From the NCBI RefSeq assembly GCF_003391055.1, contig NZ_QUAJ01000005.1:1-64000 (forward strand): 64,000 nt of DNA, given 5' to 3'. Below, piece after piece: positions 1-64,000 of this stretch. The stretch is from Psychrilyobacter piezotolerans (GTDB taxonomy: Bacteria > Fusobacteriota > Fusobacteriia > Fusobacteriales > Fusobacteriaceae). The position numbers and the translations under genes are program-made. The notes under the pieces are model-generated. The model saw only the letters and a list, made by a program, of their open reading frames with translations. It searched no databases and was not told where the DNA came from. Position 1 is the first letter of the stretch; every line of letters starts with the position of its first letter.

Positions 1-227
1 ATGGGAGGGTAGTTGCCATAAGAATATTGAGGGAATAAGGCCTTCAAAAAAAATAGTGAGGACGTTTGTTTGCTATACAAAAATTCTTGTTTTCAGTATT
101 AAATACTATGAAATATCCATAAATAAGTAATTATTTGTCAAATTAACAAAGTTAAAAACTTAATAGATACATTGAGTTATCAAGGAAAATTAATTAAAAA
201 AACTATTTACAAATAGGGAGAGAAAAG
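1..227. other. Intergenic start of window; possible last codons of an upstream gene
   Basis: No complete gene is visible. One forward frame reads GRVVAIRILRE and stops at about position 38, which could be the C-terminus of a gene lying before the window; another frame stays open to about 130 without a recognisable product. The rest is AT-rich and leads to a good ribosome binding site (AGGGAGAG) just before 228. Confidence in any coding tail is low. Confidence 0.3.
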
Positions 228-809
228 ATGTTAGATACACATGGAAGAAAGTTTGTACAGCCAATAATTAAATATCTTGCAGATAGGTGCATAAGGGCGG
301 GTCTCAGTGCTAATCAAGTTACGATTATAGCCCTTCTATTGGGACTCAGTGTCCCTTTATCTATACATCTGGGTTATTCATTGGTAGGAGCGATTCTTTT
401 ATGGGTATCCGGGCTTTTGGATGCTGTAGATGGAACCATTGCCAGGTTAAAAGGGTCTAACCTTTTCGGGGCACTTATGGATATTACCTTTGACAGGATA
501 GTAGAGATTGGGATAATATTGGTGCTGGCTGTAAAATATCCGGAAAATAATTTTTTATTTCTCCTCCTTGCATCCAGCATCATAATCAGTATGACTATAT
601 TTTTAACGGTGGGAACGTTATCAACAAAAATAAGTGAAAAATCTTTCTACTACCAGCCAGGTTTAGCAGAAAGAACTGAAGGTTTTATATTTTTTACAGG
701 GATGATTTTATTCCCGCAGTATTTAAAAATAATAGTAATTATATTTATCCTGATAATAATATTTACTGCCGGTCAGAGGATGGCAGAGGCCAGAAAGATA
801 TTAAAATAA
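228..809 (+). CDS. CDP-alcohol phosphatidyltransferase family protein
   Basis: A 193-residue integral membrane enzyme of the family that transfers a phosphatidyl or phospho-alcohol group from a CDP-linked donor to an alcohol acceptor, at the cytoplasmic membrane. The signature is seen around residues 67-88: DGTIAR, then G, then the paired aspartates in DITFD. The spacing between AR and G is 7, one shorter than the textbook 8-9. Several hydrophobic membrane segments flank this motif. The ATG is preceded by AGGGAGAG at good distance, and the gene is monocistronic, closed by a terminator at 811-860. The substrate (glycerol phosphate, inositol phosphate, serine or another alcohol) cannot be told from the sequence. 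Confidence 0.85.
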   Translation: MLDTHGRKFVQPIIKYLADRCIRAGLSANQVTIIALLLGLSVPLSIHLGYSLVGAILLWVSGLLDAVDGTIARLKGSNLFGALMDITFDRIVEIGIILVLAVKYPENNFLFLLLASSIIISMTIFLTVGTLSTKISEKSFYYQPGLAERTEGFIFFTGMILFPQYLKIIVIIFILIIIFTAGQRMAEARKILK

Positions 810-810
810 A

Positions 811-860
811 AAAAAGAGGAATATCTATCCTGAAATTTGGCAGATACTCCTCTTTTTTTT
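811..860 (+). terminator. Rho-independent terminator after the CDP-alcohol transferase
   Basis: AAGAGGAATATCT pairs with AGATACTCCTCTT and is followed by a run of T. It begins two bases after the stop codon. Confidence 0.8.
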
Positions 861-929
861 ATTAAGTAACCCAAGTTGCTACCTCATAAGATATTTAAAT
901 TTTCATCAAAAAGTAAGGGTCATAGAACT

Positions 930-962
930 ATTAGTTTATTTCATAAATATAGAATTTTAAGA
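930..962 (+). repeat. 33-nt dispersed repeat, partner at 55630-55662
   Basis: Begins ATTAGTTTA and ends ATAGAATTTTAAGA. It matches 55630-55662 in the same orientation with about five mismatches. It lies in the gene-free stretch 861-1345, which otherwise holds only the structured repeat copy described at 1012-1296. Confidence 0.5.
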
Positions 963-1011
963 AAATGAGATAAAGAGACTCGCTAAGAGATCATTTTTGA
1001 GGTTAAAAACC

Positions 1012-1296
1012 ATTTTTTGACGCAGACCAATATCTGACTTTTCTTTGGACTTTTATCTGAAGTTTATAGTCGTCTAGCTTTTCTTTTAAATTCCTTTTTC
1101 TAGATGTTTCCTAGCTTCTCAGTAAATATATTGCTAGTTTCGTCGTGCCCACCATGCCCGTCAGGCACCCCGATAAGAAACGGGGATCCATGGACTTACC
1201 CCTATAACATCGTTTAGAAAAAGTCTGTTTTTCTTTCCTCTATTTCTTTTTCAGATAAAAAGAAACAGAGCCAGTTAAGGATGGAATCCTTAGGTC
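1012..1296 (-). repeat. Structured dispersed repeat, copy A
   Basis: Read on the minus strand, this copy starts with a small hairpin AAGGA-loop-TCCTT (1277-1291), then a longer hairpin with arms at 1238-1251 and 1257-1270, then an inner hairpin CCCCG/CGGGG (1168-1185), a TGCC/GGCA box (about 1152-1167), the box GACGACTATAAACTTC (about 1059-1074) and ends near AGTCAGATATTGGTCTGCG. The same order of boxes is found at 29511-29707 and 59221-59414 and, shortened, at 34695-34800. The hairpin arms differ between copies but remain complementary. No open reading frame of note lies within it. Function unknown. Confidence 0.75.
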
Positions 1297-1345
1297 TTTT
1301 TTACAAATAGCAACTTAGGTTGAATATATATATTTGCTATAAAAT

Positions 1346-2128
1346 TTATTCAACTGTGAATAGCGGCATTTTAAATTCTTCTACCCCGTATGCAGAGATA
1401 AGTTTTTTAGTTTCCTTGGATGTGATCCAATTCATAAATATTTTGGCATTTTCATAGTGGATCATCTTATTTTTATCTGGGTTTATAGTAATAACGCTAT
1501 ATTCGTTGATTAGATTTTTATCGTTATCTACTTTGATCTCTAAATGTAACTGATCTTTTAAGTGTAAGTAAGTAGACATATCTGTAAGGGTATAATATCC
1601 TTTTTCACTGGCAATTTTAAGGGTGGCAGCCATACCGTTTCCACTGGAAATATACCAGTCTTTGTCTGTATCTATCCCTTCATTTTTCCAAAGGGAAATT
1701 TCTTTTTTGTTTGTACCTGAGTCATCTCCCCTGGATATAAATTTATATTGGTTTTTATTTATCTGGTTAAGAGCATCATCCAGATCTTTGAATTTTTTCC
1801 CATCTTCAGGTCCCACAAGGATGAAAAAATTATGCATGAATTGAACTCTGTCTATTCCGTTCCCGGCTTTTATAAACTTAAGTTCAGATGTTTTAGCATG
1901 AACCAGAAGGGCATCTACCTCACCGTCTTCTCCCATCTTAAGGGCACGGCCTGTACCAACTGCTACAAACTTTACATCAATTCCAGTTTCCTTTTCAAAA
2001 TTTGGCAATATATAATCCAAAAGACCGCTGTCTCTCACACTGGTAGTGGTAGCCAGTAAAAGCTGGTTTGAAGCTCCAAAACTAGCCAGTGATATTAGCA
2101 GCATAAGTGTAAAAATTATTTTTTTCAT
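1346..2128 (-). CDS. tupA: TupA-type tungstate (oxyanion) ABC transporter substrate-binding protein
   Basis: A 260-residue exported binding protein of the family that captures tungstate (or molybdate) in the periplasm. An N-terminal signal peptide (MKKIIFTLMLLISLASFGAS) is followed directly by the family hallmark LLLATTTSVRDSGLLDYILP. The matching permease (TupB) and ATPase (TupC) are not adjacent, which is unusual; the gene instead sits beside fdhD and upstream of fdhF, an enzyme of the W/Mo-bis-MGD class. I infer that it supplies metal to FdhF together with transport subunits encoded elsewhere. The ATG is supported by GGAGGA six to seven bases upstream. Tungstate rather than molybdate or phosphate is a family-level inference. 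Confidence 0.85.
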   Translation of the reverse strand: MKKIIFTLMLLISLASFGASNQLLLATTTSVRDSGLLDYILPNFEKETGIDVKFVAVGTGRALKMGEDGEVDALLVHAKTSELKFIKAGNGIDRVQFMHNFFILVGPEDGKKFKDLDDALNQINKNQYKFISRGDDSGTNKKEISLWKNEGIDTDKDWYISSGNGMAATLKIASEKGYYTLTDMSTYLHLKDQLHLEIKVDNDKNLINEYSVITINPDKNKMIHYENAKIFMNWITSKETKKLISAYGVEEFKMPLFTVE

Positions 2129-2202
2129 GGTATCCTCCGATAAAATAAGTATGACAATAAAGTGGCAGAGATATTTTGACTGTATCTATAGTTTAATTTG
2201 AT

Positions 2203-2910
2203 CTACTTTAAGATTCGCTCTTCATTTAGATAGATAATGGGCTCGCTAGCCATTATTCGTCCAACCACTGTGATACCGGTTTTTTTGGCTAATTCCAAGG
2301 CTGAACTTGTAGGAATACTCCTGGTAACAACAACTGGAATTTCTGCAGCGGCACATTTTAATATCATATCGGTAGAGATCCTGCCGGTAGATATGAGAGC
2401 ACTATCTCTGAGATCATAATGTTTGATCAGGCAGGCTCCTATAATCTTATCCACAGCATTATGTCTTCCCACATCTTCAAGAGCAATTATCTCTTTATTT
2501 GCACAGTATACAGCACAGCTGTGCATTCCCCCTGTCTTCTGATGTTTTACTGCTAATTTAAACATCTCCATAGTGGCATTTTTTAATGTTTCCAGATCAA
2601 AGGAGATCCGGGACTCTAAAATTTGATCCAGCTTCAGATTAAAGTTGGGGGAACTGCCGCAAGAGCTTGATAATACAGTGTTTAAAGAAAGGTCTTGGTC
2701 CATAGATATAAACTCAGATGTGATATAGATATTTTTTAAACTATTGCAAACTCTGATAGACCCGATGTCTTCCATATCTTCAATGAGGTTTCGTGTATAC
2801 AGGTGACCCATAGCCAGCTCCTTTAAATTTTCAGGAGTACACATAAATGTAATTATTTTTTGATTATCTATAAACAGACTTACATTGGTTTCTTCACAAA
2901 CTGGATACAT
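2203..2910 (-). CDS. fdhD: Formate dehydrogenase accessory sulfurtransferase FdhD
   Basis: A 235-residue protein required for formate dehydrogenase activity; the family moves sulfur from a cysteine desulfurase to the bis-MGD cofactor before it is inserted into FdhF. Visible hallmarks are SSCGSS (around residues 101-106), where the family has its reactive cysteine loop, GGMHSCAVY, EDVGRHNAVDKIIG, STGRIS and VVTRSIPTS. Length is slightly below the roughly 260-275 typical of the family, the difference being at the N-terminus. It is divergent to fdhF, 230 bp away, and co-directional with tupA, so the two genes probably share a promoter. Confidence 0.93.
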   Translation of the reverse strand: MYPVCEETNVSLFIDNQKIITFMCTPENLKELAMGHLYTRNLIEDMEDIGSIRVCNSLKNIYITSEFISMDQDLSLNTVLSSSCGSSPNFNLKLDQILESRISFDLETLKNATMEMFKLAVKHQKTGGMHSCAVYCANKEIIALEDVGRHNAVDKIIGACLIKHYDLRDSALISTGRISTDMILKCAAAEIPVVVTRSIPTSSALELAKKTGITVVGRIMASEPIIYLNEERILK

Positions 2911-3140
2911 AGTTCTATTTTCCCCTTTTTCTATTTTTTTGCAATTATACCACTTTTAAAAAAAAATGTTAACTTAAATTAAATAATTCTTAAATAAAGG
3001 TGGTTAGTGTTAAATTATATTTAAAAAATGATTGATTTATTTTAATATAAGGAGTAAAATTGTTTCGAAAAATGTGAAATTTTTAAGTAGCAAGGAAAAA
3101 TTAAATTATTTTTTAAAGTTTTGTAGGAGGATATCTTAAG

Positions 3141-5813
3141 ATGGTTACGATAAAGATCAATGGTCAGGAAGTAAAAACTTCAAAAAATATGACTATCTGC
3201 CAGGCGGCAGAATCAGCAGGACACATTATACCTTCATTCTGTTATGATGAAAGATTTGAAACAGAAGATAAGTGCGGGATATGTGTTGTAGAGTGTAACA
3301 ATGAAATAGTAAAAGGATGCTCTGTATTGGCAGAAGAGGGGCTGGAGATAAAAACTCATACTCCGGAAATAATAGAAAAAAGAAGGGAAATCCTGGAAAC
3401 TATAATAGCAGATCATCCCTTGGACTGTCTGGTATGTAAAAAATCAGGGCACTGTAAATTACAGGATTATTGCTATGAATATGGGGTAGAACAAAGGCAT
3501 AATGAATGCAGGGAAGAACTTCCTCTGGACAGAAGTAATCCATTTTATGATATAGATCCAAATAAATGTATCTCATGTGGTAAATGTGTGGAGGTATGCA
3601 AAACACAACAATGCAACGATGTGTTGACTTTAGACAGTGATAAAAAAAGGGTAAAAACAGCCGGAGATATGGTAACAAATAATTCCGACTGTGTATTTTG
3701 CGGGAATTGCGTAAGTATCTGTCCTGTAGGAGCTCTCCAGGCCAAGGAAAAGACAAAATATAGAAATTGGGAAGTAAAAAAGACCCAGACAACGTGTTCA
3801 TACTGCGGGGTAGGGTGTCAATTTGAGCTTATTACCAAGAAAGATAAGGTAGTAGGAGTAGAACCGGTACTGGCCAGCCCCAATGACGGGCTGCTGTGTG
3901 TAAAGGGTAAATTCGGATATAAATTTATAGATCATCCGGACAGACTGAAGACACCATTAATCAAAGAAAATGGTAGGTTTAGAGAGGCTGGCTGGAAGGA
4001 AGCATATGAATTATTTGTATCCAAGGCCAATAAAATAAAGGGAGAATTTGGTCCTGATGCACTTGGAGGACTAGCTTCTGCCAGATGTACCAATGAAGAT
4101 AACTTTTTATTTCAAAAATTTATGAGAGTTGCAATTGGAACCAATAATATAGATCACTGTGCCCGTCTCTGACATGCTGCAACAGTTGCCGGGCTTGCAA
4201 CTACATTAGGAAGCGGAGCTATGACAAATAGTATCCATGAAACAGAAAATTCGGATTTAATCTTTGTAATCGGATCAAATCCAAGGGAAAATCATCCTGT
4301 AATAGGAGCTAAGATAAAAAAAGCTTTGAGAAACGGGGCTAAAGTAATACTGGCTGACCCCAGGGAAATAGATTTATCGGAAGATGCAGACGTATATATG
4401 CAGGTAAATGTAGGGGCCAATATAGCCCTTATAAATGGGATGATTCATGTAATTATCTCGGAGAATTTAGTCAATAGTGATTATATCAAAAACCATACTG
4501 AAGGGTATGAAGAGTTAAAGGAAATGGTAAAAAAATATACTCCGGAGATGGCTTCGAAGATATGCGGAGTAGCTCCTGAAAAAATAGCAGAAGCTGCCAG
4601 ATTGTATGCCACAAGTAAGGCTTCTTCAATCTACTATGCAATGGGGATAACTCAGTTTAAAACAGGAACCAATGCTGTAATTGCATTATCAAACCTGGCT
4701 TTAATAACGGGGCAGATAGGAAGACCCGGAACAGGAATCAATCCTTTGAGGGGGCAGAATAATGTGCAGGGGTCGTGTGATATGGGTGCATTCCCGGATA
4801 CCCTGCCTGGATATAAGAGTATTAAGGATGAAAAATTCAGAAAATTATATAGGGAAGAATGGGGTGTTGAATTACCTTCAGAAGCAGGGTTGACTATAAC
4901 ACAAATTATGGACGCAGCCCATCATAAGGATCTAAAATTCTTATTTATCATGGGAGAAAATCCAATTGTATCCGACCCCGATACAACGCATATTATTCAG
5001 TCACTGGAATCTTTGGATTTTTTGGTAGTCCAGGACATCTTCATGACGGAAACAGCTGAATATGCAGATCTTATCCTGCCGGCATTATCATTTGCCGAAA
5101 AAGACGGTACATTTACAAATACCGAAAGAAAGGTACAGAGGGTAAGAAGCGCTATAAAAGGTCCGGGGGAAGCCAAGGCTGACTGGCTGATATTTATGGA
5201 ACTTATGAATGAATTTGGATACGATGTTCATTACGACAGTCCGGCAGATATAATGGATGAGATGGCAAGACTCATACCGCAATATGCAGGAATATCCTAT
5301 GACAGGATAGAAAAAGAAGGATTACAATGGCCGGTAAAGGATAAAAATCATCCCGGGACACCTATCCTTCATGTGGACGGACCTATGAGAGGGAAGGGAC
5401 TGATAGTTCCTGTAGAATATGATCTGCCGGCAGAGATAGTGGATGAAAAATATCCCTATGTATTGACCAATGGTAGAAATCTATATCACTATCATACCAG
5501 AACCATGACTGCCAAAACAGAGGGACTCCATGAAAAGTCACCGGAATCTTATATCGAGATAAATCCAACAACCTGTGAGGAAATAGGGGTAAAAGATGGG
5601 GATATGGTAACTGTAACTTCCAGAAGGGGAGCTATCCAGACAAAGGTTGTTGAAACTAAGAAAATCTTAAAGGGCACTGTATTTATGCCTTTCCATTTTG
5701 CCGAAGGATCAGCAAATATGCTGACAGGAACAAAGGCTTTAGATGTGAAATCCGGGGAGCCGGAATTAAAATTAGTAACTGTATCTATAGAAAAATATGA
5801 GGTGAAAAAATAA
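3141..5813 (+). CDS. fdhF: Selenocysteine-containing formate dehydrogenase catalytic subunit
   Basis: An 890-residue protein whose reading frame passes through an in-frame TGA at 4170-4172 (residue 344), read as selenocysteine. Order of domains: plant-type [2Fe-2S] domain (about 1-75), the NuoG-like His-Cys3 [4Fe-4S] motif (HPLDCLVCKKSGHC, about 94-108), two ferredoxin [4Fe-4S] clusters (CISCGKCVEVC and CVFCGNCVSIC), the FDH cluster CSYCGVGC, then the molybdopterin domains and the C-terminal cofactor-binding domain. It catalyses reversible formate oxidation to CO2 in the cytoplasm using W or Mo bis-MGD. RBS TAGGAGGA precedes the ATG. Its stop overlaps the hydA start (TAATG), so the two are translationally coupled. 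Without Sec decoding the product would stop at 343 residues. Confidence 0.95.
4170..4202 (+). promoter_or_regulatory. Bacterial SECIS element of fdhF
   Basis: The UGA at 4170-4172 is followed 11 nt later by a perfect 6-bp hairpin, AGUUGC (4184-4189) with GCAACU (4197-4202), and a 7-nt loop CGGGCUU. Bacterial SECIS elements sit directly downstream of the UGA and SelB recognises guanines in the apical loop. The selD element has a loop starting with the same CGGG. Confidence 0.85.
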
Positions 5814-7519
5814 TGAAAGTAAAGGTTATAATAAATCAAAAAAAATCTATATTTGATACAGAAAAAACTCTTTTACAAAATATAAATGAAATGGGGATAG
5901 AGATCCCCACTCTGTGTCATCATGAAGATATAAGCCCTGCAGGAGTATGTAAGGTATGCTCGGTAGAAATTGCAGGGAGGGGGATTCTTACAAGTTGTGA
6001 TAACTACCCTGAGGATGGGATGGAGTTATTTACCCATTCGGAGGAAGTGGAAAAGTATAGAAAAAACAGGATTGAAGAAATTTTAAAAGACCATTCCAAT
6101 GACTGTCTGACTTGCGAAAAAGCAATGGGAGACTGTGAGCTTCAAAATATATCCTATGAGTATGGTGTGGAAAACAGAGGGGACGGTACCCGTGAAAAAT
6201 CAGCCATAGATAATTCTTCATCTGCATTTGTCAGAGATATGAATAAATGTATAAAATGCCAAAAATGTGTGAAAGTATGTGATGAGATCCAGGGGATCGG
6301 AGTTTACTGTGTGGAAGAGGACGGGTCTATCGGCATGACCCACGATACAGTGGCTGAAACTGATTGCATCTCATGCGGTCAGTGTGTAAAAATATGTCCG
6401 GTAGGAGCACTCCATGAGAAGATAGATTTAAAAAATTTAAACCATGATCTTAAAAATCCCATGAAACATATAGTGGTTCAAATGGCTCCGGCCATTAAAA
6501 ATACCATAGGGGAGGAATTCGGAATCTTACCGGGAACAGATATAACTAAAAAAATGGTTGCTGCTCTGAAAGATTTAGGTTTTGACAGGGTTTTCTCCAC
6601 AGATTTTAGTGCCGATGTGACTATTATGGAAGAGGGAACTGAATTTTTAGACAGATTTACAAATGGCGGTAAGCTGCCTATGTTTACATCATGCTGCCCG
6701 GGATGGATAAATTATGCTGAGATCAACCATCCTGAATTTTTAGATAATCTATCATCCTGCAAGTCCCCCCAGCAAATATTTGGTGCCCTATCCAAGAGTT
6801 ATTATTCAAAAATATCAGGAGTAGAGCCTTCCGAGGTATACTCAGTTTCTATAATGCCCTGTACAGCGAAAAAAGATGAAAATATAAGGGATACAATGAT
6901 GGACCATGAGGGAAATAAAGATGTTGATATGGTAATAACAACAAGGGAATTGGCCAAATTATTCAAATTGAATAAAATAAATTTAGCCGGTTATGAAAAA
7001 GAAGAAGAATTTGACCGGCTGCTGGGTGAAGGAACAGGAGCCGCCAGGATATTTGCTTCAACCGGCGGAGTAATGGAAGCGGCTCTCAGAACAGTTTCAG
7101 ATGTATTGGGAGAAACTAGTCATTCATTGGAATATAAAGAGGTAAGAGGATTTGAAGGGGTAAGAAGAGCTAATCTTGTTTTAGCAGGAAAAGAAGTAAA
7201 TGTTGCAGTAATAAACGGGATTAAAAATGCAACTCCATTTTTAGAGTCAGTAAAAAAAGGTGAAACAACAGTTGATTTTGTTGAAGTAATGGCCTGTGTT
7301 GGAGGATGTTTAAATGGGGGAGGAGCACCTGCCCCGGACAATATGAGAGTTGTAGCGACAAGAAAAATAGGGTTATATGACTCGGATGAAAAATCTGCCT
7401 TGAGAAAATCTCATGAAAATTTAGAGGTAAAAAAACTTTATGAAGATTTTTTAGGGAAACCAGGGGGGCATAAGAGCCACCACCTATTACACACCCACTA
7501 TAAATCCAGAAAAAAATAA
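5813..7519 (+). CDS. hydA: [FeFe] hydrogenase catalytic subunit linked to formate dehydrogenase
   Basis: A 568-residue hydrogenase that reduces protons or oxidises H2 at an H-cluster. Domains: [2Fe-2S] domain (about 1-75), His-Cys3 cluster (HSNDCLTCEKAMGDC), two [4Fe-4S] clusters (CIKCQKCVKVC, CISCGQCVKIC), then the H-cluster motifs TSCCPGW, MPCTAKKDE and EVMACVGGCLNGGG, and a fused small-subunit-like tail near 530-560. The start codon overlaps the fdhF stop. The Fe-S front end has the same architecture as that of FdhF, and no NuoE/NuoF-type NAD(P)H subunits are adjacent. This suggests direct electron exchange between formate and hydrogen, that is a soluble formate-hydrogen lyase or CO2 reductase; that partnership is inference. 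Confidence 0.93.
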   Translation: MKVKVIINQKKSIFDTEKTLLQNINEMGIEIPTLCHHEDISPAGVCKVCSVEIAGRGILTSCDNYPEDGMELFTHSEEVEKYRKNRIEEILKDHSNDCLTCEKAMGDCELQNISYEYGVENRGDGTREKSAIDNSSSAFVRDMNKCIKCQKCVKVCDEIQGIGVYCVEEDGSIGMTHDTVAETDCISCGQCVKICPVGALHEKIDLKNLNHDLKNPMKHIVVQMAPAIKNTIGEEFGILPGTDITKKMVAALKDLGFDRVFSTDFSADVTIMEEGTEFLDRFTNGGKLPMFTSCCPGWINYAEINHPEFLDNLSSCKSPQQIFGALSKSYYSKISGVEPSEVYSVSIMPCTAKKDENIRDTMMDHEGNKDVDMVITTRELAKLFKLNKINLAGYEKEEEFDRLLGEGTGAARIFASTGGVMEAALRTVSDVLGETSHSLEYKEVRGFEGVRRANLVLAGKEVNVAVINGIKNATPFLESVKKGETTVDFVEVMACVGGCLNGGGAPAPDNMRVVATRKIGLYDSDEKSALRKSHENLEVKKLYEDFLGKPGGHKSHHLLHTHYKSRKK

Positions 7520-7527
7520 GTTTATAA

Positions 7528-7570
7528 AAAGGAGGTCTGTATTTTATATATAGACCTCTTTTAATTTTTT
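7528..7570 (+). terminator. Terminator of the fdhF-hydA operon
   Basis: GGAGGTCT pairs with AGACCTCTT around a short AT loop, followed by a T-rich tract, directly after the hydA stop. Confidence 0.75.
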
Positions 7571-7724
7571 TGTACCATGATTTATATACAATTTTTAAAT
7601 TTTGACTATTTATTTGTAACTTTTACCTGTAATAACTTGACACTACCGTTAAAGTATATTAAAATAAGTTAATAAATTAATTTTTTTTAATAATTGAGGT
7701 TGAATAATCATGGAGGTAGTAGGT

Positions 7725-7928
7725 ATGAAAAAAATAATATTAGGTATGATGTTGGTAATCGGTTCTTTATCTTTTTCTAGTGAAGTAAAACTAAGTAACA
7801 TTTTTGATGATTTTAAAAAGGAAAAAAATCAAGAACAGGAGGCTTCTCAGGATAAATTGAATACAGAAAATTCAACAAAGATAAGTAATATTTTTGGCAA
7901 TTATAAACCATTAAATGTAAATAATTAA
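7725..7928 (+). CDS. Small secreted protein with two SNIF repeats
   Basis: A 67-residue protein with a clear signal peptide (MKKIILGMMLVIGSLSFSS). The mature part is about 48 residues, highly charged, and carries two copies of a short motif: KLSNIFDDFK near the start and KISNIFGNYK near the end, joined by a Gln/Glu/Asn-rich linker. I do not recognise the family. The ATG at 7725 is chosen over an in-frame ATG at 7710 because the GGAGGT ribosome binding site lies between them. It is a single gene with its own terminator, between the two hydrogenase genes. Confidence 0.7.
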   Translation: MKKIILGMMLVIGSLSFSSEVKLSNIFDDFKKEKNQEQEASQDKLNTENSTKISNIFGNYKPLNVNN

Positions 7929-7952
7929 TAGTTATTTACATGAATCAAAAAA

Positions 7953-8005
7953 TAAAAAGCCCTCCTATTACTTTAATCACTATTAAAGTTAGGGGGGCTT
8001 TTTTA
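7953..8005. terminator. Bidirectional terminator between converging genes
   Basis: AAAAAGCCCTCCTATTACTTTA pairs with TAAAGTTAGGGGGGCTTTTTT, giving a long stem with A and T runs on opposite sides; it can serve both the small secreted protein gene and the hydrogenase gene converging on it. Confidence 0.85.
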
Positions 8006-8016
8006 TTCACTGATCT

Positions 8017-9438
8017 CTATCTTTTTAGTTTTGCAAGCATTGCTTTTGCCACAAGAGGTTTTTGAATTACACTAGGTCCGCATATACAACCGCCTTTACA
8101 TCCCATACCTTCCAGCAGTGTATTTGACTTAGCTAATCTGAATTGTTTAAAGGCTTGAGCTCCTTCCTTAATTCCATCCATTTGAATTAATTGAAGTTCC
8201 TTTTCACATTTATTTACAACAGCCTGTGCAACTCCTCCGCTTTTGGCAAAATTCCAACCATCATAGCTTCCCTCAATTTTATCATTTGCCAAAGCTTTAA
8301 TATCAATTCCTCTGGCATCTGTCCATGATAATATATCTGTAAAGGTTAACACATTGTCTACTATACCATATTTTACAGCCTCTACCTTTTTAGCAGTGCA
8401 AGGACCGATAAATACTATCTTATATTCAGAATCTTCCTCTTTAAGCTTTTTAGCCAGAGCCATCATAGGAGAATCTACATGGGATATATATTTTGTCATG
8501 TCCGGCTGGTGAAGTTTTATATACTCGTAGAAAGCCGGACAGCAGGAAGTAGTCATTTTTTCCTCTCTTGTCTCCATTTCACCAGCTTCCTCATTGATTA
8601 CCATATCTGCACCTAATGCCACTTCAATTGATTTGGTAAATCCAAGCTCTAAAAACAATGATTTTATTTTTTCCAAAGTAATGCCTGCACCAAACTGTGT
8701 AATTATAGCGGGTGCAAACATTGCAACAACTTTATTATTATTTTTTATATGAGATGCAACATCTATCAGATGGGTTGGGGATTCTACAGCACCAAATGGA
8801 CATGCAGAATGACATGCTCCGCATGAAACACATTTGCTTCTATCTATACTTGCAACACCTTTTTCATTAGCTTTTATAGCTCCTACACCGCATGCTTTCT
8901 CACAAGGTCTTGATAATTTAACGATTGCAGAATAATCACATGCTTTTTCACAAAGTCCGCAGCCAACACATTTTTCAGCATCTATTATAGCTCTTCCTTT
9001 AGAAAAAGTAATTGCATTTTTAGGACATACTGCCTTGCAAGAATGTGCGATACAGTTTCTGCAGAGGTCTGTTGCATAATATTGACCACTCGGACACTGG
9101 TCACATGCTTCTTCAATAACTTCCACAGCATAGTCTCTACCTTCATATTCAGCGGGAATTTTTTCACAATTGAATTTCTTTTTTAACAGATCTAATAACT
9201 CAAAAAGTTCCATGTCTCTAACTTTATTGATATTGAAATTTAAATAGACCTTTATTCTCTGTTTTAAAATCTCTCTTTCCCTGTAGATTGAATCCCTGTA
9301 GGTTGGTTTTTCCCCACTTAACAGCATCTTAGGCAGTTTAGTAAGTTCTTCTAATAACACTCCATTTTCATAAAGATCTACGATTGCCTGAAGAGTAAGT
9401 TTCCTTAACTCCTTAACTGAATTTAATTTTATACTCAT
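8017..9438 (-). CDS. [FeFe] hydrogenase, group B-like
   Basis: A 473-residue hydrogenase homologue distinct from HydA. A helical N-terminal part of about 100 residues precedes several Cys-rich stretches, among them CVGCGLCEKAC and CVSCGACHSAC (plus CRNCIAHSC and CEKACGVGA), followed by an H-cluster domain with TTSCCPAFYEY, IGPCTAKKVE and EGMGCKGGCICGP. These are the three H-cluster loops in variant form: the Trp of TSCCPxW is Phe, the Met of MPC is Gly, and MAC is MGC. This pattern matches the group B FeFe hydrogenases, whose physiological role is unsettled (ferredoxin-linked H2 evolution and sensing have both been proposed). Monocistronic, with a strong TCCTCC-complement RBS; transcribed towards the fdhF-hydA operon. 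Confidence 0.88.
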   Translation of the reverse strand: MSIKLNSVKELRKLTLQAIVDLYENGVLLEELTKLPKMLLSGEKPTYRDSIYREREILKQRIKVYLNFNINKVRDMELFELLDLLKKKFNCEKIPAEYEGRDYAVEVIEEACDQCPSGQYYATDLCRNCIAHSCKAVCPKNAITFSKGRAIIDAEKCVGCGLCEKACDYSAIVKLSRPCEKACGVGAIKANEKGVASIDRSKCVSCGACHSACPFGAVESPTHLIDVASHIKNNNKVVAMFAPAIITQFGAGITLEKIKSLFLELGFTKSIEVALGADMVINEEAGEMETREEKMTTSCCPAFYEYIKLHQPDMTKYISHVDSPMMALAKKLKEEDSEYKIVFIGPCTAKKVEAVKYGIVDNVLTFTDILSWTDARGIDIKALANDKIEGSYDGWNFAKSGGVAQAVVNKCEKELQLIQMDGIKEGAQAFKQFRLAKSNTLLEGMGCKGGCICGPSVIQKPLVAKAMLAKLKR

Positions 9439-9599
9439 ATTTCCTCCTAATTATTAAAAATATTTATATTTATCGTAATTATATACTCCCTGGGGAATTG
9501 TGTAAAGTAAAATTAAAAATTAATTAAATCGGGCTTAAACGACTGCTGGAAAAAGTTTTTGGGTGGGGTATTTTTTTTTAAAATGAGAATAGAAAGGAT

Positions 9600-10151
9600 C
9601 TAAAGAGTGAGTTCCCTATATTCTTCCGGGGTATTTATATTTACAAATAACCTGTCATCATCTATCTCTACAAATTTAACCTTGGCTTTCCTTAAGGGGA
9701 TCATTATCTTGAGATCATCGTTATTTATAGCCTCTTTGATATATTTAAGAATACTTATGTTATAGAGAGCACAGAGAGGCTGAGGCCGATCCTTGTAGAT
9801 TGGGATTACAGCATCGAAATTATCCAAGTCATTATAAAAATTCAGGATTTTTTCCTGGCTTAAAAAGGGCATATCACAGGCCGCGATGAAACAGCTGTCG
9901 CTGACGGATGAAAGAGCTGTATAGATCCCTCCCAGGGGTCCCTTGCCCCTTATAAGGTCTTCAAAGGTCTCTACCTGATATTCCTTATATAAGTTTTTTT
10001 CATTGGATATTATGGCTATCCTATCAAAATCATTGAATTCATCCAGGATTCTCTGGAGAAAATACTCATTTTGAAATTTTAAAAAAGATTTGGTAAAGCC
10101 GCCCATTCGGGAATTTTTCCCCCCTGCAAGGAGGGCAATATTTTTTTTCAT
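9600..10151 (-). CDS. mobA: Molybdenum cofactor guanylyltransferase
   Basis: A 183-residue nucleotidyltransferase that attaches GMP from GTP to molybdopterin, giving the MGD cofactor used by FdhF. The N-terminal nucleotide-binding signature is seen as LLAGGKNSRMGGFTKSFL, followed by GKGPLGGIYTAL and the metal-binding segment FIAACDMPFL. Length is normal for the family. It is a single gene with RBS TAGGAG before the ATG. Its position in the formate dehydrogenase neighbourhood supports the assignment. Confidence 0.92.
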   Translation of the reverse strand: MKKNIALLAGGKNSRMGGFTKSFLKFQNEYFLQRILDEFNDFDRIAIISNEKNLYKEYQVETFEDLIRGKGPLGGIYTALSSVSDSCFIAACDMPFLSQEKILNFYNDLDNFDAVIPIYKDRPQPLCALYNISILKYIKEAINNDDLKIMIPLRKAKVKFVEIDDDRLFVNINTPEEYRELTL

Positions 10152-10283
10152 AAGAGGTGCTCCTAAAATTATAGATTTTATACCTTCCTATAATATCATA
10201 TGGAGTTTTAAACTTACATAATTATTTATTGGAATTGAATTTTCCCTTTATATTTTACACATAATTCAGGAAATATTCATAAT

Positions 10284-10688
10284 CTATAAAGATTTATATC
10301 TTTTGGAAGGTTTTCCTGAAAGGCTGCCAATAACTGCTTCCCATTTTTCTATATAAAAACATTCTAGTGCCGGATTATCAGCTGTTTTATAAATTGATTT
10401 AACGATGGGGCTTATCTCTAATATTTTTTCTTTAACAGTAATATTGTCAAGAAATACGGTTTTCCCACGTAATCTTGCCCATTCCATCTTATTGTTCATA
10501 ACAGATAACTCAACATTAGGATTTACCATAAGCTGATTATATACTTCTTTTTGATTATTTGTACAAAAATAAAATCTATTTCCTTCACCATACATAAAAT
10601 CAAAGGGTCTTACTCTGGGTTCTCCCTTTTCAACTGTAGCTAAATATGTATGTGGATTTTCTTCTAAAAATTTAATGATTTCATTCAT
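10284..10688 (-). CDS. Pyridoxamine 5'-phosphate oxidase-like flavin-binding protein
   Basis: A 134-residue split-barrel protein of the PPOX class. The segment TYLATVEKGEPRVRPFDFMY followed by RFYFCTNNQKEVYNQL is the usual FMN-contact layout. These small proteins bind FMN, F420 or haem and often act as reductases or stress proteins; the substrate is not predictable. It lies 16 bp downstream of the class M sirtuin gene on the same strand, so it is probably the last gene of a macrodomain-sirtuin-PPOX operon. Confidence 0.8.
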   Translation of the reverse strand: MNEIIKFLEENPHTYLATVEKGEPRVRPFDFMYGEGNRFYFCTNNQKEVYNQLMVNPNVELSVMNNKMEWARLRGKTVFLDNITVKEKILEISPIVKSIYKTADNPALECFYIEKWEAVIGSLSGKPSKRYKSL

Positions 10689-10704
10689 TTTTATCTCCTT
10701 TTTT

Positions 10705-11592
10705 CTATTTATTTAATAACTTTTCCAATACTTTTATAATATCTTCACCTAGTGATATGGCTTTATTTTTAAGATTTTCATTAAGCCGTGAATCCGATTT
10801 ATTTATTCTTACAAGGCTGGCATTTTCAAACTCCTGGGTCATAATCTCAAAGGGGTACCTGATCAAGCCGGGGGTATTATAACCTATCCCCAATTCAAGA
10901 AATAACAGTTTTTTACCTTTATTTTTATTGATGAAACCTTTGTAATCTCCAAGGTTTTTCATATGAGGGGTTTCTACGAAGGTGTTATCGCATCTGAGGT
11001 TCGGCACAAGAGGCTTGTTACACCTTGGACACAATGGGATATCCTTTTTATCTATTTCATATGGAGAGATCATATTATCTATCATAGTTCTTACCATATG
11101 GGCATTATAATAAATTTCATCGGAACATGGTTCAGAACACTGGAAAAAAGCGTAATCACCTTGCGGGGCAAATATTCTTTCCTTTGAAAATTCTGTTTTT
11201 TCAAACTGTCCGTCAGCATTACTTGTAATTATAAAGTGATCTTTATCTTTTACTAACTCATATAGAAGTGAATGGCTCTTTAAAAGTTCAGTTTCATATC
11301 TTATATGGTATATATGTCTTGCCCAGTATCCCCAATATTTTTGAGGATTAGAATCCTTTAAAACCCAGTATCGTCCCTGAAGGGCAGGAAGGGAATTAAA
11401 TCCCATCTTATAATATTCAGGAAACCATTTTTTTACTAATTCAACATCATAATAATTTAATCCTCCAGATGCTGAAAGACCGGCACCACCACCAATTACT
11501 ATTGCGTCAGCTTCCTTAATCCAGTTTTTGATTTTTTTAATATCATCGGAGGAGTTTTTTGTATATTTCATTGTCTTTATCTTTGAAAACAT
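10705..11592 (-). CDS. Class M sirtuin (SirTM), putative protein ADP-ribosyltransferase
   Basis: A 295-residue Sir2-fold NAD-dependent enzyme. The Rossmann NAD motif is seen as AIVIGGGAGLSASGG, and a zinc ribbon is built from CSEPC and CPRCNKP. The catalytic region reads TSNADGQFEKTEF...APQGDYAFFQC, with Gln where deacetylases have the catalytic His; this substitution is typical of class M sirtuins, which act as ADP-ribosyltransferases. It overlaps the 3' end of the upstream macrodomain gene by 50 bp, the arrangement known for the SirTM/macrodomain stress systems of Staphylococcus and Streptococcus. The usual target and activator genes (GcvH-like carrier, LplA2-type lipoate ligase) are not in this window. 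Start chosen by AGGGTGA; MKYTK at 11571 is an alternative. Confidence 0.87.
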   Translation of the reverse strand: MFSKIKTMKYTKNSSDDIKKIKNWIKEADAIVIGGGAGLSASGGLNYYDVELVKKWFPEYYKMGFNSLPALQGRYWVLKDSNPQKYWGYWARHIYHIRYETELLKSHSLLYELVKDKDHFIITSNADGQFEKTEFSKERIFAPQGDYAFFQCSEPCSDEIYYNAHMVRTMIDNMISPYEIDKKDIPLCPRCNKPLVPNLRCDNTFVETPHMKNLGDYKGFINKNKGKKLLFLELGIGYNTPGLIRYPFEIMTQEFENASLVRINKSDSRLNENLKNKAISLGEDIIKVLEKLLNK

Positions 11593-12316
11593 TAAAAATC
11601 ACCCTTTTTAAATTTGTACTGCCTTTTAAATATTCAGTTACTGTATTAACAGCTGTTTCAGCAGCCTCTTCATTGGGAAATCTAAATTCTCCCGTGGAAA
11701 TACAACAAAAAGCTATAGATTCCAATTTATATTCATCTGCTATTTTCATACATGACAGATAACAATTTCTTAAATCTTCAATGTCATGATCTTTCAGCTT
11801 CCCTTTTATAATAGGACCTACCGTATGAATAATATATTTTGAAGGTAGATTATAACCTCTTGTTATCTTAGCGGTTCCTGTTTTTTCCAGAGATCCCTGC
11901 TGCTTCATCAGCCTATCACACTCCAGTCTAAGTTGGATTCCAGCCATAGAATGGATAGCATTATCGATGCACCTGTGACCTGGGATAAAGCATCCTAACA
12001 TCTGGTTATTGGCCGCATTCACTATTGCATCTGCATTTAAAGTAGTTATATCTCCCTGCCATAAAATTAATCTGCTGTCTATTGATACAGATTTTAAATT
12101 ATCTGCATCTGTTATCTTATTGTTTATGGTTTTTAAATACTTATCCTGTACATTTAAAAAATCATCTGAAACAGGAAGAGCCTCTCTTATATTCATCAGA
12201 TGACGGATAAGTATTTTTTTCCCTTCTATATCCTTAGGTATGGCTATCCTGCCGTACTTTCTTTTTTCTTCCAATAGGTTTTTTAATAAATAATCAGCCA
12301 TTTCTATTAAATTCAT
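11543..12316 (-). CDS. Zinc-dependent macrodomain protein, putative ADP-ribosyl hydrolase
   Basis: A 257-residue protein. An N-terminal helical region of about 85 residues precedes a macrodomain with LWQGDITTLNADAIVNAANN, the zinc-site segment MLGCFIPGHRCIDNAIHSMA, IIHTVGPII and ISTGEFRFPN. The GC..P.H.CID segment is the mark of the SirTM-linked macrodomains, which remove ADP-ribose that the partner sirtuin attaches. It overlaps the sirtuin gene at its end, implying coupled translation, and has a good RBS (AAGGAGAT). Together the two would form a reversible protein ADP-ribosylation switch in the cytoplasm; the substrate is unknown here. Confidence 0.88.
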   Translation of the reverse strand: MNLIEMADYLLKNLLEEKRKYGRIAIPKDIEGKKILIRHLMNIREALPVSDDFLNVQDKYLKTINNKITDADNLKSVSIDSRLILWQGDITTLNADAIVNAANNQMLGCFIPGHRCIDNAIHSMAGIQLRLECDRLMKQQGSLEKTGTAKITRGYNLPSKYIIHTVGPIIKGKLKDHDIEDLRNCYLSCMKIADEYKLESIAFCCISTGEFRFPNEEAAETAVNTVTEYLKGSTNLKRVIFNVFKDKDNEIYKKLLR

Positions 12317-12400
12317 AAACTATCTCCTTAAAAAAATTGTATGATCCGGTGAATTAAATAGTACAAAGTTTAAATATTTAATTTAGTTAAAATTTTTATT

Positions 12401-13078
12401 TTAAAACGGAGAAGATAAGTCTATTGCACCCACCGGACATACTGAAATACAGTCACCACAATCATCACATCTCTCAGAGATTACACGGTATGGAGTTCCC
12501 TTTTCTATTGCTTTAAAGCTGCATTTTTTATAACATAATCCACATTGGATACACCTGTCTGTTATCTTTGGACCAGCTTCATTATACGGCATACCCCCAA
12601 AAGCAGCTCTTGTTCTCAATAATTTATGATCTCTGTTTTTACAAGAAAAATCAAAATCGAAGATTTCAACTTTTGCCTTATGTATCATGAAGTTTCCTTT
12701 TTTCATAGCGGAATACTTATCCATATCATATACAGCCAGCTGAAGGTCCTTGTTTGTTTTGGCTTTTTCTCTGACTTCTTCTTCAGGCATAAATCTGACT
12801 TCACCGATAAGTCTGATAGAATAACCTGGGGGAAACTCAGCTCCTAAATCTCCGTCGTGAGATAATATTCTGGTATCACTTACACCGCAGACAGTTATTT
12901 TTCCAGTTTCCATAAGTTGTCTCCCAAAAGGTTTATTCCACATAGTTCTAAAATATATTCCCTCTTCATCACATCCGTTAAAATGAGCTACTCTGCTGTG
13001 AACTTCGTTGTTGTAAATAGTGGAAAAAGTCAGAACACCAATCCTGTCAAATAATTCGTAGATTTCTTTAATTTTCAT
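12401..13078 (-). CDS. PPOX-type flavoprotein fused to a two-cluster ferredoxin domain
   Basis: A 225-residue fusion. Residues 1-150 form a split-barrel flavin-binding domain ([30 protein letters not shown]). The C-terminal 60 residues carry two [4Fe-4S] motifs, [11 protein letters not shown] and [15 protein letters not shown]. This suggests a ferredoxin-type electron entry to a bound FMN, hence a reductase of unknown substrate. It has a good RBS (AAGGAGTG) and stands alone. The 13079-13206 gap holds only a 27-codon minus-strand open frame that I do not interpret. Confidence 0.82.
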
Positions 13079-13206
13079 CTCATCACTCCTTGTTTTTTTT
13101 ATTAAGTTAACCCCAGCTACTTTATATCTTCTTCAACAGCTAGCGTTCCATAGACAAATTTACCCGAATCAAAGGGGCACTTTAAGGCCGTTAAATACAT
13201 TTTAAT

Positions 13207-13923
13207 TTAAAACTGTTCATGTTCTAAAAATTTTTTTAATTCTTCCGTGTTTGGATCTGTTAAAATATTAACTTCACCTTTTTCATGAATTTTTCCATCA
13301 TTCATAAACAATACATAATCTGCAAATTTTTTTACAAAACTTATTTCATGTGTTACAAAAATAAAGTGTTTTCCAGAAGTTCTCAATTCAGTAACTGCTT
13401 CTAATACCTCTTTTGTAAGTATCGGATCGAGTGCTGCTGTAGGTTCATCCATAAAGATTAATTTTGGATCGGTTGACAGTGCTCTGGCTATTGCTGCTCT
13501 TTGAGCTTGTCCTCCTGAAACTTTTGAAGGTTTTTTATGCATTTCATTTTCTAAATGCAGCTGTCTTAAAAGATTTTTTCCTATCTCCTCGGCTTCTTCC
13601 TTTTCATAACCTTTTGTTTTTTCTAAAATCAGGCTTATATTTTTTAAAAGAGATAAGTGGGGGAAAAGGTTATGCTGTTGAAAAACCATTCCAATCTTAT
13701 TTTGATATTCTTTCAAATTACTTTTATCAACAGATGTATTATTTATAATTATTTCGCCTGCATCAGCAAATTCAATCCCTGCCAGCAGTCTGAGAAGTGT
13801 AGATTTTCCACATCCGCTTTTCCCGATAATTCCAATAGATTTATAACCCGATAATTCCAAACTGATATCTTTGAGAATTAACTGTTCATATGATTTTTTT
13901 ATGTTTTTTAACTTTAACTGCAC
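13207..13923 (-). CDS. Polar amino acid ABC transporter, ATP-binding subunit
   Basis: A 238-residue ATPase with Walker A GIIGKSGCGKSTLL, Q-loop FQQHNLF, signature VSGGQAQR, Walker B LIFMDEPTAALDP and the H-loop VTHE. It is the third gene of a minus-strand operon with a permease and binding protein and starts with GTG after TAGGAGGT. The layout matches the polar-amino-acid uptake (PAAT) family. The substrate is not fixed by sequence; glutamine, histidine, arginine or cystine are all possible. Regulation is probably by the adjacent MarR protein through the operator at 15603-15620. Confidence 0.9.
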   Translation of the reverse strand: MQLKLKNIKKSYEQLILKDISLELSGYKSIGIIGKSGCGKSTLLRLLAGIEFADAGEIIINNTSVDKSNLKEYQNKIGMVFQQHNLFPHLSLLKNISLILEKTKGYEKEEAEEIGKNLLRQLHLENEMHKKPSKVSGGQAQRAAIARALSTDPKLIFMDEPTAALDPILTKEVLEAVTELRTSGKHFIFVTHEISFVKKFADYVLFMNDGKIHEKGEVNILTDPNTEELKKFLEHEQF

Positions 13924-13932
13924 AGAGACCTC

Positions 13933-14679
13933 CTAATCATTTTGATTCCATTGTTTTGAATAATATTTTGCCAGTCTAGATAAAGGGATTGTTATAACTA
14001 AATATACCATCCAAAGTACAAAATATCCTTCTATATATCGATATGTACGGTTAGAAACTACACTAACCGAATAAAATATTTCAGATATTGCAATTGTACT
14101 TAAAATGGAAGTTCCCTTTACTATGGAGGATAGATTATTAATTAATCCAGGGATAATTGACTTGATCATCTGCGGTAAAATAATATAACGATATCTCTGA
14201 AAAAGATTAAATCCGTAGAAATCCATTACGATAAATTGATTTTCATCAATTGTATTATAAGCCCCTTCATAAACATTGGTCATATAAGGACTCATATAAA
14301 GTGTAAGAGCCGTAAAACCTAACATCAGTTTATCACTGATATTAAAAGCCACACCTATTATGTAAACTACAACGAACACTAAAACCAGCAAGGGGGTTCC
14401 CATAACGATCTCTTTATATACTATAATCAAATACTTTAAATATCTATTGGAAGATTCTGTCATTAAAAACAAGAGAAACCCTACAATCATACTTGCAAAC
14501 AATACTGCTAAACTCAAAAAAACTGTTGTTCCTATAGCTTTTATCAATTGTTTTTTGTATTGGAAAATAACTGAAAAATCCAGTACATCTGCTACCTGAT
14601 TGATAATAAAAGTAAAAAAAAGTATATAGACAATGGCAATAACAATAACCGGTAATATTCTTTTCTTTAACATAATCAT
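13933..14679 (-). CDS. Polar amino acid ABC transporter permease
   Basis: A 248-residue inner-membrane subunit of the HisM/GlnP type. About five hydrophobic segments are visible, with the EAA-like coupling segment near QFIVMDFYGFNLFQRYRYIILPQ. Its ATG overlaps the stop of the binding-protein gene (ATGA), so translation is coupled. Works with the ATPase immediately downstream to import an amino acid. Confidence 0.88.
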   Translation of the reverse strand: MIMLKKRILPVIVIAIVYILFFTFIINQVADVLDFSVIFQYKKQLIKAIGTTVFLSLAVLFASMIVGFLLFLMTESSNRYLKYLIIVYKEIVMGTPLLVLVFVVVYIIGVAFNISDKLMLGFTALTLYMSPYMTNVYEGAYNTIDENQFIVMDFYGFNLFQRYRYIILPQMIKSIIPGLINNLSSIVKGTSILSTIAISEIFYSVSVVSNRTYRYIEGYFVLWMVYLVITIPLSRLAKYYSKQWNQND

Positions 14680-15494
14680 TGACCAGGGGATAAATAGTAA
14701 TCTAAAGTCATATTATCATCATATAACTTTTCTTTAATTGCTTGATCCCAATCCTTTCTTAATTGATTATTTAAACCGCTTGATTCCATTTTTTCAATAA
14801 ACTCATTAACCTTCTTTAACAGCTCGGCATTTCCTTGCTTAACCGCCATACCTGTTAAACTGAACTCTATAGGGTTTTTATACATAATTGTTGTATCTTT
14901 ATTTGTAGCATGCATACCGTAAAGAGTATATGATCCGACTAAAGCATCGGAATTACCTGTAACAACTTCTCGTTCAGCCACAGCATCAGAAGTTATACTT
15001 TTAACTTCGTAACCGTATGACTGGGGAATCGATACAGCTATTGAACCGTTTATCCCAATAAAATTAGTGTTTTTAATATTAAAAAACTTCTCAATAGGCA
15101 TATCATTTGTGATATCATGAAAATCAGCAAATTCTTTATTTACTAAAGCTACAATTTTACCGTATAAATAAGGGTTACTAAAATCAACTGTTTTTTCACG
15201 TTCTTCGGTAATGCTCATAGAACCGATAATGATATCTATCTCTTTTCTCTGGAGGGCAGGAATAAGCATGGAAAATTCAGTATTAACAATTTCTACATTT
15301 TTCCCTAAATATTCTCCCAATGCTTCAGCAATATCTATCTCTATGCCCGACGGATTTCCATTATTATCAGACCCTGTAAACGGATAAAATTTTAAATCCA
15401 TTCCTACACGAAGGGTTTCTGTCTGCTCTTTTGAACATGCCATGAGAAATAACAAGAGAATAACTGCTAATGTTTTTAAAAATATTTTTTTCAT
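14676..15494 (-). CDS. Amino acid ABC transporter substrate-binding lipoprotein
   Basis: A 272-residue type-II binding protein with a lipoprotein signal ending in LLFLMACSK, so it should be acylated and anchored at the periplasmic face. Family motifs seen are LRVGMDLKFYPFTG, GIEIDIAEALGEYLG, DIIIGSMSITEEREKTVDFS. First gene of the three-gene ABC operon. Upstream lies a MarR operator (15603-15620), about 110 bp before the start codon. Sequence does not settle which amino acid is bound. Confidence 0.88.
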   Translation of the reverse strand: MKKIFLKTLAVILLLFLMACSKEQTETLRVGMDLKFYPFTGSDNNGNPSGIEIDIAEALGEYLGKNVEIVNTEFSMLIPALQRKEIDIIIGSMSITEEREKTVDFSNPYLYGKIVALVNKEFADFHDITNDMPIEKFFNIKNTNFIGINGSIAVSIPQSYGYEVKSITSDAVAEREVVTGNSDALVGSYTLYGMHATNKDTTIMYKNPIEFSLTGMAVKQGNAELLKKVNEFIEKMESSGLNNQLRKDWDQAIKEKLYDDNMTLDYYLSPGQ

Positions 15495-15602
15495 ATTTTC
15501 ACTCCTTATATAAATTAATTAAAAATTATTGAAGATCTTATAAAGGTCTTCATAATTTCAACTTTGAACAGTATGTTAATTTTTTTAAATTCAACCTCCA
15601 TT

Positions 15603-15620
15603 TACTTGGATGTCCAAGTA
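15603..15620. promoter_or_regulatory. MarR operator upstream of the amino acid ABC operon
   Basis: TACTTGGATGTCCAAGTA is an almost perfect 18-bp palindrome. The same palindrome with AT instead of GT at the centre lies just before the marR gene at 16100-16117. Identical half-sites (ACTTGGA/TCCAAGT) at both promoters of this pair of units make a MarR binding site very likely. Confidence 0.8.
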
Positions 15621-15630
15621 TGTTTTTAAA

Positions 15631-15665
15631 AAAATAGAATTAGTGGGACTAATTCTATTTTTCTT
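15631..15665. terminator. Terminator overlapping the marR stop
   Basis: AAAATAGAATTAG pairs with CTAATTCTATTTTT around GTGGGA. The marR stop codon (15655-15657) lies inside the stem. Confidence 0.65.
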
Positions 15666-16089
15666 CTTTAAAATTATTGTATATTTTGATTAAAACATTT
15701 CTAAAAATTTCTTTTTCTTCTTCTTTAACTCCTTTAAATTGGATATCATATAATTTCTCAGAAATTTGATTAAAACCTTCCTCTAACTCCTTCCCTTTAG
15801 GTGTTAGAAATACGAAATTTGATCGCTGATCGCTTTCGTTTTTCTTTGTGGCTGTAAAGCCAATCTTATTCAATTTTTTTACCAAGGTGGTAACAGTTGA
15901 ACGGTCTTTGTTGATTTTTTCTGCAATTTCAGTCATTGTCAATTCCCCATGTTTTATCAGTGTAACTATGATATCACCGTGGGAAGGGACAATTCCTTTT
16001 ATTCCCAGTTTTTCTAATTCAGAAATAATAAACATGCTGGAAATTTCTCTAATTTTACTTATTAAATTAATCGTATTGTCATATCTCAT
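15655..16089 (-). CDS. MarR family transcriptional regulator
   Basis: A 144-residue winged-helix repressor. The recognition region reads LTMTEIAEKINKDRSTVTTLVKKLNKIGF and the wing KKNESDQRSNFVFLTPKGKEL, as in the family. It probably binds the palindromes at 15603-15620 and 16100-16117 and so controls both itself and the ABC operon. The upstream palindrome ends only 11 bp before the start codon, and no clear Shine-Dalgarno sequence is seen, so translation may be leaderless or weak. The ligand is unknown. Confidence 0.88.
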   Translation of the reverse strand: MRYDNTINLISKIREISSMFIISELEKLGIKGIVPSHGDIIVTLIKHGELTMTEIAEKINKDRSTVTTLVKKLNKIGFTATKKNESDQRSNFVFLTPKGKELEEGFNQISEKLYDIQFKGVKEEEKEIFRNVLIKIYNNFKEEK

Positions 16090-16099
16090 AAATCTATTT

Positions 16100-16117
16100 T
16101 ACTTGGATATCCAAGTA
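16100..16117. promoter_or_regulatory. MarR operator at the marR start (autoregulation)
   Basis: TACTTGGATATCCAAGTA is a perfect 18-bp palindrome matching the site at 15603-15620. It lies between the marR start codon and the end of the upstream reductase gene. Confidence 0.8.
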
Positions 16118-16179
16118 AAGTCAAGATTTTTTTTATCCAACATATGCCCTTAAAGAAGTTCCAGGTGTCGCATGTATAA

Positions 16180-18114
16180 TTATATTTGAAGACCTGCTTT
16201 ATACCCTTCTTCTAGAGCATTAATACCATCTCTAACCTTCACTGCATCACCTATAGTTATTACTTCTTTCACTTTATTTTTCAAAATGTCTGCCAATTTA
16301 TTTTCAGATCTAGAACCTATTGCCATTACAACAGTATCAATATTATCTAATTTTATTTCTTCGTTGTTTCTTTCAACTAATACACTATCTTCAAAGATTT
16401 CTTTTACCGCTGTATTTAGCATTATATTTACATTATTTTCTTTTAAATCTTTCATTAAGAAATGGTTGACTAATGGTATTCCAAGTTTTGCGATAGCATC
16501 CTGCATTTCTACAATAGTTACTCTGCTGCCATGGTTAGCTAGATGTGCAGCTGTCTCCGCACCTACTTGACCTCCACCTATTACAACTACATTATTTCCG
16601 GTATTTTTTCTACCAGCTAAAATATCCTGTGCTATTATAACATTACCTGAATCTACTCCAGGAATACCAGGCACAATAGGATTTGCTCCTGTAGCTATAA
16701 TAACTGCATCTGGATTTTCTTTATCAACAATTTCTTCTGTAAGTTCTGTTTTTAAGAAAATATTTACTCCCAGCTTACCTAACTGCGTCTTTTGCCACAC
16801 TGTCAATGTGTTAAGCTCTTCTTTATGAGGAGGTACCGCTGCTAATAACCACTGACCACCCAATTTATCTTCTTTTTCATATAAATGTACTTCATGTCCT
16901 CTTTTAGCTGCAACTATCGCTGCTTCCATTCCAGCAATTCCACCACCTACAATGAAAACTTTCTTTTTATTTAACGCTGGCTTAATGCTTAATTCTTTTT
17001 CCTTTCCACTTTCGGGATTTACTAAACAGTGCACTGGCTGCCCTTTAAAATAAGCTCCTACGCATCCTTGTAGACATCCAATACAGTGAATAATGTCTTC
17101 AAGTCTTCCTTCTTTTGCTTTGTTTGGCAGTTCCGGATCAGCAAGACCAGCTCTGCTCATAGCTACTAAATCAGCTTTTTCTGACAATAATACTGTTTCA
17201 GCAATAAGTGGAGTGTTAATTCTTCCTACTGCTATTACCGGGATAGATACAATCTTTTTAATTTCAGATGCTAAATCAACAAAGAATCCATGTGGAACTG
17301 CTGATGGTGGCGCCATATAATACATAGATTTGTATACTCCAAAGGCTACATTAAGAAGATCTATCCCTGCCTTTTCTAGTAGTCTGGCTATTACTTTTGA
17401 ATCTTCTATAGTAAGTCCACCATCTACAAATTCATCAGCAGAAATTCTAACAGAGATTAAGTAGTCTTCTCCAACTTTTTCTCTAACACTTTCTATTATT
17501 TCTAATAGGAAACGGCATCTATTTAATATGGTCCCTCCATATTCATCAGTTCTTTTATTTGAAAAAGGTGATAAGAATTGATTTATTAAATATCCATATC
17601 CCCCTTTTAGTTCTACCCCATCATATCCTGCCTTTTTTACTCTTAATGCAGCATCACTGAAATTTTCTACAATTTCTTTTATTTCTTCAACGTTAAGTTC
17701 ATGAGGCACATCTAAAGGATAGAAAGTATTTGGGTCCTTTATAGGTGATGGTGCAACAACTGCTTTAGGTAAAGATAAATAGTTTTTAACTTCTCTTCCA
17801 GGATGACCGATTTGAGCAACTATCCTTCCACCATAGTTATGAACTCTTTCTGTTAACTTAGAATGACTTTCAATTTGTTCATCATTCCATACACCTGGAA
17901 CAAATGGTGAATCTTTACATAACTCATCAATACCATAGTTGTCTGTGATTATTAATCCCCATCCACCTTTAGCTCTCGCCTCATAATATTCAATAAGTCT
18001 ATTAGTTGCTATCCCATCTGGATTGCAGTAACTTGTTGCCACCCCTGTATTAACTAATCTGTTTTTAATTTCTAAATTACCAATTTTAATTGGTTGAAAA
18101 ATACTTCTAAACAT
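16180..18114 (-). CDS. NADH:flavin oxidoreductase / 2-enoate reductase family (two-domain Old Yellow Enzyme)
   Basis: A 644-residue enzyme of the FadH/enoate reductase/BaiCD class. An N-terminal FMN TIM barrel (about 1-340) is followed by a [4Fe-4S] site (CIGCLQGCVGAYFKG...HC) and an FAD/NAD(P)H domain with VFIVGGGIAGMEAA near residue 390 and VVVIGGGQVGAETAAHL near 515. These enzymes reduce activated C=C bonds in the cytoplasm with NAD(P)H. The VOC gene is 26 bp upstream on the same strand, so they may be co-transcribed. Substrate class (unsaturated acids, enals, quinones) cannot be fixed. Confidence 0.88.
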   Translation of the reverse strand: MFRSIFQPIKIGNLEIKNRLVNTGVATSYCNPDGIATNRLIEYYEARAKGGWGLIITDNYGIDELCKDSPFVPGVWNDEQIESHSKLTERVHNYGGRIVAQIGHPGREVKNYLSLPKAVVAPSPIKDPNTFYPLDVPHELNVEEIKEIVENFSDAALRVKKAGYDGVELKGGYGYLINQFLSPFSNKRTDEYGGTILNRCRFLLEIIESVREKVGEDYLISVRISADEFVDGGLTIEDSKVIARLLEKAGIDLLNVAFGVYKSMYYMAPPSAVPHGFFVDLASEIKKIVSIPVIAVGRINTPLIAETVLLSEKADLVAMSRAGLADPELPNKAKEGRLEDIIHCIGCLQGCVGAYFKGQPVHCLVNPESGKEKELSIKPALNKKKVFIVGGGIAGMEAAIVAAKRGHEVHLYEKEDKLGGQWLLAAVPPHKEELNTLTVWQKTQLGKLGVNIFLKTELTEEIVDKENPDAVIIATGANPIVPGIPGVDSGNVIIAQDILAGRKNTGNNVVVIGGGQVGAETAAHLANHGSRVTIVEMQDAIAKLGIPLVNHFLMKDLKENNVNIMLNTAVKEIFEDSVLVERNNEEIKLDNIDTVVMAIGSRSENKLADILKNKVKEVITIGDAVKVRDGINALEEGYKAGLQI

Positions 18115-18140
18115 TATATGTTATCCCCCTATTTAAGTTT

Positions 18141-18524
18141 TTACCCTCTAAATTCTATCAATTCTCCGTCGGGACCGACAAAGACTACTCTACGCCAACC
18201 CTCTTCCCTTGGTTCTCTTGCTTCAACAAGATGAGGTTCGGTATCCACAGGGATACCGGCATTTACCAGACGGGCATAGTCTTCGTCGAAGTTATCGCTT
18301 TCAAGACAGAAGTGAAATCCCTGATCTGCTGAACCTGAACCAGTCGTCAAGTGCATCATCTCTAAAACAGTATCCCCCAGCTTGAGATAAACTATTTTTT
18401 CTACTGCGGGAAAAGGTACATCGTGCTCAAAATATTTTTTAAAGCCAAAATATTCTTCATAAAAATGTATAGATTTGGCTCTATCCTTCACAGTAAATGC
18501 TATATGGTCAATTCGTTTAAACAT
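18141..18524 (-). CDS. VOC family (glyoxalase/lyase-like) protein
   Basis: A 127-residue beta-alpha-beta-beta-beta protein. MFKRIDHIAFTVKDRAKSIHFYEEYFGF at the start, TVLEMMHL in the middle and FVGPDGELIEFRG at the end carry the usual metal ligands (His, Glu, and Glu near the end). Such proteins act on glyoxal-type adducts or serve as dioxygenases or resistance proteins. It lies between the cupin-BFD gene and the reductase on the same strand. Exact activity unknown. Confidence 0.82.
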   Translation of the reverse strand: MFKRIDHIAFTVKDRAKSIHFYEEYFGFKKYFEHDVPFPAVEKIVYLKLGDTVLEMMHLTTGSGSADQGFHFCLESDNFDEDYARLVNAGIPVDTEPHLVEAREPREEGWRRVVFVGPDGELIEFRG

Positions 18525-18609
18525 AGGTTATTCCTCCTAATAAATTATTGTAACGCGATTAAATTTTTCAATATACTCTCTTGCGTTTTTATACAAGAGC
18601 ATAGTTTTA

Positions 18610-19173
18610 TTACTTTTTTGTGTCAATTATGTTTTGCAGCAGAGCTTTGCATTTTCCACATTCAGTACCTGCTCCCGTTGCTTCTCCAATTTTTTCAACT
18701 GTATCTGCACCATCTTTAACTGCATTAACTACAGTTTCCATAGAAACAGCTTTACATCCACATGCTACTGCTAATATTTTTTCTACCTTTTCAATGCATC
18801 CACCGCAGCCTGTGCCTGCTCCTGTGATTTCTTGTATCTCCTCTAGAGTACGAGCACCGCCAACCATTGCTCTCCTGATATCCCCAAAACTCACTTGTTT
18901 ACAGTGACAAATAATTTTATCTACAGGGATAAGAACAGCTACCACATACAAATCACCATCACTTCTAAGGGAATGCATTGTCCCGGCAGGAACAACAAAG
19001 GTATCTCCTACATTTAACTCCACTTCCCCATCTTCTAAAACTCCAAAACCGGAACCTTTTATACAATAAAACACTTCATCACAATCGGCATGTTCATGCA
19101 TAGGAACCTCTGTATCCAAATGGATATGGTATACATTTTCCTCGATAGATTCTTTAATTAAATTTAAATTCAT
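18610..19173 (-). CDS. Cupin fused to two BFD-like [2Fe-2S] domains (paralog 1)
   Basis: A 187-residue protein with an unusual make-up. Residues 1-85 are a single cupin with intact metal motifs (HEHADCDEVFYCIKGSG and GDTFVVPAGTMH). Two tandem BFD/NifU-like modules follow: CHCK...GTGCGGC (about 97-135) and CGCK...GTECGKC (about 142-180), each with C-x-C plus C-x2-C. The two modules look like a tandem duplication (GGARTLEEIQEITGAG against DGADTVEKIGEATGAG). A near-identical paralog lies at 20714-21277 and the cupin alone recurs at the end of the AraC regulator at 21321. Function unknown: a metal- or small-molecule-sensing redox protein is plausible. Confidence 0.8.
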   Translation of the reverse strand: MNLNLIKESIEENVYHIHLDTEVPMHEHADCDEVFYCIKGSGFGVLEDGEVELNVGDTFVVPAGTMHSLRSDGDLYVVAVLIPVDKIICHCKQVSFGDIRRAMVGGARTLEEIQEITGAGTGCGGCIEKVEKILAVACGCKAVSMETVVNAVKDGADTVEKIGEATGAGTECGKCKALLQNIIDTKK

Positions 19174-19325
19174 GTTTTTTACTCCTTTTGTAAGTTGATT
19201 AATATTTTATGAAAACTTAACGTATATCTAATTAGATATAAAGTCAATTTTTTACCGTGTATCTGTCTAAAAATTTATACCTCTATTTCTATAAATTTTC
19301 AGTTGTTAATTTTAAAAAAAATGTT

Positions 19326-20660
19326 TTATGCCAATTTATTTATCCACCTCTTGCTTACAAATCTTTTCATTCCAATTAAAATACGAATAAATTCCTCAGC
19401 TAAAGTAGCTAAGTATACTATGTATATAGGTAGTTCCAAATAAAAGGCTGCAAATATTGCACCAGGTATCCCGACCACCCATAGAGCTATAAGATTTATT
19501 CCCATAACAAACTTCGTATCTCCACCGCCTCTCAGGACTCCTACCATCTTTGTCATGCTCAGTGCCTTAAATGGGAAAGATATGCAGAATGCTATCAATG
19601 TATATTGACCAAGTTTCAATACATTTTCATCTACATTATACATTCCAACTAACTTAGAGGAGAATAACCCTAGAGGAGCTGCTAAAAGAAGTGCTAGACC
19701 GAATGAAACTTTGTAGAATTTTTTCCCATCAGAATAGGCTTCGCTTAATTTCCCCTGTCCTATTTTATGAGCTATCATTACTGTGGCTGCATTAGAAAAT
19801 CCAATTACTCCAGCTATTGCTAATCTTTCAAAACTATTTTCTATATTTATTGCGGCTAATGACTCCGTTCCTATCCTGCCATAAATACCGCTGTACACAG
19901 TCTGTCCCAATGCCCATAAGGTGTCATTTATAATAACTGCTCCTGCCGTTACAATAAATGACTTTAACACAACCATATCAAAGGAGAAGAACTCCTTTAA
20001 TTTTATAGCTATTGGGTATCTTCTCCTATAGATGACTCCTACTACAACTACACACTCTATCCCACGGGCTATAGATGTGGCTAAGGCGGCACCTTCTACT
20101 CCTAATTCTGGAAATCCATAATTACCAAATATAAGCAGATAATTCAGCACAATATTCACCACTAATGATAAAAAACTTGTCAACATAGGCAATTGGCTTT
20201 CTCCTAATCCCCTAAGCAATATAGAGAAGGAAAATGATACAGCTGAAGCCATATATGACCAGGCTACTACCCTGAGGTATTTAGAAGCTGTAATTATAAC
20301 CAAAGGATCCTTCGTATAAAGCCCCATGATATACTCTGGTGTAATATAAGATATATACCAGAAACACAGTGCCATCAATATACTCAATATGGTAGATATA
20401 GATACGATATATTTCACCTTGGAATAATCTTTTTTTCCGTGATATTGGGCTATAAATACCGCTGCTCCACTGTTTATTCCCGTGATGAAAATTGTCATTA
20501 AAAAAACTATCTGGTTGGCTAAACCTAAGGAAGCTACTTCCATACCTCCTAATTTTCCAATCATAAATACATCTGCCATATTTACAGATGCCAATATTAA
20601 ACTTTGAATTGTTATTGGCAGTGCCAATATAAATAACGTTTTGTAAAAACTTCTCTTCAT
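19326..20660 (-). CDS. MATE family efflux transporter
   Basis: A 444-residue membrane protein with about 12 hydrophobic segments in two similar halves. The start (FYKTLFILALPITIQSLI) and LLRGLGESQLPMLTSFLSL are typical of the multidrug and toxic compound extrusion family, which exports organic cations or flavins with Na+ or H+. It sits between the two cupin-BFD genes, all on the minus strand, which suggests a shared response to one compound. Confidence 0.88.
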   Translation of the reverse strand: MKRSFYKTLFILALPITIQSLILASVNMADVFMIGKLGGMEVASLGLANQIVFLMTIFITGINSGAAVFIAQYHGKKDYSKVKYIVSISTILSILMALCFWYISYITPEYIMGLYTKDPLVIITASKYLRVVAWSYMASAVSFSFSILLRGLGESQLPMLTSFLSLVVNIVLNYLLIFGNYGFPELGVEGAALATSIARGIECVVVVGVIYRRRYPIAIKLKEFFSFDMVVLKSFIVTAGAVIINDTLWALGQTVYSGIYGRIGTESLAAINIENSFERLAIAGVIGFSNAATVMIAHKIGQGKLSEAYSDGKKFYKVSFGLALLLAAPLGLFSSKLVGMYNVDENVLKLGQYTLIAFCISFPFKALSMTKMVGVLRGGGDTKFVMGINLIALWVVGIPGAIFAAFYLELPIYIVYLATLAEEFIRILIGMKRFVSKRWINKLA

Positions 20661-20713
20661 CTCTTTTCCTCTTCCTCCTAAAAATAATTAAATATAACAA
20701 GCCTGTTGTTCAA

Positions 20714-21277
20714 TTACTTTTTTGTGTCAATTATGTTTTGCAGCAAAGCCTTACATCTTCCACATCCAGTACCTGCTCCTGTTGCTTCTCCAATTTTTTC
20801 AACGGTATCTGCACCATCTTTAACTGCGTTAACTACAGTTTCTATAGAAACATCTTTGCATCCACAAGCTACTGCTAATATTTTTTCTATATCTTCAGTG
20901 CAACCAGCCCAACCTATTCCAGCTCCTGTGATTTTTTGTATCTCCTCTACAGTACGGGCACCGCCAGCCATTGCTTTCCTGATATCGCCAAAACTGACTT
21001 GTTTACAGTGACATATAATTTTATCTGCAGGTATAAGAACGGCTACCACATACAAATCTTCCTCACTTCTAAGGGAATGCATTGTTCCTGCAGGAGCAAC
21101 AAAGGTATCTCCTACATTTAACTCTACTTCCTCATCTTCTAAAATTCCAAAACCGGAACCTTTTATACAATAAAACACTTCATCACAATCGGCATGTTCG
21201 TGCATAGGAACCTCTGTATCAAAATGTATATCATATACCTTTGTCTCAATAGATTCCTTAATTAAATTTAAATTCAT
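20714..21277 (-). CDS. Cupin fused to two BFD-like domains (paralog 2, one cluster site broken)
   Basis: A 187-residue near-copy of the protein at 18610-19173. The cupin metal motifs are intact (HEHADCDEVFYCIKGSG, GDTFVAPAGTMH). The second BFD module is intact (CGCK...GTGCGRC), but the first reads CHCK...GIGWAGC: one of the four cluster cysteines is Trp, so that site probably no longer holds a normal [2Fe-2S] cluster. The ATG at 21277 is chosen because AAAGGAGT lies just before it; an upstream in-frame ATG lacks one. Lies 44 bp downstream of the AraC gene. Confidence 0.8.
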   Translation of the reverse strand: MNLNLIKESIETKVYDIHFDTEVPMHEHADCDEVFYCIKGSGFGILEDEEVELNVGDTFVAPAGTMHSLRSEEDLYVVAVLIPADKIICHCKQVSFGDIRKAMAGGARTVEEIQKITGAGIGWAGCTEDIEKILAVACGCKDVSIETVVNAVKDGADTVEKIGEATGAGTGCGRCKALLQNIIDTKK

Positions 21278-21320
21278 GTTTTTACTCCTTTTATTATTAT
21301 TATCCAATTTTATTTAAACC

Positions 21321-22490
21321 CTAATCAAATTTGCGCTCATCTACCACACGAATAAGAAAAGCTGCAACATAGAGATCTCCATCACTTCTTAGGGAATGCA
21401 TTATTCCGGCAGGGGCAATAAATGTATCTCCTACATTTAACTTTACTTCTCCGTTCTCCAGTACACCAAAACCAGAACCTTTTATGCAATAAAAAATTTC
21501 GTCTAGATCTTCATGCTTGTGCAGTGGAACCACTGCTTCTGAAGAAATATGATATACATTTTCCTCAATAGATTCCCTAAGGCTATTTAATTCCATACTT
21601 TCGCTGTTTAACCAGCTATTTTTATCGTGTCTTATTATATTTCTAAATTCACTGGGGCTGATTTTTGTATTTTTTTTAAAAAATCTGGTCATATTTGACG
21701 GTTCTGTAAATCCTAATTCATAAGCAATCTCATTGATACTTTTTTGTTCGAAACTGAGTTTAAGTCTTATTTTTAGAATTAATTGCTGAATAATATACTG
21801 CTTTGCCGACATATCAATAGCTTTTCTGGTCATTAAATTAACCGTCTTTTTCGAGACATACATCATATCAGCATACTCTTTCACAGTTTTCACACTATTA
21901 ATATTCTTTTCAACTAATTCAGTGAACTGTACAAATGTTTCATTTTTTTTATATTTTGATAGATTTTCTCCTAAGCGGCTGTTGGAGAGTATCTGCATAA
22001 AAGTGTTGAAAGCTGAAGCGATTACCTTGTTATCTAAAAACTCATAGGCATTTTTGTACATATCATTTATTACATTTAAAAGGGTTGTTAATGTTGTCGT
22101 ATATAAATCGAGACAATTAACATGTGGATTTAAATAACTCAGCTTAAACAATTCTTTTACTTCAGAAGTTTGACTGCTTAAAAATTCACATAAAAACCCT
22201 TCTGTAAACGTTATTAAATACCCCTCTAAACTGTTAAATTCACTATAGCTATGAACACGATTCCTGGATATCATCAAAAGATCACCTGCTTTAACGGTGT
22301 ATTCTAAAAAATCAATTTCATGGACACCCCTGCCTCCAGTGATAAAAATTAAATTGTAAAAAGAGGTACGGTATGGTGTTTTAATGAAAGATTCATCCAC
22401 AGATTCAAAAAAACTCTTTAATGATATGATTTCAAAACCTTTGTTCTGCCCTTTTTTATTCATAAACTCAATCTGCTCTACATTACTCAT
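21321..22490 (-). CDS. AraC family regulator with an extra C-terminal cupin
   Basis: A 389-residue regulator. An N-terminal cupin-like sensor (GGRGVHEIDFLEYTVKAGD) is followed by a linker, the double helix-turn-helix (EYADMMYVSKKTVNLMTRKA and INEIAYELGFTEPSNMTRFF, about 205-285), and then a second complete cupin (residues about 300-385: HKHEDLDEIFYCIKGSG, GDTFIAPAGIMH). That last cupin is the same module as in the two cupin-BFD proteins downstream, without the BFD part. An AraC protein with a cupin after its DNA-binding domain is unusual. It probably senses the same ligand as its neighbours and controls the cluster. Confidence 0.85.
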   Translation of the reverse strand: MSNVEQIEFMNKKGQNKGFEIISLKSFFESVDESFIKTPYRTSFYNLIFITGGRGVHEIDFLEYTVKAGDLLMISRNRVHSYSEFNSLEGYLITFTEGFLCEFLSSQTSEVKELFKLSYLNPHVNCLDLYTTTLTTLLNVINDMYKNAYEFLDNKVIASAFNTFMQILSNSRLGENLSKYKKNETFVQFTELVEKNINSVKTVKEYADMMYVSKKTVNLMTRKAIDMSAKQYIIQQLILKIRLKLSFEQKSINEIAYELGFTEPSNMTRFFKKNTKISPSEFRNIIRHDKNSWLNSESMELNSLRESIEENVYHISSEAVVPLHKHEDLDEIFYCIKGSGFGVLENGEVKLNVGDTFIAPAGIMHSLRSDGDLYVAAFLIRVVDERKFD

Positions 22491-22836
22491 AATATCTCCT
22501 TTTATATTCCTTTTTTTAAGTCAAACATTTCACAAATCTATATAAATTTAAAATATACTGAAAACAAGTAACTATAATCAGTATAGATCCAATTCTAACA
22601 TTTTACAATGTTATACCTAGACCAAAAACATTCAAAATGAAACCCTTAATCATTTTGGCAGTATATGGATAATTTCCTTTTTTTTTTTGCTCTTTCACAT
22701 CCAGTACCTGCTCCTGTGATTTTTTATTAAAGTATTTTAAAGGTTTTTTTATTTTTGTCAGTATTTAGTATATTAGATATTAAATAAATTATTTTGTCAC
22801 TTTAATCGAAAAAAACCTATTGAAGGAGGGGGTAAT
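22491..22836. other. Gene-free region with a BFD-module remnant and promoters
   Basis: Between the divergent AraC and msrAB genes. It contains a small palindrome AACATT-TTAC-AATGTT (about 22598-22613), AT-rich promoter-like sequence, and a short fragment of the BFD coding sequence around 22691-22720. No intact gene is visible. Confidence 0.5.
22691..22720 (-). pseudogene. Fragment of the cupin-BFD C-terminus
   Basis: CACATCCAGTACCTGCTCCT is the same DNA as in the BFD cysteine region of the paralog near 20760-20780. On the minus strand it reads ITGAGTGCERA, matching GTGC of the BFD motif. Flanking sequence is not coding, so it is a remnant of a further duplication. Confidence 0.55.
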
Positions 22837-23850
22837 ATGAAAAAATTGACAACACTATTAATCATTTTAATGAGTCTTAGTCTGTATGGAGCCCAGTATG
22901 AAAAAGCTGTCTTTGCAGGGGGATGTTTTTGGTGTATGGAGCATCCCTTTGAAAAGATGGAGGGGGTTAAATCTGTGGTGTCTGGATATACCGGGGGAAC
23001 TACCATTAACCCTACCTACGAGAACTATGGTTCAGGAGGGCATATTGAGGTTGTGGAAATCATATATGATCCAAATGAGGTCAGTTATGGGGAGCTTTTG
23101 AAGGTTTATTGGAAACAGGTAGATCCTACAGACCCGGGGGGACAATTTGGAGACAGGGGACATGGGTATACTACAGCGATCTTTTATTTCAATGATTTTC
23201 AGAAAAAGGAGGCAGAACTGTCTAAAAAAAATCTGGAAAAAAGAATGGTATATAAAGACAAAATAGTTACTCCTATCCTGCCTGCTGCTGCTTTTTATAA
23301 AGCTGAAGAGTATCACCAGGATTATTATAAGAAAAGTTCATTGAAATATAAGTATTACAGGAGCCGGTCCGGAAGGGATGATTTTTTGGATGAAATTTGG
23401 GGAAAAGACAGAAAAGACTGGGGGAGGAATGAATTGAAGAAGAAATTAACAGATTTAGAATTTAAGGTAACACAGGAAGAGTTTACGGAACCGCCATTTA
23501 ACAATAAATACTGGGACAACAAAAAAGACGGGATCTATGTGGATGTTGTTTCCGGGGAAGTACTTTTCAGCTCTTTGGATAAATATAAATCTGGAACAGG
23601 GTGGCCAAGTTTTACCAGACCATTGATTGCAGAAAATATTGTGGAAAAGGAGGACAATAAGTTTTTTCAAAAAAGGACGGAGATCAGAAGTAAGGCTGGA
23701 GATTCTCATTTAGGTCATCTGTTTAACGATGGTCCGGAACCTACAGGACTCAGGTACTGCTTAAATTCAGCATCTCTCAGGTTTATCCCGGTAGAAGACC
23801 TGGAGAAAGAAGGGTATGGTGAATTTAAAAAATTATTTAAAGATAAATAA
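22837..23850 (+). CDS. msrAB: Peptide methionine sulfoxide reductase MsrA/MsrB fusion, exported
   Basis: A 337-residue repair enzyme that reduces both epimers of methionine sulfoxide. A signal peptide ([20 protein letters not shown]) sends it to the periplasm. The MsrA domain has the catalytic [11 protein letters not shown] (about 24-34) and HQDYY; the MsrB domain (about 190-330) has [18 protein letters not shown] and the catalytic cysteine in [12 protein letters not shown]. The MsrB zinc cysteines of many homologues are not evident. RBS GAAGGAGGG precedes the ATG. Monocistronic with its own terminator. Confidence 0.92.
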
Positions 23851-23895
23851 TTTTTTAATATTTTTTTGATACAAATTATTTATATGAGCTTCTGG

Positions 23896-23936
23896 AAAGA
23901 GGTGGATTTTTTAAATCCACCTCTTTTATTTTTTTC
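23896..23936 (+). terminator. Terminator after msrAB
   Basis: AAAGAGGTGGATTT pairs perfectly with AAATCCACCTCTTT and is followed by T-rich sequence. Confidence 0.85.
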
Positions 23937-23952
23937 ATTAAGACTGTTTACA

Positions 23953-23981
23953 TTGAATAAACATGGGAAAAATGTTAAAAT
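23953..23981 (+). promoter_or_regulatory. Promoter of the selenium operon
   Basis: TTGAAT and TAAAAT separated by 17 bp, 25 bp before the selD start codon, with GGGAGG (23993-23998) as ribosome binding site. The short leader leaves no room for a riboswitch. Confidence 0.65.
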
Positions 23982-24005
23982 GAAAAAAAAATGGGAGGTA
24001 ATAAG

Positions 24006-25028
24006 ATGAATAAATTCAAAAAATTTTGCAGCGGTGGAGGATGAACTTCTAAAATAGGACCGGGTGTTCTATCAAAAGTGTTGGCTCATATCCCAAAAGC
24101 ATATGATGAGAATCTGCTTATTGGATTTGATAGTGCTGATGACGCGGCAGTATATAAGGTAAGTGAGGATATGGCCTTAATTCAAACGTTAGACTTTTTT
24201 ACTCCCATAGTTGAAGATCCATATACATACGGAAAGATAGCAGCAGCTAACTCTCTCAGTGATGTTTATGCAATGGGTGGGGATGTTCTTACAGCATTAA
24301 ATATAGTGTGCTTTCCGGAAAAATTAGATCCTAATATATTGGGGGAAATTTTACGTGGGGGAGCGGAAAAAGTAATGGAATCAGGGGGAATCTTAAGCGG
24401 AGGACACTCTGTAAATGATGAAAATCCAAAATATGGATTATCCGTAACAGGAGTGGTACACCCTGATAAGGTAATAGCCAATAACACATGTAAGGCAGGA
24501 GATAAATTAATCCTGACAAAACCACTTGGGATCGGAATAGTAACAACAGCTCATAATGTAGGAGAAGCCAATGATCGTTCTTACAAGGAAGCCATAAAAC
24601 TCATGGAAACACTGAATAAATATTCAGCTGAAAAGATGAAAAAATATGAGATAAATGGGTGTACAGATGTAACTGGATTTGGGTTCTTAGGGCATTTATC
24701 GGAGATGCTGAATGATGAGATCAGTATAATAGTAGACAGTAAAAAGGTACCTTATATAAAGGAAGCTTATGAATATGCCGAAGAATTCCTGATTACCTCT
24801 GCCGGACAAAAAAATAGAAAACATCTGGGAGATAAAGTAGTTTTAGAGGGAGTTCCATTTCCTATGGAGGAGATATTGTTTGATCCGCAGACTTCAGGGG
24901 GATTACTCATAAGTGTAGCAAATGAAGATGCAGATAAACTTTTAGCTGATCTGGAGGAACTGGATATAAAATCCAGTCTTGTAGGAGAAGTTGTAAGTAA
25001 AAGTACATATAGAATGAAAGTTATATAG
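24006..25028 (+). CDS. selD: Selenophosphate synthetase containing selenocysteine
   Basis: A 340-residue enzyme that makes selenophosphate from selenide and ATP. The frame opens at ATG 24006 and passes a TGA at 24042-24044 (residue 13) in the active-site loop CSGGG-U-TSKIGPG, where SelD has Cys or Sec; the SECIS hairpin follows. Downstream motifs are family-typical: [45 protein letters not shown] and DPQTSGG. It heads selD-selA-selB. Because SelD itself needs Sec, its synthesis depends on its own product. An annotation that ignores the TGA would start wrongly at about 24078. Confidence 0.95.
24042..24072 (+). promoter_or_regulatory. Bacterial SECIS element of selD
   Basis: After the UGA (24042-24044), AUAGGAC (24054-24060) pairs with GUUCUAU (24066-24072) through seven pairs including one G-U, closing a 5-nt loop CGGGU. 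The loop begins CGGG as in the fdhF element, fitting a shared SelB recognition loop. Confidence 0.85.
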
Positions 25029-25050
25029 GCGATAAAAGGGGGATTCAAAA

Positions 25051-26454
25051 GTGAAAAAATTATTATCAAATTTACCAAAGGTAGATGAATTTTTAATAAG
25101 TGAAAAATTAGAAGAATATAAAGATAGTGTTCCATATAATATCCTGATTAAATCTATTCGTGAGGGAATTGCATTCTATAGGGAAGAGATATTGAATAAT
25201 AGATTGGCTGATACGGAGATGGAGAAGGAAGACCTGAAGATGGAGATCACCAATAAGATAATAAAGCTGATTGAATCTAAAAATCAATTAAATCTTAGAA
25301 GGGTAATAAATGCCACAGGAACGATTATTCATACTAACTTAGGCAGATCCAAGTTAATGGAAAGCAGTGTGGAAAATATAGTAAATATAGCCAGCAACTA
25401 CAACAATCTGGAATATGATATACCTAGCGGTAAGAGGGGGAGCAGATATTCCCATATTGAAAAATTAATCTGTGATATTACAGGAGCAGAAAGTGCCCTG
25501 GTAGTAAATAATAATGCAGCAGCAGTATTGCTGGTTTTAGACACCCTGACTAAGGAGAGGGAAGTAATAGTATCCAGGGGGGAACTGGTAGAGATAGGAG
25601 GCTCCTTTAGAATTCCTGCTATAATGGAATATAGTGGATCTAAGCTGATAGAGGTAGGAACAACCAATAGAACTCATAAGAAAGACTATTTGGAGGCTAT
25701 AACACCTGAAACCAAAGCACTCCTGAAAGTTCATACTTCTAACTACAAGATCATGGGATTTACTAAGGAAGTAAAGAATGAAGAGTTATCTAAGATGGCT
25801 AGAGATAAAAAATTGATCTCCATTGAAGATTTAGGCAGTGGAGTACTGGTAGATTTTGCTAAATACGGGTATAAGAAGGAACCTACAGTTCAGGAGAGTT
25901 TAAAATCCGGTATAGATGTAGTTACATTCAGCGGGGATAAACTTCTAGGAGGTCCTCAGGCTGGAATAATAGTAGGGAAAAGACAGTATATTGAAAAGAT
26001 GAAAAAAAATAATCTTTTACGTACTCTGAGAGTAAGTAAATTGACTATAGCTGCCCTGGAAGTTACCTTGAGGGAGTATTTAGATGAATCGCAAGCTGTA
26101 AAAAATATTCCTACCCTTAGAATGATATTAGAGGGGAAAGATGAGGTCGAAAAAAGAGCTCATATTTTATATGAAAAATTAAAAACTCTAGAAACTCTGG
26201 AAGTGGATCTTGTTGAAACCAGTGCAATGATCGGAGGAGGGTCTATGCCTACGGAACTTATGGATAGTTTTGGGGTAGCCATATCTTATATAGGAAGCAG
26301 TATTGTTAAACTAGAAAGAGTTCTTCGGAATAATTCATTATCTATAGTTGGTAGGATTCAAGGTGGAAAACTGGTTTTAGACTGTAAAACTTTGAATGAG
26401 AACGATATGGACAGTATTTATGAAATTTTAAGTAAAGGGATTGATACAATATGA
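25051..26454 (+). CDS. selA: L-seryl-tRNA(Sec) selenium transferase
   Basis: A 467-residue PLP enzyme converting Ser-tRNA(Sec) to Sec-tRNA(Sec) with selenophosphate. Hallmarks: RRVINATGTIIHTNLGRS near residue 90, SALVVNNNAAAVLLVL, and the PLP lysine in VTFSGDKLLGGPQAG (about residue 295). It starts with GTG after AAAGGGGG, 22 bp downstream of selD, and its stop overlaps the selB start. The tRNA(Sec) gene selC is not found in this window. Confidence 0.95.
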   Translation: MKKLLSNLPKVDEFLISEKLEEYKDSVPYNILIKSIREGIAFYREEILNNRLADTEMEKEDLKMEITNKIIKLIESKNQLNLRRVINATGTIIHTNLGRSKLMESSVENIVNIASNYNNLEYDIPSGKRGSRYSHIEKLICDITGAESALVVNNNAAAVLLVLDTLTKEREVIVSRGELVEIGGSFRIPAIMEYSGSKLIEVGTTNRTHKKDYLEAITPETKALLKVHTSNYKIMGFTKEVKNEELSKMARDKKLISIEDLGSGVLVDFAKYGYKKEPTVQESLKSGIDVVTFSGDKLLGGPQAGIIVGKRQYIEKMKKNNLLRTLRVSKLTIAALEVTLREYLDESQAVKNIPTLRMILEGKDEVEKRAHILYEKLKTLETLEVDLVETSAMIGGGSMPTELMDSFGVAISYIGSSIVKLERVLRNNSLSIVGRIQGGKLVLDCKTLNENDMDSIYEILSKGIDTI

Positions 26455-28349
26455 GTATAGTAATTGGAACGGCAGGACATATAGATCATGGTAAAACTAC
26501 ATTGATAAAAAACCTTACAGGGGTAGATACCGATAGATTACCGGAAGAAAAAAAGAGGGGAATCTCCATAGATTTAGGATTTAGTTACCTGGATCTACAG
26601 GGAGAAAAAGTAGGGATAATAGATGTCCCGGGACATGAAAAGTTTGTAAAAAATATGATGGCAGGAGCTACAGGGATAGATATAGTTATGCTGGTTATAG
26701 CTGCTGATGACGGAATAATGCCCCAGACCCGTGAGCATTTTGATATAGTCAGACTTTTAGGGATCCATCACGGAGTTGTAGTGATAACTAAGTGTGATAA
26801 GGCCAGTAAAGAAAGGGTACTGGAAGTAAGACGTGAAATAGAAGAAGAGTTAGGGGGAAGTTTTTTAAGCGGGGCTTCTATGATTGAAACCTCTATAGAC
26901 AATCCGGACTCTTACCAAGAGGTAAGGGACTCGTTGAGTGAATTAGTAAAGACTATCAAAGATGAAGAACAGGAAAAAATAGTTTTTAGGATGTCGGTGG
27001 ACAGATCATTTAGTGTAAAGGGATTTGGAACGGTGATCACAGGAACATCCCAGGGGAAAGACTTAAAAGTAGGAGATTCATTGCAGATATATCCAGGTGA
27101 CAGGGTAGCAAAGGTCAGAGGGATACAAAACCATGGCCTCAGTGTGGATACCCTCAGTGCAGGGAATAGATGTGCCATAAACCTTGCAGGGATAGATAAG
27201 GAAGATATAAAGAGGGGAAGTGTAGTAGCTACTCCTAATTCCCTTTCTGTAACCAGGCTTATGGATGTAGAAATAAATTATCTGTCTTCCAACAGCAAGG
27301 TGCTGAAAAATAACCAAAGGGTTAGATTTCATCACGGAACCAAAGAGATCATCTGTAGAATAAAATTACTGGATCAACAGGAATTAAAAGCCGGGGACAG
27401 CGGTTATGCCCAATTGATCTTAGAGAAGGAATTGGTTGGTTTCACTGGAGATCTGGGAATACTTCGTAATTATTCTCCTATGTTTACCATTGGAGGAGTA
27501 ACTATTTTAAATCCAATGGCTGCCAAGGCCAAAAGATTTGATGAAAAATTAATCGGAAAATTAAAGGGCGGGAAGAGTGATAACAGTGTTAAACTATCCA
27601 GCGTCATTGAGGAGTTAAGTTCTAAATATCCATCTTTTGAAGATATAAAATTAAATTTTGGAAGTGCTGAAGATATCACTGAATCTTTGGAAAAACTGGT
27701 TAAAAATAAGGAAGTTTTAGAGTTAACAGCTTTAAATGAAACTGTATATATGCATAAAAACTTCTTAGAGGAAAAAAAGGCGGAGCTTTTGTCTATGTTG
27801 GAGGAGTTTCACAGTAAAAACCCCCTTCTTATAGGAGAAAATACTTCAACTGTTAGAAATAAGGTTTTTTCTAAAAAATTTAAGAATAAAAACTATTTAG
27901 AGATCTTATCAAAATTAGAGGATGACAAAGTTATAAAGGTAAACTCCGGTCTGGTTTCAGCCTTTGACTTTGAGATAAAGTTAAGTAAAAACCAGGAAAA
28001 AATTAAAGAGATAATTTTAAAAACCTATAAAGATAATGGCTACAAGCCTCCTAAATATGAGGAACTTTCTAAATTAACGAGCGATCCCAAAGAATTAAAG
28101 AGGGTTTTTGATATGATGGTATTGTTAGGAAAATTGAAGTTCATAGAAAAGGATGTTTTTCTTCTGGACTCAGATTATAATAATCTAATGATGGTAATAA
28201 ATCAGCTGGGAGAAGGCGGAAAAGAGATAGCCCTTCCTGACGTTAAAGGGAAGATAGACACCAGCAGAAAATATTTGGTTGCATATCTGGAACATTTGGA
28301 TAAGGTGGGAGTAACTAAGAGGGTAGATAACGCAAGGGTACTGGTGTAA
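26451..28349 (+). CDS. selB: Selenocysteine-specific elongation factor
   Basis: A 632-residue GTPase that carries Sec-tRNA(Sec) and reads SECIS hairpins. The G domain shows [19 protein letters not shown], the switch [25 protein letters not shown] and TKCDKAS; beta-barrel domains follow, and the last 200 or so residues hold winged-helix repeats that bind the mRNA hairpin. Overlaps selA by 4 bp (ATGA). Length and layout are as expected. Confidence 0.95.
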
Positions 28350-28726
28350 TAACGAAGAGATTAACCGCGAATTACGCGAATATTTGAGTGATCATAAGAA
28401 AACCTGAGAAATATGTGACAAAGAAAAAAAGAAGTTTTAGTCGCAGATTATGCAGATTAACACAGATTAAAATTATTTTTTAAATCTCGGACACAAAGTA
28501 CACAAAGGAAAAGAACGCTAAGTAGAAGAATTTAAAATTCTAAATTCAGAATTATTTTGACTTCGTGAGCTTAGTGTAAGGGTTTAATGTTTTGAATCTG
28601 CGGAAATAAAAGTTATACATCTGTGTAATCTGTGTCAAAAAAAAGCTCCTATGAAATGACTATAAGGTTTATAAATTTGGAGAAAATTAGTGTAGATTGG
28701 TGGCAAAAATATGGGGGGAATCAATT
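28350..28726. repeat. Gene-free stretch with degenerate CAGATT / ACACAAAG micro-repeats
   Basis: Contains AACCGCGAATTACGCGAAT (28362-28380), CGCAGATTATGCAGATT with AACACAGATT (28442-28468), GGACACAAAGTACACAAAGG (28488-28507) and ATCTGTGTAATCTGTGTC near 28619-28636. These are short motifs repeated imperfectly every 8-12 nt and in both orientations, so the region can fold on itself. No gene is visible except the start of yedF at the end. Confidence 0.6.
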
Positions 28727-29320
28727 TTGATAAAAATAGATGCTATGGGGATGGCTTGTCCATTACCTGTAATTCAAACAAAAAAAGCGTTAAAAAATAT
28801 AGAGGAAAATGGAAGCGTAGAAACCATGGTCGACAATGAAGCTTCCATGGAAAATCTGCTGAAAATGGCTAAAGAGATGGGACTGGAGTCCAGTTATGAG
28901 AAAGTGGAGGAGCATAAGTACAGGGTAGTAATCACCAAGGGTGAAGGCGGAGCTGTTGCTGATTCAACTGATGCGGCATCAAATGAAAAGATGGTCATAG
29001 CTGTCTCTTCAGATAAGATGGGAGAAGGGATCGATGAATTAGGAGATGTATTGATGAAGGGATTTATCTATACATTGACCGAGATGGATCTTATGCCGAC
29101 TACGGTTTTATTCTATAATGGGGGAGCTAAGCTCACAGTAGAAGATGCTCCTACACTGGAAGATCTAAAAACTTTAGAGGAAATGGGAGTGGAGATATTA
29201 ACCTGCGGAACCTGCCTTAACTACTATAATTTAGGGGATAAATTGGCAGTAGGAGAGGTAACTAATATGTATACCATCATGGAAAGACTGCAGGGTGCAG
29301 ATAAGTTAATAAGACCATAG
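28727..29320 (+). CDS. yedF: Selenium metabolism protein YedF (TusA domain plus DsrE-like domain)
   Basis: A 197-residue protein found in bacteria that use selenium. Residues 1-75 form a TusA/SirA domain with the sulfur-carrier motif MACPLPVIQTKKAL; residues about 95-195 form a DsrE-like domain ending with GVEILTCGTCLNYY. It may deliver selenium or sulfur to SelD or related enzymes, which is a family-level proposal. The TTG at 28727 is chosen because GGGGGGAA lies seven bases before it; TTG 28697 would need no visible RBS. It follows selB after 377 bp of repeats, so it may have its own promoter. Confidence 0.87.
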   Translation: MIKIDAMGMACPLPVIQTKKALKNIEENGSVETMVDNEASMENLLKMAKEMGLESSYEKVEEHKYRVVITKGEGGAVADSTDAASNEKMVIAVSSDKMGEGIDELGDVLMKGFIYTLTEMDLMPTTVLFYNGGAKLTVEDAPTLEDLKTLEEMGVEILTCGTCLNYYNLGDKLAVGEVTNMYTIMERLQGADKLIRP

Positions 29321-29392
29321 AATTATCTGACTCTTCCTTCTTATGGTTTCTCTCCACAAGAGAAACCAAAGCAAGGTGTGGAAGGGAGATCA

Positions 29393-29503
29393 ACTAATTT
29401 GAAGGAAAAACTTGGACACAGAGATACACAGGAGAACAGAGAGGTGCACAGAGAAAACCTCCGTGTAGCTTTAGTTTAACATCTCAGCGGGTCTCTGTGT
29501 CAA
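29393..29503. repeat. Inverted CACAGAG/CTCTGTG micro-repeat block
   Basis: GGACACAGAGATACACAGG and GTGCACAGAG on one side face CTCTGTGTC on the other, so the block can form a long imperfect hairpin. It belongs to the same style of degenerate repeat as 28350-28700 and directly precedes structured repeat copy B. Confidence 0.55.
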
Positions 29504-29510
29504 AAGAAGA

Positions 29511-29707
29511 TTCTAAGGGTTCCGCCCTTAACTGGGTTCATTTCTCGGCTTGATCTGAGAAACGAACCAAAGAGGAACAAGAAGTTTATAATTGTCTTAA
29601 CTAGTAATGCACGATCGTCATTGTAGAAACAGTATAGCTGAAGCGAAACGACTATAAACTTCGAAATTAAAAGTCAAAAGATAAAGTCAGATTCTAGTCT
29701 GCGTCAA
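29511..29707 (+). repeat. Structured dispersed repeat, copy B
   Basis: Hairpin 1 is AAGGG-TTCCG-CCCTT (29515-29529). Hairpin 2 has arms GGTTC-A-TTTCTC (29535-29546) and GAGAAA-C-GAACC (29557-29568), keeping an A.C mismatch. A long-range stem joins GAAGTTTATA (29581-29590) to TATAAACTTC (29653-29662). It ends with AGTCAGATTCTAGTCTGCG (about 29685-29703). The same order of elements is found in copies A and C; see the finding on compensatory changes. Confidence 0.75.
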
Positions 29708-29738
29708 GTTTTTTGAATCTAAAAAAGTGAGGGTAAAA

Positions 29739-30011
29739 ATGAAAAAAACAGAAGAATTTAACCTTATCTCCTTTGAGTCCACTCATATGGCGATAAAGAG
29801 TGAAAAATTATTAAAAGAAGTAAATTTAGATATAAGAATAATTCCTGTACCTAGGGAGATAACATCCAGCTGCGGACTGTCACTACGTATAAACCCCTTA
29901 GATTATAAGGCTGCAAGAGAAATTTTGGATGAAAATCAGATAGAAATGTCAGGCTGCTATATGGTTAAAAAAACAGGATTAAAAAAAGAAATTCTTGACA
30001 TCAGCAATTAA
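29739..30011 (+). CDS. DUF3343 putative Se/S carrier-like protein
   Basis: A 90-residue protein with the family layout: FESTHMAIKSEKLLKE near the start, IIPVPREITSSCGLSLRI in the middle, where a conserved Cys follows the SS, and a short C-terminal region. The family is described as a putative selenium/sulfur carrier that occurs beside selenium genes, which fits its position after yedF. ATG 29739 with GTGAGGG five bases upstream is preferred to the in-frame GTG at 29727. Confidence 0.82.
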   Translation: MKKTEEFNLISFESTHMAIKSEKLLKEVNLDIRIIPVPREITSSCGLSLRINPLDYKAAREILDENQIEMSGCYMVKKTGLKKEILDISN

Positions 30012-30042
30012 ATTATTGTAATATTAGTTATAAAATATTTAA

Positions 30043-30109
30043 ACCCATATATTTCCATAATTTGGTTGGAAGTTTCTACGAGTCACCGTAAATGGCTTAC
30101 TATGGGGTT
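30043..30109 (+). promoter_or_regulatory. Purine (guanine-class) riboswitch aptamer
   Basis: P1 pairs CCCATA with TATGGG. The conserved core is seen as GGAAGTTTCTACGAGTCACCGTAAAT followed by the joining segment ACTATG, split here for length: GGAAGTTTCTACG, then AGTCACCGTAAAT. The base that pairs with the ligand is C in ACTATG, the guanine/hypoxanthine form rather than the adenine form. The 3' side of P1 (GGGGTT, 30104-30109) can also pair with AACCCC in the downstream terminator (30189-30194), giving a simple off-switch. The regulated gene is a purine permease. Confidence 0.9.
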
Positions 30110-30186
30110 AATTAATTATAATTTCTTCCATGGTTTTGTAAAAGCTTTCAGGAGTTTTTAACAATTATGATTGAATTGTAAATAAT

Positions 30187-30217
30187 CAACCCCTTGTATA
30201 TAGCATGGGGTTTTTTA
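30187..30217 (+). terminator. Riboswitch-controlled intrinsic terminator
   Basis: AACCCCTTGT pairs with GCATGGGGTT and is followed by TTTTATTTTT. It competes with pairing to the 3' strand of the aptamer P1 stem. Confidence 0.8.
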
Positions 30218-30253
30218 TTTTTAACAATTATATTATAAAAAAGGGAGAAAGAG

Positions 30254-31537
30254 ATGGATTTTTTTCAATTGGAAAAACATGGAACAAACATAAAACAGGA
30301 GATGGTAGCAGGAACAACTACGTTTTTAACAATGGCTTATATTATATTTGTAAACCCGGGAATATTGGGTGAAACCGGTATGGATAAGGGAGCTTTGATT
30401 ACTGTTACTTGTTTGGCAGCCTTTATAGGAACCATGATAACTGCCCTTTGGGTTAATGCACCATTAGCTATGGCACCTGGAATGGGATTAAATGCATTCT
30501 TTACTTATACCCTGGTATTTGGGATGGGAGCCACTTGGAATGTAGCCTTGGGAGTAGTATTTATATCAGGAATCGCATTTTTATTACTTACAATGACCGG
30601 ATTCAGGGAAAAAATAATAGATGCTATCCCCCTTCAACTTAGATTAGCAGTAGGAGCAGGTATTGGATTGTTTATTGCATTTATCGGAATGAAAAATTTA
30701 GGATTAATTGTAGCTAACCCGGCAACTTTGGTAGGATTAGGACCCCTAAGTCCCACTGTAATCTTAGGATTGATAGGACTTACAATAATGGGTGGACTGG
30801 AAATAAAACAGGTGAAGGGTGGAATTTTAATAGGAATAGTTATAACCACTGTCTTAGGAATGGTTTTAGGGTATGTAGAATTACCAAATGGAATAATGTC
30901 TACTCCTCCGAGCATAGCACCTATAGCCTTTAAATTAGATATATTGGGAGCCTTGAAGCTGTCTATGATTGGACCGATATTTTCATTTATGTTCGTAGAT
31001 TTATTTGACTCGGTTGGAACCATAGTAGCCTGTGCAAATGAAGCTGAGATGATAGATGAAAAAGGAAAGATAGAGAATGTGAGTAAGATATTGGAAGCCG
31101 ATGCAGCAGCTACTGTAATAGGGTCATTATTGGGGACCAGTACCACTACTACCTTTGTAGAATCAGCTTCCGGAATAGCCGAAGGGGGAAGAACGGGACT
31201 TACATCTGCCACAACGGCAATCCTATTTTTCTTAGCTATGTTTTTTACTCCGGTGATAGGAGTAGTTCCGGCATTTGCTACGGCACCGGCGCTTATTATT
31301 GTAGGAGTATATATGTTTAAAAATCTTATAGATATCGACCTGCACAAGATAGAAATTGCTATCCCGGCATTTTTAACAATAATTTTGATGCCATTGACAT
31401 ACAGTATCAGTACCGGGATTACCTTTGGATTTATTTCATATGCAGTTATAGAGATTATATCTGGAAAGGTTAAAACAGTAAAACCTACTATGTGGATAAT
31501 TGTTGTTTTATCTACAGTGGAATTATTATCTAAATAA
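30254..31537 (+). CDS. pbuG: Guanine/hypoxanthine permease, NCS2 AzgA type
   Basis: A 427-residue membrane transporter. The start FFQLEKHGTNIKQEMVAGTT, then MAPGMGLNAFFTYTLV and the conserved SLLGTSTTTTFVESASGIAEGG, are the marks of the AzgA/PbuG branch of nucleobase permeases, with 12 or more hydrophobic segments. It imports guanine or hypoxanthine. Control by the riboswitch at 30043-30217 supports the substrate: high guanine would end transcription before the gene. RBS AAGGGAGA. Confidence 0.92.
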   Translation: MDFFQLEKHGTNIKQEMVAGTTTFLTMAYIIFVNPGILGETGMDKGALITVTCLAAFIGTMITALWVNAPLAMAPGMGLNAFFTYTLVFGMGATWNVALGVVFISGIAFLLLTMTGFREKIIDAIPLQLRLAVGAGIGLFIAFIGMKNLGLIVANPATLVGLGPLSPTVILGLIGLTIMGGLEIKQVKGGILIGIVITTVLGMVLGYVELPNGIMSTPPSIAPIAFKLDILGALKLSMIGPIFSFMFVDLFDSVGTIVACANEAEMIDEKGKIENVSKILEADAAATVIGSLLGTSTTTTFVESASGIAEGGRTGLTSATTAILFFLAMFFTPVIGVVPAFATAPALIIVGVYMFKNLIDIDLHKIEIAIPAFLTIILMPLTYSISTGITFGFISYAVIEIISGKVKTVKPTMWIIVVLSTVELLSK

Positions 31538-31553
31538 ATTCATTTAAATATAT

Positions 31554-31593
31554 GGCAGTTTTAAAGGTCAGATCCTTTGAAACTGCTTTTTTT
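31554..31593 (+). terminator. Terminator after the purine permease gene
   Basis: GGCAGTTTTAAAGG pairs with CCTTTGAAACTGC, followed by seven T. Confidence 0.85.
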
Positions 31594-31634
31594 ATGTGGT
31601 ATAATTAGGTTATGGAAAGAGGGGAGGGTTGATT

Positions 31635-32270
31635 ATGAAAAAAACTATGTTTATATTCGATTTTGACGGTACCATAGCCGATTCTTTACACATGGGAATA
31701 GATCTATACAATAACCATATAGCAAAAAAACTCAGGTGTAAGAAGATAGAAAAAAATGAAATAGAGGATTTAAAGGAAAAGCATACCTACAAATTGCTGA
31801 AAGATCACGATATCAATCTGATTAAACTTCCAATTCTTCTGTTTAGATTGAAAAAATTGATGTCTCAAAAAATGGGTGATATCCCTCTTATAGATGGGAT
31901 AAAGGAAGTTTTGATATCTTTAAATAAAATGGGATATAAGATGGGAATATTGACATCTAACAATAAAAAAAATGTAGATAACTTTTTAAACCACTATGAG
32001 CTGAGAAATTTATTTGAATTTATCTATTCTGAAAAAAATATATTTGGAAAGGATAAAGCCATAAATAAAATAATGAAGATAGAAAAATTAGATAGGATCA
32101 TATATGTAGGAGATGAAACACGGGATATAGAGGCATGTAAAAAAGTAGAAGTGCCTATTGTATCTGTGGGGTGGGGATTTAATACATCTGCCAACTTAAA
32201 AAAACATGACCCGGATTACCTTATAGAAGACCCAAAGGAACTCCTTGAGATAGCAGAGGGGCTGGAGTAA
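31635..32270 (+). CDS. HAD family hydrolase (phosphoglycolate phosphatase-like)
   Basis: A 211-residue phosphatase with motif I FIFDFDGTIADSL at the start, motif II GILTSNN near residue 113, a lysine near 140 (FGKDKA) and motif IV YVGDETRDIEACK. It acts on a small phosphorylated molecule in the cytoplasm; the substrate is not given by sequence. ATG 31635 is chosen over an in-frame TTG at 31629 because GGGAGGG ends six bases before it. Confidence 0.85.
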   Translation: MKKTMFIFDFDGTIADSLHMGIDLYNNHIAKKLRCKKIEKNEIEDLKEKHTYKLLKDHDINLIKLPILLFRLKKLMSQKMGDIPLIDGIKEVLISLNKMGYKMGILTSNNKKNVDNFLNHYELRNLFEFIYSEKNIFGKDKAINKIMKIEKLDRIIYVGDETRDIEACKKVEVPIVSVGWGFNTSANLKKHDPDYLIEDPKELLEIAEGLE

Positions 32271-32272
32271 AT

Positions 32273-32312
32273 AAAAATAGGATTAGAAGTAAACCTTCTA
32301 ATCCTATTTTTA
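32273..32312. terminator. Bidirectional terminator between the HAD and lgt genes
   Basis: AAAAATAGGATTAGAAG pairs with CTTCTAATCCTATTTTT, with A and T runs at both ends, between converging genes. Confidence 0.88.
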
Positions 32313-32320
32313 TTTATTCT

Positions 32321-33187
32321 TTAATTTGCTTTTTTTCTGTTAAAATATCTGATCATAGATACCGACCAGATGATTAAGATTACGCTGATAACATGAGGTG
32401 CACGGAAACCGTAAAACATCAGGTCTTCACTTCTAAAGAAACTGACGAAAGTCCTGATAAGGCTGTATTCTATAATATAGATAAACCATACTGTTCCTGG
32501 TTTATAATTTTTATGTCTGAAGAAAAACCAAATAGACAGAAAAGCCATAAAGTTTAAGATTAACTCATATAACATGGCCGGGTGTAAGGCTAAGCCCGGA
32601 AACTCTCTTCCTGCAGGGGATGAATCCGGGAATACAATTCCCCAGGGGACTAACTCCTTAAATTTCATTTGAGCGGTTAAACTCAAAGAGTTATAGGTGT
32701 TGTACCACTCCACAAATTTTGGTTTGATAGAAAATATAACACTAAAAGGGGTAAATGTAGGAACCCCGTGAACTTCCCCGTTCATAAAATTACCGATCCT
32801 ACCGATTGCCTGTCCTAAGATAAATGGTGCAGCAGCAATATCTCCTAAACTCCACATAGATATCTTGTGTTTTTTAGCAAAGAAATATGTTCCGACTATC
32901 CCTCCTAAAATTCCACCGTGGATAGCCATTCCGCCTTTCCAAACTGCCAATATATCTCCCGGATGACTAAAGTAATAAGTGGGATTAAACAACACATAAT
33001 ACAGTCTCCCCCCCAATAAACCAGAGATCATGGCTATAAAGGCAAAGTTTTCCATGAGTGCAGGGTCAAATCCCTTTCTCTTTCCTCCTATTTTAGCCAG
33101 TTCAATTCCTAATAAAAATGCAATGGCATACATAAGACCATAGTAGTGTACTTCAAAACTTCCAATGGTAAAAAATACCGGATCCAT
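32321..33187 (-). CDS. lgt: Prolipoprotein diacylglyceryl transferase
   Basis: A 288-residue membrane enzyme that adds diacylglycerol to the cysteine of prolipoproteins such as the ABC binding proteins in this window. Hallmarks: YYGLMYAIAF, GGRLYYVLF, MAIHGGILGG, and the signature GRIGNFMNGEVHG. ATG 33187 (MDPVFF) with TAGGAGGT before it is chosen; an upstream in-frame extension of 19 residues lacks an RBS. The C-terminal region (PAMLYELILN) is normal. Confidence 0.94.
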   Translation of the reverse strand: MDPVFFTIGSFEVHYYGLMYAIAFLLGIELAKIGGKRKGFDPALMENFAFIAMISGLLGGRLYYVLFNPTYYFSHPGDILAVWKGGMAIHGGILGGIVGTYFFAKKHKISMWSLGDIAAAPFILGQAIGRIGNFMNGEVHGVPTFTPFSVIFSIKPKFVEWYNTYNSLSLTAQMKFKELVPWGIVFPDSSPAGREFPGLALHPAMLYELILNFMAFLSIWFFFRHKNYKPGTVWFIYIIEYSLIRTFVSFFRSEDLMFYGFRAPHVISVILIIWSVSMIRYFNRKKAN

Positions 33188-33400
33188 AAAATAACCTCCT
33201 AAAATTATTGACATCTTTAGAATTATACCATAAACTTTAAGCATAGTAGAAAATTATAAAATATATTATTTTTTTCACTTGTTTGGAAGTGGAATATTTG
33301 TTATTATATAACAAGGTTAAAATTATAATTATTCAAATTTAAAGGCAAAAATACTTAAAAAAATAAATGTTTAAATTGAAATTATTGAGGAGGAGTTAGA

Positions 33401-34621
33401 ATGCATAATATTGAAAATGTAAGTGATGACATTTTTTGGGTAGGGGTAAATGACAGAAAAACTCAAAGATTTGAGAACTATCTGCCGCTAGATAAGGGAG
33501 TTTCTTATAACTCATACCTTATTTTAGATGAAAAGGTAGCACTTATTGATACAGTAGAGATTGGAACCAGTGAGAATTTCCTAGAGAAGGTTGAGGGAGT
33601 ATTACAGGGCAGAAAGATAGATTATCTGATAATAAATCATATGGAACCAGACCATGCGGGAGCTATAAAGGATATAATCAGACTGTATCCAGATGTCACT
33701 CTGGTAGGAAATGTAAAGACTTTTCCAATGCTGGATGCATTTTATGACTGTGCAAAGGAAGGTTGCGAAAACAACAGGTTGGTAGTCAAGGAAGGGGATA
33801 CTTTAGAGTTAGGTAAACATACCCTTACATTTGCCATGGTACCTATGGTACATTGGCCGGAATCTATGGTTACGTATGAATCTTCTACAGGAACATTATT
33901 TTCAAATGATGCATTTGGAAGTTTTGGTTCGTTAGACGGAGGGATCTTTGATGACCAGTTAAACCTTAGTTTCTATGAGGATGAGATGAGAAGATACTAT
34001 TCAAATATCGTAGGTAAGTATGGAGCTCCTACACAGGCTGCCATAAAAAAATTAGGCGGATTGGACATCAAGTGTATAGCTCCTTGTCACGGTCCTGTAT
34101 GGAGAACGGATATATCTAGAGTATTAGGTCACTATGATGCATGGTCTAAGATGGAACCGGAAGCAGAAGGGGTAGTAATAGTTTATGGTTCTATGTATGG
34201 AAATACAGAAAAGATGGCAAATGCAATTGCAAGACAGCTGTCTAAAGAAGGAATCATCGATATAAAGTTATATGATGCATCTAAGACAGATCACTCATAT
34301 ATAATCAGTGATATATGGAAATATCAAGGGTTAATCATAGGATCTTGTTCACATAACAATGCAGTTTATCCAAAAGTTCAGCCACTTCTGTCTAAACTGC
34401 AAAACTATGGGTTAAAAAATAGATATCTGGGTATCTTTGGAAATATGATGTGGAGTGGTGGCGGAGTAAAAGGGATACAAGCCTTTGCCGATTCACTTAG
34501 AGGTGTAGAAGTTGTAGGAGAACCTGTAGAGGTAAAAGGATCTCCAAGATCGGAAGATTATACAAAGTTAGAAGCTATTGCAACTGCTATGGCTGATAAA
34601 TTAAAAGCAGCGAGAAAATAA
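33401..34621 (+). CDS. Flavodiiron protein (A-type flavoprotein)
   Basis: A 406-residue oxygen or NO reductase protecting anaerobic metabolism. The N-terminal metallo-beta-lactamase domain holds the diiron ligands in INHMEPDHAG, and HWPESM, FSNDAFGSFG and APCHGPVW; the C-terminal flavodoxin domain (from about residue 255) begins VVIVYGSMYGNTEKMANAI. Electrons would come from rubredoxin, which is encoded at 42929. Strong RBS (GAGGAGG). Monocistronic. Confidence 0.93.
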   Translation: MHNIENVSDDIFWVGVNDRKTQRFENYLPLDKGVSYNSYLILDEKVALIDTVEIGTSENFLEKVEGVLQGRKIDYLIINHMEPDHAGAIKDIIRLYPDVTLVGNVKTFPMLDAFYDCAKEGCENNRLVVKEGDTLELGKHTLTFAMVPMVHWPESMVTYESSTGTLFSNDAFGSFGSLDGGIFDDQLNLSFYEDEMRRYYSNIVGKYGAPTQAAIKKLGGLDIKCIAPCHGPVWRTDISRVLGHYDAWSKMEPEAEGVVIVYGSMYGNTEKMANAIARQLSKEGIIDIKLYDASKTDHSYIISDIWKYQGLIIGSCSHNNAVYPKVQPLLSKLQNYGLKNRYLGIFGNMMWSGGGVKGIQAFADSLRGVEVVGEPVEVKGSPRSEDYTKLEAIATAMADKLKAARK

Positions 34622-34639
34622 AAGTATTTATATAATATA

Positions 34640-34681
34640 AAAGCTGGAGATGACATAATGTCATTTCCAGCTTTTTTTTTG
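34640..34681 (+). terminator. Terminator after the flavodiiron protein gene
   Basis: AAAGCTGGAGATGACA pairs with TGTCATTTCCAGCTTT, followed by a T run. Confidence 0.85.
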
Positions 34682-34694
34682 AAACAGATTCCAA

Positions 34695-34800
34695 ACCCTT
34701 GACGCTGACTAAAATCTGATGCTTAAATACAGACAAAACCAGACTAAAACCTTCAGCACTAAGAAATGAACCCGTATTAAAGATGGAATCTTTAGAGCTT
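34695..34800 (-). repeat. Structured dispersed repeat, copy D (shortened)
   Basis: On the minus strand it reads CTAAAGATTCCATCTTTAA, the 5' hairpin with arms AAAGA (34789-34793) and TCTTT (34779-34783), then GGGTTCATTTCTTAGTG, and ends GATTTTAGTCAGCGTCAAG. The middle of the element is missing. Upstream on the minus strand, TTAGTGTGCTCTGAG and TTGAAAGGT resemble the flank of copy C. Confidence 0.6.
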
Positions 34801-34866
34801 ACCTTTCAACTCAGAGCACACTAAGACCTTCAAAGATACGATTGGTGTTCATTGGTGGCTAAAATT

Positions 34867-36792
34867 TTAGTTTTTAGAAGCTTTTATTAATAATTCTGTC
34901 ATATTGTTGGCAAATTCTATGGGATCCTCTAATTGAAATCCTTCTATAAGTAAAGCTTGAGAATATAATACTTCTGCATACTTACTTAAATTTTCCGGGT
35001 GTGTTTCATTGACTTTAATCAAGGCTTTAAAGAGTTCATGGTTGGAATTTATCTCTAAAATTCTCTCTGCCTTGAGAGCTCCCATGGGGTTATCACCTGG
35101 TATCTCAGCCATTACTTTTTCCATCTCAAATGAGATCCCATCTGTACCGCTCACCAGGCAGACAGCACTGGATTTAAGCCTTGTAGTAGGTCTGACTTTA
35201 GAAACTTTATCTCCTAAAGCTTCTTTAATCTTAGTAAATAGATCGGAATTATCTTTTTCAACCTCATCTAACATCTTCTTGTCATCCTCACTGGAAAGCT
35301 CTTCATTGGCTTCGTGGATAGATTTAAATGTAAGGTTTTCAAAACTTCCCAGAGATTTGATGGCAAATTCATCTATTTTATCGGTAAAGTATAAAACTTC
35401 CCACCCTTTTGCCTTAATTCCCTCCAATTGAGGCATCTTTTCCAGACTTTTGATATTATCCCCGGAAACATAGTAGATATGTTTCTGATCTTCAGGCATC
35501 CTATCCTTATATTCCATTAAAGTGGTCATATTATCATCTTTTGTAGTGTTGAAAATCAAAAGATTTTTCAGTGTATCCTTATATCTGCCGAATTCTTCGT
35601 AGATTCCACCCTTTATATTTATACCGAATTCATTCCAAAATTTAATATATTCATCTCTATCGCTTTCTAACATCTTCTCCAATTCTTTTTGGATCTTCTT
35701 CTCTAAATTTTTAGCGATTATTGCTAACTGCCTGTTTTGTTGTAAGATTTCACGGGAAATATTCAGAGAGAGATCTGGAGAATCCACCAATCCCTTGATA
35801 AATCTGAAGTGATCCGGGATCAATTCTTTGCACTTTTCCATGATAAAGACATTTTTACTATACAGCTGCAGCCCTTTTTCAAACTCTTTGGAATAAAAAT
35901 CCATAGGAGTTTTAGACGGGATATAAAGCAGTGCTGCATAATCTAAATTTCCCTCGACTTTAAAATGAATAGTTTTTAAAGGGTCGGTCCAGTCGTGGAA
36001 TTTTCCCTGATAAAATTCATTGTATTCCTCTTCTGTGATTTTAGTTTTAGATTTTTTCCATAGAGGGGTCTGGGAATTTATTTTTTCCAACTCGACTGTT
36101 TCTACTTTTTCCTTAGTTTCTTCATCTTCAATAGTTTTAGTTACTTCAAGTAAGATTGGATATCTTACATAGTCAGAATATTTTTGAATCAATTCTTTGA
36201 TCTTATACTCCTCCAAATATTCTGCATTGGAATCCTCTTTATTCTCTTCCTCTCTCAGATGGAGGATGATCTCAGTTCCCCTGTGAGATTGTTTAGTGTC
36301 CTCTATGGTAAAGCTGCCTTCTCCTGTAGATACCCATTTTACCCCTGTATCAGAATCGGGACTTTTAGTTTTAAGAGTTATCTTGTCAGCTACCATAAAT
36401 GATGAATAGAATCCCACCCCAAATTGTCCGATGACAGAGAGGTCATTATTGTTATTTTTTGCCTCTTTGAGAGCTTGTGTAAATTCACGGGATCCTGATT
36501 TTGCAATGGTACCGATATTTGAGACAACCTCTTCGTGGGTCATTCCAATTCCATTGTCTTTGATAGTGATGGTGTTTTTTTCTTTATTTATAAATATCTC
36601 TATCTTAAATTCGTTATCATTTTTCAATATATTTTGATCTGTAAGGGCTTTAAATTTTAGTTTATCCAGGGCATCACTGGCATTGGAGATTAACTCCCTT
36701 AAAAAAATTTCCTTATGTGTGTAGATAGAATGAATCATTAGGTTTAATAGTTCTTTAGTTTCAGTTTGAAAATTTAATGTTTCTTTATGCAT
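34867..36792 (-). CDS. htpG: Molecular chaperone HtpG (Hsp90)
   Basis: A 641-residue ATP-dependent chaperone of the cytoplasm. The GHKL ATPase region is seen near the start: IYTHKEIFLRELISNASDALDK, split as IYTHKEIFLREL and ISNASDALDK, then IKDNGIGMT, IAKSGS and GQFGVGFYSSFMV. Middle and dimerisation domains follow in normal length. RBS AGGAGGA. The CIRCE operator 23 bp upstream points to control by HrcA with the heat-shock regulon, which is less common for htpG than for groE or dnaK. Confidence 0.96.
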   Translation of the reverse strand: MHKETLNFQTETKELLNLMIHSIYTHKEIFLRELISNASDALDKLKFKALTDQNILKNDNEFKIEIFINKEKNTITIKDNGIGMTHEEVVSNIGTIAKSGSREFTQALKEAKNNNNDLSVIGQFGVGFYSSFMVADKITLKTKSPDSDTGVKWVSTGEGSFTIEDTKQSHRGTEIILHLREEENKEDSNAEYLEEYKIKELIQKYSDYVRYPILLEVTKTIEDEETKEKVETVELEKINSQTPLWKKSKTKITEEEYNEFYQGKFHDWTDPLKTIHFKVEGNLDYAALLYIPSKTPMDFYSKEFEKGLQLYSKNVFIMEKCKELIPDHFRFIKGLVDSPDLSLNISREILQQNRQLAIIAKNLEKKIQKELEKMLESDRDEYIKFWNEFGINIKGGIYEEFGRYKDTLKNLLIFNTTKDDNMTTLMEYKDRMPEDQKHIYYVSGDNIKSLEKMPQLEGIKAKGWEVLYFTDKIDEFAIKSLGSFENLTFKSIHEANEELSSEDDKKMLDEVEKDNSDLFTKIKEALGDKVSKVRPTTRLKSSAVCLVSGTDGISFEMEKVMAEIPGDNPMGALKAERILEINSNHELFKALIKVNETHPENLSKYAEVLYSQALLIEGFQLEDPIEFANNMTELLIKASKN

Positions 36793-36814
36793 AGTAAATC
36801 CTCCTAAAAATTTT

Positions 36815-36841
36815 TTAGCACTCGATGTTCTAGTGTGCTAA
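36815..36841 (-). promoter_or_regulatory. CIRCE element (HrcA operator) upstream of htpG
   Basis: TTAGCACTC, nine bases, GTGTGCTAA. This is the CIRCE inverted repeat with one difference from the consensus right half GAGTGCTAA. Confidence 0.9.
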
Positions 36842-36939
36842 TTAGTTTTTAACACATTTTCAGTGCACTTGTCAATCTCTCACTAAAAGAACGACGGCTT
36901 TATAAAAATATGGTTAGTTTGCCGATATCTGGACATATT

Positions 36940-37677
36940 TTATTTCCTTTTTTGTTTTAAACTTTCCATAAAGTATTGAAATAGTTCCTTCATATCCCCA
37001 TTGTTCCCTTGGGAATACATCATCTCAGGATGCCATTGGACTCCTAATATGAAGTGATTATCATCTATATATTCAATAGCTTCGATTACATTATCGCTGG
37101 ATTTAGCAGAAATTTGCAACTTATCCCCAACTGCTTTTATACTCTGGTGATGAAATGAATTAACCCATAGATCATCAGTAAATAACTTATTTAGAAAGGA
37201 GTCTTCAACTGGAATAATTTTATGTACAGGAATATGAGGGCTGCCATCACCTTGAAGGTGCTTTAGATAGACCTCTTCATTATATTTTAAATCCTGGTAG
37301 AGGGTACCGCCGAAGTACACATTTAATAGCTGCATCCCCCTGCAGACTCCCAAAATAGGGATGTTTTTTTTGATTGCATATTTTATAAGAAGCATATCGA
37401 AGGAATCCCTTCTCAGGTCTGGAGTTTGAGTTTCCGGAAGGGATTCCTCCTGGAATAATTGAGGATTGATGTCGCCTCCCCCGGTTAAAATTAAACCATC
37501 TATGAGATCGATATACTTAGAAATAGTTTTTTCATCCTCGGTCAAGGGTAAACTAATGGGAGTTCCTCCAATCTTTATTATAGAATCGGAATAATGGTTA
37601 TTTACATAATCCCTGATAAATCCTGTATTATCAAAATCACGCTGAGAGCCGCTGAGCCCTACTATCATATTTTTCAT
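36940..37677 (-). CDS. Class I glutamine amidotransferase-like peptidase (C26, gamma-glutamyl hydrolase type)
   Basis: A 245-residue hydrolase of the PuuD-like group that cleaves gamma-glutamyl bonds. Visible are GLILTGGGDINP, the nucleophile cysteine in ILGVCRGMQLLNVYFGG, and the His/Glu pair in GVQWHPEM. Single gene with RBS AAGGAGGA. Natural substrate (gamma-glutamyl-GABA or another) is not determined. Confidence 0.9.
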   Translation of the reverse strand: MKNMIVGLSGSQRDFDNTGFIRDYVNNHYSDSIIKIGGTPISLPLTEDEKTISKYIDLIDGLILTGGGDINPQLFQEESLPETQTPDLRRDSFDMLLIKYAIKKNIPILGVCRGMQLLNVYFGGTLYQDLKYNEEVYLKHLQGDGSPHIPVHKIIPVEDSFLNKLFTDDLWVNSFHHQSIKAVGDKLQISAKSSDNVIEAIEYIDDNHFILGVQWHPEMMYSQGNNGDMKELFQYFMESLKQKRK

Positions 37678-37719
37678 AAAATCCTCCTTAAATCTGAATA
37701 AACTCAGTATTTATATATA

Positions 37720-37935
37720 CTATGGAAGGGAAAGGATGTCAATTGTGCCATACATCAACAATGTCGCAACTGTTTCAGAGCTTATATCTCCTACTCGGAG
37801 CCATAATATTACAGATATGGCATTTACAAGGATCCATAGGTACCAGTTTTCCGTATACCTCTTTGACATTAAAAATAACGCAACGATACAATATTCACCT
37901 TTTTTCCATCCTTTAAAATCGCCCGCTAAGATCAT
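37720..37935 (-). pseudogene. PnuC-like nicotinamide riboside transporter, internally deleted
   Basis: A 71-codon open frame, against 200 or more residues for the family. The start (DFKGWKKGEYCI) resembles the N-terminus of PnuC, and LMSKRYTENWYLWILVNAIS followed by VILWL matches the C-terminal membrane region; the middle of the protein is missing and the end diverges. A ribosome binding site (GGGGGAG) remains before the ATG, so the loss may be recent. Identification rests on recalled family patterns. Confidence 0.6.
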
Positions 37936-38149
37936 TTTCTGCTCCCCCTTAAGTTGTTTTATTTATGATTTAACAAAGGAGTTATAAATGCAAACACTAT
38001 AAAGAAATAGGGCGGCTGTCTTTTTTAAAGGGAGAAACTGTTATTTATAAACTTACAGTTTTCAGATAAAAAAAATCAAAGATAAGAAAAAAAAATCAAG
38101 GAATATGATAAGTTTAGTCGAATATAAAATACCAGGAAGGTGAAATAAA

Positions 38150-38779
38150 ATGGAATATGTGATTCAGATATTTATCAACGCCATGACTATGATTGCTATA
38201 TTGAACCCATTTGGAAATGTACCATTGTTTATAGGGTTGACAGAGGATATGGGGAAAATTACCAGGAAAAAATTATTTAAAGTGATAGTCATTACCGGCT
38301 TTGCCATAATGGCGACATTTGCTCTTATAGGATCATTTATGATGCATAGTTTTTTCAGGGTGGAGATGAAAGAAGTCAAGATAGCGGGAGGAATAATCTT
38401 AGTTGTTGTAGCTTTAAAGAATCTCTTATTTAATGAAAAACATAAGAAAAAAAATGAGCCCCAGGAAGAATTAACAGAGGAGGAGGAGATCAAACAGGGG
38501 ATAATTCCCATGGCTTTCCCCATGTTAGTTGGTCCGGGGTCGTTGGCAGGGGTACTCCTTATCAGCCAGGAGGCAGGGGGAATTTCCAGTGTCCTCTCCT
38601 GTGTTGTGGTATTTGTAATTACCCATCTTATGTTTTCTGTTACAGATATTATAGAAAAAATATTTGGGGAATTGGTTTTATTTGTACTGTCCAGGGTGAT
38701 GCAGTTGTTTATAATGGCTGTGGGAATAAAAACTATTATTAGCGGTGTAACTATGGTTGTGCAGGGTATAGGAGGTTAA
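38150..38779 (+). CDS. MarC family integral membrane protein
   Basis: A 209-residue protein with six hydrophobic segments. MIAILNPFGNVPLFIGLTED at the start and the second-half repeat FPMLVGPGSLAGVLL are the marks of the MarC/UPF0056 family, whose function is not established. Its stop is followed one base later by the DJ-1 gene start, so the two form an operon. Confidence 0.87.
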   Translation: MEYVIQIFINAMTMIAILNPFGNVPLFIGLTEDMGKITRKKLFKVIVITGFAIMATFALIGSFMMHSFFRVEMKEVKIAGGIILVVVALKNLLFNEKHKKKNEPQEELTEEEEIKQGIIPMAFPMLVGPGSLAGVLLISQEAGGISSVLSCVVVFVITHLMFSVTDIIEKIFGELVLFVLSRVMQLFIMAVGIKTIISGVTMVVQGIGG

Positions 38780-38780
38780 G

Positions 38781-39329
38781 ATGAAAAAAGCAGCAGTGTA
38801 TTTAGCTGAAGGATTTGAGGAGATAGAGGCGCTGACTACAGCGGATATTTTGAGAAGAGCAGAGATTGAAGTTGATTTAGTTGCTGTGGGAGGAAATTTA
38901 CAGGTAGCGGGAGCTCACAATATAAAGGTGATAGCTGACATTCTGATAGAGGAGATAAGTCATGAGAACTATGATATGATGGTCCTGCCAGGTGGGATGC
39001 CGGGAACGTTAAATTTAGATTCATCGAAAATACTGAAGAAACAGATTATAGATTTTGATCTGGAGAGTAAATATATAGGGGCCATCTGTGCCGCACCCCT
39101 TATAATTGGAAAGATGGGATTTTTAGAAGACAGGCAGGCCACCTGTTACCCAGGTGTGGAGTCACAACTGTTTGGAGCTGCCTATAGGGATGATTTAGAC
39201 GTGATCGTAGACGGGAATTTTATAACGTCCAGGGGACCAGGTACGGCTATGGCATTTGGGTTGAAATTAGTGGAACTTTTAAAGGGTAAAGAAATAAGTG
39301 AAAATTTAGCTTCTGATCTTTTAGTTTAA
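38781..39329 (+). CDS. DJ-1/PfpI family protein (YajL-like)
   Basis: A 182-residue protein. The family glutamate lies in LAEGFEEIEALTTADILRRA, and the nucleophile elbow cysteine in YIGAICAAPLIIG. These proteins act in oxidative or glyoxal stress, with chaperone or deglycase activity debated. RBS GGAGG overlaps the end of the MarC gene. Confidence 0.9.
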   Translation: MKKAAVYLAEGFEEIEALTTADILRRAEIEVDLVAVGGNLQVAGAHNIKVIADILIEEISHENYDMMVLPGGMPGTLNLDSSKILKKQIIDFDLESKYIGAICAAPLIIGKMGFLEDRQATCYPGVESQLFGAAYRDDLDVIVDGNFITSRGPGTAMAFGLKLVELLKGKEISENLASDLLV

Positions 39330-39455
39330 GGATACAATAAATGGTTAGATATTACGTCTTTATGATTAAAGTTTAAAACTTTTTAATCTTTAAAAAATGG
39401 TAAAAATATAGTATAATTATCGTGCTGAGAAGGATTATATATAGGAGGATTTAAA

Positions 39456-39950
39456 ATGGGATTATTTGATTTTTTAAAAAAAAATAAAGAGGAAGATTAT
39501 ATTGAAATATACTCACCGTTAAATGGTAGAGTTATCGACTTATCAGAGGTACCTGATGAAGCATTTGCTCAAAAAATGATAGGGGACGGATGTGCTATAG
39601 ATCCTACAGAAGGATCTGTTCATGCTATAGCTGATGCTGAGATCGATATCTTCGATACTAATCACGCAGTTAGTTTTGATCTTGAATGCGGATTAGAGAT
39701 GATAGTACATTTTGGAATAGATACAGTAAAATTAGATGGACAAGGGTTTGAGAGACTGGTTACTCCTGGAGATGTAAAAGCTGGGGATGAATTGGTAAAA
39801 TACGATCTTGAATATATTACAGAAAATGCAAAATCTACAAAAACTCCAATAATCATATCTAATATGGATGAAGTTGCTGAGTTAAAGGTAGTAGCTACAG
39901 GGGATGTAAAGGTAGGAGACCTGTTAATGAAGGTAAAATTAAATAAGTAA
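39456..39950 (+). CDS. crr: PTS glucose-type IIA component
   Basis: A 164-residue phosphocarrier. IYSPLNGRVIDLSEVPDEAF is the family start; the two active-site histidines lie in NHAVSF and MIVHFGID. It takes phosphate from HPr, and in this free-standing form serves glucose-class IIBC permeases. RBS TAGGAGGA. Single gene. Confidence 0.93.
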   Translation: MGLFDFLKKNKEEDYIEIYSPLNGRVIDLSEVPDEAFAQKMIGDGCAIDPTEGSVHAIADAEIDIFDTNHAVSFDLECGLEMIVHFGIDTVKLDGQGFERLVTPGDVKAGDELVKYDLEYITENAKSTKTPIIISNMDEVAELKVVATGDVKVGDLLMKVKLNK

Positions 39951-39957
39951 TAAATTT

Positions 39958-40024
39958 TAGGGATGAGAGATCATCCCTATTTTTGTAATAAAAATTAGGA
40001 GTTTAATAGATTCATTAAACTCCC
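39958..40024. terminator. Back-to-back terminators of crr and mnmH
   Basis: AGGGATGA pairs with TCATCCCT followed by ATTTTTG for crr. Next to it AGGAGTTTAATAGATTCATT pairs with itself (AGTTTAAT/ATTAAACT) and, on the minus strand, runs into T-rich sequence, serving mnmH. Confidence 0.8.
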
Positions 40025-40035
40025 AATAGATTTTT

Positions 40036-41094
40036 TTACATATGCTTTTTAAATACTTCCTTTAATTTTATGATCCCGTCTTCAATACTTTCAATCATAA
40101 CTTTTTCGTGGTAGTTATGTTTGTTTAAACTTTTGTTGTACATAGGGTCATAGTATTCTATCATCATTTGACGGGCAGCTTCCCTGATTTCACCGTGTTC
40201 TACTAAATCGATAAATTTACTGTGGGCACTGCCATCCATATATCTTTTTAATTTTTCTGCAACTTCCAATAAATTCCCTTTCAACTCATCGATCCCGGTG
40301 TAATCATCCATGATGATGTCGAGTCTCATCTCTGTAGGAGCTTCTACTAAAATTTTCACTCCCTCCTTCATTGTATCCCAAAATGGATCCGGGATATGAA
40401 TAGGACCTATCTTTCTGCTTTCCCCTTCTATCACTATCACATTATTTTTCCTGTGTTTAACAGCATCATATAACAGAGATTCAAAAGTTTTCTGGCTTCT
40501 GTCCTGGGGTATCCCTATATGCCCGAAGTGGGAACCTCTGTTCTTTGCCATTCCCTCTAGGTCGATAGTTTCAACACCTTTGTTCTGCAATTCATTCAAA
40601 ATTTTTGTCTTTCCCGTACCTGTTTTTCCATGGAGAGTTATCAGTGTCACTCCCTGGACTATATTTTCAAGATCTTCTATAATGAAAGCTCTATAAGATT
40701 TATATCCCCCGCTCAGTCTGGCAGTTTTATATCCCATGGATTTGAAAAATGAAGTCATAGACCCGCTTCTCATCCCCCCTCTGGCACAGAAGAATATGAT
40801 ATTATCGCATTTTTTTGAGAGTTCACTTATCTGCTTGGTGATATCTCCCAACCTTTTAGAGATAGCTTCTATACCCAGCTGCTTAGCTTTTTCCTGGGAT
40901 TCTTTTTTATATGCAGTTCCCACCATTACTCTCTCTTCATCCAGTAATACCGGTATATTAATGGCTCCTGGGATAGTCGATTCCTGGTATTCCTTGGGAG
41001 TTCTTACATCTATTAAGATATAGTTATTTTTTTCTAATAATTCCTTATAACTTAATTCATTTTTATTCATATCATCGTATATATTGGTTTTCAA
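40036..41094 (-). CDS. mnmH: tRNA 2-selenouridine synthase
   Basis: A roughly 352-residue enzyme that replaces sulfur with selenium in the wobble 2-thiouridine of certain tRNAs, using selenophosphate from SelD. The rhodanese domain (about 1-130) shows ILIDVRTPKEY and the active loop FFCARGGMRSGSM; the P-loop domain has LITLHGKTGTGKTKIL and DLEGMAKNRGSHFGH. Start: TTG 41094 has AGGAAGGTGA seven bases before it; GTG 41103 is the alternative, three residues longer. It extends selenium use beyond selenoproteins in this genome. Confidence 0.92.
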   Translation of the reverse strand: MKTNIYDDMNKNELSYKELLEKNNYILIDVRTPKEYQESTIPGAINIPVLLDEERVMVGTAYKKESQEKAKQLGIEAISKRLGDITKQISELSKKCDNIIFFCARGGMRSGSMTSFFKSMGYKTARLSGGYKSYRAFIIEDLENIVQGVTLITLHGKTGTGKTKILNELQNKGVETIDLEGMAKNRGSHFGHIGIPQDRSQKTFESLLYDAVKHRKNNVIVIEGESRKIGPIHIPDPFWDTMKEGVKILVEAPTEMRLDIIMDDYTGIDELKGNLLEVAEKLKRYMDGSAHSKFIDLVEHGEIREAARQMMIEYYDPMYNKSLNKHNYHEKVMIESIEDGIIKLKEVFKKHM

Positions 41095-41175
41095 AAAATT
41101 CACCTTCCTTCCCCTTATTATAACATAACAGAGGTTAAAAGTTGATATGAAATAATTATAATATGTAAAATAATT

Positions 41176-41736
41176 TTAATTTTTTTCCTCTTTTATTCCG
41201 CATTGAGATATGGTGCAGGATTTTCCGTTGCATTTCATAGTCCCGGCTACTCCTACAACGGTAGAGTTTTCATAACTGTCCTTTAAAACTACGGTATTTC
41301 CTCCGATCTTAGTTCCCCTGGCAATGGTAATATTTCCCAGAACCTTTGCTCCGGCACCAATTATTACATTATCTTCAATAGTTGGATGTCTTTTCCCGGA
41401 ATCTTTACCTGTTCCTCCCAGGGTAACCTGGTGGTAGATAGTAACATTATTCCCGACTATAGCAGTTTCTCCTATAACTACACCCATTCCATGATCTATA
41501 AAGAGTCCCCTGCCTATAGTTGCTCCGGGATGGATCTCTATCCCTGTAATGAATCTGGCAATTTGAGATAATAATCTGGATAAAAAGAAAAATTTTCTTT
41601 TAAATAATCCATGGGCGATCCTGTGGATAAAGATGGCATGGATAGACGGGTAGAGGAAGAGAACCTCTATATTTGATTTTGCAGCAGGATCGATACTTCT
41701 TATATTTTTTATATCATATTTTAAATTTTTAAACAT
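41176..41736 (-). CDS. cysE: Serine O-acetyltransferase
   Basis: A 186-residue enzyme making O-acetylserine for cysteine synthesis. After a short helical region the left-handed beta-helix hexapeptide repeats begin, with [20 protein letters not shown], split as [12 protein letters not shown] and LFIDHGMG, and the catalytic [14 protein letters not shown]. The C-terminal tail has [12 protein letters not shown]. It is the short (EpsC-like) form of about 180-190 residues. Adjacent to cysK on the same strand. Confidence 0.92.
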
Positions 41737-41824
41737 TATTCCTCCATACGCTATATAATTATTTGCTTATATACTAATGTATTTCTGTTGAGATGTCAAG
41801 AGAAATAAGCTAAGGTTTACTTTA

Positions 41825-42736
41825 CTAGACTGTTTTTGTAAATACTCCTGTGGAGATGTACTTTTCCCCGCCATCTGGAGCTACTGTTACCACAATTTTG
41901 CCCTCTCCTAATTTTTTAGCCAATATTTTAGCAGCGGCAATATTTGACCCGCTGGAGATTCCTAAGTAAAGACCATCACTGTCCAATACGTTCCTGGTCA
42001 TCTCATAAGCTGTTTCATCATCTATGGTAATAACTTCATCGATGATGGATGTGTCTAATATCTGGGGGATAAATCCTGCCCCGATTCCCTGGATCTTATG
42101 AGCTCCGCCGGTTCCACCAGACAAAACAGGGGATTTAGACGGTTCCACTGCCACAATTTTTATATTTTTATCACATTCCTTCAGGTATTTTCCCGTACCC
42201 CCAAGGGTTCCGCCAGTTCCTACCCCTGCTACAAAACCATCTATCCCCGGAAGTTCATCGTATATCTCTATCCCGGTAGAAATATAGTGTGCTTTTATAT
42301 TAGATTTATTTTCAAATTGATTTGGAATATAGTATCTGCTGTCGGCCTCTGCCATCTCATAGGCTTTATTGATAGCTCCTGTCATACCCTTTGTGGGCTC
42401 GGTCAATACCAGATTTGCCCCATAAGAACTTATTATATCCTTTCTTTCCTGACTCATACTGGAAGGCATAACCAAAGTTACTTCATATCCCATGGCTTTT
42501 CCAATCATAGCTAAAGCTACTCCTGTATTCCCGCTGGTAGGTTCTAAAATAATGTCTCCCTTTTTTAATTTACCATCTGTCTGAGCATCTATTATCATTT
42601 GGTGCGCTGCCCGATCCTTTATAGATCCGCTGGGATTAAACTTTTCTAACTTTACATATATATCAGCCAGGCCTTTTTCTTTTTTTAATTTAACCATTGG
42701 AGTGTTTCCTATTAATTGAACAATATTTTCATACAT
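41825..42736 (-). CDS. cysK: Cysteine synthase A
   Basis: A 303-residue PLP enzyme making cysteine from O-acetylserine and sulfide. VQLIGNTPMVKL, the PLP lysine in NPSGSIKDRAA, PTSGNTGVALA, GVGTGGTLGGTG and SGSNIAAAK are all visible. Strong RBS (TAGGAGGT). It is transcribed divergently from rubredoxin from a promoter whose elements match those of the rubredoxin promoter. Confidence 0.95.
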   Translation of the reverse strand: MYENIVQLIGNTPMVKLKKEKGLADIYVKLEKFNPSGSIKDRAAHQMIIDAQTDGKLKKGDIILEPTSGNTGVALAMIGKAMGYEVTLVMPSSMSQERKDIISSYGANLVLTEPTKGMTGAINKAYEMAEADSRYYIPNQFENKSNIKAHYISTGIEIYDELPGIDGFVAGVGTGGTLGGTGKYLKECDKNIKIVAVEPSKSPVLSGGTGGAHKIQGIGAGFIPQILDTSIIDEVITIDDETAYEMTRNVLDSDGLYLGISSGSNIAAAKILAKKLGEGKIVVTVAPDGGEKYISTGVFTKTV

Positions 42737-42787
42737 CTGACTACCTCCTATTTTGCTATAAATGCGTTAAATATTTAATCTAAAACA

Positions 42788-42817
42788 ATCTTATCATTAA
42801 CATAGTCTAGGAGTCAA
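42788..42817 (-). promoter_or_regulatory. cysK promoter
   Basis: On the minus strand TTGACT (42812-42817) and TAAGAT (42788-42793) are 18 bp apart. The -10 region TGATAAGATT is repeated exactly in the divergent rubredoxin promoter. Confidence 0.75.
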
Positions 42818-42849
42818 TAATAGAGGAGTTTATTTAAAAAAAACTTATC

Positions 42850-42878
42850 TTGACTTAGCGGGTCAGATTTGATAAGAT
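42850..42878 (+). promoter_or_regulatory. Rubredoxin promoter
   Basis: TTGACT and TAAGAT are 17 bp apart, with TGATAAGATT at the -10 region, 51 bp before the start codon. Confidence 0.75.
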
Positions 42879-42928
42879 TCTTTTTGTAAACGCTATAAAA
42901 ATAAAACTAATATAAGGCGGTAAAAATT

Positions 42929-43090
42929 ATGAAAAATTATGTATGCGAAATATGCGGATATGTTTATGATCCAAAAGTTGGAGATGTAGAAAATGGAATA
43001 GAAGCAGGAACTAGTTTTGACAGCTTACCTGAAGAATGGATCTGTCCTCCATGTGGAATGGGTAAAGACGTATTCGCAGAAGAGAACTAA
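42929..43090 (+). CDS. Rubredoxin
   Basis: A 53-residue iron protein with the two Cys pairs [10 protein letters not shown] and [10 protein letters not shown], plus [20 protein letters not shown], the usual rubredoxin middle. It carries one electron at a time, most likely to the flavodiiron protein (33401-34621) in oxygen defence. Start ATG follows AAGGCGG. Has its own promoter and terminator. Confidence 0.95.
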
Positions 43091-43096
43091 AAATTT

Positions 43097-43134
43097 AATC
43101 CCCCCCCGGAATTTCCAGGGGGGATTTTTTTATT
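43097..43134 (+). terminator. Rubredoxin terminator
   Basis: AATCCCCCCCCGG pairs with CCAGGGGGGATT, followed by a T run. Confidence 0.85.
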
Positions 43135-43251
43135 TACTAATTTACTTCTTTAGCTCCTACTTTCGCCTTCTTTATGATCGCATTTAAAATAAATAATTTA
43201 GTATCATTTATTTTAATATTCGCGATATCGGAGAATCAGAAAGAGGAAGTT

Positions 43252-44394
43252 CTATATAGATTCAGAGAGCTCCTTTAAGATCTCGATTGTTTTTAAGATC
43301 TCCTCCATGGTATTCTGGTGGGAAAAACTAAACCTTACCATCCCATCTTCATTGGTTTTAAAATCATTGTGCATCAATGGAGCACAATGGATTCCAGGTC
43401 TTGTGGCTATCCCATATTCATAGGATAAAACTTCGGAAAGATCGCTGGATGGAATTCCTTCTAAATTTATAGTCACAATGGGAGAACGATAAAAAGTAGT
43501 GAAATCCCCGTATATTTTTACCTTTGGCAGATCTTTTATTCCTTCATAAAAAACCTTGGCCAGAGACAGTTCTTTTTCACGGATTGTATCCATCCCTGTG
43601 TTAAAGATATATTTCAAACTGGCATTTAGTCCTGCTATCCCATGGATATTGGGTGTACCGGCTTCTAATTTATCGGGCATAGTTTTGGGATGCTCCTCTG
43701 AAAATGAATGGGAACCGCTCCCTCCTACAAGGTATGGATTCAGGTCTACCTTAGGAGATACATATATTCCTCCTACCCCTGTAGGACCCATGAGCCCCTT
43801 ATGTCCTGTAAAACACAGGATGTCTATATTATTCTTCACTACATCCACAGGAAATACTCCCAGACTCTGTGACCCGTCTACAATAAAGATAAGGTTGTGC
43901 TTATGAGTTGTCTTTCCTATCCTGTCTATATCCACCAGGTTTCCTGTTAAGTTAGAGGCATGAGTGACTATAACTGCCTTGGTATTTTCATTGATATTTT
44001 TTTCTAATTCATCATAGTTTATATTTCCAATCTTATCTGAACCAATAAATTTTACCTTGACCCCATCTTTTTTTAATTTATATATTGGACGGAGTACCGA
44101 GTTATGCTCCAGAGTTGTGGTGATAATTTCATCTCCCTCTGAGAGACCTAACCCCAAGATTGCCATATTCAGAGACATAGTTGAGTTCCCTGTAAATGCT
44201 ATATTCAACGGATCTTCTGCACCTATGAGTTTGGCTAATAATTCCCTTGTTTCATAGAGCACCCTGGATGAACGAAGAGAATATTCGTGTCCTCCCCTGC
44301 TTGGATTCCCAAAACTATTCAGTGCCTCAACCATGGCTTCTCCCACAGCCTTTGGTTTTGGCAGTGTAGTTGCAGCGTTATCAAAATAAATCAT
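43252..44394 (-). CDS. Class V aminotransferase, cysteine desulfurase family
   Basis: A 380-residue PLP enzyme. YFDNAATTLPKPKAVGEAM starts it, the PLP lysine lies in CFTGHKGLMGPTGVGG (about residue 197), and the active cysteine is in RPGIHCAPLMH (about 339). It resembles the desulfurase subfamily often found near selenium genes and could feed sulfur or selenium to SelD, MnmH or FdhD; this link is inference. ATG 44394 is chosen because AAGGTGGGG lies between it and an upstream in-frame ATG. Confidence 0.88.
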   Translation of the reverse strand: MIYFDNAATTLPKPKAVGEAMVEALNSFGNPSRGGHEYSLRSSRVLYETRELLAKLIGAEDPLNIAFTGNSTMSLNMAILGLGLSEGDEIITTTLEHNSVLRPIYKLKKDGVKVKFIGSDKIGNINYDELEKNINENTKAVIVTHASNLTGNLVDIDRIGKTTHKHNLIFIVDGSQSLGVFPVDVVKNNIDILCFTGHKGLMGPTGVGGIYVSPKVDLNPYLVGGSGSHSFSEEHPKTMPDKLEAGTPNIHGIAGLNASLKYIFNTGMDTIREKELSLAKVFYEGIKDLPKVKIYGDFTTFYRSPIVTINLEGIPSSDLSEVLSYEYGIATRPGIHCAPLMHNDFKTNEDGMVRFSFSHQNTMEEILKTIEILKELSESI

Positions 44395-44581
44395 AATTTT
44401 TCCCCACCTTTTCATTTAATTTGTAATTTAGTTTTATTCTATCTTATTTTGATTTAAAGGTACAATATTAATTTAATTTATTTTGCTTAGATATTAAAAT
44501 GAATTTGTTGAATGGTGTGATTCAAGATGATGAAAAAATAAAATTAATGGAATATTTCCTTAAAAAAAACTTAATTCACTA

Positions 44582-44611
44582 TTGACAGGATCTGTCGGTA
44601 TGTTGTAAGAT
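44582..44611 (+). promoter_or_regulatory. Strong promoter with long leader before the peptide ABC operon
   Basis: TTGACA and TAAGAT are 18 bp apart. The transcript would have a leader of more than 400 nt before the first permease gene. Confidence 0.65.
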
Positions 44612-45037
44612 AAGACAAAATTAACTAATAAAATACAATTCAGGAGGAAACATGAAATTTTTTCAATGAAAGTGACAATTGATTAAAACTTCCGGTGGAA
44701 GTCACGAGATCTACTGCAAATGGATAACATGAATAAAACTAGTTTAGATAAATTAATATCTTTCTTTTCCTGTAGTTTTAAAACTGCACCTATTCTTTTT
44801 TCAGCATAGATCATTTTATTTTTAAATAAATTTCAACTTTTTACGAATCAAATCCCAAAGGGATCATATTTTAATGCCACTAGTCATGGGGGCTTTTTTA
44901 GATGAAAAATTATCAATTATAGAGACGGAGGACGCTCCTTTTTTTGTTGTGCTATTTTTTAAAATTATAGATAAATTAAATAATATCAGGAACTAAAAAT
45001 TATTGTAAAACTAAAAAAATATAAGGAGTATAGAACA
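44612..45037 (+). other. Leader of the peptide ABC operon with a mini-ORF
   Basis: A perfect RBS (AGGAGGAAAC) precedes ATG 44652, which encodes only MKFFQ before TGA. Just after it ACTTCCGGTGGAAGT forms a hairpin within GTGAC...GTCAC. Further on GGAG-GACG-CTCC followed by seven T (about 44929-44946) looks like a small terminator. It may be an attenuation leader; I do not recognise a known riboswitch. Confidence 0.4.
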
Positions 45038-45982
45038 ATGATTAGATACATAATGAAAAGGCTATTCATGCTTATACCAGTAATAGCTGTGGTAATGATT
45101 CTATCTTTTTTGATTACCCACATAATGCCTGGGGATCCTGTAAGAATGATGATGGGTGATTTTGCAACGGAAAAACAGGTATCTGCCATGAAACATCACC
45201 TTGGATATGATCGGCCATTTTTTACACAGTTTGGAGAGTGGTTTTCAAGAATAATAAGAGGAGATCTGGGAGAATCCTTATTTTTATATGAAAAAGTTTC
45301 AACGGCTATTTTTTCAAGGCTGGAACCTACATTTATGCTTGCTCTTGTGGGAGAGAGTATAGGACTTTTGATAGGGATACCCCTTGGCGTGATAGCAGCA
45401 GTTAAACATAGAAGCTGGATGGACCAGTCAGCAATAGGGATATCTCTGGCAGGAGTTTCAATACCTAGTTTTTGGCTCTCTATTATGCTTATATATTTAT
45501 TTTCTGTTAGACTTCACTGGTTTCCTGTACAGGGTTATGTTCCTATAGAAGAGTCGGGAATAGGAGTCATAAAATATCTTGTTCTGCCGGGATTAACTCT
45601 TGGATTTATGCAGGGGGGGATAATAGCCAGGATGACAAGGAGTGCAATGTTGGATGTACTCAGACAAGATTACATAAGAACTGCCATGGCAAAGGGAGTA
45701 GCAGAAAAATTTGTGATCATAAGGCACGCTTTAAAAAATGCCATGATACCAGTTGTAACAGTTATAGGATTTAGTCTGGCTGTACTTTTAGGAGGGACAT
45801 GGGTTATAGAAACTGTTTTTAACATACCGGGAACAGGGAGTCTCGCTATTAATTCTATAATGAAGAGGGACTACCCTGTTATACAGGGATGTATGATATT
45901 TATAGCTTTGGTCTATGTAATTATAAATATAATGGTAGATGTGAGTTATGCATTTTTAAATCCAAAGATTAAATATAAATAA
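45038..45982 (+). CDS. Peptide/nickel ABC transporter permease (DppB/NikB type)
   Basis: A 314-residue inner-membrane subunit. The start RYIMKRLFMLIPVIAVVMI, the segment MPGDPVRMMMG and the coupling region RQDYIRTAMAKGVAEKFVII are typical, with six membrane segments. First gene of a five-part ABC operon. RBS ATAAGGAG. The substrate (peptide, nickel or other chelate) cannot be told from permeases. Confidence 0.9.
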   Translation: MIRYIMKRLFMLIPVIAVVMILSFLITHIMPGDPVRMMMGDFATEKQVSAMKHHLGYDRPFFTQFGEWFSRIIRGDLGESLFLYEKVSTAIFSRLEPTFMLALVGESIGLLIGIPLGVIAAVKHRSWMDQSAIGISLAGVSIPSFWLSIMLIYLFSVRLHWFPVQGYVPIEESGIGVIKYLVLPGLTLGFMQGGIIARMTRSAMLDVLRQDYIRTAMAKGVAEKFVIIRHALKNAMIPVVTVIGFSLAVLLGGTWVIETVFNIPGTGSLAINSIMKRDYPVIQGCMIFIALVYVIINIMVDVSYAFLNPKIKYK

Positions 45983-45997
45983 AAAGGAGTGTTAACA

Positions 45998-46837
45998 TTG
46001 GAGAAAGATATAAAACAAATGATTTTAACAGTTAGAAAACATCCTTATATAGCCATAGGAGGAGTAGTAATTGCAGTAGTTTTTTTTATTGCCTTGGCAG
46101 CTCCCCTCCTGACAAAATTTAATCCTTTGGAACTAAACGGAAAGTCTAGACTTCTGCCCCCTTCATTGGTACATCCCATGGGAACCGATCATTTTGGAAG
46201 GGATATTATGAGCCGATTGCTTTATGGGGCAAGGACATCTATGCAGGTTGGGATTTCAGTGGTAATAATCAGTACAATCATAGGGGGATTAATAGGGTTA
46301 GCAGCGGGATATTACAATAAAATAGATAATTTAATCATGAGAATTTTAGATGGATTTATGGCATTTCCAGGAATAATAATTGCCATAATTTTAGCAGCTG
46401 TTTGGGGAGCCGGTAAATTAAATATAATATTGGCACTTTCATTTGCTTATTTTCCTCAGATGGCAAGGGTTGTAAGGGGTTGTGTTCTTACCGGGAAAGA
46501 GTGGGAATGTGTAGAATCTGCCAAATCTTCAGGAGCTAAAGACGGGCATATACTTTTAAAATATATACTGCTTAATTCATTATCACCAATAATAGTACAG
46601 GCTACATTTACTTTTGCCGTAGCAATATTAGATGAGGCAGCTCTGAGTTTTTTAGGGCTGGGAATAGAACCACCTCATCCAAGCTGGGGTGGGATGATTA
46701 CCGAAGGAAGATCTTTCATGGGTGTAGCACCTTGGGGAATGATATTCCCTGGAACAGCAATAATGGTTACTGTTTTGGGACTTAACCTTTTAGGAGACGG
46801 ACTGAGAGACTATTTGGATCCGAGACTCAAGGTGTAG
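45998..46837 (+). CDS. Peptide/nickel ABC transporter permease (DppC/NikC type)
   Basis: A 279-residue permease with an N-terminal membrane segment, PLLTKFNPLEL, HPMGTDHFGRDIMSRLLYGAR (split at HPMGTDHFGRD and IMSRLLYGAR) and the coupling segment near ECVESAKSSGAKDGHIL. Pairs with DppB. TTG 45998 with AAGGAG eight bases upstream is preferred over a GTG at 45989 that overlaps the RBS. Confidence 0.9.
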   Translation: MEKDIKQMILTVRKHPYIAIGGVVIAVVFFIALAAPLLTKFNPLELNGKSRLLPPSLVHPMGTDHFGRDIMSRLLYGARTSMQVGISVVIISTIIGGLIGLAAGYYNKIDNLIMRILDGFMAFPGIIIAIILAAVWGAGKLNIILALSFAYFPQMARVVRGCVLTGKEWECVESAKSSGAKDGHILLKYILLNSLSPIIVQATFTFAVAILDEAALSFLGLGIEPPHPSWGGMITEGRSFMGVAPWGMIFPGTAIMVTVLGLNLLGDGLRDYLDPRLKV

Positions 46838-46882
46838 ATCTATGGAATATCTATAATTTTAGAAAATCAAAAGGAGATAAAT

Positions 46883-47050
46883 GTGAAAGATGAGACTAAA
46901 AGTGTAAATAACGGAAAAAATAAAAATGATACAGAGCTGAAGGACGTTGTCGTCCTTGCAGCAGCGGCATTTTCAATAATAGCTCCCATTGTTATCTGCA
47001 CCATGCTGGGAATAATGGCAGTTTTTATGCTGCTGAATATTTTATTTTAA
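46883..47050 (+). CDS. Small single-pass membrane protein in the ABC operon
   Basis: A 55-residue protein starting at GTG 46883, with AAGGAGA six bases before it. The first 25 residues are charged and rich in Lys and Asn; the rest is hydrophobic (VVVLAAAAFSIIAPIVICTM and beyond), forming one long or two short membrane segments. It lies between the second permease and first ATPase genes on the same strand. Not a family I recognise; it could be an accessory subunit of the transporter. Confidence 0.65.
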   Translation: MKDETKSVNNGKNKNDTELKDVVVLAAAAFSIIAPIVICTMLGIMAVFMLLNILF

Positions 47051-47078
47051 GAAAGTTCGTAGAAATGAAGGGAGAAAA

Positions 47079-48080
47079 ATGGACAAGTTATTGGAGATAA
47101 AAAATTTGAAAACCTATTTTTATAAAAATCAGGAGGTAATACCTGCAGTAGATGACATCAGTTTTTGTGTGAAAAAAGGAGAAACTGTTGCCATAGTGGG
47201 AGAATCAGGAAGCGGAAAGAGTATAACTGCCTTGAGCATATTGGGGTGCATTCCATCTCCTCCAGGAAAGATAGTAGGCGGGGAAATAATATTTGAAGGA
47301 AGCAATTTATTTGAAAAATCAAAAAAAGAAATGAGAAACATTAGAGGCAATGAGATATCTATGATATTCCAAGAACCGATGACATCTTTAAATCCAGTAT
47401 ATACAATTGGCAGACAGCTCAGTGAGGTATTTGAGCTTCATCAGGGAATGAAGAGAAAAGAAGGGATTAAAAAAGCAGTTGAATTACTTAGAATAGTCGG
47501 TATACCTTCTCCAGAAGAAAGGGCAAAACAATACCCACATCAAATGTCTGGGGGGATGAGGCAGAGGGTCATAATAGCAATGGCTTTGGCCTGCAGACCA
47601 AAATTGATAATTGCAGATGAGCCTACAACAGCCTTGGATGTGACTGTACAGGCACAAATTCTTGATCTTATAAAAAATCTGAAAAATGAAATTGGGACTT
47701 CTATGCTTTTAATAACTCACGATTTAGGTGTAGTAGCTGAAATGGCAGAAAAAGTTATAGTTATGTATGCAGGGAAGGTGGTGGAGTCGGCAGGGGTAAA
47801 AGAGATTTTCAAAGATCCTAAGCATCCCTATACCAAAGGACTTCTTTCATCGATGCCATCCTTAAATGGGGGTAATAAAAGATTAAATACAATAGAGGGA
47901 GTTGTCCCAAAACCTACAGAACTTCCCAAAGGATGCCGATTTAGTCCCAGGTGTGAATTTGCAAAAGAAATATGTAAAGATTCAGAACCGCCCCTTTTGA
48001 ATATGGGAGACCGATCTCTGAGCTGCTGGATGGAAGCACAGGAATATATTGAGGAGGTCAACAATGAATACTCTGCTTAA
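47079..48080 (+). CDS. Peptide/nickel ABC transporter ATPase (DppD/OppD type)
   Basis: A 333-residue ATPase. Walker [34 protein letters not shown], signature MSGGMRQR, Walker [17 protein letters not shown], and the C-terminal cysteine-rich oligopeptide/dipeptide transporter tail ([20 protein letters not shown]). Complete in length. Overlaps the start of the next ATPase gene. Confidence 0.92.
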
Positions 48081-48870
48081 GGTAGAAAATGTTTCTAAAT
48101 GTTTTTTAGCCTCGGAAGGATTATTTTTTAAAACAAATAAAAAAGTGAGAGCACTGGATGGTGTGACTTTTGACATAAAAAAAGGTGAAATTCTTGGGAT
48201 AGTAGGAGAATCCGGATGTGGGAAATCCACTTTAGGAAGGGTTATACTCCGACTTTTAGATGCGGATTCAGGAAAAATTTATTTTGACGGGAAAGAACTT
48301 CTATCCCTTTCAAAAACAGAAATGAGAGATATGAGAAGAGATATGCAGGTAGTGTTTCAGGACCCCTTTGCATCTTTGAATCCCAGAATGAAAGTGGGAG
48401 AACTCATAGGGGAACCTCTCGGGCTCCACGGGATGAAAGATATTCATGAAATAAACAGGAAGGTAGAAGAGATCACCCAGCTAGTTGGACTAGATAAATA
48501 TCATCTAAAAAAATATCCCCATGAATTTTCCGGGGGACAGAGACAGAGGATATGTATTGCCAGAGCCTTGATATTAAAACCAAAGTTGGTCATATGTGAT
48601 GAGGCGGTTTCTGCTTTGGATGTATCTATACAAAGTCAGATAATAAATCTATTGAATGATTTGAAAGATGAACTGGGTCTGACTTATATGTTTATATCTC
48701 ATGATCTTTCAGTTGTAAAACATATAAGCGACAGGGTAGGCGTTATGTATTTAGGGAAAATAGTAGAGGTTACTTCTACAGAAAATATTTTTAATGAACC
48801 CAGGCATCCCTATACCCAAGCCTTAATTTCTGCAATTCCAATTGCCGATCCGGATATAAAGAAAGAATAA
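48064..48870 (+). CDS. Peptide/nickel ABC transporter ATPase (DppF/OppF type), frameshifted near its end
   Basis: A 268-residue ATPase with Walker A VGESGCGKSTLGRVILR, VFQDPFASLNPRMKVG, signature FSGGQRQR and Walker B LVICDEAVSALDVS. ATG 48064 follows GAGGAGGT; an earlier in-frame ATG lacks one. It ends at DPDIKKE, but the usual C-terminal tail continues at once in another frame (48865-49031). The ATPase core is whole, so the shorter protein could still work. Confidence 0.88.
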   Translation: MNTLLKVENVSKCFLASEGLFFKTNKKVRALDGVTFDIKKGEILGIVGESGCGKSTLGRVILRLLDADSGKIYFDGKELLSLSKTEMRDMRRDMQVVFQDPFASLNPRMKVGELIGEPLGLHGMKDIHEINRKVEEITQLVGLDKYHLKKYPHEFSGGQRQRICIARALILKPKLVICDEAVSALDVSIQSQIINLLNDLKDELGLTYMFISHDLSVVKHISDRVGVMYLGKIVEVTSTENIFNEPRHPYTQALISAIPIADPDIKKE

Positions 48871-49031
48871 TATTAAAGGGGGATATGCCCAGCTCTTTAA
48901 ATATTCCTAAAGGGTGCAGATTTCATATGAGATGTATTCATGCTGAAGAAATATGTAAAAAGATAGAACCGGAATTACAAATAAACAAAAAAGATCATTT
49001 CACAGCCTGTCATTTGGCGGATAAATTTTAA
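48865..49031 (+). pseudogene. Out-of-frame C-terminal tail of the DppF-type ATPase
   Basis: In the -1 frame the sequence continues RIILKGDMPSSLNIPKGCRF, then HMRCIHAEEICKKIEPEL and TACHLADKF before a stop at 49029-49031. This is the standard cysteine-bearing tail of the family. A single missing A in the run AAGAAAGAA would explain the shift. Confidence 0.8.
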
Positions 49032-49184
49032 AAATTTAATCTAAAGTTTTTACGATCAGTTATAAATTGATATTTCGCGCTTACAAAGCTCATAATAATA
49101 TTAAGATATAATTCTTATTTAAGGTGTGCACCATGGCGAAAGTTCAGTTACAAATATTAAGAAAAAAATAAATAGGGGGGGAAA

Positions 49185-50804
49185 ATGAAAAACAAAAAAA
49201 TTAAAACAATTTTAAATTTTGTTTTAACAATTATTATTGCTGCAATTTTTGTGGCATGTTCTACAGAAAAAGACGGGGAAAATGAAAAGCAGGACTCGGT
49301 TAAAAACAACAAATTTGGCGGGACCATAGTGGTGGCACAGAAAATGACACCTCCTCATCTTGACAGCGATAAATCTACGGATTGGGCAATATCTTCAATA
49401 ATGAATCATATTTATGAAGGTCTATTTGAATTTGATGCAAATTTTGAACCTCAGCCTTATCTAGCTGAGAGCTATGAGATCGAAGAAAATGGTAAAGTTT
49501 ATACAATTAAACTTAGAAGAGGAGTATTATTTCATAATGGAAAGGAGATGACCTCTGAGGATGTAAAATTTTCATTTAACAGATGGTTAAAAAATAATGA
49601 TGCAGGGAATATGATTGCTCCTTATTTTGACAAACTGGAAATAACTGGCCCCTATGAACTGAAATTTGTTTTTAAGAGAGCTTATGCTCCCTTCATCAGT
49701 ATTTTAGGATCCCATGTTTCAAATCAAAAACTTGTTATAAGACCAAAGGAACTTATAGAAAAATACGGTGATAATGTAATGAGGGAACACATAGGAACAG
49801 GTCCTTATAAATTTATAAAATGGATTCCGGACCAGGAGGTTAGATTAGAAAAATTTGTGGACTATGTGCCCAGTGATAAACCAGTATCAGGTCTTGCTGG
49901 TAAGAGGATAGCCTACGCAGATAAAATAATAATAAAATCAGTTTCTGAGCAGGCTACGAGAATTGCCGGGGTTCAAACTGGAGAATTTCAGTTTGCTGAA
50001 GAAGTTCCCCAGGATCAATATAAAATACTTGTAGATGATCCCAATGTAGAACCTGTAATAGTTAAACCAGACGGGATGGAAATGCTGATAATAAACTGCG
50101 GTATTCCTCCATTTAATAATATATATGCAAGGAGAGCTCTTGTTGCTGCAATAGACATGGAAGAACTTGGAAGGACAATGATAGGGAATGAAAATTTTTG
50201 GAGTGTAGACGGGTGTATATATCCTAAAGGAACAGTATGGTATGAAGAAAATTCAGGAGCAGGGGTATATAACAACTATGATCTTCAAAAGGCCAAAGAC
50301 CTTTTAAAAAAATCCGGTTATGACGGCACACCTATAGTGATAGTCAGCGGACAGGATAATAAAGTTGAAAAATACGGAGCAATAGCCCTAAAAGAGCAGC
50401 TTGAAAAGGCAGGATTCAATATTAAAATCGAGCTTTTTGACAGACCTACAGTTGTTGAAAGACGTTCGAAGAAAGAAGGCTGGAATTTGCATCTTTCGTA
50501 TTTTTATATGACTTGTCCAGATCCTCAGGTTGAAGGAGCATGGACAGGAACAAATGCATGGATCTCAAACTGGGATGACGATGATTCCCGTGCTATGGAT
50601 AAGATATTTGAGAGGATGATGATAGAAACAGATAAGAAAAAAAGGTTTGAGATAGTCAAAGAATTCTATGATAAAACATGGGAAACACTGCCGTATATAA
50701 AAACTGTTGAATACAGCAGAATGCATATTGCAAACAATTCACTCAAAGGATACGCTAATTTCTGTCAGCCGTTCTTTTGGAATACATGGATAAAGAAAAA
50801 ATAG
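49185..50804 (+). CDS. Peptide/nickel ABC transporter substrate-binding lipoprotein
   Basis: A 539-residue family 5 binding protein. Lipoprotein signal ends at IFVACSTE. Family segments seen: FGGTIVVAQ, YEGLFEFDANFEPQPYLAES, YTIKLRRGVLFHNGKEMTSE, and TGPYKFIKW. It should be anchored in the periplasm and hand its ligand to the permeases encoded just upstream. Strong RBS. A terminator-like hairpin follows at 50814-50850. Confidence 0.9.
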   Translation: MKNKKIKTILNFVLTIIIAAIFVACSTEKDGENEKQDSVKNNKFGGTIVVAQKMTPPHLDSDKSTDWAISSIMNHIYEGLFEFDANFEPQPYLAESYEIEENGKVYTIKLRRGVLFHNGKEMTSEDVKFSFNRWLKNNDAGNMIAPYFDKLEITGPYELKFVFKRAYAPFISILGSHVSNQKLVIRPKELIEKYGDNVMREHIGTGPYKFIKWIPDQEVRLEKFVDYVPSDKPVSGLAGKRIAYADKIIIKSVSEQATRIAGVQTGEFQFAEEVPQDQYKILVDDPNVEPVIVKPDGMEMLIINCGIPPFNNIYARRALVAAIDMEELGRTMIGNENFWSVDGCIYPKGTVWYEENSGAGVYNNYDLQKAKDLLKKSGYDGTPIVIVSGQDNKVEKYGAIALKEQLEKAGFNIKIELFDRPTVVERRSKKEGWNLHLSYFYMTCPDPQVEGAWTGTNAWISNWDDDDSRAMDKIFERMMIETDKKKRFEIVKEFYDKTWETLPYIKTVEYSRMHIANNSLKGYANFCQPFFWNTWIKKK

Positions 50805-50813
50805 AGTTTAATT

Positions 50814-50850
50814 AAAAGGGAACAGCTGATAGAGCAGTTCCCTTAAAATT
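50814..50850 (+). terminator. Hairpin after the binding-protein gene
   Basis: AAGGGAACAGCT pairs with AGCAGTTCCCTT; the T tract after it is weak, so termination may be partial. Confidence 0.6.
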
Positions 50851-50912
50851 TGTTTATTTATTGAAAAAGGTCTGTGCAGGGTCTGTTATTTATTAAAGGA
50901 GAGTTGGTTTTT

Positions 50913-51737
50913 GTGGAAAAAAAACAATATATAGATGCAGTAAAAAAAATGAATTGTGTTTTAGATTTAAAAAGAAAGGTAGTGGGAGTCAGGTTTTTGT
51001 TTACAGAGAAGGAGTTTGAGGAAACTCAGGCAGAAAAAACAAAAGGGAGGATGCCTTACTGCAAAATGATTAACCGTGCAATGGGTGGTGACAAGATCAA
51101 GGTGGATTTTGATAATTTTGGATGTTTTGCTGCAGCCAGAGTTCTTGGGATTGTAGACCTGGATGACTGGTATACTTCGGGACATTACTATGGAAAATGC
51201 GGGCTGTACCAGGATATGCCCACAGCAAAGGAAATTACAGATAGTATTTCAAAATGTAATCATAAGTGCTATGGTATAGAAATCATGCCCCTGGAGGAGT
51301 TTAATATGGAACCACATGTAGTAATTATTGCTACAAATACATTTAATACAATGAGACTTATTCAGGGGCATGCCTATAAATATGGAACCCATACAGGATA
51401 TAAGTTTATAGGTGGTCAGGCCATGTGTGCCGAATGTACAGCACATCCATATGCTACAAACGATATTAATATTTCCCTCCTCTGTGTAGGAACCCGTAGA
51501 AGCGGTTTTAATGAAGATGAGATAGGAATTGGAATACCTCTGAGAAAATTCTTGGAAATGGTGGATGGGCTATGTAAGACAGTTACACCAACGGAACCTA
51601 ATATAAGAAAAAAAGTGATAGAAGAAAAACTGAATGCTCACGGAGTCTCCGATGTTGAAATAATATATAATAAAAATTATGGAGATAATATGCACAAGCA
51701 TGATTTTGCATATTTCAAAAAAAGAGATGAACAATAA
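50913..51737 (+). CDS. DUF169 family protein
   Basis: A 274-residue protein of the DUF169 family (COG2043), whose function is not known. Visible are VVGVRFLFTEKEFE, a Cys (MPYCKMINRAM), GCFAAARVLG, and a Cys/His-rich stretch IGGQAMCAECTAHPYATND. Conserved cysteines suggest a metal site. GTG 50913 with AAAGGAGAG before it is chosen over GTG 50874. It lies just downstream of the peptide/nickel ABC operon, suggesting a link to its substrate. Confidence 0.8.
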   Translation: MEKKQYIDAVKKMNCVLDLKRKVVGVRFLFTEKEFEETQAEKTKGRMPYCKMINRAMGGDKIKVDFDNFGCFAAARVLGIVDLDDWYTSGHYYGKCGLYQDMPTAKEITDSISKCNHKCYGIEIMPLEEFNMEPHVVIIATNTFNTMRLIQGHAYKYGTHTGYKFIGGQAMCAECTAHPYATNDINISLLCVGTRRSGFNEDEIGIGIPLRKFLEMVDGLCKTVTPTEPNIRKKVIEEKLNAHGVSDVEIIYNKNYGDNMHKHDFAYFKKRDEQ

Positions 51738-51822
51738 AATGTCTATTCGTAGTCACAATTAAAAATAAGAATATAAAGATTAAATTTAAAGTGTAAGAGT
51801 TTAGCACGAAGGGAAGGGAAGT

Positions 51823-52668
51823 ATGAAAAATATTGTAAAGGAATTAGGAATTTTAATTTTAGCTGCATTTTTACTTGCAGCAGGGGTATATTATTTCTTA
51901 GCTCCAAATGAAATAGCAGCAGGAGGGACTACAGGAATAGCCATAATAATAATGAATTATTTTCCAAATGTAAACATAGGTTTTTTAATGATGGCTATGG
52001 ATATAGTACTATATATAGTAGGGTTTTTTATAATAGGTCCTGTATTTGGAATTAAAACTGTATTTTGTAGTTTTACAACTTCGTTTTTTATATCCATGAT
52101 GCAGATATATTTTCCAATATCAGCACCTATGAGTCATGATATATTGATTCAGCTTATATTTGGAATATTGATGTGTGGGGCCGGTATGGCATTAGCCTTT
52201 TCCCATGAGGCATCTACAGGGGGTCTGGATATAGCAGTAAAGATAATAAATAAGTATTTTAAAATAAAAATTGGCCATGCTGTTTTTTTAGTAGATATGT
52301 TTATAATCTTAGCTGCCATAAAAACTTTTGGGGTTGAAAAAGGGATGTATGCAATGCTTGGAGTATCTATGCTTTGTATGAGTATAAACCTAATTATGGA
52401 AAAATTTAACCTTTATCAGCAGGTGATAATAAGCAGTGAGAAAATTAAGGAAATTAGAAGTTATATAATAAATATATTTGGAGGTAAAATTTCGATATAT
52501 TATGCAAAAGATGGATCTTCTGACTGCGATAATGCCATAATAATGACTGTTCTAAAAAAAAGAGAATTTTTTGAACTAAAAAAATATGTAGATTCTATAG
52601 ATGAAAATTCATTTATAACTGCTCATGATATAAATGAAATCCATGGAAATGCTTATATAACAAAGTAA
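51823..52668 (+). CDS. YitT family membrane protein (DUF161/DUF2179)
   Basis: A 281-residue protein with five or six N-terminal membrane segments (AAGVYYFLAPNEIAAGGTTG is a family mark) and a soluble C-terminal DUF2179 domain of about 80 residues (IFGGKISIYYAKDGSSDCDN). Function unknown, with proposals of transport. RBS AAGGGAAGG. Confidence 0.88.
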   Translation: MKNIVKELGILILAAFLLAAGVYYFLAPNEIAAGGTTGIAIIIMNYFPNVNIGFLMMAMDIVLYIVGFFIIGPVFGIKTVFCSFTTSFFISMMQIYFPISAPMSHDILIQLIFGILMCGAGMALAFSHEASTGGLDIAVKIINKYFKIKIGHAVFLVDMFIILAAIKTFGVEKGMYAMLGVSMLCMSINLIMEKFNLYQQVIISSEKIKEIRSYIINIFGGKISIYYAKDGSSDCDNAIIMTVLKKREFFELKKYVDSIDENSFITAHDINEIHGNAYITK

Positions 52669-53091
52669 AAATTGTTAAAATAAAAAAATAAAGTAGATTT
52701 GTTCAAGCAAGTACAGTATTTAATATAAAAGAATTATATGTGTTATTGAACTTCGATGATTAAAATGAATGCAGCCTTAGAAACGATTTCAAGGATAAAT
52801 AATTCTTTAAAAAGTTGATTCTCTTTTCTCAGACAAAATGTTTCATTAAACTATTTAATAGGGGATTTTAAAACTAAACTTAATTAGACTGAAAATTATT
52901 AAGTATGTGATTAAAATATCAATAAATAAGGTTTCAACCGGCCTTCAATATGGATTTATACAATGAATAAATAACTTCTATTTTGTATATTTTTTGTATT
53001 TAAATTTTAACTAGATTATATGGTATAACTTCATTGTGATAAATTAAATACAGATGTATTTTATTATTTTTAAGAAAGATGGAGGAAAAAA
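52669..53091. other. Gene-free AT-rich region
   Basis: No gene, tRNA or known RNA motif seen. The last 60 bases contain promoter-like TATGGTATAA and lead into the small gene at 53092. Confidence 0.5.
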
Positions 53092-53226
53092 ATGAAAGAA
53101 GCAATCAAAGAATTTAAGGGTGAATTTGGAAAGTTAAAGGGAAAAACCAAGGCTGTAATTATAGGGTTTTTCCTGACAATGATTTTTACCGGGTTAACTA
53201 ATTTATCTTTTCGTTTATATGTATAA
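53092..53226 (+). CDS. Small membrane protein
   Basis: A 44-residue protein: a charged N-terminus (MKEAIKEFKGEFGKLKGKTK) then one membrane segment (AVIIGFFLTMIFTGLTNLSF). RBS GGAGG lies seven bases before the ATG. A terminator follows. Unknown family. Confidence 0.6.
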   Translation: MKEAIKEFKGEFGKLKGKTKAVIIGFFLTMIFTGLTNLSFRLYV

Positions 53227-53269
53227 TAATAATTATTTAATTTAAAATTGGAGATTTTAGATCAATAAA

Positions 53270-53311
53270 ATTAAGGTTAAGAGAGGAATATTCCTCCCTT
53301 AATCTTTTTTT
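53270..53311 (+). terminator. Terminator after the small membrane protein gene
   Basis: TTAAG...GAGGAATATTCCTCCCTTAA forms a stem, followed by a T run. The stretch 53312-53716 beyond it holds no gene that I accept, only the promoter region of the alcohol dehydrogenase. Confidence 0.75.
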
Positions 53312-53716
53312 ACGTTTAGAATTTTTATGATTGAAGATCTTTAAAATAAAAAAAATTAAGATTAAAATTATAGAATTTTTCTGGGAATGTTCTTTATATC
53401 TTCAGTGGATTTATTTATGTGTAACCAGATTACCGGGAATTAAAAAAAATCATTTTTCTTTAAATAATGAGGAGGGCATTTTTATTTATATTATATATAA
53501 ATTTTCGGCCGGATGGTCATTGAGATACCTTGAAATGAGCTTAATTTCATCTTTTTTAAGCTAAGCCTAATTTAATTTTTAAAAAACGATTGTTATTTTT
53601 GTAACAAAGTGTAAATTGTGGTATATTAAATTATAGAGATGAAATATTAAATTGTTCTTAAAAAAACGATGGAGAATAATGGTTTATTTAATTTTATTAA
53701 AAGGAGATGGTTAGTT

Positions 53717-54874
53717 ATGGATTTAAAATGGTTTAGAGTTCCAAAAGACATTGTATTTGGAGAGGGAACACTAAAATATTTATCGGCTATTGAGGGGAAA
53801 AAAGCTGTACTGGTAACTGGTGGTAATTCTATGAAAAGATTTGGTTTCTTAAACCAAGCCAGAGAAGAACTTGAAAAAGCAGGAATGGAAGTAATGATAA
53901 TAGATGGTGTAGAGCCAAATCCATCTGTAAATACTGTTGTTGACGGTGGAAGGAAGATGGCTGAATTTAATCCTGACTGGATCATAGCAATCGGCGGAGG
54001 ATCTGCATTAGATGCTGCTAAGATCATGTGGGTATACTATGAAAATCCGGAAACTAAATTTGAAGATCTAGTGGCCGGAAAATTCCCAACATTAAGAAAA
54101 AAAGCTAAATTTATAGCTATTCCTTCTACAAGCGGAACAGCTTCAGAGATAACTGCATTTTCTGTAATAACAGATACTGTAAATAAAATTAAATATCCAT
54201 TGGTATCCTATGAGATCACACCGGATATTGCAATTTTAGACCCGGTTATTCCTTCTAAAACTCCGGCTCATATCACTGCTAATACAGGAATGGATGTAAT
54301 GACCCATGCTATTGAATCATATACTTCTACTGCTGCTACCTGTTACACAAAACCACTATCGATGGAATCAATTAAGATGGTTTTCGAAAGCCTTACATCT
54401 GCCTATAGCGATGGAGATGATATAAAGGCAAGAGAGGATATGCATAATGCATCTACGCTTTCAGGAATGGCTTTTACAAGTGCTTCTTTAGGAATAGTGC
54501 ATAGTATGGCACATAAGATTGGAGGAGAATTAGGAATAACTCACGGCCTTGCAAATGCAGTATTATTGCCATATGTTATAGAATATAACAGAAAATCTAC
54601 AGATGGTTTTGATGAGATAGAAAAAACCCTTGGAGTAGATGACATTGTGACTACTGTCAAAGAATTGAATCAAAGAGTAGGAATCCCTCTATCTTTAAAA
54701 GAGATAGATGAGGTTGAGGTTTCAGAAGAAAATTTTAAAAATGTTCTGGAAAGAATGAGTATAAATGCATTCAATGATCCTTGTACTCTGACAAACCCAA
54801 GAAATACATCTGCAGAAGATATTAAAGAAATTTTTCTGGCAGCATATTATGGAACAACAGCTAAAAATATATAG
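53717..54874 (+). CDS. Iron-containing alcohol dehydrogenase
   Basis: A 385-residue NAD(P)-dependent group III dehydrogenase acting on alcohols or aldehydes in fermentation. Seen: VLVTGGNSMKRFG, AIGGGSALDAAK, FIAIPSTSGTASEITAFSVI, and the metal ligands in THAIESY, GIVHSMAHKIGG and THGLANAVLLPYV. ATG 53717 follows AAAGGAGA; an upstream in-frame ATG lacks an RBS. Single gene with a terminator. Butanol or ethanol are likely substrates by family. Confidence 0.93.
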   Translation: MDLKWFRVPKDIVFGEGTLKYLSAIEGKKAVLVTGGNSMKRFGFLNQAREELEKAGMEVMIIDGVEPNPSVNTVVDGGRKMAEFNPDWIIAIGGGSALDAAKIMWVYYENPETKFEDLVAGKFPTLRKKAKFIAIPSTSGTASEITAFSVITDTVNKIKYPLVSYEITPDIAILDPVIPSKTPAHITANTGMDVMTHAIESYTSTAATCYTKPLSMESIKMVFESLTSAYSDGDDIKAREDMHNASTLSGMAFTSASLGIVHSMAHKIGGELGITHGLANAVLLPYVIEYNRKSTDGFDEIEKTLGVDDIVTTVKELNQRVGIPLSLKEIDEVEVSEENFKNVLERMSINAFNDPCTLTNPRNTSAEDIKEIFLAAYYGTTAKNI

Positions 54875-54926
54875 AAGAAATTAAAAAAATATTTCCTGGA
54901 TTATCAAATCAAATGCAACCTTTAAA

Positions 54927-54959
54927 AAAACACCCCACGAAGTATTTTGGGGTGTTTTT
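54927..54959 (+). terminator. Terminator after the alcohol dehydrogenase gene
   Basis: AAAACACCCCACG... pairs with TTGGGGTGTTTT, followed by T. Confidence 0.85.
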
Positions 54960-55048
54960 CAGTTTAGACGTTTTCTCGGTCTATTATTAAGTGCCTTTAC
55001 AGCTCCCCTTACTTTATCATACCTTTCATTAGTCCTATATTTTTGCAT
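54959..55048 (-). pseudogene. Remnant of an IS30-type transposase C-terminus
   Basis: A 29-codon minus-strand frame ends VKALNNRPRKRLN before a stop. LNNRPRK is the well-known C-terminal mark of IS30 family transposases. Nothing else of the gene is visible. The rest of 55049-55203 is AT-rich and gene-free. Confidence 0.45.
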
Positions 55049-55203
55049 CGAGTATCATAACTTATTTCCATATGTAATTTTATTTTTTTTTAGTGAAGGA
55101 AAAGATTAGTGTTCACAGTATAGTATAATTACAATTTAGTGATTACTTGATAATGTTGTGTATGTTGTTAAAATTTAATAGTTTTACTAAGAAAATCTTA
55201 ATA

Positions 55204-55254
55204 GTGCAGTTCAAGAATATCTTACAGGGTATTTTTAAAAATCTTGAATCGCAC
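55204..55254 (+). promoter_or_regulatory. Inverted repeat upstream of the 70-aa protein gene
   Basis: GTGCAGTTCAAGA (55204-55216) faces TCTTGAATCGCAC (55242-55254), 11 of 13 bases complementary. It ends 28 bp before the start codon, so it is either a leader hairpin or an operator. Confidence 0.5.
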
Positions 55255-55282
55255 CATTGAGAATTTAAAGGAGGGGTAAAGG

Positions 55283-55495
55283 ATGTTAGATTTGAGTAAA
55301 TTATTGGGGTTTGACAAGGTAAATATCAAAACCAGTATTCAAAACTGTGTCAAAGAATACGGTATCGAGTATGAAGGCGTAAGAATTGTTTCTGCAAAGG
55401 AAGGGTTTATTGTTTTGGAAACTCCGGAAAAAAATAAAATTATTCTCGCGACAAATTCAATTCAATACGTGGAAGAATTTACTCTAGGTTATTAA
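55283..55495 (+). CDS. Uncharacterised small protein
   Basis: A 70-residue cytoplasmic protein, no signal or membrane segment. The second half (GVRIVSAKEGFIVLETPEKN, then KIILATNSIQYVEEF) alternates like a small beta-barrel (Sm/SH3-like), but that is a guess. Strong RBS (AAAGGAGGGG). Own terminator, and a striking inverted repeat in its leader. Confidence 0.7.
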   Translation: MLDLSKLLGFDKVNIKTSIQNCVKEYGIEYEGVRIVSAKEGFIVLETPEKNKIILATNSIQYVEEFTLGY

Positions 55496-55496
55496 A

Positions 55497-55524
55497 AAAA
55501 AGGGCTTAAATGCCCTTTTTTTTA
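55497..55524 (+). terminator. Terminator after the 70-aa protein gene
   Basis: AAAGGGC-TTAAAT-GCCCTTT with a following T run. Confidence 0.9.
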
Positions 55525-55629
55525 TTGTCTAGGAAATTGTACCCACAAGGGGCGTCACCAAAACACTACCAGCAGGTGGCATCACCAAGATTTCTAAAGA
55601 TTATTACATAATCTAAGAACCTTGAGATA

Positions 55630-55662
55630 TTAGTTTACTATATAAACATAGAATTTTGAGAT
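55630..55662 (+). repeat. 33-nt dispersed repeat, partner of 930-962
   Basis: Shares ATTAGTTTA, ATAAA and ATAGAATTTT with 930-962 in the same order, with about five mismatches in all. Confidence 0.5.
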
Positions 55663-55681
55663 AAAAATTATAAAATCCTAG

Positions 55682-55720
55682 ATTATGCCTATCTGGATGC
55701 AACGTCACGTTGCTTTTTTA
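55682..55720 (+). repeat. 39-nt hairpin repeat, partner of 61062-61100
   Basis: ATTATGCCTATCTGGATGC, then AACGTCACGTTGCTTTTTTA. GCAACG-TCA-CGTTGC is a perfect hairpin followed by six T. The second copy differs at only two positions. Confidence 0.75.
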
Positions 55721-55802
55721 TATATAGTCATAGATTCTCTCCTTACCTATTTAATTTAATTAATACCAATAAAAAACTTAATTAAAGTTGACAACATTTA
55801 AG

Positions 55803-55946
55803 TTGAGTTTATCTCTAAATAATTATAAAATGTACGTGTAATGAGTACGGCAGTACTAAATTTATGTCACTCTCTCCCAAAGAGCACTCATTACAACTAT
55901 TGTATTAAGAAGGCTCTTGAATAATTTTTTTAGAGCCTTTTTATAT
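55803..55946 (+). ncRNA. Candidate small RNA with promoter, stem-loop and terminator
   Basis: TTGAGT (55803-55808) and TAAAAT (55826-55831) are 17 bp apart. The transcript would begin near 55838 with GTAATGAGT, which pairs perfectly with ACTCATTAC (55886-55894), enclosing about 39 nt. A terminator GGCTCT...AGAGCC (55912-55936) with five T ends it. No reading frame fits. Length about 105 nt. I do not recognise the family. Confidence 0.55.
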
Positions 55947-56005
55947 ACTCATAGAAATATTGCAGCAGTGGAGAGGTAAATAAAAAAGATGGTTAGCTCA
56001 CCCTT

Positions 56006-56146
56006 TTAAATTACTTCATTATAGAAAGTAGCATTACAATCTGGACATCTTGGTAGTCGGTCACTATTACTCTTCAGTATTATTTCTGAATAGCACATAG
56101 TACAAATATAAGTTCCTTCACCTGGCTTTTCATCTTTTGCGTACAT
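56006..56146 (-). CDS. Small zinc-ribbon / rubredoxin-like protein
   Basis: A 46-residue protein with two CxxC pairs, TYICTMCYSEI and LPRCPDCNATFY, the spacing of a zinc ribbon or short rubredoxin-like fold. The ATG follows GAGGAGGGG. Gene stands alone. Metal (Zn or Fe) and partner are unknown. Confidence 0.75.
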   Translation of the reverse strand: MYAKDEKPGEGTYICTMCYSEIILKSNSDRLPRCPDCNATFYNEVI

Positions 56147-56368
56147 AGGATCCCGCCCCTCCTCTAAAAAAAATTTTAAAGACTTTAAGTCTTGAATTAT
56201 TTAACCTATAGAATTATACAATAAAAAACTTATAAAATCACTAAAAATTACTAAAAAATTGGATAAAGAAGATGAAACCTATTTCCTTTTGATATTATGA
56301 TTCAAACAAATTGCTGTATAATCCAAGCAACTGAGCCTCTTCAATTATATGACCCTCCATAGCTTTCT

Positions 56369-57865
56369 CTAGCTGTTTCTTTCAGGAAATCTTAAAAATA
56401 TTTCTTTAAACTTATGGTTCAATTCTTTAAAACTTTCCAGTACACAGGGATCAAAATGCTCCGGCATGGTCCTCCCATCTCCCGCTGTAATAATTTTCAC
56501 AGCTTCTTCATGGGTAAATGCCTCTTTATAATGCCTCTTGCTCATCAAAGCATCATAGACATCGGCCATGGCCATGAGCCTTGCGCAAATAGGAATTTTT
56601 TCTCCGGCTAGTCCTTCTGGGTAGCCCGAACCATCCCATTTTTCATGATGAGAATAAGCTATCTCCTTTGCAAAACGCAAAAAAGAGTTGGTTCCCATGG
56701 TTTTTTCTGCCTTTAAGATGGAATCTCTCCCATAAATCACATGTTTTTTCATCTCTTCAAATTCATCTTTTGTTAATTTCCCTTTTTTTCTCAGGATCCT
56801 GTCCGGAATCCCAACCTTACCTATGTCATGCAGCTGGGCTGAATTGACAATTAATTCGATATTTGTTTCATTGAGATAACTGGAAAACCTGGGATGATCT
56901 TTGAGGTGTTCTGCCAGGATTCTTACGTAGTTTTTTGTACGATAAACATGCATCCCGGTCTCGTTGTCTCTGGTTTCAGCTAAAACAGCCAGACTCTTGA
57001 TGGTAACCTCCTGGGTCTGCACCAATTCTTTTGTACGTTCATCTACCTTTTGCTCCAGAACTCCATTCTGTTCTTCTAATTTAGATTTAACCTGTTTCAG
57101 TTCCATATCCCTTGCATTGATTCGTTTAATCATAGAATTAAAATTTTGGATCAGGTAGCTGAACTCTTCATGGGAGTTATGTATGATTTCATGTTTATAA
57201 TCACCGTCGGAGACTTCATTTACCGCATTGGATAATTTGGTGATAGGTAAAAATATTTTATATACCAATAAAAGTAAGATCCCCAGAAGCAATAAAGTTC
57301 CACTGACAATATACTTTTTAATAAACAAATCCTGGTATTTCAAGAGAATCCCCTCAAAGGAGCTAGTGTTTGCCTGTACAAAAACAACACCCATTATATC
57401 ATTTTTGTTTGCCTTACTGTAGGCCGTCCCTTTGATGGGGACTGCAACCTCGAGTTTTTTCTCCTTAAGATTCGAATTAATATTCTGCAGCCTATTCTCT
57501 CTGATAACCTTATCTACAATTTCTATTTTTATTTTTTTATTTATTTCCCCCTTGTCATTGGAAGAAATGATCTTATTATGGAGGTCGTATACACGTATTA
57601 TTTTTATAAAAGAATATGCTCCGATTTTTTCAACCATCCTCTGTATGGAGTTGAGATCCCCTTTATCTAAAAGAATTGAAATTCCGAAATCCAAACCGGA
57701 CAAGGTGGAGGAAACCTGGTCTTTGACTTGTTTTTCAAAATAATTATGAAAAATGTTTTCGGTCAGAGAAAAAGTTAAAAAAATATTTACCATTACTGCT
57801 GCTACTATTCCGGCAACAATTTTAAAATATAGTTTCATAAAGGATTTATTCCATTTCTTAATCAT
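56369..57865 (-). CDS. Membrane sensor with HAMP and HD-GYP domains
   Basis: A 498-residue protein: membrane segment near 10-30, a periplasmic region of about 150 residues, second membrane segment near 188-208, HAMP domain (to about 265), a coiled coil, then an HD-GYP domain with ETGMHVYRTKNYV, AQLHDIGKVGIPD and HHEKWDGSGYPEGLAG. HD-GYP enzymes break down cyclic di-GMP. The GYP triad is intact. The start codon lies inside the end of the binding-protein gene, so the pair is translated together; a ligand-loaded binding protein probably signals through the periplasmic part. Confidence 0.9.
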   Translation of the reverse strand: MIKKWNKSFMKLYFKIVAGIVAAVMVNIFLTFSLTENIFHNYFEKQVKDQVSSTLSGLDFGISILLDKGDLNSIQRMVEKIGAYSFIKIIRVYDLHNKIISSNDKGEINKKIKIEIVDKVIRENRLQNINSNLKEKKLEVAVPIKGTAYSKANKNDIMGVVFVQANTSSFEGILLKYQDLFIKKYIVSGTLLLLGILLLLVYKIFLPITKLSNAVNEVSDGDYKHEIIHNSHEEFSYLIQNFNSMIKRINARDMELKQVKSKLEEQNGVLEQKVDERTKELVQTQEVTIKSLAVLAETRDNETGMHVYRTKNYVRILAEHLKDHPRFSSYLNETNIELIVNSAQLHDIGKVGIPDRILRKKGKLTKDEFEEMKKHVIYGRDSILKAEKTMGTNSFLRFAKEIAYSHHEKWDGSGYPEGLAGEKIPICARLMAMADVYDALMSKRHYKEAFTHEEAVKIITAGDGRTMPEHFDPCVLESFKELNHKFKEIFLRFPERNS

Positions 57866-58832
57866 CTACACCGCCTGCCTCTTGAGCTACTGGGTTCCCA
57901 TCAAAGAGTTTATCCGTATCAACATCCTTTGAAATTAACTTATGCTCAACAAGAAATACTTCAATTTCTTTTAATTCATCCCTGAATTTTTCCGAAGAAA
58001 AAATATTTTTATTTTCTTCCAGAGTAAAAAAATTAAAACTTTCGTAGAAACTTTTAAATTCATCATATGTCACCCCTTCCTTGGAAGCCATCAACTGATA
58101 AGCTTCTTGAGGGTTGTCTTTTACAAACTGCTGTGCCCTGTACCAGGCGCGGATAATGTTGGCATAGTCCTTTTTCCTGCTTTGCAAAACCTTGTCCCTG
58201 GCTACCAAGGTATCGGTATAATTTAAGGTGTCGGAAGTGGTAACCATTATTTTGCCGTCTCCCTCATCAGCTGCCCGGCTCAGAAAAGGTTCGTAGGTAA
58301 AGGTGGCATCGACCTCACCGGAGATAAATTTTCTCATCCCTTCTTCTGAACTCACAGAAATTATTGTAACATCTGTGTCCTCCAACCCTCCTTTTTTTAA
58401 AACTTTATGCAGTAAAAATTGTTCATCGGTTCCTACTTCCACCGCTATCTTCTTCCCATTCAGTTCTTGAATGTCCTCGATGTAATCTTTAACTACCAAA
58501 CCATCTGCCCCGTAGGTTGTATTTGCAGAAAGGATTATCTTGGCCGCTTCTCCCCTGGAATCATAGTATACAGCATTAAAATAAGAGGAGTGCATCAAAT
58601 CAATATTCCCAACATAAAGGGAGTCCATATTGTCCGACCATGTGGAAAATCTCACTATTTCCACAGGTGTATCACCGAAATACCCTTTTTCCTGGGCTAT
58701 ATACCACAACTCACAGGGAGGCCAGCCATTAACCCCTATTTTAATGGGTTCCTTATAGGAACTACATGCTGTGAGTAAAATCAGGATTACTGCTAAAAAT
58801 AAATTTATAATTCTGCTGTTCTTAGCTCTCAT
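57858..58832 (-). CDS. NMT1/SsuA-like substrate-binding lipoprotein paired with the HD-GYP sensor
   Basis: A 324-residue binding protein with lipoprotein signal LILLTACSSYK. Segments IKIGVNGWPPCELWYIAQEK, GADGLVVKDY, KIAVEVGTDEQFLLHKVLKK and FISGEVDATFTYEPFLSRAA are of the sulfonate/nitrate/taurine (SsuA/TauA, NMT1) fold. No permease or ATPase is adjacent; the gene overlaps the HD-GYP sensor by 8 bp. It is therefore more likely a sensory than a transport subunit. The ligand is unknown. Confidence 0.87.
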   Translation of the reverse strand: MRAKNSRIINLFLAVILILLTACSSYKEPIKIGVNGWPPCELWYIAQEKGYFGDTPVEIVRFSTWSDNMDSLYVGNIDLMHSSYFNAVYYDSRGEAAKIILSANTTYGADGLVVKDYIEDIQELNGKKIAVEVGTDEQFLLHKVLKKGGLEDTDVTIISVSSEEGMRKFISGEVDATFTYEPFLSRAADEGDGKIMVTTSDTLNYTDTLVARDKVLQSRKKDYANIIRAWYRAQQFVKDNPQEAYQLMASKEGVTYDEFKSFYESFNFFTLEENKNIFSSEKFRDELKEIEVFLVEHKLISKDVDTDKLFDGNPVAQEAGGVDD

Positions 58833-59220
58833 ATTCTCCTCCTCTGTAATTAAATAATGATCTTAGATAAAAAAGTATAATTTTATATCCGATCCCTTCT
58901 ATGGAACTAAAATAATGACTACAGACTAAAATATTAAAAAGCCATTAATCTTAAACATAAAAGCATTAAATTTTAATTAAAAGGAATACGAATTATGAAA
59001 CTATCCCTAGTTTACAACATAAGAGGGTAATTTCCTACAATTTAACTCAAATTACTATCTTAGTAAGATATTTAATTCTTCATCACAAAGAAATGAGATA
59101 AAGTTTTGAATAATCTGAGAAAATCTATGAAATCTGTAAAAAAAAATCTAAGAACCTCAGTGTACTCCGAGTCTCTGCGTTGAAAGGTTTTACTGGTTAA
59201 AATTGGCGATAAAAATAGGT
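58833..59220. other. Gene-free region with degenerate micro-repeats
   Basis: No gene. AT-rich up to about 59080, then words of the CTCAGTGTACTCCGAGTCTC and AATCTGAGAAAATCTATG type in the lead-up to structured repeat copy C. AAATGAGATAAAG here also occurs near 961-976. Confidence 0.5.
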
Positions 59221-59414
59221 TCTAAGGGTTCCGCCCTTAACTGGGGTCATTTTTCTCTTGAAAGAAAAACGAACCAAAAAGTTCAAGAAGTTTATAATTG
59301 TCTTATCGGGCAAGTGCCAGTGATTCTCATTTCTTAGTGGGATGCCTGACGGGCATGGTGGGTAGGACGAAACTCGCAGGGTGTTTACTGGGAAGTAGGA
59401 CGACTATAAACTTC
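59221..59414 (+). repeat. Structured dispersed repeat, copy C
   Basis: Hairpin 1 AAGGG/CCCTT (59224-59238). Hairpin 2 with arms 59244-59256 and 59263-59275, with the same A.C mismatch as copy B. A closing stem pairs GAAGTTTATAATTGTC (59287-59302) with GACGACTATAAACTTC (59399-59414). Inside it are TCTCA/TGGGA (59325-59342) and ATGCC/GGCAT (59342-59356). Shares TGCCTGACGGGCATGGTGGG with copy A. Confidence 0.75.
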
Positions 59415-59742
59415 AAAAGAAGAAATCCTTTGTGTAACTCTTTATCTCTTTTCTTAGTGATGAAGGGTTGAAGTTTTCTAAGATTAAATACTCAGAGAAA
59501 ATCTGTGTAATCTGCGACAAAGAAAAGTTCTAAAGTTAGATCCTTCATTACCTTTACTTTGTTACTCCCTCCTAAAGAAATCTTAAAGATTATAATACAA
59601 TAGTATTATTTATAGTTTTTTCGTATAAATATAATATTATTTAGATATTTTTATTAATCCTTATTTTTTAGTATAATCATACTGTATTAAAGTTTGATAA
59701 GAATTAACATTATCATGTATATTATAGTAGGAGTGTGAAAGT
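59415..59742. other. Gene-free region before the symporter gene
   Basis: Includes AATCTGTGTAATCTGCG micro-repeats near 59499-59515 and, near the end, promoter-like TTGATA and TATATT 18 bp apart just before the symporter RBS. No gene seen. Confidence 0.45.
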
Positions 59743-60999
59743 ATGAAAAAAATGACATTAACAACTAAGATCTTAGTTAGTTTAGCAGGTGGGATAATAG
59801 TTGGACTGCTGCTGTTTCCCCTAAAGAATATACCCTTTGTAGAGCACTATATAATCGGATTTTTCCTGAAATTAGGCGGATCTGTATTTATAAAATCAAT
59901 TAAAATGCTGGTGGTTCCTCTGGTTTTTATTTCCTTAACAGTGGGAAGTTCTGCTATAGGCGACACCAAAAAACTCGGAAGGATTGGAATAAAAACTTTA
60001 AGTTTTTATTTGTTTACAACAGCTGTTGCAATAACAATAGCCCTTGTCTTGGCCAACATAATAGACCCGGGAAACGGTTTAGTCATTGAAAGTATCAGTA
60101 AAACCAGCACAGTTGTCAGCGACTCTAAATCTTTTGTGGATGTCCTTATTGATATCGTTCCATCCAACCCCATCTCAGCCATGGCCAAGGGGAATATGTT
60201 ACAGGTAATATTTTTTGCCCTCCTTACAGGTATGGGACTGACTATCCTGGGAGATAAAGTCAGCAAGATAAAAGATCTATTTGACCAGTCCAATGATCTG
60301 ATTTTAGAGCTGGTAAACCTTATCATGCAGCTGGCTCCCATTGGTGTCTTCTGTCTTATTGCTACAACATTTTCCACATTGGGATATCAGGCTATGGTTC
60401 CACTATTTAAATATATAATGACTACACTTTTGGCACTGTTAATCCATGTTTTAGTCACATATCAGGGTCTTTTATACCTGGCAGCTAAAATAAACCCCAT
60501 TGTATTTATAAAAAAATTCATCCCTGCTATCTCTGTGGCATTTTCTACATCCAGCAGCGGAGCTACAATCCCTGTTAATTTAGAGATTCTCAGAGAAAAA
60601 TTTGGTGTTTCAAAGTCTACAAGTTCGTTTACTATACCACTGGGAGCATCTATAAATATGGATGGAACCTCTATTATGCAGGGGGTCGCTGTGGTCTTTA
60701 TAGCTTCTGCCTATGGAATCCAATTAAATATGGGGGATTACATGATGGTTATTTTAACTGCCACCCTGGCATCTATCGGCACAGCAGGTGTCCCGGGAGC
60801 CGGCCCTATCATGCTTTCAATGGTTCTTACCCAGGTGGGATTGCCCATTGAGGGAATAGCTCTTATCATGGGGGTAGACAGGATAATAGATATGAACAGG
60901 ACTGCTGTAAATATAACCGGAGACGCTGTCTGTACCCTGATTATAGCTAAAAGTGAGGGGGAAGATATAAGTGGAGAAGTTAAAGCAGAATTAATTTAA
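59743..60999 (+). CDS. Dicarboxylate/amino acid:cation symporter (DAACS family)
   Basis: A 418-residue GltP/DctA-type transporter. SSSGATIPVNLEILREKFGV (split as SSSGATIPVN and LEILREKFGV), then IPLGASINMDGTSIMQGVA and the C-terminal VDRIIDMNRTAVNITGDAV are the conserved re-entrant loop and membrane motifs. It imports glutamate, aspartate or C4-dicarboxylates with Na+ or H+. RBS TAGGAGT. Single gene with terminator. Confidence 0.92.
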   Translation: MKKMTLTTKILVSLAGGIIVGLLLFPLKNIPFVEHYIIGFFLKLGGSVFIKSIKMLVVPLVFISLTVGSSAIGDTKKLGRIGIKTLSFYLFTTAVAITIALVLANIIDPGNGLVIESISKTSTVVSDSKSFVDVLIDIVPSNPISAMAKGNMLQVIFFALLTGMGLTILGDKVSKIKDLFDQSNDLILELVNLIMQLAPIGVFCLIATTFSTLGYQAMVPLFKYIMTTLLALLIHVLVTYQGLLYLAAKINPIVFIKKFIPAISVAFSTSSSGATIPVNLEILREKFGVSKSTSSFTIPLGASINMDGTSIMQGVAVVFIASAYGIQLNMGDYMMVILTATLASIGTAGVPGAGPIMLSMVLTQVGLPIEGIALIMGVDRIIDMNRTAVNITGDAVCTLIIAKSEGEDISGEVKAELI

Positions 61000-61011
61000 A
61001 GGAAATTTCAT

Positions 61012-61062
61012 AAAAAAAGCCAATTTATTGAGTAGAACCTTACTTTAAACTGGCTTTTTTTA
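61012..61062 (+). terminator. Terminator after the symporter gene
   Basis: AAAAAAGCCAATTT pairs with AAACTGGCTTTTTT across a loop of about 18-20 nt. Confidence 0.8.
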
Positions 61063-61100
61063 TTATGCCTATCGGGATCCAACGTCACGTTGCTTTTTTA
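61062..61100 (+). repeat. 39-nt hairpin repeat, partner of 55682-55720
   Basis: ATTATGCCTATCGGGATCC, then AACGTCACGTTGCTTTTTTA. CAACG-TCA-CGTTG hairpin plus six T. It lies between the symporter terminator and the adenine deaminase RBS, and its ATG (61065) falsely extends that gene. Confidence 0.75.
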
Positions 61101-61115
61101 TTGGAGGAGATTATT

Positions 61116-62837
61116 ATGAATAACTTAGCTGAATTTATAGATGTTTTGACCCGGAGAAAAAAATCGGACCTGGTTTTTAAAAACGCAAAAATTATAAATG
61201 TATTCAGTCATGAAATTATAGAGGGAAACTTGGCTGTCCATGGAGACCGGATCGTAGGAGTCGGTGATTTTTCCGGGATTTTTGAAATCGATCTTTGTGG
61301 TGCTTATATTTCCCCCGGTCTCATGGATGCCCATGTTCACATTGAATCTTCCATGCTGACCCCTGAAAATATGGCAAATTTAGTTCTTCCCAGAGGTACT
61401 ACCACTATCATCGCCGATCCCCATGAGATAGCCAACGTGTCGGGGAGGAGAGGGGTCGACTATATTCTGAAAGCCACTGAAGATATCCCGCTAAATGTCT
61501 TTATCAACCTCCCATCCTGTGTCCCTGCTACGACCTTTGAATCTTCCGGGGCTGTTTTAGGGGCAGATGATCTGAAGGAGTTTATCCACCATAAAAGGGT
61601 TCTGGGTCTGGCAGAATTTATGAACTTTCCCGGAATTATAAAAAAAGATCCTGAAGTTTTAAAAAAATTGGATCTGGCTCATAGGAACAATAAAATTATC
61701 GACGGCCATGCTCCTAATATGGATAGCAATGATATCCGTACCTATGCAGGGGTAGGAATATCCACAGATCATGAATCTGAAACCTACGATGAATTATTAA
61801 ATAAAATAAGAAATGGAATCTATGTGCTGATCAGAGAAGGGTCGGGGGCTAAAAATTTAGAAACCTTAGCCAGAGGTGTATCCAATAATCTTCTTCTTAC
61901 AAGGTGGTGCTGTCTGTGTACAGATGATTCCCACCCCGAAACCCTTATCAGAGAGGGACATATAGACCACCTCCTGAAAAAATTAGTGAGGTTAGATATA
62001 GATCCTATTACTGCTGTCCAAATGGCAACCATAAATACTGCCAAATGCTATGACTTGGATAAATTAGGAGCTATTGCCCCCGGATATAAAGCAGATTTAG
62101 TTATTTTTCAGGACCTCATTGATTTCAAGGTGTTAAAAACCTATAAAGACGGCAGGGAGGTCTATGATGGTAAACATAAGGTAGAGGTTCAAAATACCTA
62201 TATGGATAAAAAATTACTTTCCAGTGTAAATATAGACATAAATAAAAAAGACCTAAAAATATTTTTGAAGAATGGAAGGGTAAATATGATCGAACTTATC
62301 CCCGGGAGTTTACTTACAAAAAAAACTGTCTCTCGGGTAATTTTAGAAGAGGGGGAGTTTAAAACAGCAAATAATTTGGGAGTTTTAAAATTGTTTGTAA
62401 TTGAACGTCATCATGGGACAGGAAACATAGGAAAGGGTCTCGTTACAAATTTTGGTGATTTCAAAGGAGCTATAGGTTCTACAATCTCCCATGATTCCCA
62501 TAATCTAGTGGTTATAGGAGATTCAGATGAAGATATCTTTCTCGCCATTGAGGAAATAAAAAAAATGAAGGGAGGACTCTGCCTGATTCATGATAAAAAA
62601 ATCATATCTTCCATCCCCCTTGAGATAGGGGGAATTATGACGCAACTTTCTGGTGAAAAGGTAGCATTAAAAGTAAAAGAATTATTAGATTCAGCCTATA
62701 AATATGGAGTAAATACAAAATTAGACCCATTAATAAACCTAGCTTTTTTAGCCCTCCCGGTTATCCCAGAAATAAAATTAACTGATCGCGGTTTATTTGA
62801 TTTTAAATCTTTCACCCATATATCTTTAGAGTTATAA
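61116..62837 (+). CDS. ade: Adenine deaminase
   Basis: A 573-residue amidohydrolase turning adenine into hypoxanthine and ammonia in the cytoplasm. Metal ligands are seen in MDAHVHIESSMLTP, TTIIADPHEIANV, IDGHAP, ISTDHES and LCTDDSHPETL; the C-terminal domain has GAIGSTISHDSHNLVVIG. ATG 61116 follows TTGGAGGAG; the longer frame from 61065 starts within a repeat. Works with the guanine/hypoxanthine permease in purine salvage. Confidence 0.94.
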   Translation: MNNLAEFIDVLTRRKKSDLVFKNAKIINVFSHEIIEGNLAVHGDRIVGVGDFSGIFEIDLCGAYISPGLMDAHVHIESSMLTPENMANLVLPRGTTTIIADPHEIANVSGRRGVDYILKATEDIPLNVFINLPSCVPATTFESSGAVLGADDLKEFIHHKRVLGLAEFMNFPGIIKKDPEVLKKLDLAHRNNKIIDGHAPNMDSNDIRTYAGVGISTDHESETYDELLNKIRNGIYVLIREGSGAKNLETLARGVSNNLLLTRWCCLCTDDSHPETLIREGHIDHLLKKLVRLDIDPITAVQMATINTAKCYDLDKLGAIAPGYKADLVIFQDLIDFKVLKTYKDGREVYDGKHKVEVQNTYMDKKLLSSVNIDINKKDLKIFLKNGRVNMIELIPGSLLTKKTVSRVILEEGEFKTANNLGVLKLFVIERHHGTGNIGKGLVTNFGDFKGAIGSTISHDSHNLVVIGDSDEDIFLAIEEIKKMKGGLCLIHDKKIISSIPLEIGGIMTQLSGEKVALKVKELLDSAYKYGVNTKLDPLINLAFLALPVIPEIKLTDRGLFDFKSFTHISLEL

Positions 62838-62870
62838 GTGTGGAAAGTTACAACTTTATTGAAAAAAGGC

Positions 62871-62899
62871 TTGCTTTTCTCTGGGACTTCTAGTATAAT
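62871..62899 (+). promoter_or_regulatory. Promoter of the tRNA-Leu gene
   Basis: TTGCTT and TATAAT are 17 bp apart, ending 13 bp before the mature 5' end of the tRNA. Confidence 0.75.
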
Positions 62900-62912
62900 T
62901 ATTTTTGTAGAT

Positions 62913-62998
62913 GCCTGAGTGATGGAATGGTAGACATAGGGGACTCAAAATCCCCCGGGCGTATGCCCTTAAGGGTTCAAGTCCCTTCTCAGGTACCA
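62913..62998 (+). tRNA. tRNA-Leu (anticodon CAA)
   Basis: An 86-nt tRNA with encoded CCA. The acceptor GCCTGAG pairs with CTCAGGT (one G-T). The anticodon stem GGGGA/TCCCC closes the loop CTCAAAA, giving anticodon CAA for UUG codons. A long variable arm (CGGGCGTATGCCCTTA) marks it as class II, and the T arm reads GGGTTCAAGTCCC. Confidence 0.95.
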
Positions 62999-63051
62999 TA
63001 TAACCCCTCTACGTTTAGAGGACTAATACAAAAATTAATTGAATAACAATA

Positions 63052-63086
63052 AAAAAAGAAGTATTAATTATAATACTTCTTTTTTA
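63052..63086. terminator. Bidirectional terminator between tRNA-Leu and the recombinase gene
   Basis: AAAAAAGAAGTATTA pairs with TAATACTTCTTTTTT around ATTA, a nearly perfect palindrome. Confidence 0.85.
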
Positions 63087-64000
63087 GTATTCTAAAATTA
63101 TATCATATTCAAAATCTTTTCTATTATTTATATCTTTTATCACTATCTCTTTTATGATCATTCTTAAAAGTTCTCGCAGATCTATTAGTTCATAATTTTT
63201 ATAGTTGTTTGAAACTTCTACCAATATCTCAAAATTTTCATCTGATCCATCTTCTTTCTTTTTTATTGTTTCTTCTAGGTTAGATATTTCTTCTGTTACA
63301 ACTTCTAAATCTTTACCTATTTTTTCTCTATTTTTAGTAAATTCAGATTCATCTATCAACTCTTTCAAAAGTAGTGTAAGCAGCCTATCCTTTTCTTTTA
63401 ATATGCTAATCTTTCTATTTTTGTATACTTCTAAACTTTTTACTAACTCTACATTGTCTATAGATATATCATTTATTTCTCTTAATTGCTCAAATTCTTT
63501 CAATCTTTCAAATATCTGTTCCTCTATTAGATCTGCATCAACTTTCTTTTTACAATTGTCACATTGATAACTCCTATATAATCTATCATATTTTTTTACA
63601 TAGTTTCCATTCCCATACATCTTTTTCATACAGCTGCACTTGATTAACCCTCCTAATATAAAATTAGATTTTTTTATGTTTTTTTTATTTAAAGCCCGAT
63701 TACCTTTGATATATAGTTGTACCTTATCGAACATCTCTTTATTTATAATAGCTTCTTGGCTACCTTCTACTAATATATATTCTCCTGTTCTCTGCTTTTT
63801 CTTGTTGTGCAGATTATTTTTTCTAACACCAAATCTATACTTTCCTATATAAAAAGGATTAGTTAAGATCCATCTCATACTTTCTACGGGTTTCCCAAAT
63901 AAATCAGCCGTTTTTTTAAGAGATTGATTTCCTATAAAAGTAGTAAAGAAATTTTTTACCTGCCTTGCTCCTACTTCATCTATAATAATATTTTTTTCTT
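63084..64000 (-). CDS. Large serine recombinase, C-terminal part (gene runs off the window)
   Basis: The frame stays open from the stop at 63084 to the window edge, so the 5' end (including the catalytic serine domain) is outside. An internal ATG at 63878 is not the true start: before it the protein reads IIIDEVGARQVKNFFTTFIG and KKTADLFGKPVES, part of the recombinase domain. Then MRWILTNPFYIGKYRFG, a zinc ribbon (CSCMKKMYGNG...CDNCKKK) and a long coiled-coil tail. Such enzymes integrate phages and mobile elements. It ends 85 bp from tRNA-Leu, consistent with an element boundary. Confidence 0.88.
   Translation of the reverse strand, partial: EKNIIIDEVGARQVKNFFTTFIGNQSLKKTADLFGKPVESMRWILTNPFYIGKYRFGVRKNNLHNKKKQRTGEYILVEGSQEAIINKEMFDKVQLYIKGNRALNKKNIKKSNFILGGLIKCSCMKKMYGNGNYVKKYDRLYRSYQCDNCKKKVDADLIEEQIFERLKEFEQLREINDISIDNVELVKSLEVYKNRKISILKEKDRLLTLLLKELIDESEFTKNREKIGKDLEVVTEEISNLEETIKKKEDGSDENFEILVEVSNNYKNYELIDLRELLRMIIKEIVIKDINNRKDFEYDIILEY

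Follow-up and report, generated by a model that had tools for sequence, protein, structure and literature searches.

Proteins in which a metal-type cupin is fused to two BFD-type [2Fe-2S] modules constitute a genuine, conserved and apparently undescribed small family of anaerobes. Two paralogs are encoded in the window (the whole stretch of DNA analysed, 64,000 nucleotides of Psychrilyobacter piezotolerans), here termed CB1 (18610..19173, minus strand) and CB2 (20714..21277, minus strand). On the evidence of their conserved residues, gene neighbors and candidate operators, we tentatively propose, at somewhat less than even odds, that they act as inducible electron-transferring metal cupins in an electrophile- or quinone-type stress module.

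Domain architecture of CB1 and CB2

The CB1 and CB2 reading frames each specify 187 amino acids and the products are 87% identical. As the first-pass annotation had proposed, each contains one intact cupin: Cupin_2 (PF07883) scored 43.0 bits in CB1 and 41.2 bits in CB2 (Pfam cut-off 27.2), and all four metal-ligand positions of the HxH-E-H pattern (H26, H28, E33 and H67) were present in both proteins by alignment. The cupin (residues 1–84 of CB1) is followed by BFD1 (87–135) and BFD2 (138–184), with Fer2_BFD (PF04324) matching two stretches of each protein at 101 bits for CB1 and 90.5 bits for CB2 (Pfam cut-off 26). Both modules of CB1 carry C-x-C-x31-C-x2-C (8/8 cysteines). The expectation of two C-x-C/C-x2-C modules per protein was thus borne out for CB1 and for the second module of CB2, in which the four cluster cysteines are complete, but not for the first module of CB2, which reads C89-x-C91 ... 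W123-x2-C126 and retains 3/4 cluster cysteines owing to a C123W change, the sole exception across the two paralogs. With dN of 0.063 and dS of 0.256, the dN/dS of 0.25 indicates that the copies diverged under purifying selection. An AlphaFold model of a cupin-BFD-BFD protein was good locally (mean pLDDT 85.8), with a pTM of 0.56 that leaves the domain arrangement uncertain and therefore permits no statement about electron-transfer distances; a fold search with this model returned generic cupins for the most part. Separately, a scrap resembling the first BFD module (ITGAGTGC; 22704–22735, minus strand) lies upstream of the neighboring AraC gene and is missing at the corresponding place in the sister species G055 and G059 and in Propionigenium maris. 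It is possibly a relic of another CB copy.

Distribution and conservation of the family

Scanning GTDB genomes with one of the proteins gave full-length relatives at 63–79% identity in P. maris (two), Marinifilum, Desulfoluna, a Desulfobacterium MAG and a Bacillota MAG, and a phylum search added two sister species with relatives at 86–91% identity. The fused protein occurs in four phyla, and its spread is patchy (4/98 Fusobacteriota genomes, 3/242 sampled genomes of the Desulfoluna order and 1/295 sampled genomes of the Marinifilum order). Plasmid carriage was considered and rejected, as no match was obtained. Across the 15 full-length sequences, H26, H28, E33 and H67 are invariant (15/15). 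The full set of eight cysteines is retained in 13 of them, and CB2 of the window (C123W) and CB2 of P. maris (C140G) each lack one. The architecture is not a chance product, considering that 15 full-length sequences from four phyla, with homologs 63–91% identical, share it and 13/15 have every cysteine. The parts also occur alone, as BFD-BFD proteins of ~106 amino acids (Romboutsia, several Fusobacteriota and a Lentisphaeria MAG) and as cupins of ~86 amino acids (Clostridium, Bacteroidales and Fusobacteriota). The first-pass annotation knew BFD domains as single units rather than in tandem behind a cupin, and a search for a described family in open-licence PMC literature, NCBIfam and Pfam found none.

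In NCBIfam, the BFD modules come closest to the BFD region of the NAD(P)H nitrite reductase NirB, at 61 bits against a model cut-off of 578; the CB proteins differ in having no FAD, siroheme or [4Fe-4S] parts. Bfd (PDB 4e6k and 6e6r) shares the BFD fold, the CxC-x31-CxxC motif and a sequence match to module 2, but is a single-domain protein, in contrast to two tandem BFD modules behind a cupin, and the Bfd model NF007803 scored 30.7 bits against an NCBIfam cut-off of 75. Of the solved structures, the C-terminal domain of quercetin 2,3-dioxygenase YxaG from B. subtilis (1y3t and 8hfb), itself a cupin, is most closely related to the CB cupin, with HxH-E-H common to both, although YxaG is a bicupin dioxygenase without Fe-S modules.

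A conserved core of AraC-cupin, CB and VOC

Immediately upstream of CB2 lies a gene for an AraC-family regulator (21321..22490, minus strand) with an N-terminal AraC-binding cupin, an HTH and an extra C-terminal cupin that is 74% identical to that of CB1, in agreement with the earlier description of a regulator bearing the same cupin. The AraC-cupin fusion also occurs in the sister species, P. maris and a Bacillota MAG, and it adjoins CB at every AraC-bearing locus. The idea that the AraC regulator recently gained its cupin by copying from the adjacent CB gene was not supported: the AraC cupins form their own group in the tree (moderate support), show no sign of exchange with the neighboring CB, and the fusion is common to P. 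maris and the Bacillota MAG. The AraC-cupin gene of G059 (L064 7653–8831) is split into two frames, by mutation or sequencing error.

Downstream of CB1 is a gene for a VOC/glyoxalase-fold protein (18141..18524, minus strand). Residues H7, E55, H71 and E124 are kept in 6/6 homologs, a pattern that we take to be associated with glyoxalase-I-type metal sites. At E<=1e-15, the VOC gene accompanied the fused gene in 4/4 Fusobacteriota genomes and was found in 0/94 of those without it; it is missing from the Marinifilum and Desulfoluna genomes that carry the fused gene. The order AraC-cupin, CB, VOC, MarR is found in G059 and is followed in G055 by an amino-acid ABC transporter, and P. maris has AraC-cupin, CB and VOC at one locus and CB and VOC at a second.

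The MATE exporter (19326..20660, minus strand), the VOC protein and the two-domain OYE (16180..18114, minus strand) were all confirmed by Pfam as described in the first-pass annotation, which had grouped them with the AraC regulator and the CB proteins in one unit. Of that grouping, the AraC-cupin and the VOC protein were retained, whereas the MATE exporter and the OYE were rejected as conserved partners. The MATE gene, which sits between the two CB genes, is a complete, relocated copy: its orthologs (93% identical) are at a different locus in G055 and G059, and a 5'-truncated MATE remains at that ancestral locus in the window genome (L093 7145–8032, G000:C2). Synteny with the sister species stops at this truncation, marking a rearrangement. 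The OYE resembles BaiCD and bilirubin reductases, at scores under those models' cut-offs, and is confined to the window genome among the family genomes searched (60 others gave no relative at E<=1e-150). Both genes are missing from the CB locus in G055 and G059. As species-specific additions, they offer only weak guilt by association. The conserved core is AraC-cupin, cupin-BFD-BFD and VOC with varying flanking genes, and is smaller than first proposed.

Elsewhere in the window, positions 12401–13078 encode a PNPOx-like domain joined with a pair of 4Fe-4S motifs, genus-conserved near the locus, and positions 24078–28349 hold genes that by eye read as selD-, selA- and selB-like beside an msrAB-like gene, syntenic in the sister species.

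Regulators and candidate operators

The type of regulator beside the gene differs by lineage, with AraC-cupin in Fusobacteriota and the Bacillota MAG, an HxlR regulator (HypR/YodB-type) divergent from CB in three Marinifilum, where a nitroreductase is nearby, and a Crp/Fnr regulator in Desulfoluna and relatives and also beside the cupin-only gene of G297. A MarR regulator adjoins CB2 of P. maris (L066 9132–9563) and the cupin-only gene of G013, and these two MarRs are 56% identical. The best PDB relative of the P. maris-type MarR is S. aureus MhqR (9QDR and 9SMZ, E=2.7e-14 and 7.2e-16), a repressor that binds methylbenzoquinone (PMC12893000, PMC6798810).

A palindrome, ATATCTAATTAGATAT, is common to the MarR loci and CB1 of the window. 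Upstream of CB2 of P. maris it takes up the 17-nt spacer between the hexamers of a sigma-70-like promoter (TTGACA/TATTAT), and it likewise lies in the 17-nt spacer before the G013 cupin-only gene (TTGACA/TATAAT). The promoters of homologous MarR genes in G046 and G047 have perfect copies between –35 and –10, and G043 has a copy with one mismatch; these MarRs are 49–57% identical to the one beside CB2 of P. maris. Pirin and FMN-azoreductase genes follow the MarR gene in G046, G047 and G045, and azoreductase and LigB genes follow it in G043. This arrangement resembles the MhqR/YodB regulons of Bacillus and Staphylococcus (PMC6798810, PMC12893000) in its MhqR-related MarR, palindromic candidate operator and genes for azoreductases and ring-cleavage dioxygenases, enzymes that MhqR/YodB control in Firmicutes (PMC6798810). 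The operators differ in spacing, TATCT-N4-AGATA here against the 9-9 bp repeat TATCTCGAA-aTCGAaATA of MhqR in Bacillus and Staphylococcus; cupin-BFD-BFD proteins are not reported in those regulons, and the window genome has no close MarR of this kind.

In the window, a putative CB1 promoter (19219..19247, minus strand; TTGACT-17-TACGTT, with a degenerate –10) holds ATATCTAATTAGATAT in its spacer (19224–19239), which a pattern search found to be the sole perfect copy in the 3.36 Mb window genome. From this site we infer that CB1 could be under the control of an MhqR-like MarR. The candidate operator may be a relic, left over from a promoter of the P. maris kind, since the closest MarR to the P. 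maris type in the window genome is 33% identical and the TACGTT –10 is poor. The MarR encoded at 15655..16089 (minus strand) was rejected as a CB regulator because its palindromes, TTACTTGGATATCCAAGTAA or near it, precede itself (16099–16118) and an ABC-transporter binding protein (15602–15621), not CB1 or CB2. Both are conserved in G055 and G059, and this MarR probably controls itself and the ABC-transporter operon. A putative promoter for the AraC gene (22580..22612, minus strand; TTGTAA-17-TATACT) has a different palindrome, AACATTTTACAATGTT (22597–22612), over its –35, and the surrounding block is conserved in four genomes.

Proposed function and alternatives

Several lines of evidence argue for the electrophile- or quinone-type reading: the domains and ligand residues are conserved; the AraC-cupin/CB/VOC core is kept while its flanks change; ATATCTAATTAGATAT recurs at MhqR-like MarR loci preceding pirin, azoreductase or LigB genes; and the neighbors of family members include FMN reductase/DsbA, HxlR/nitroreductase and PNPOx. 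Cupin-only genes have neighbors that encode a DsbA-like protein together with an FMN reductase (L060), or a PNPOx flavoprotein (L058); C. rhizosphaerae has the gene string DsbA-cupin-FMN reductase, and PNPOx flavoproteins adjoin in a Bacillota MAG and C. polyendosporum. The suggestion of a reactive-small-molecule context in the first-pass annotation gains from the MhqR-like MarR with its palindrome, the HxlR regulator and the azoreductase, FMN reductase and nitroreductase neighbors. Counting against this reading are the window genome's lack of a close homolog of the P. maris MarR, the poor –10 of CB1, the Desulfobacterota neighbor regulator, which is of the Crp/Fnr type with no known quinone link, the cupin-only relatives found with metal transporters or hcp, and the uncertain domain arrangement of the model.

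Under the electrophile/quinone reading, the cupin would bind a reactive aromatic or electrophilic compound, and the BFD clusters would donate electrons to, or accept them from, this compound or the metal of the cupin; in other genomes, FMN reductases would be the likely partners in this transfer. CB2, having lost one cysteine, would work with a single intact cluster module. In Fusobacteriota, the co-occurring VOC protein may process the product or a thiol adduct. Expression would be set by the AraC regulator, whose sister cupin would read the same ligand, or alternatively by an MhqR-like MarR that may bind ATATCTAATTAGATAT in the promoter spacer and respond to quinones. A stricter version, in which one metal cupin serves in both the effector (with two [2Fe-2S] clusters) and the AraC regulator, so that a quinone-like ligand is read both as electron transfer and as a transcription signal, we consider rather unlikely.

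The cupin-only relatives bring in metal handling, in which the HxH/E/H cupin would bind copper or another redox metal and the BFD clusters would reduce that metal as a step in its export or chaperoning, as is reported for the BFD-like domain of CopZ from Archaeoglobus. One cupin-only gene immediately follows the gene for a heavy-metal P-type ATPase (L110), another precedes that for a CDF cation exporter (L059), and the CopZ_Nterm model (NF045877) gives a weak match (24.5/25.4 bits, E about 1e-5), far under its NCBIfam cut-off of 190. We regard this explanation as unlikely, as no metal transporter was seen beside a full-length fused gene at any locus, the regulators are of the MarR, HxlR, AraC and Crp types, and the palindrome is tied to azoreductase operons. 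Nitrosative stress, with the protein acting beside Hcp and NO-responsive regulators, would fit a cupin-only gene that adjoins an hcp-like gene (L072) and a BFD-BFD gene whose neighbors encode a Crp-like regulator, a PNPOx protein and a flavodoxin (L070), a grouping similar to the HcpR1 cluster that NO induces in D. desulfuricans (PMC5701242). It is very unlikely, given that L072 is the single hcp neighbor across all loci. A link to NO through Ddes_1828 of D. desulfuricans was not supported either: among 345 sampled Desulfobacterota genomes, the genome of the query itself was the only one with close relatives of this cupin, and the Ddes_1828 cupin, which NO induces, therefore probably belongs to another family.

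Two further readings concern what the fusion itself does. The protein could be a non-enzymatic redox co-sensor whose cupin pairs with the AraC cupin and whose cluster state sets AraC activity, as their constant adjacency at AraC-bearing loci and their common cupin might suggest. We find this improbable in view of the fused genes of Marinifilum, Desulfoluna and P. maris CB2, which have no adjacent AraC-cupin, and of the separate grouping of the AraC cupins with no sign of exchange. Alternatively, it could be a generic small ferredoxin-like electron carrier with the cupin as an oligomerisation scaffold only; cupin-less BFD-BFD proteins do exist, some encoded near housekeeping genes such as prmA. 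This is quite unlikely, because the cupin metal ligands are invariant in every aligned full-length, AraC-fused and cupin-only member, and a scaffold would need none.

What is apparently new here is the combination of cupin and ferredoxin domains and its regulatory link; the domains themselves are known. If the electrophile/quinone reading is true, anaerobes would employ a cupin wired to iron-sulfur clusters for electrophile defence, a task so far assigned to dioxygenases and flavin reductases. The AraC-cupin copy would then be a case of one receptor serving in both sensor and effector.
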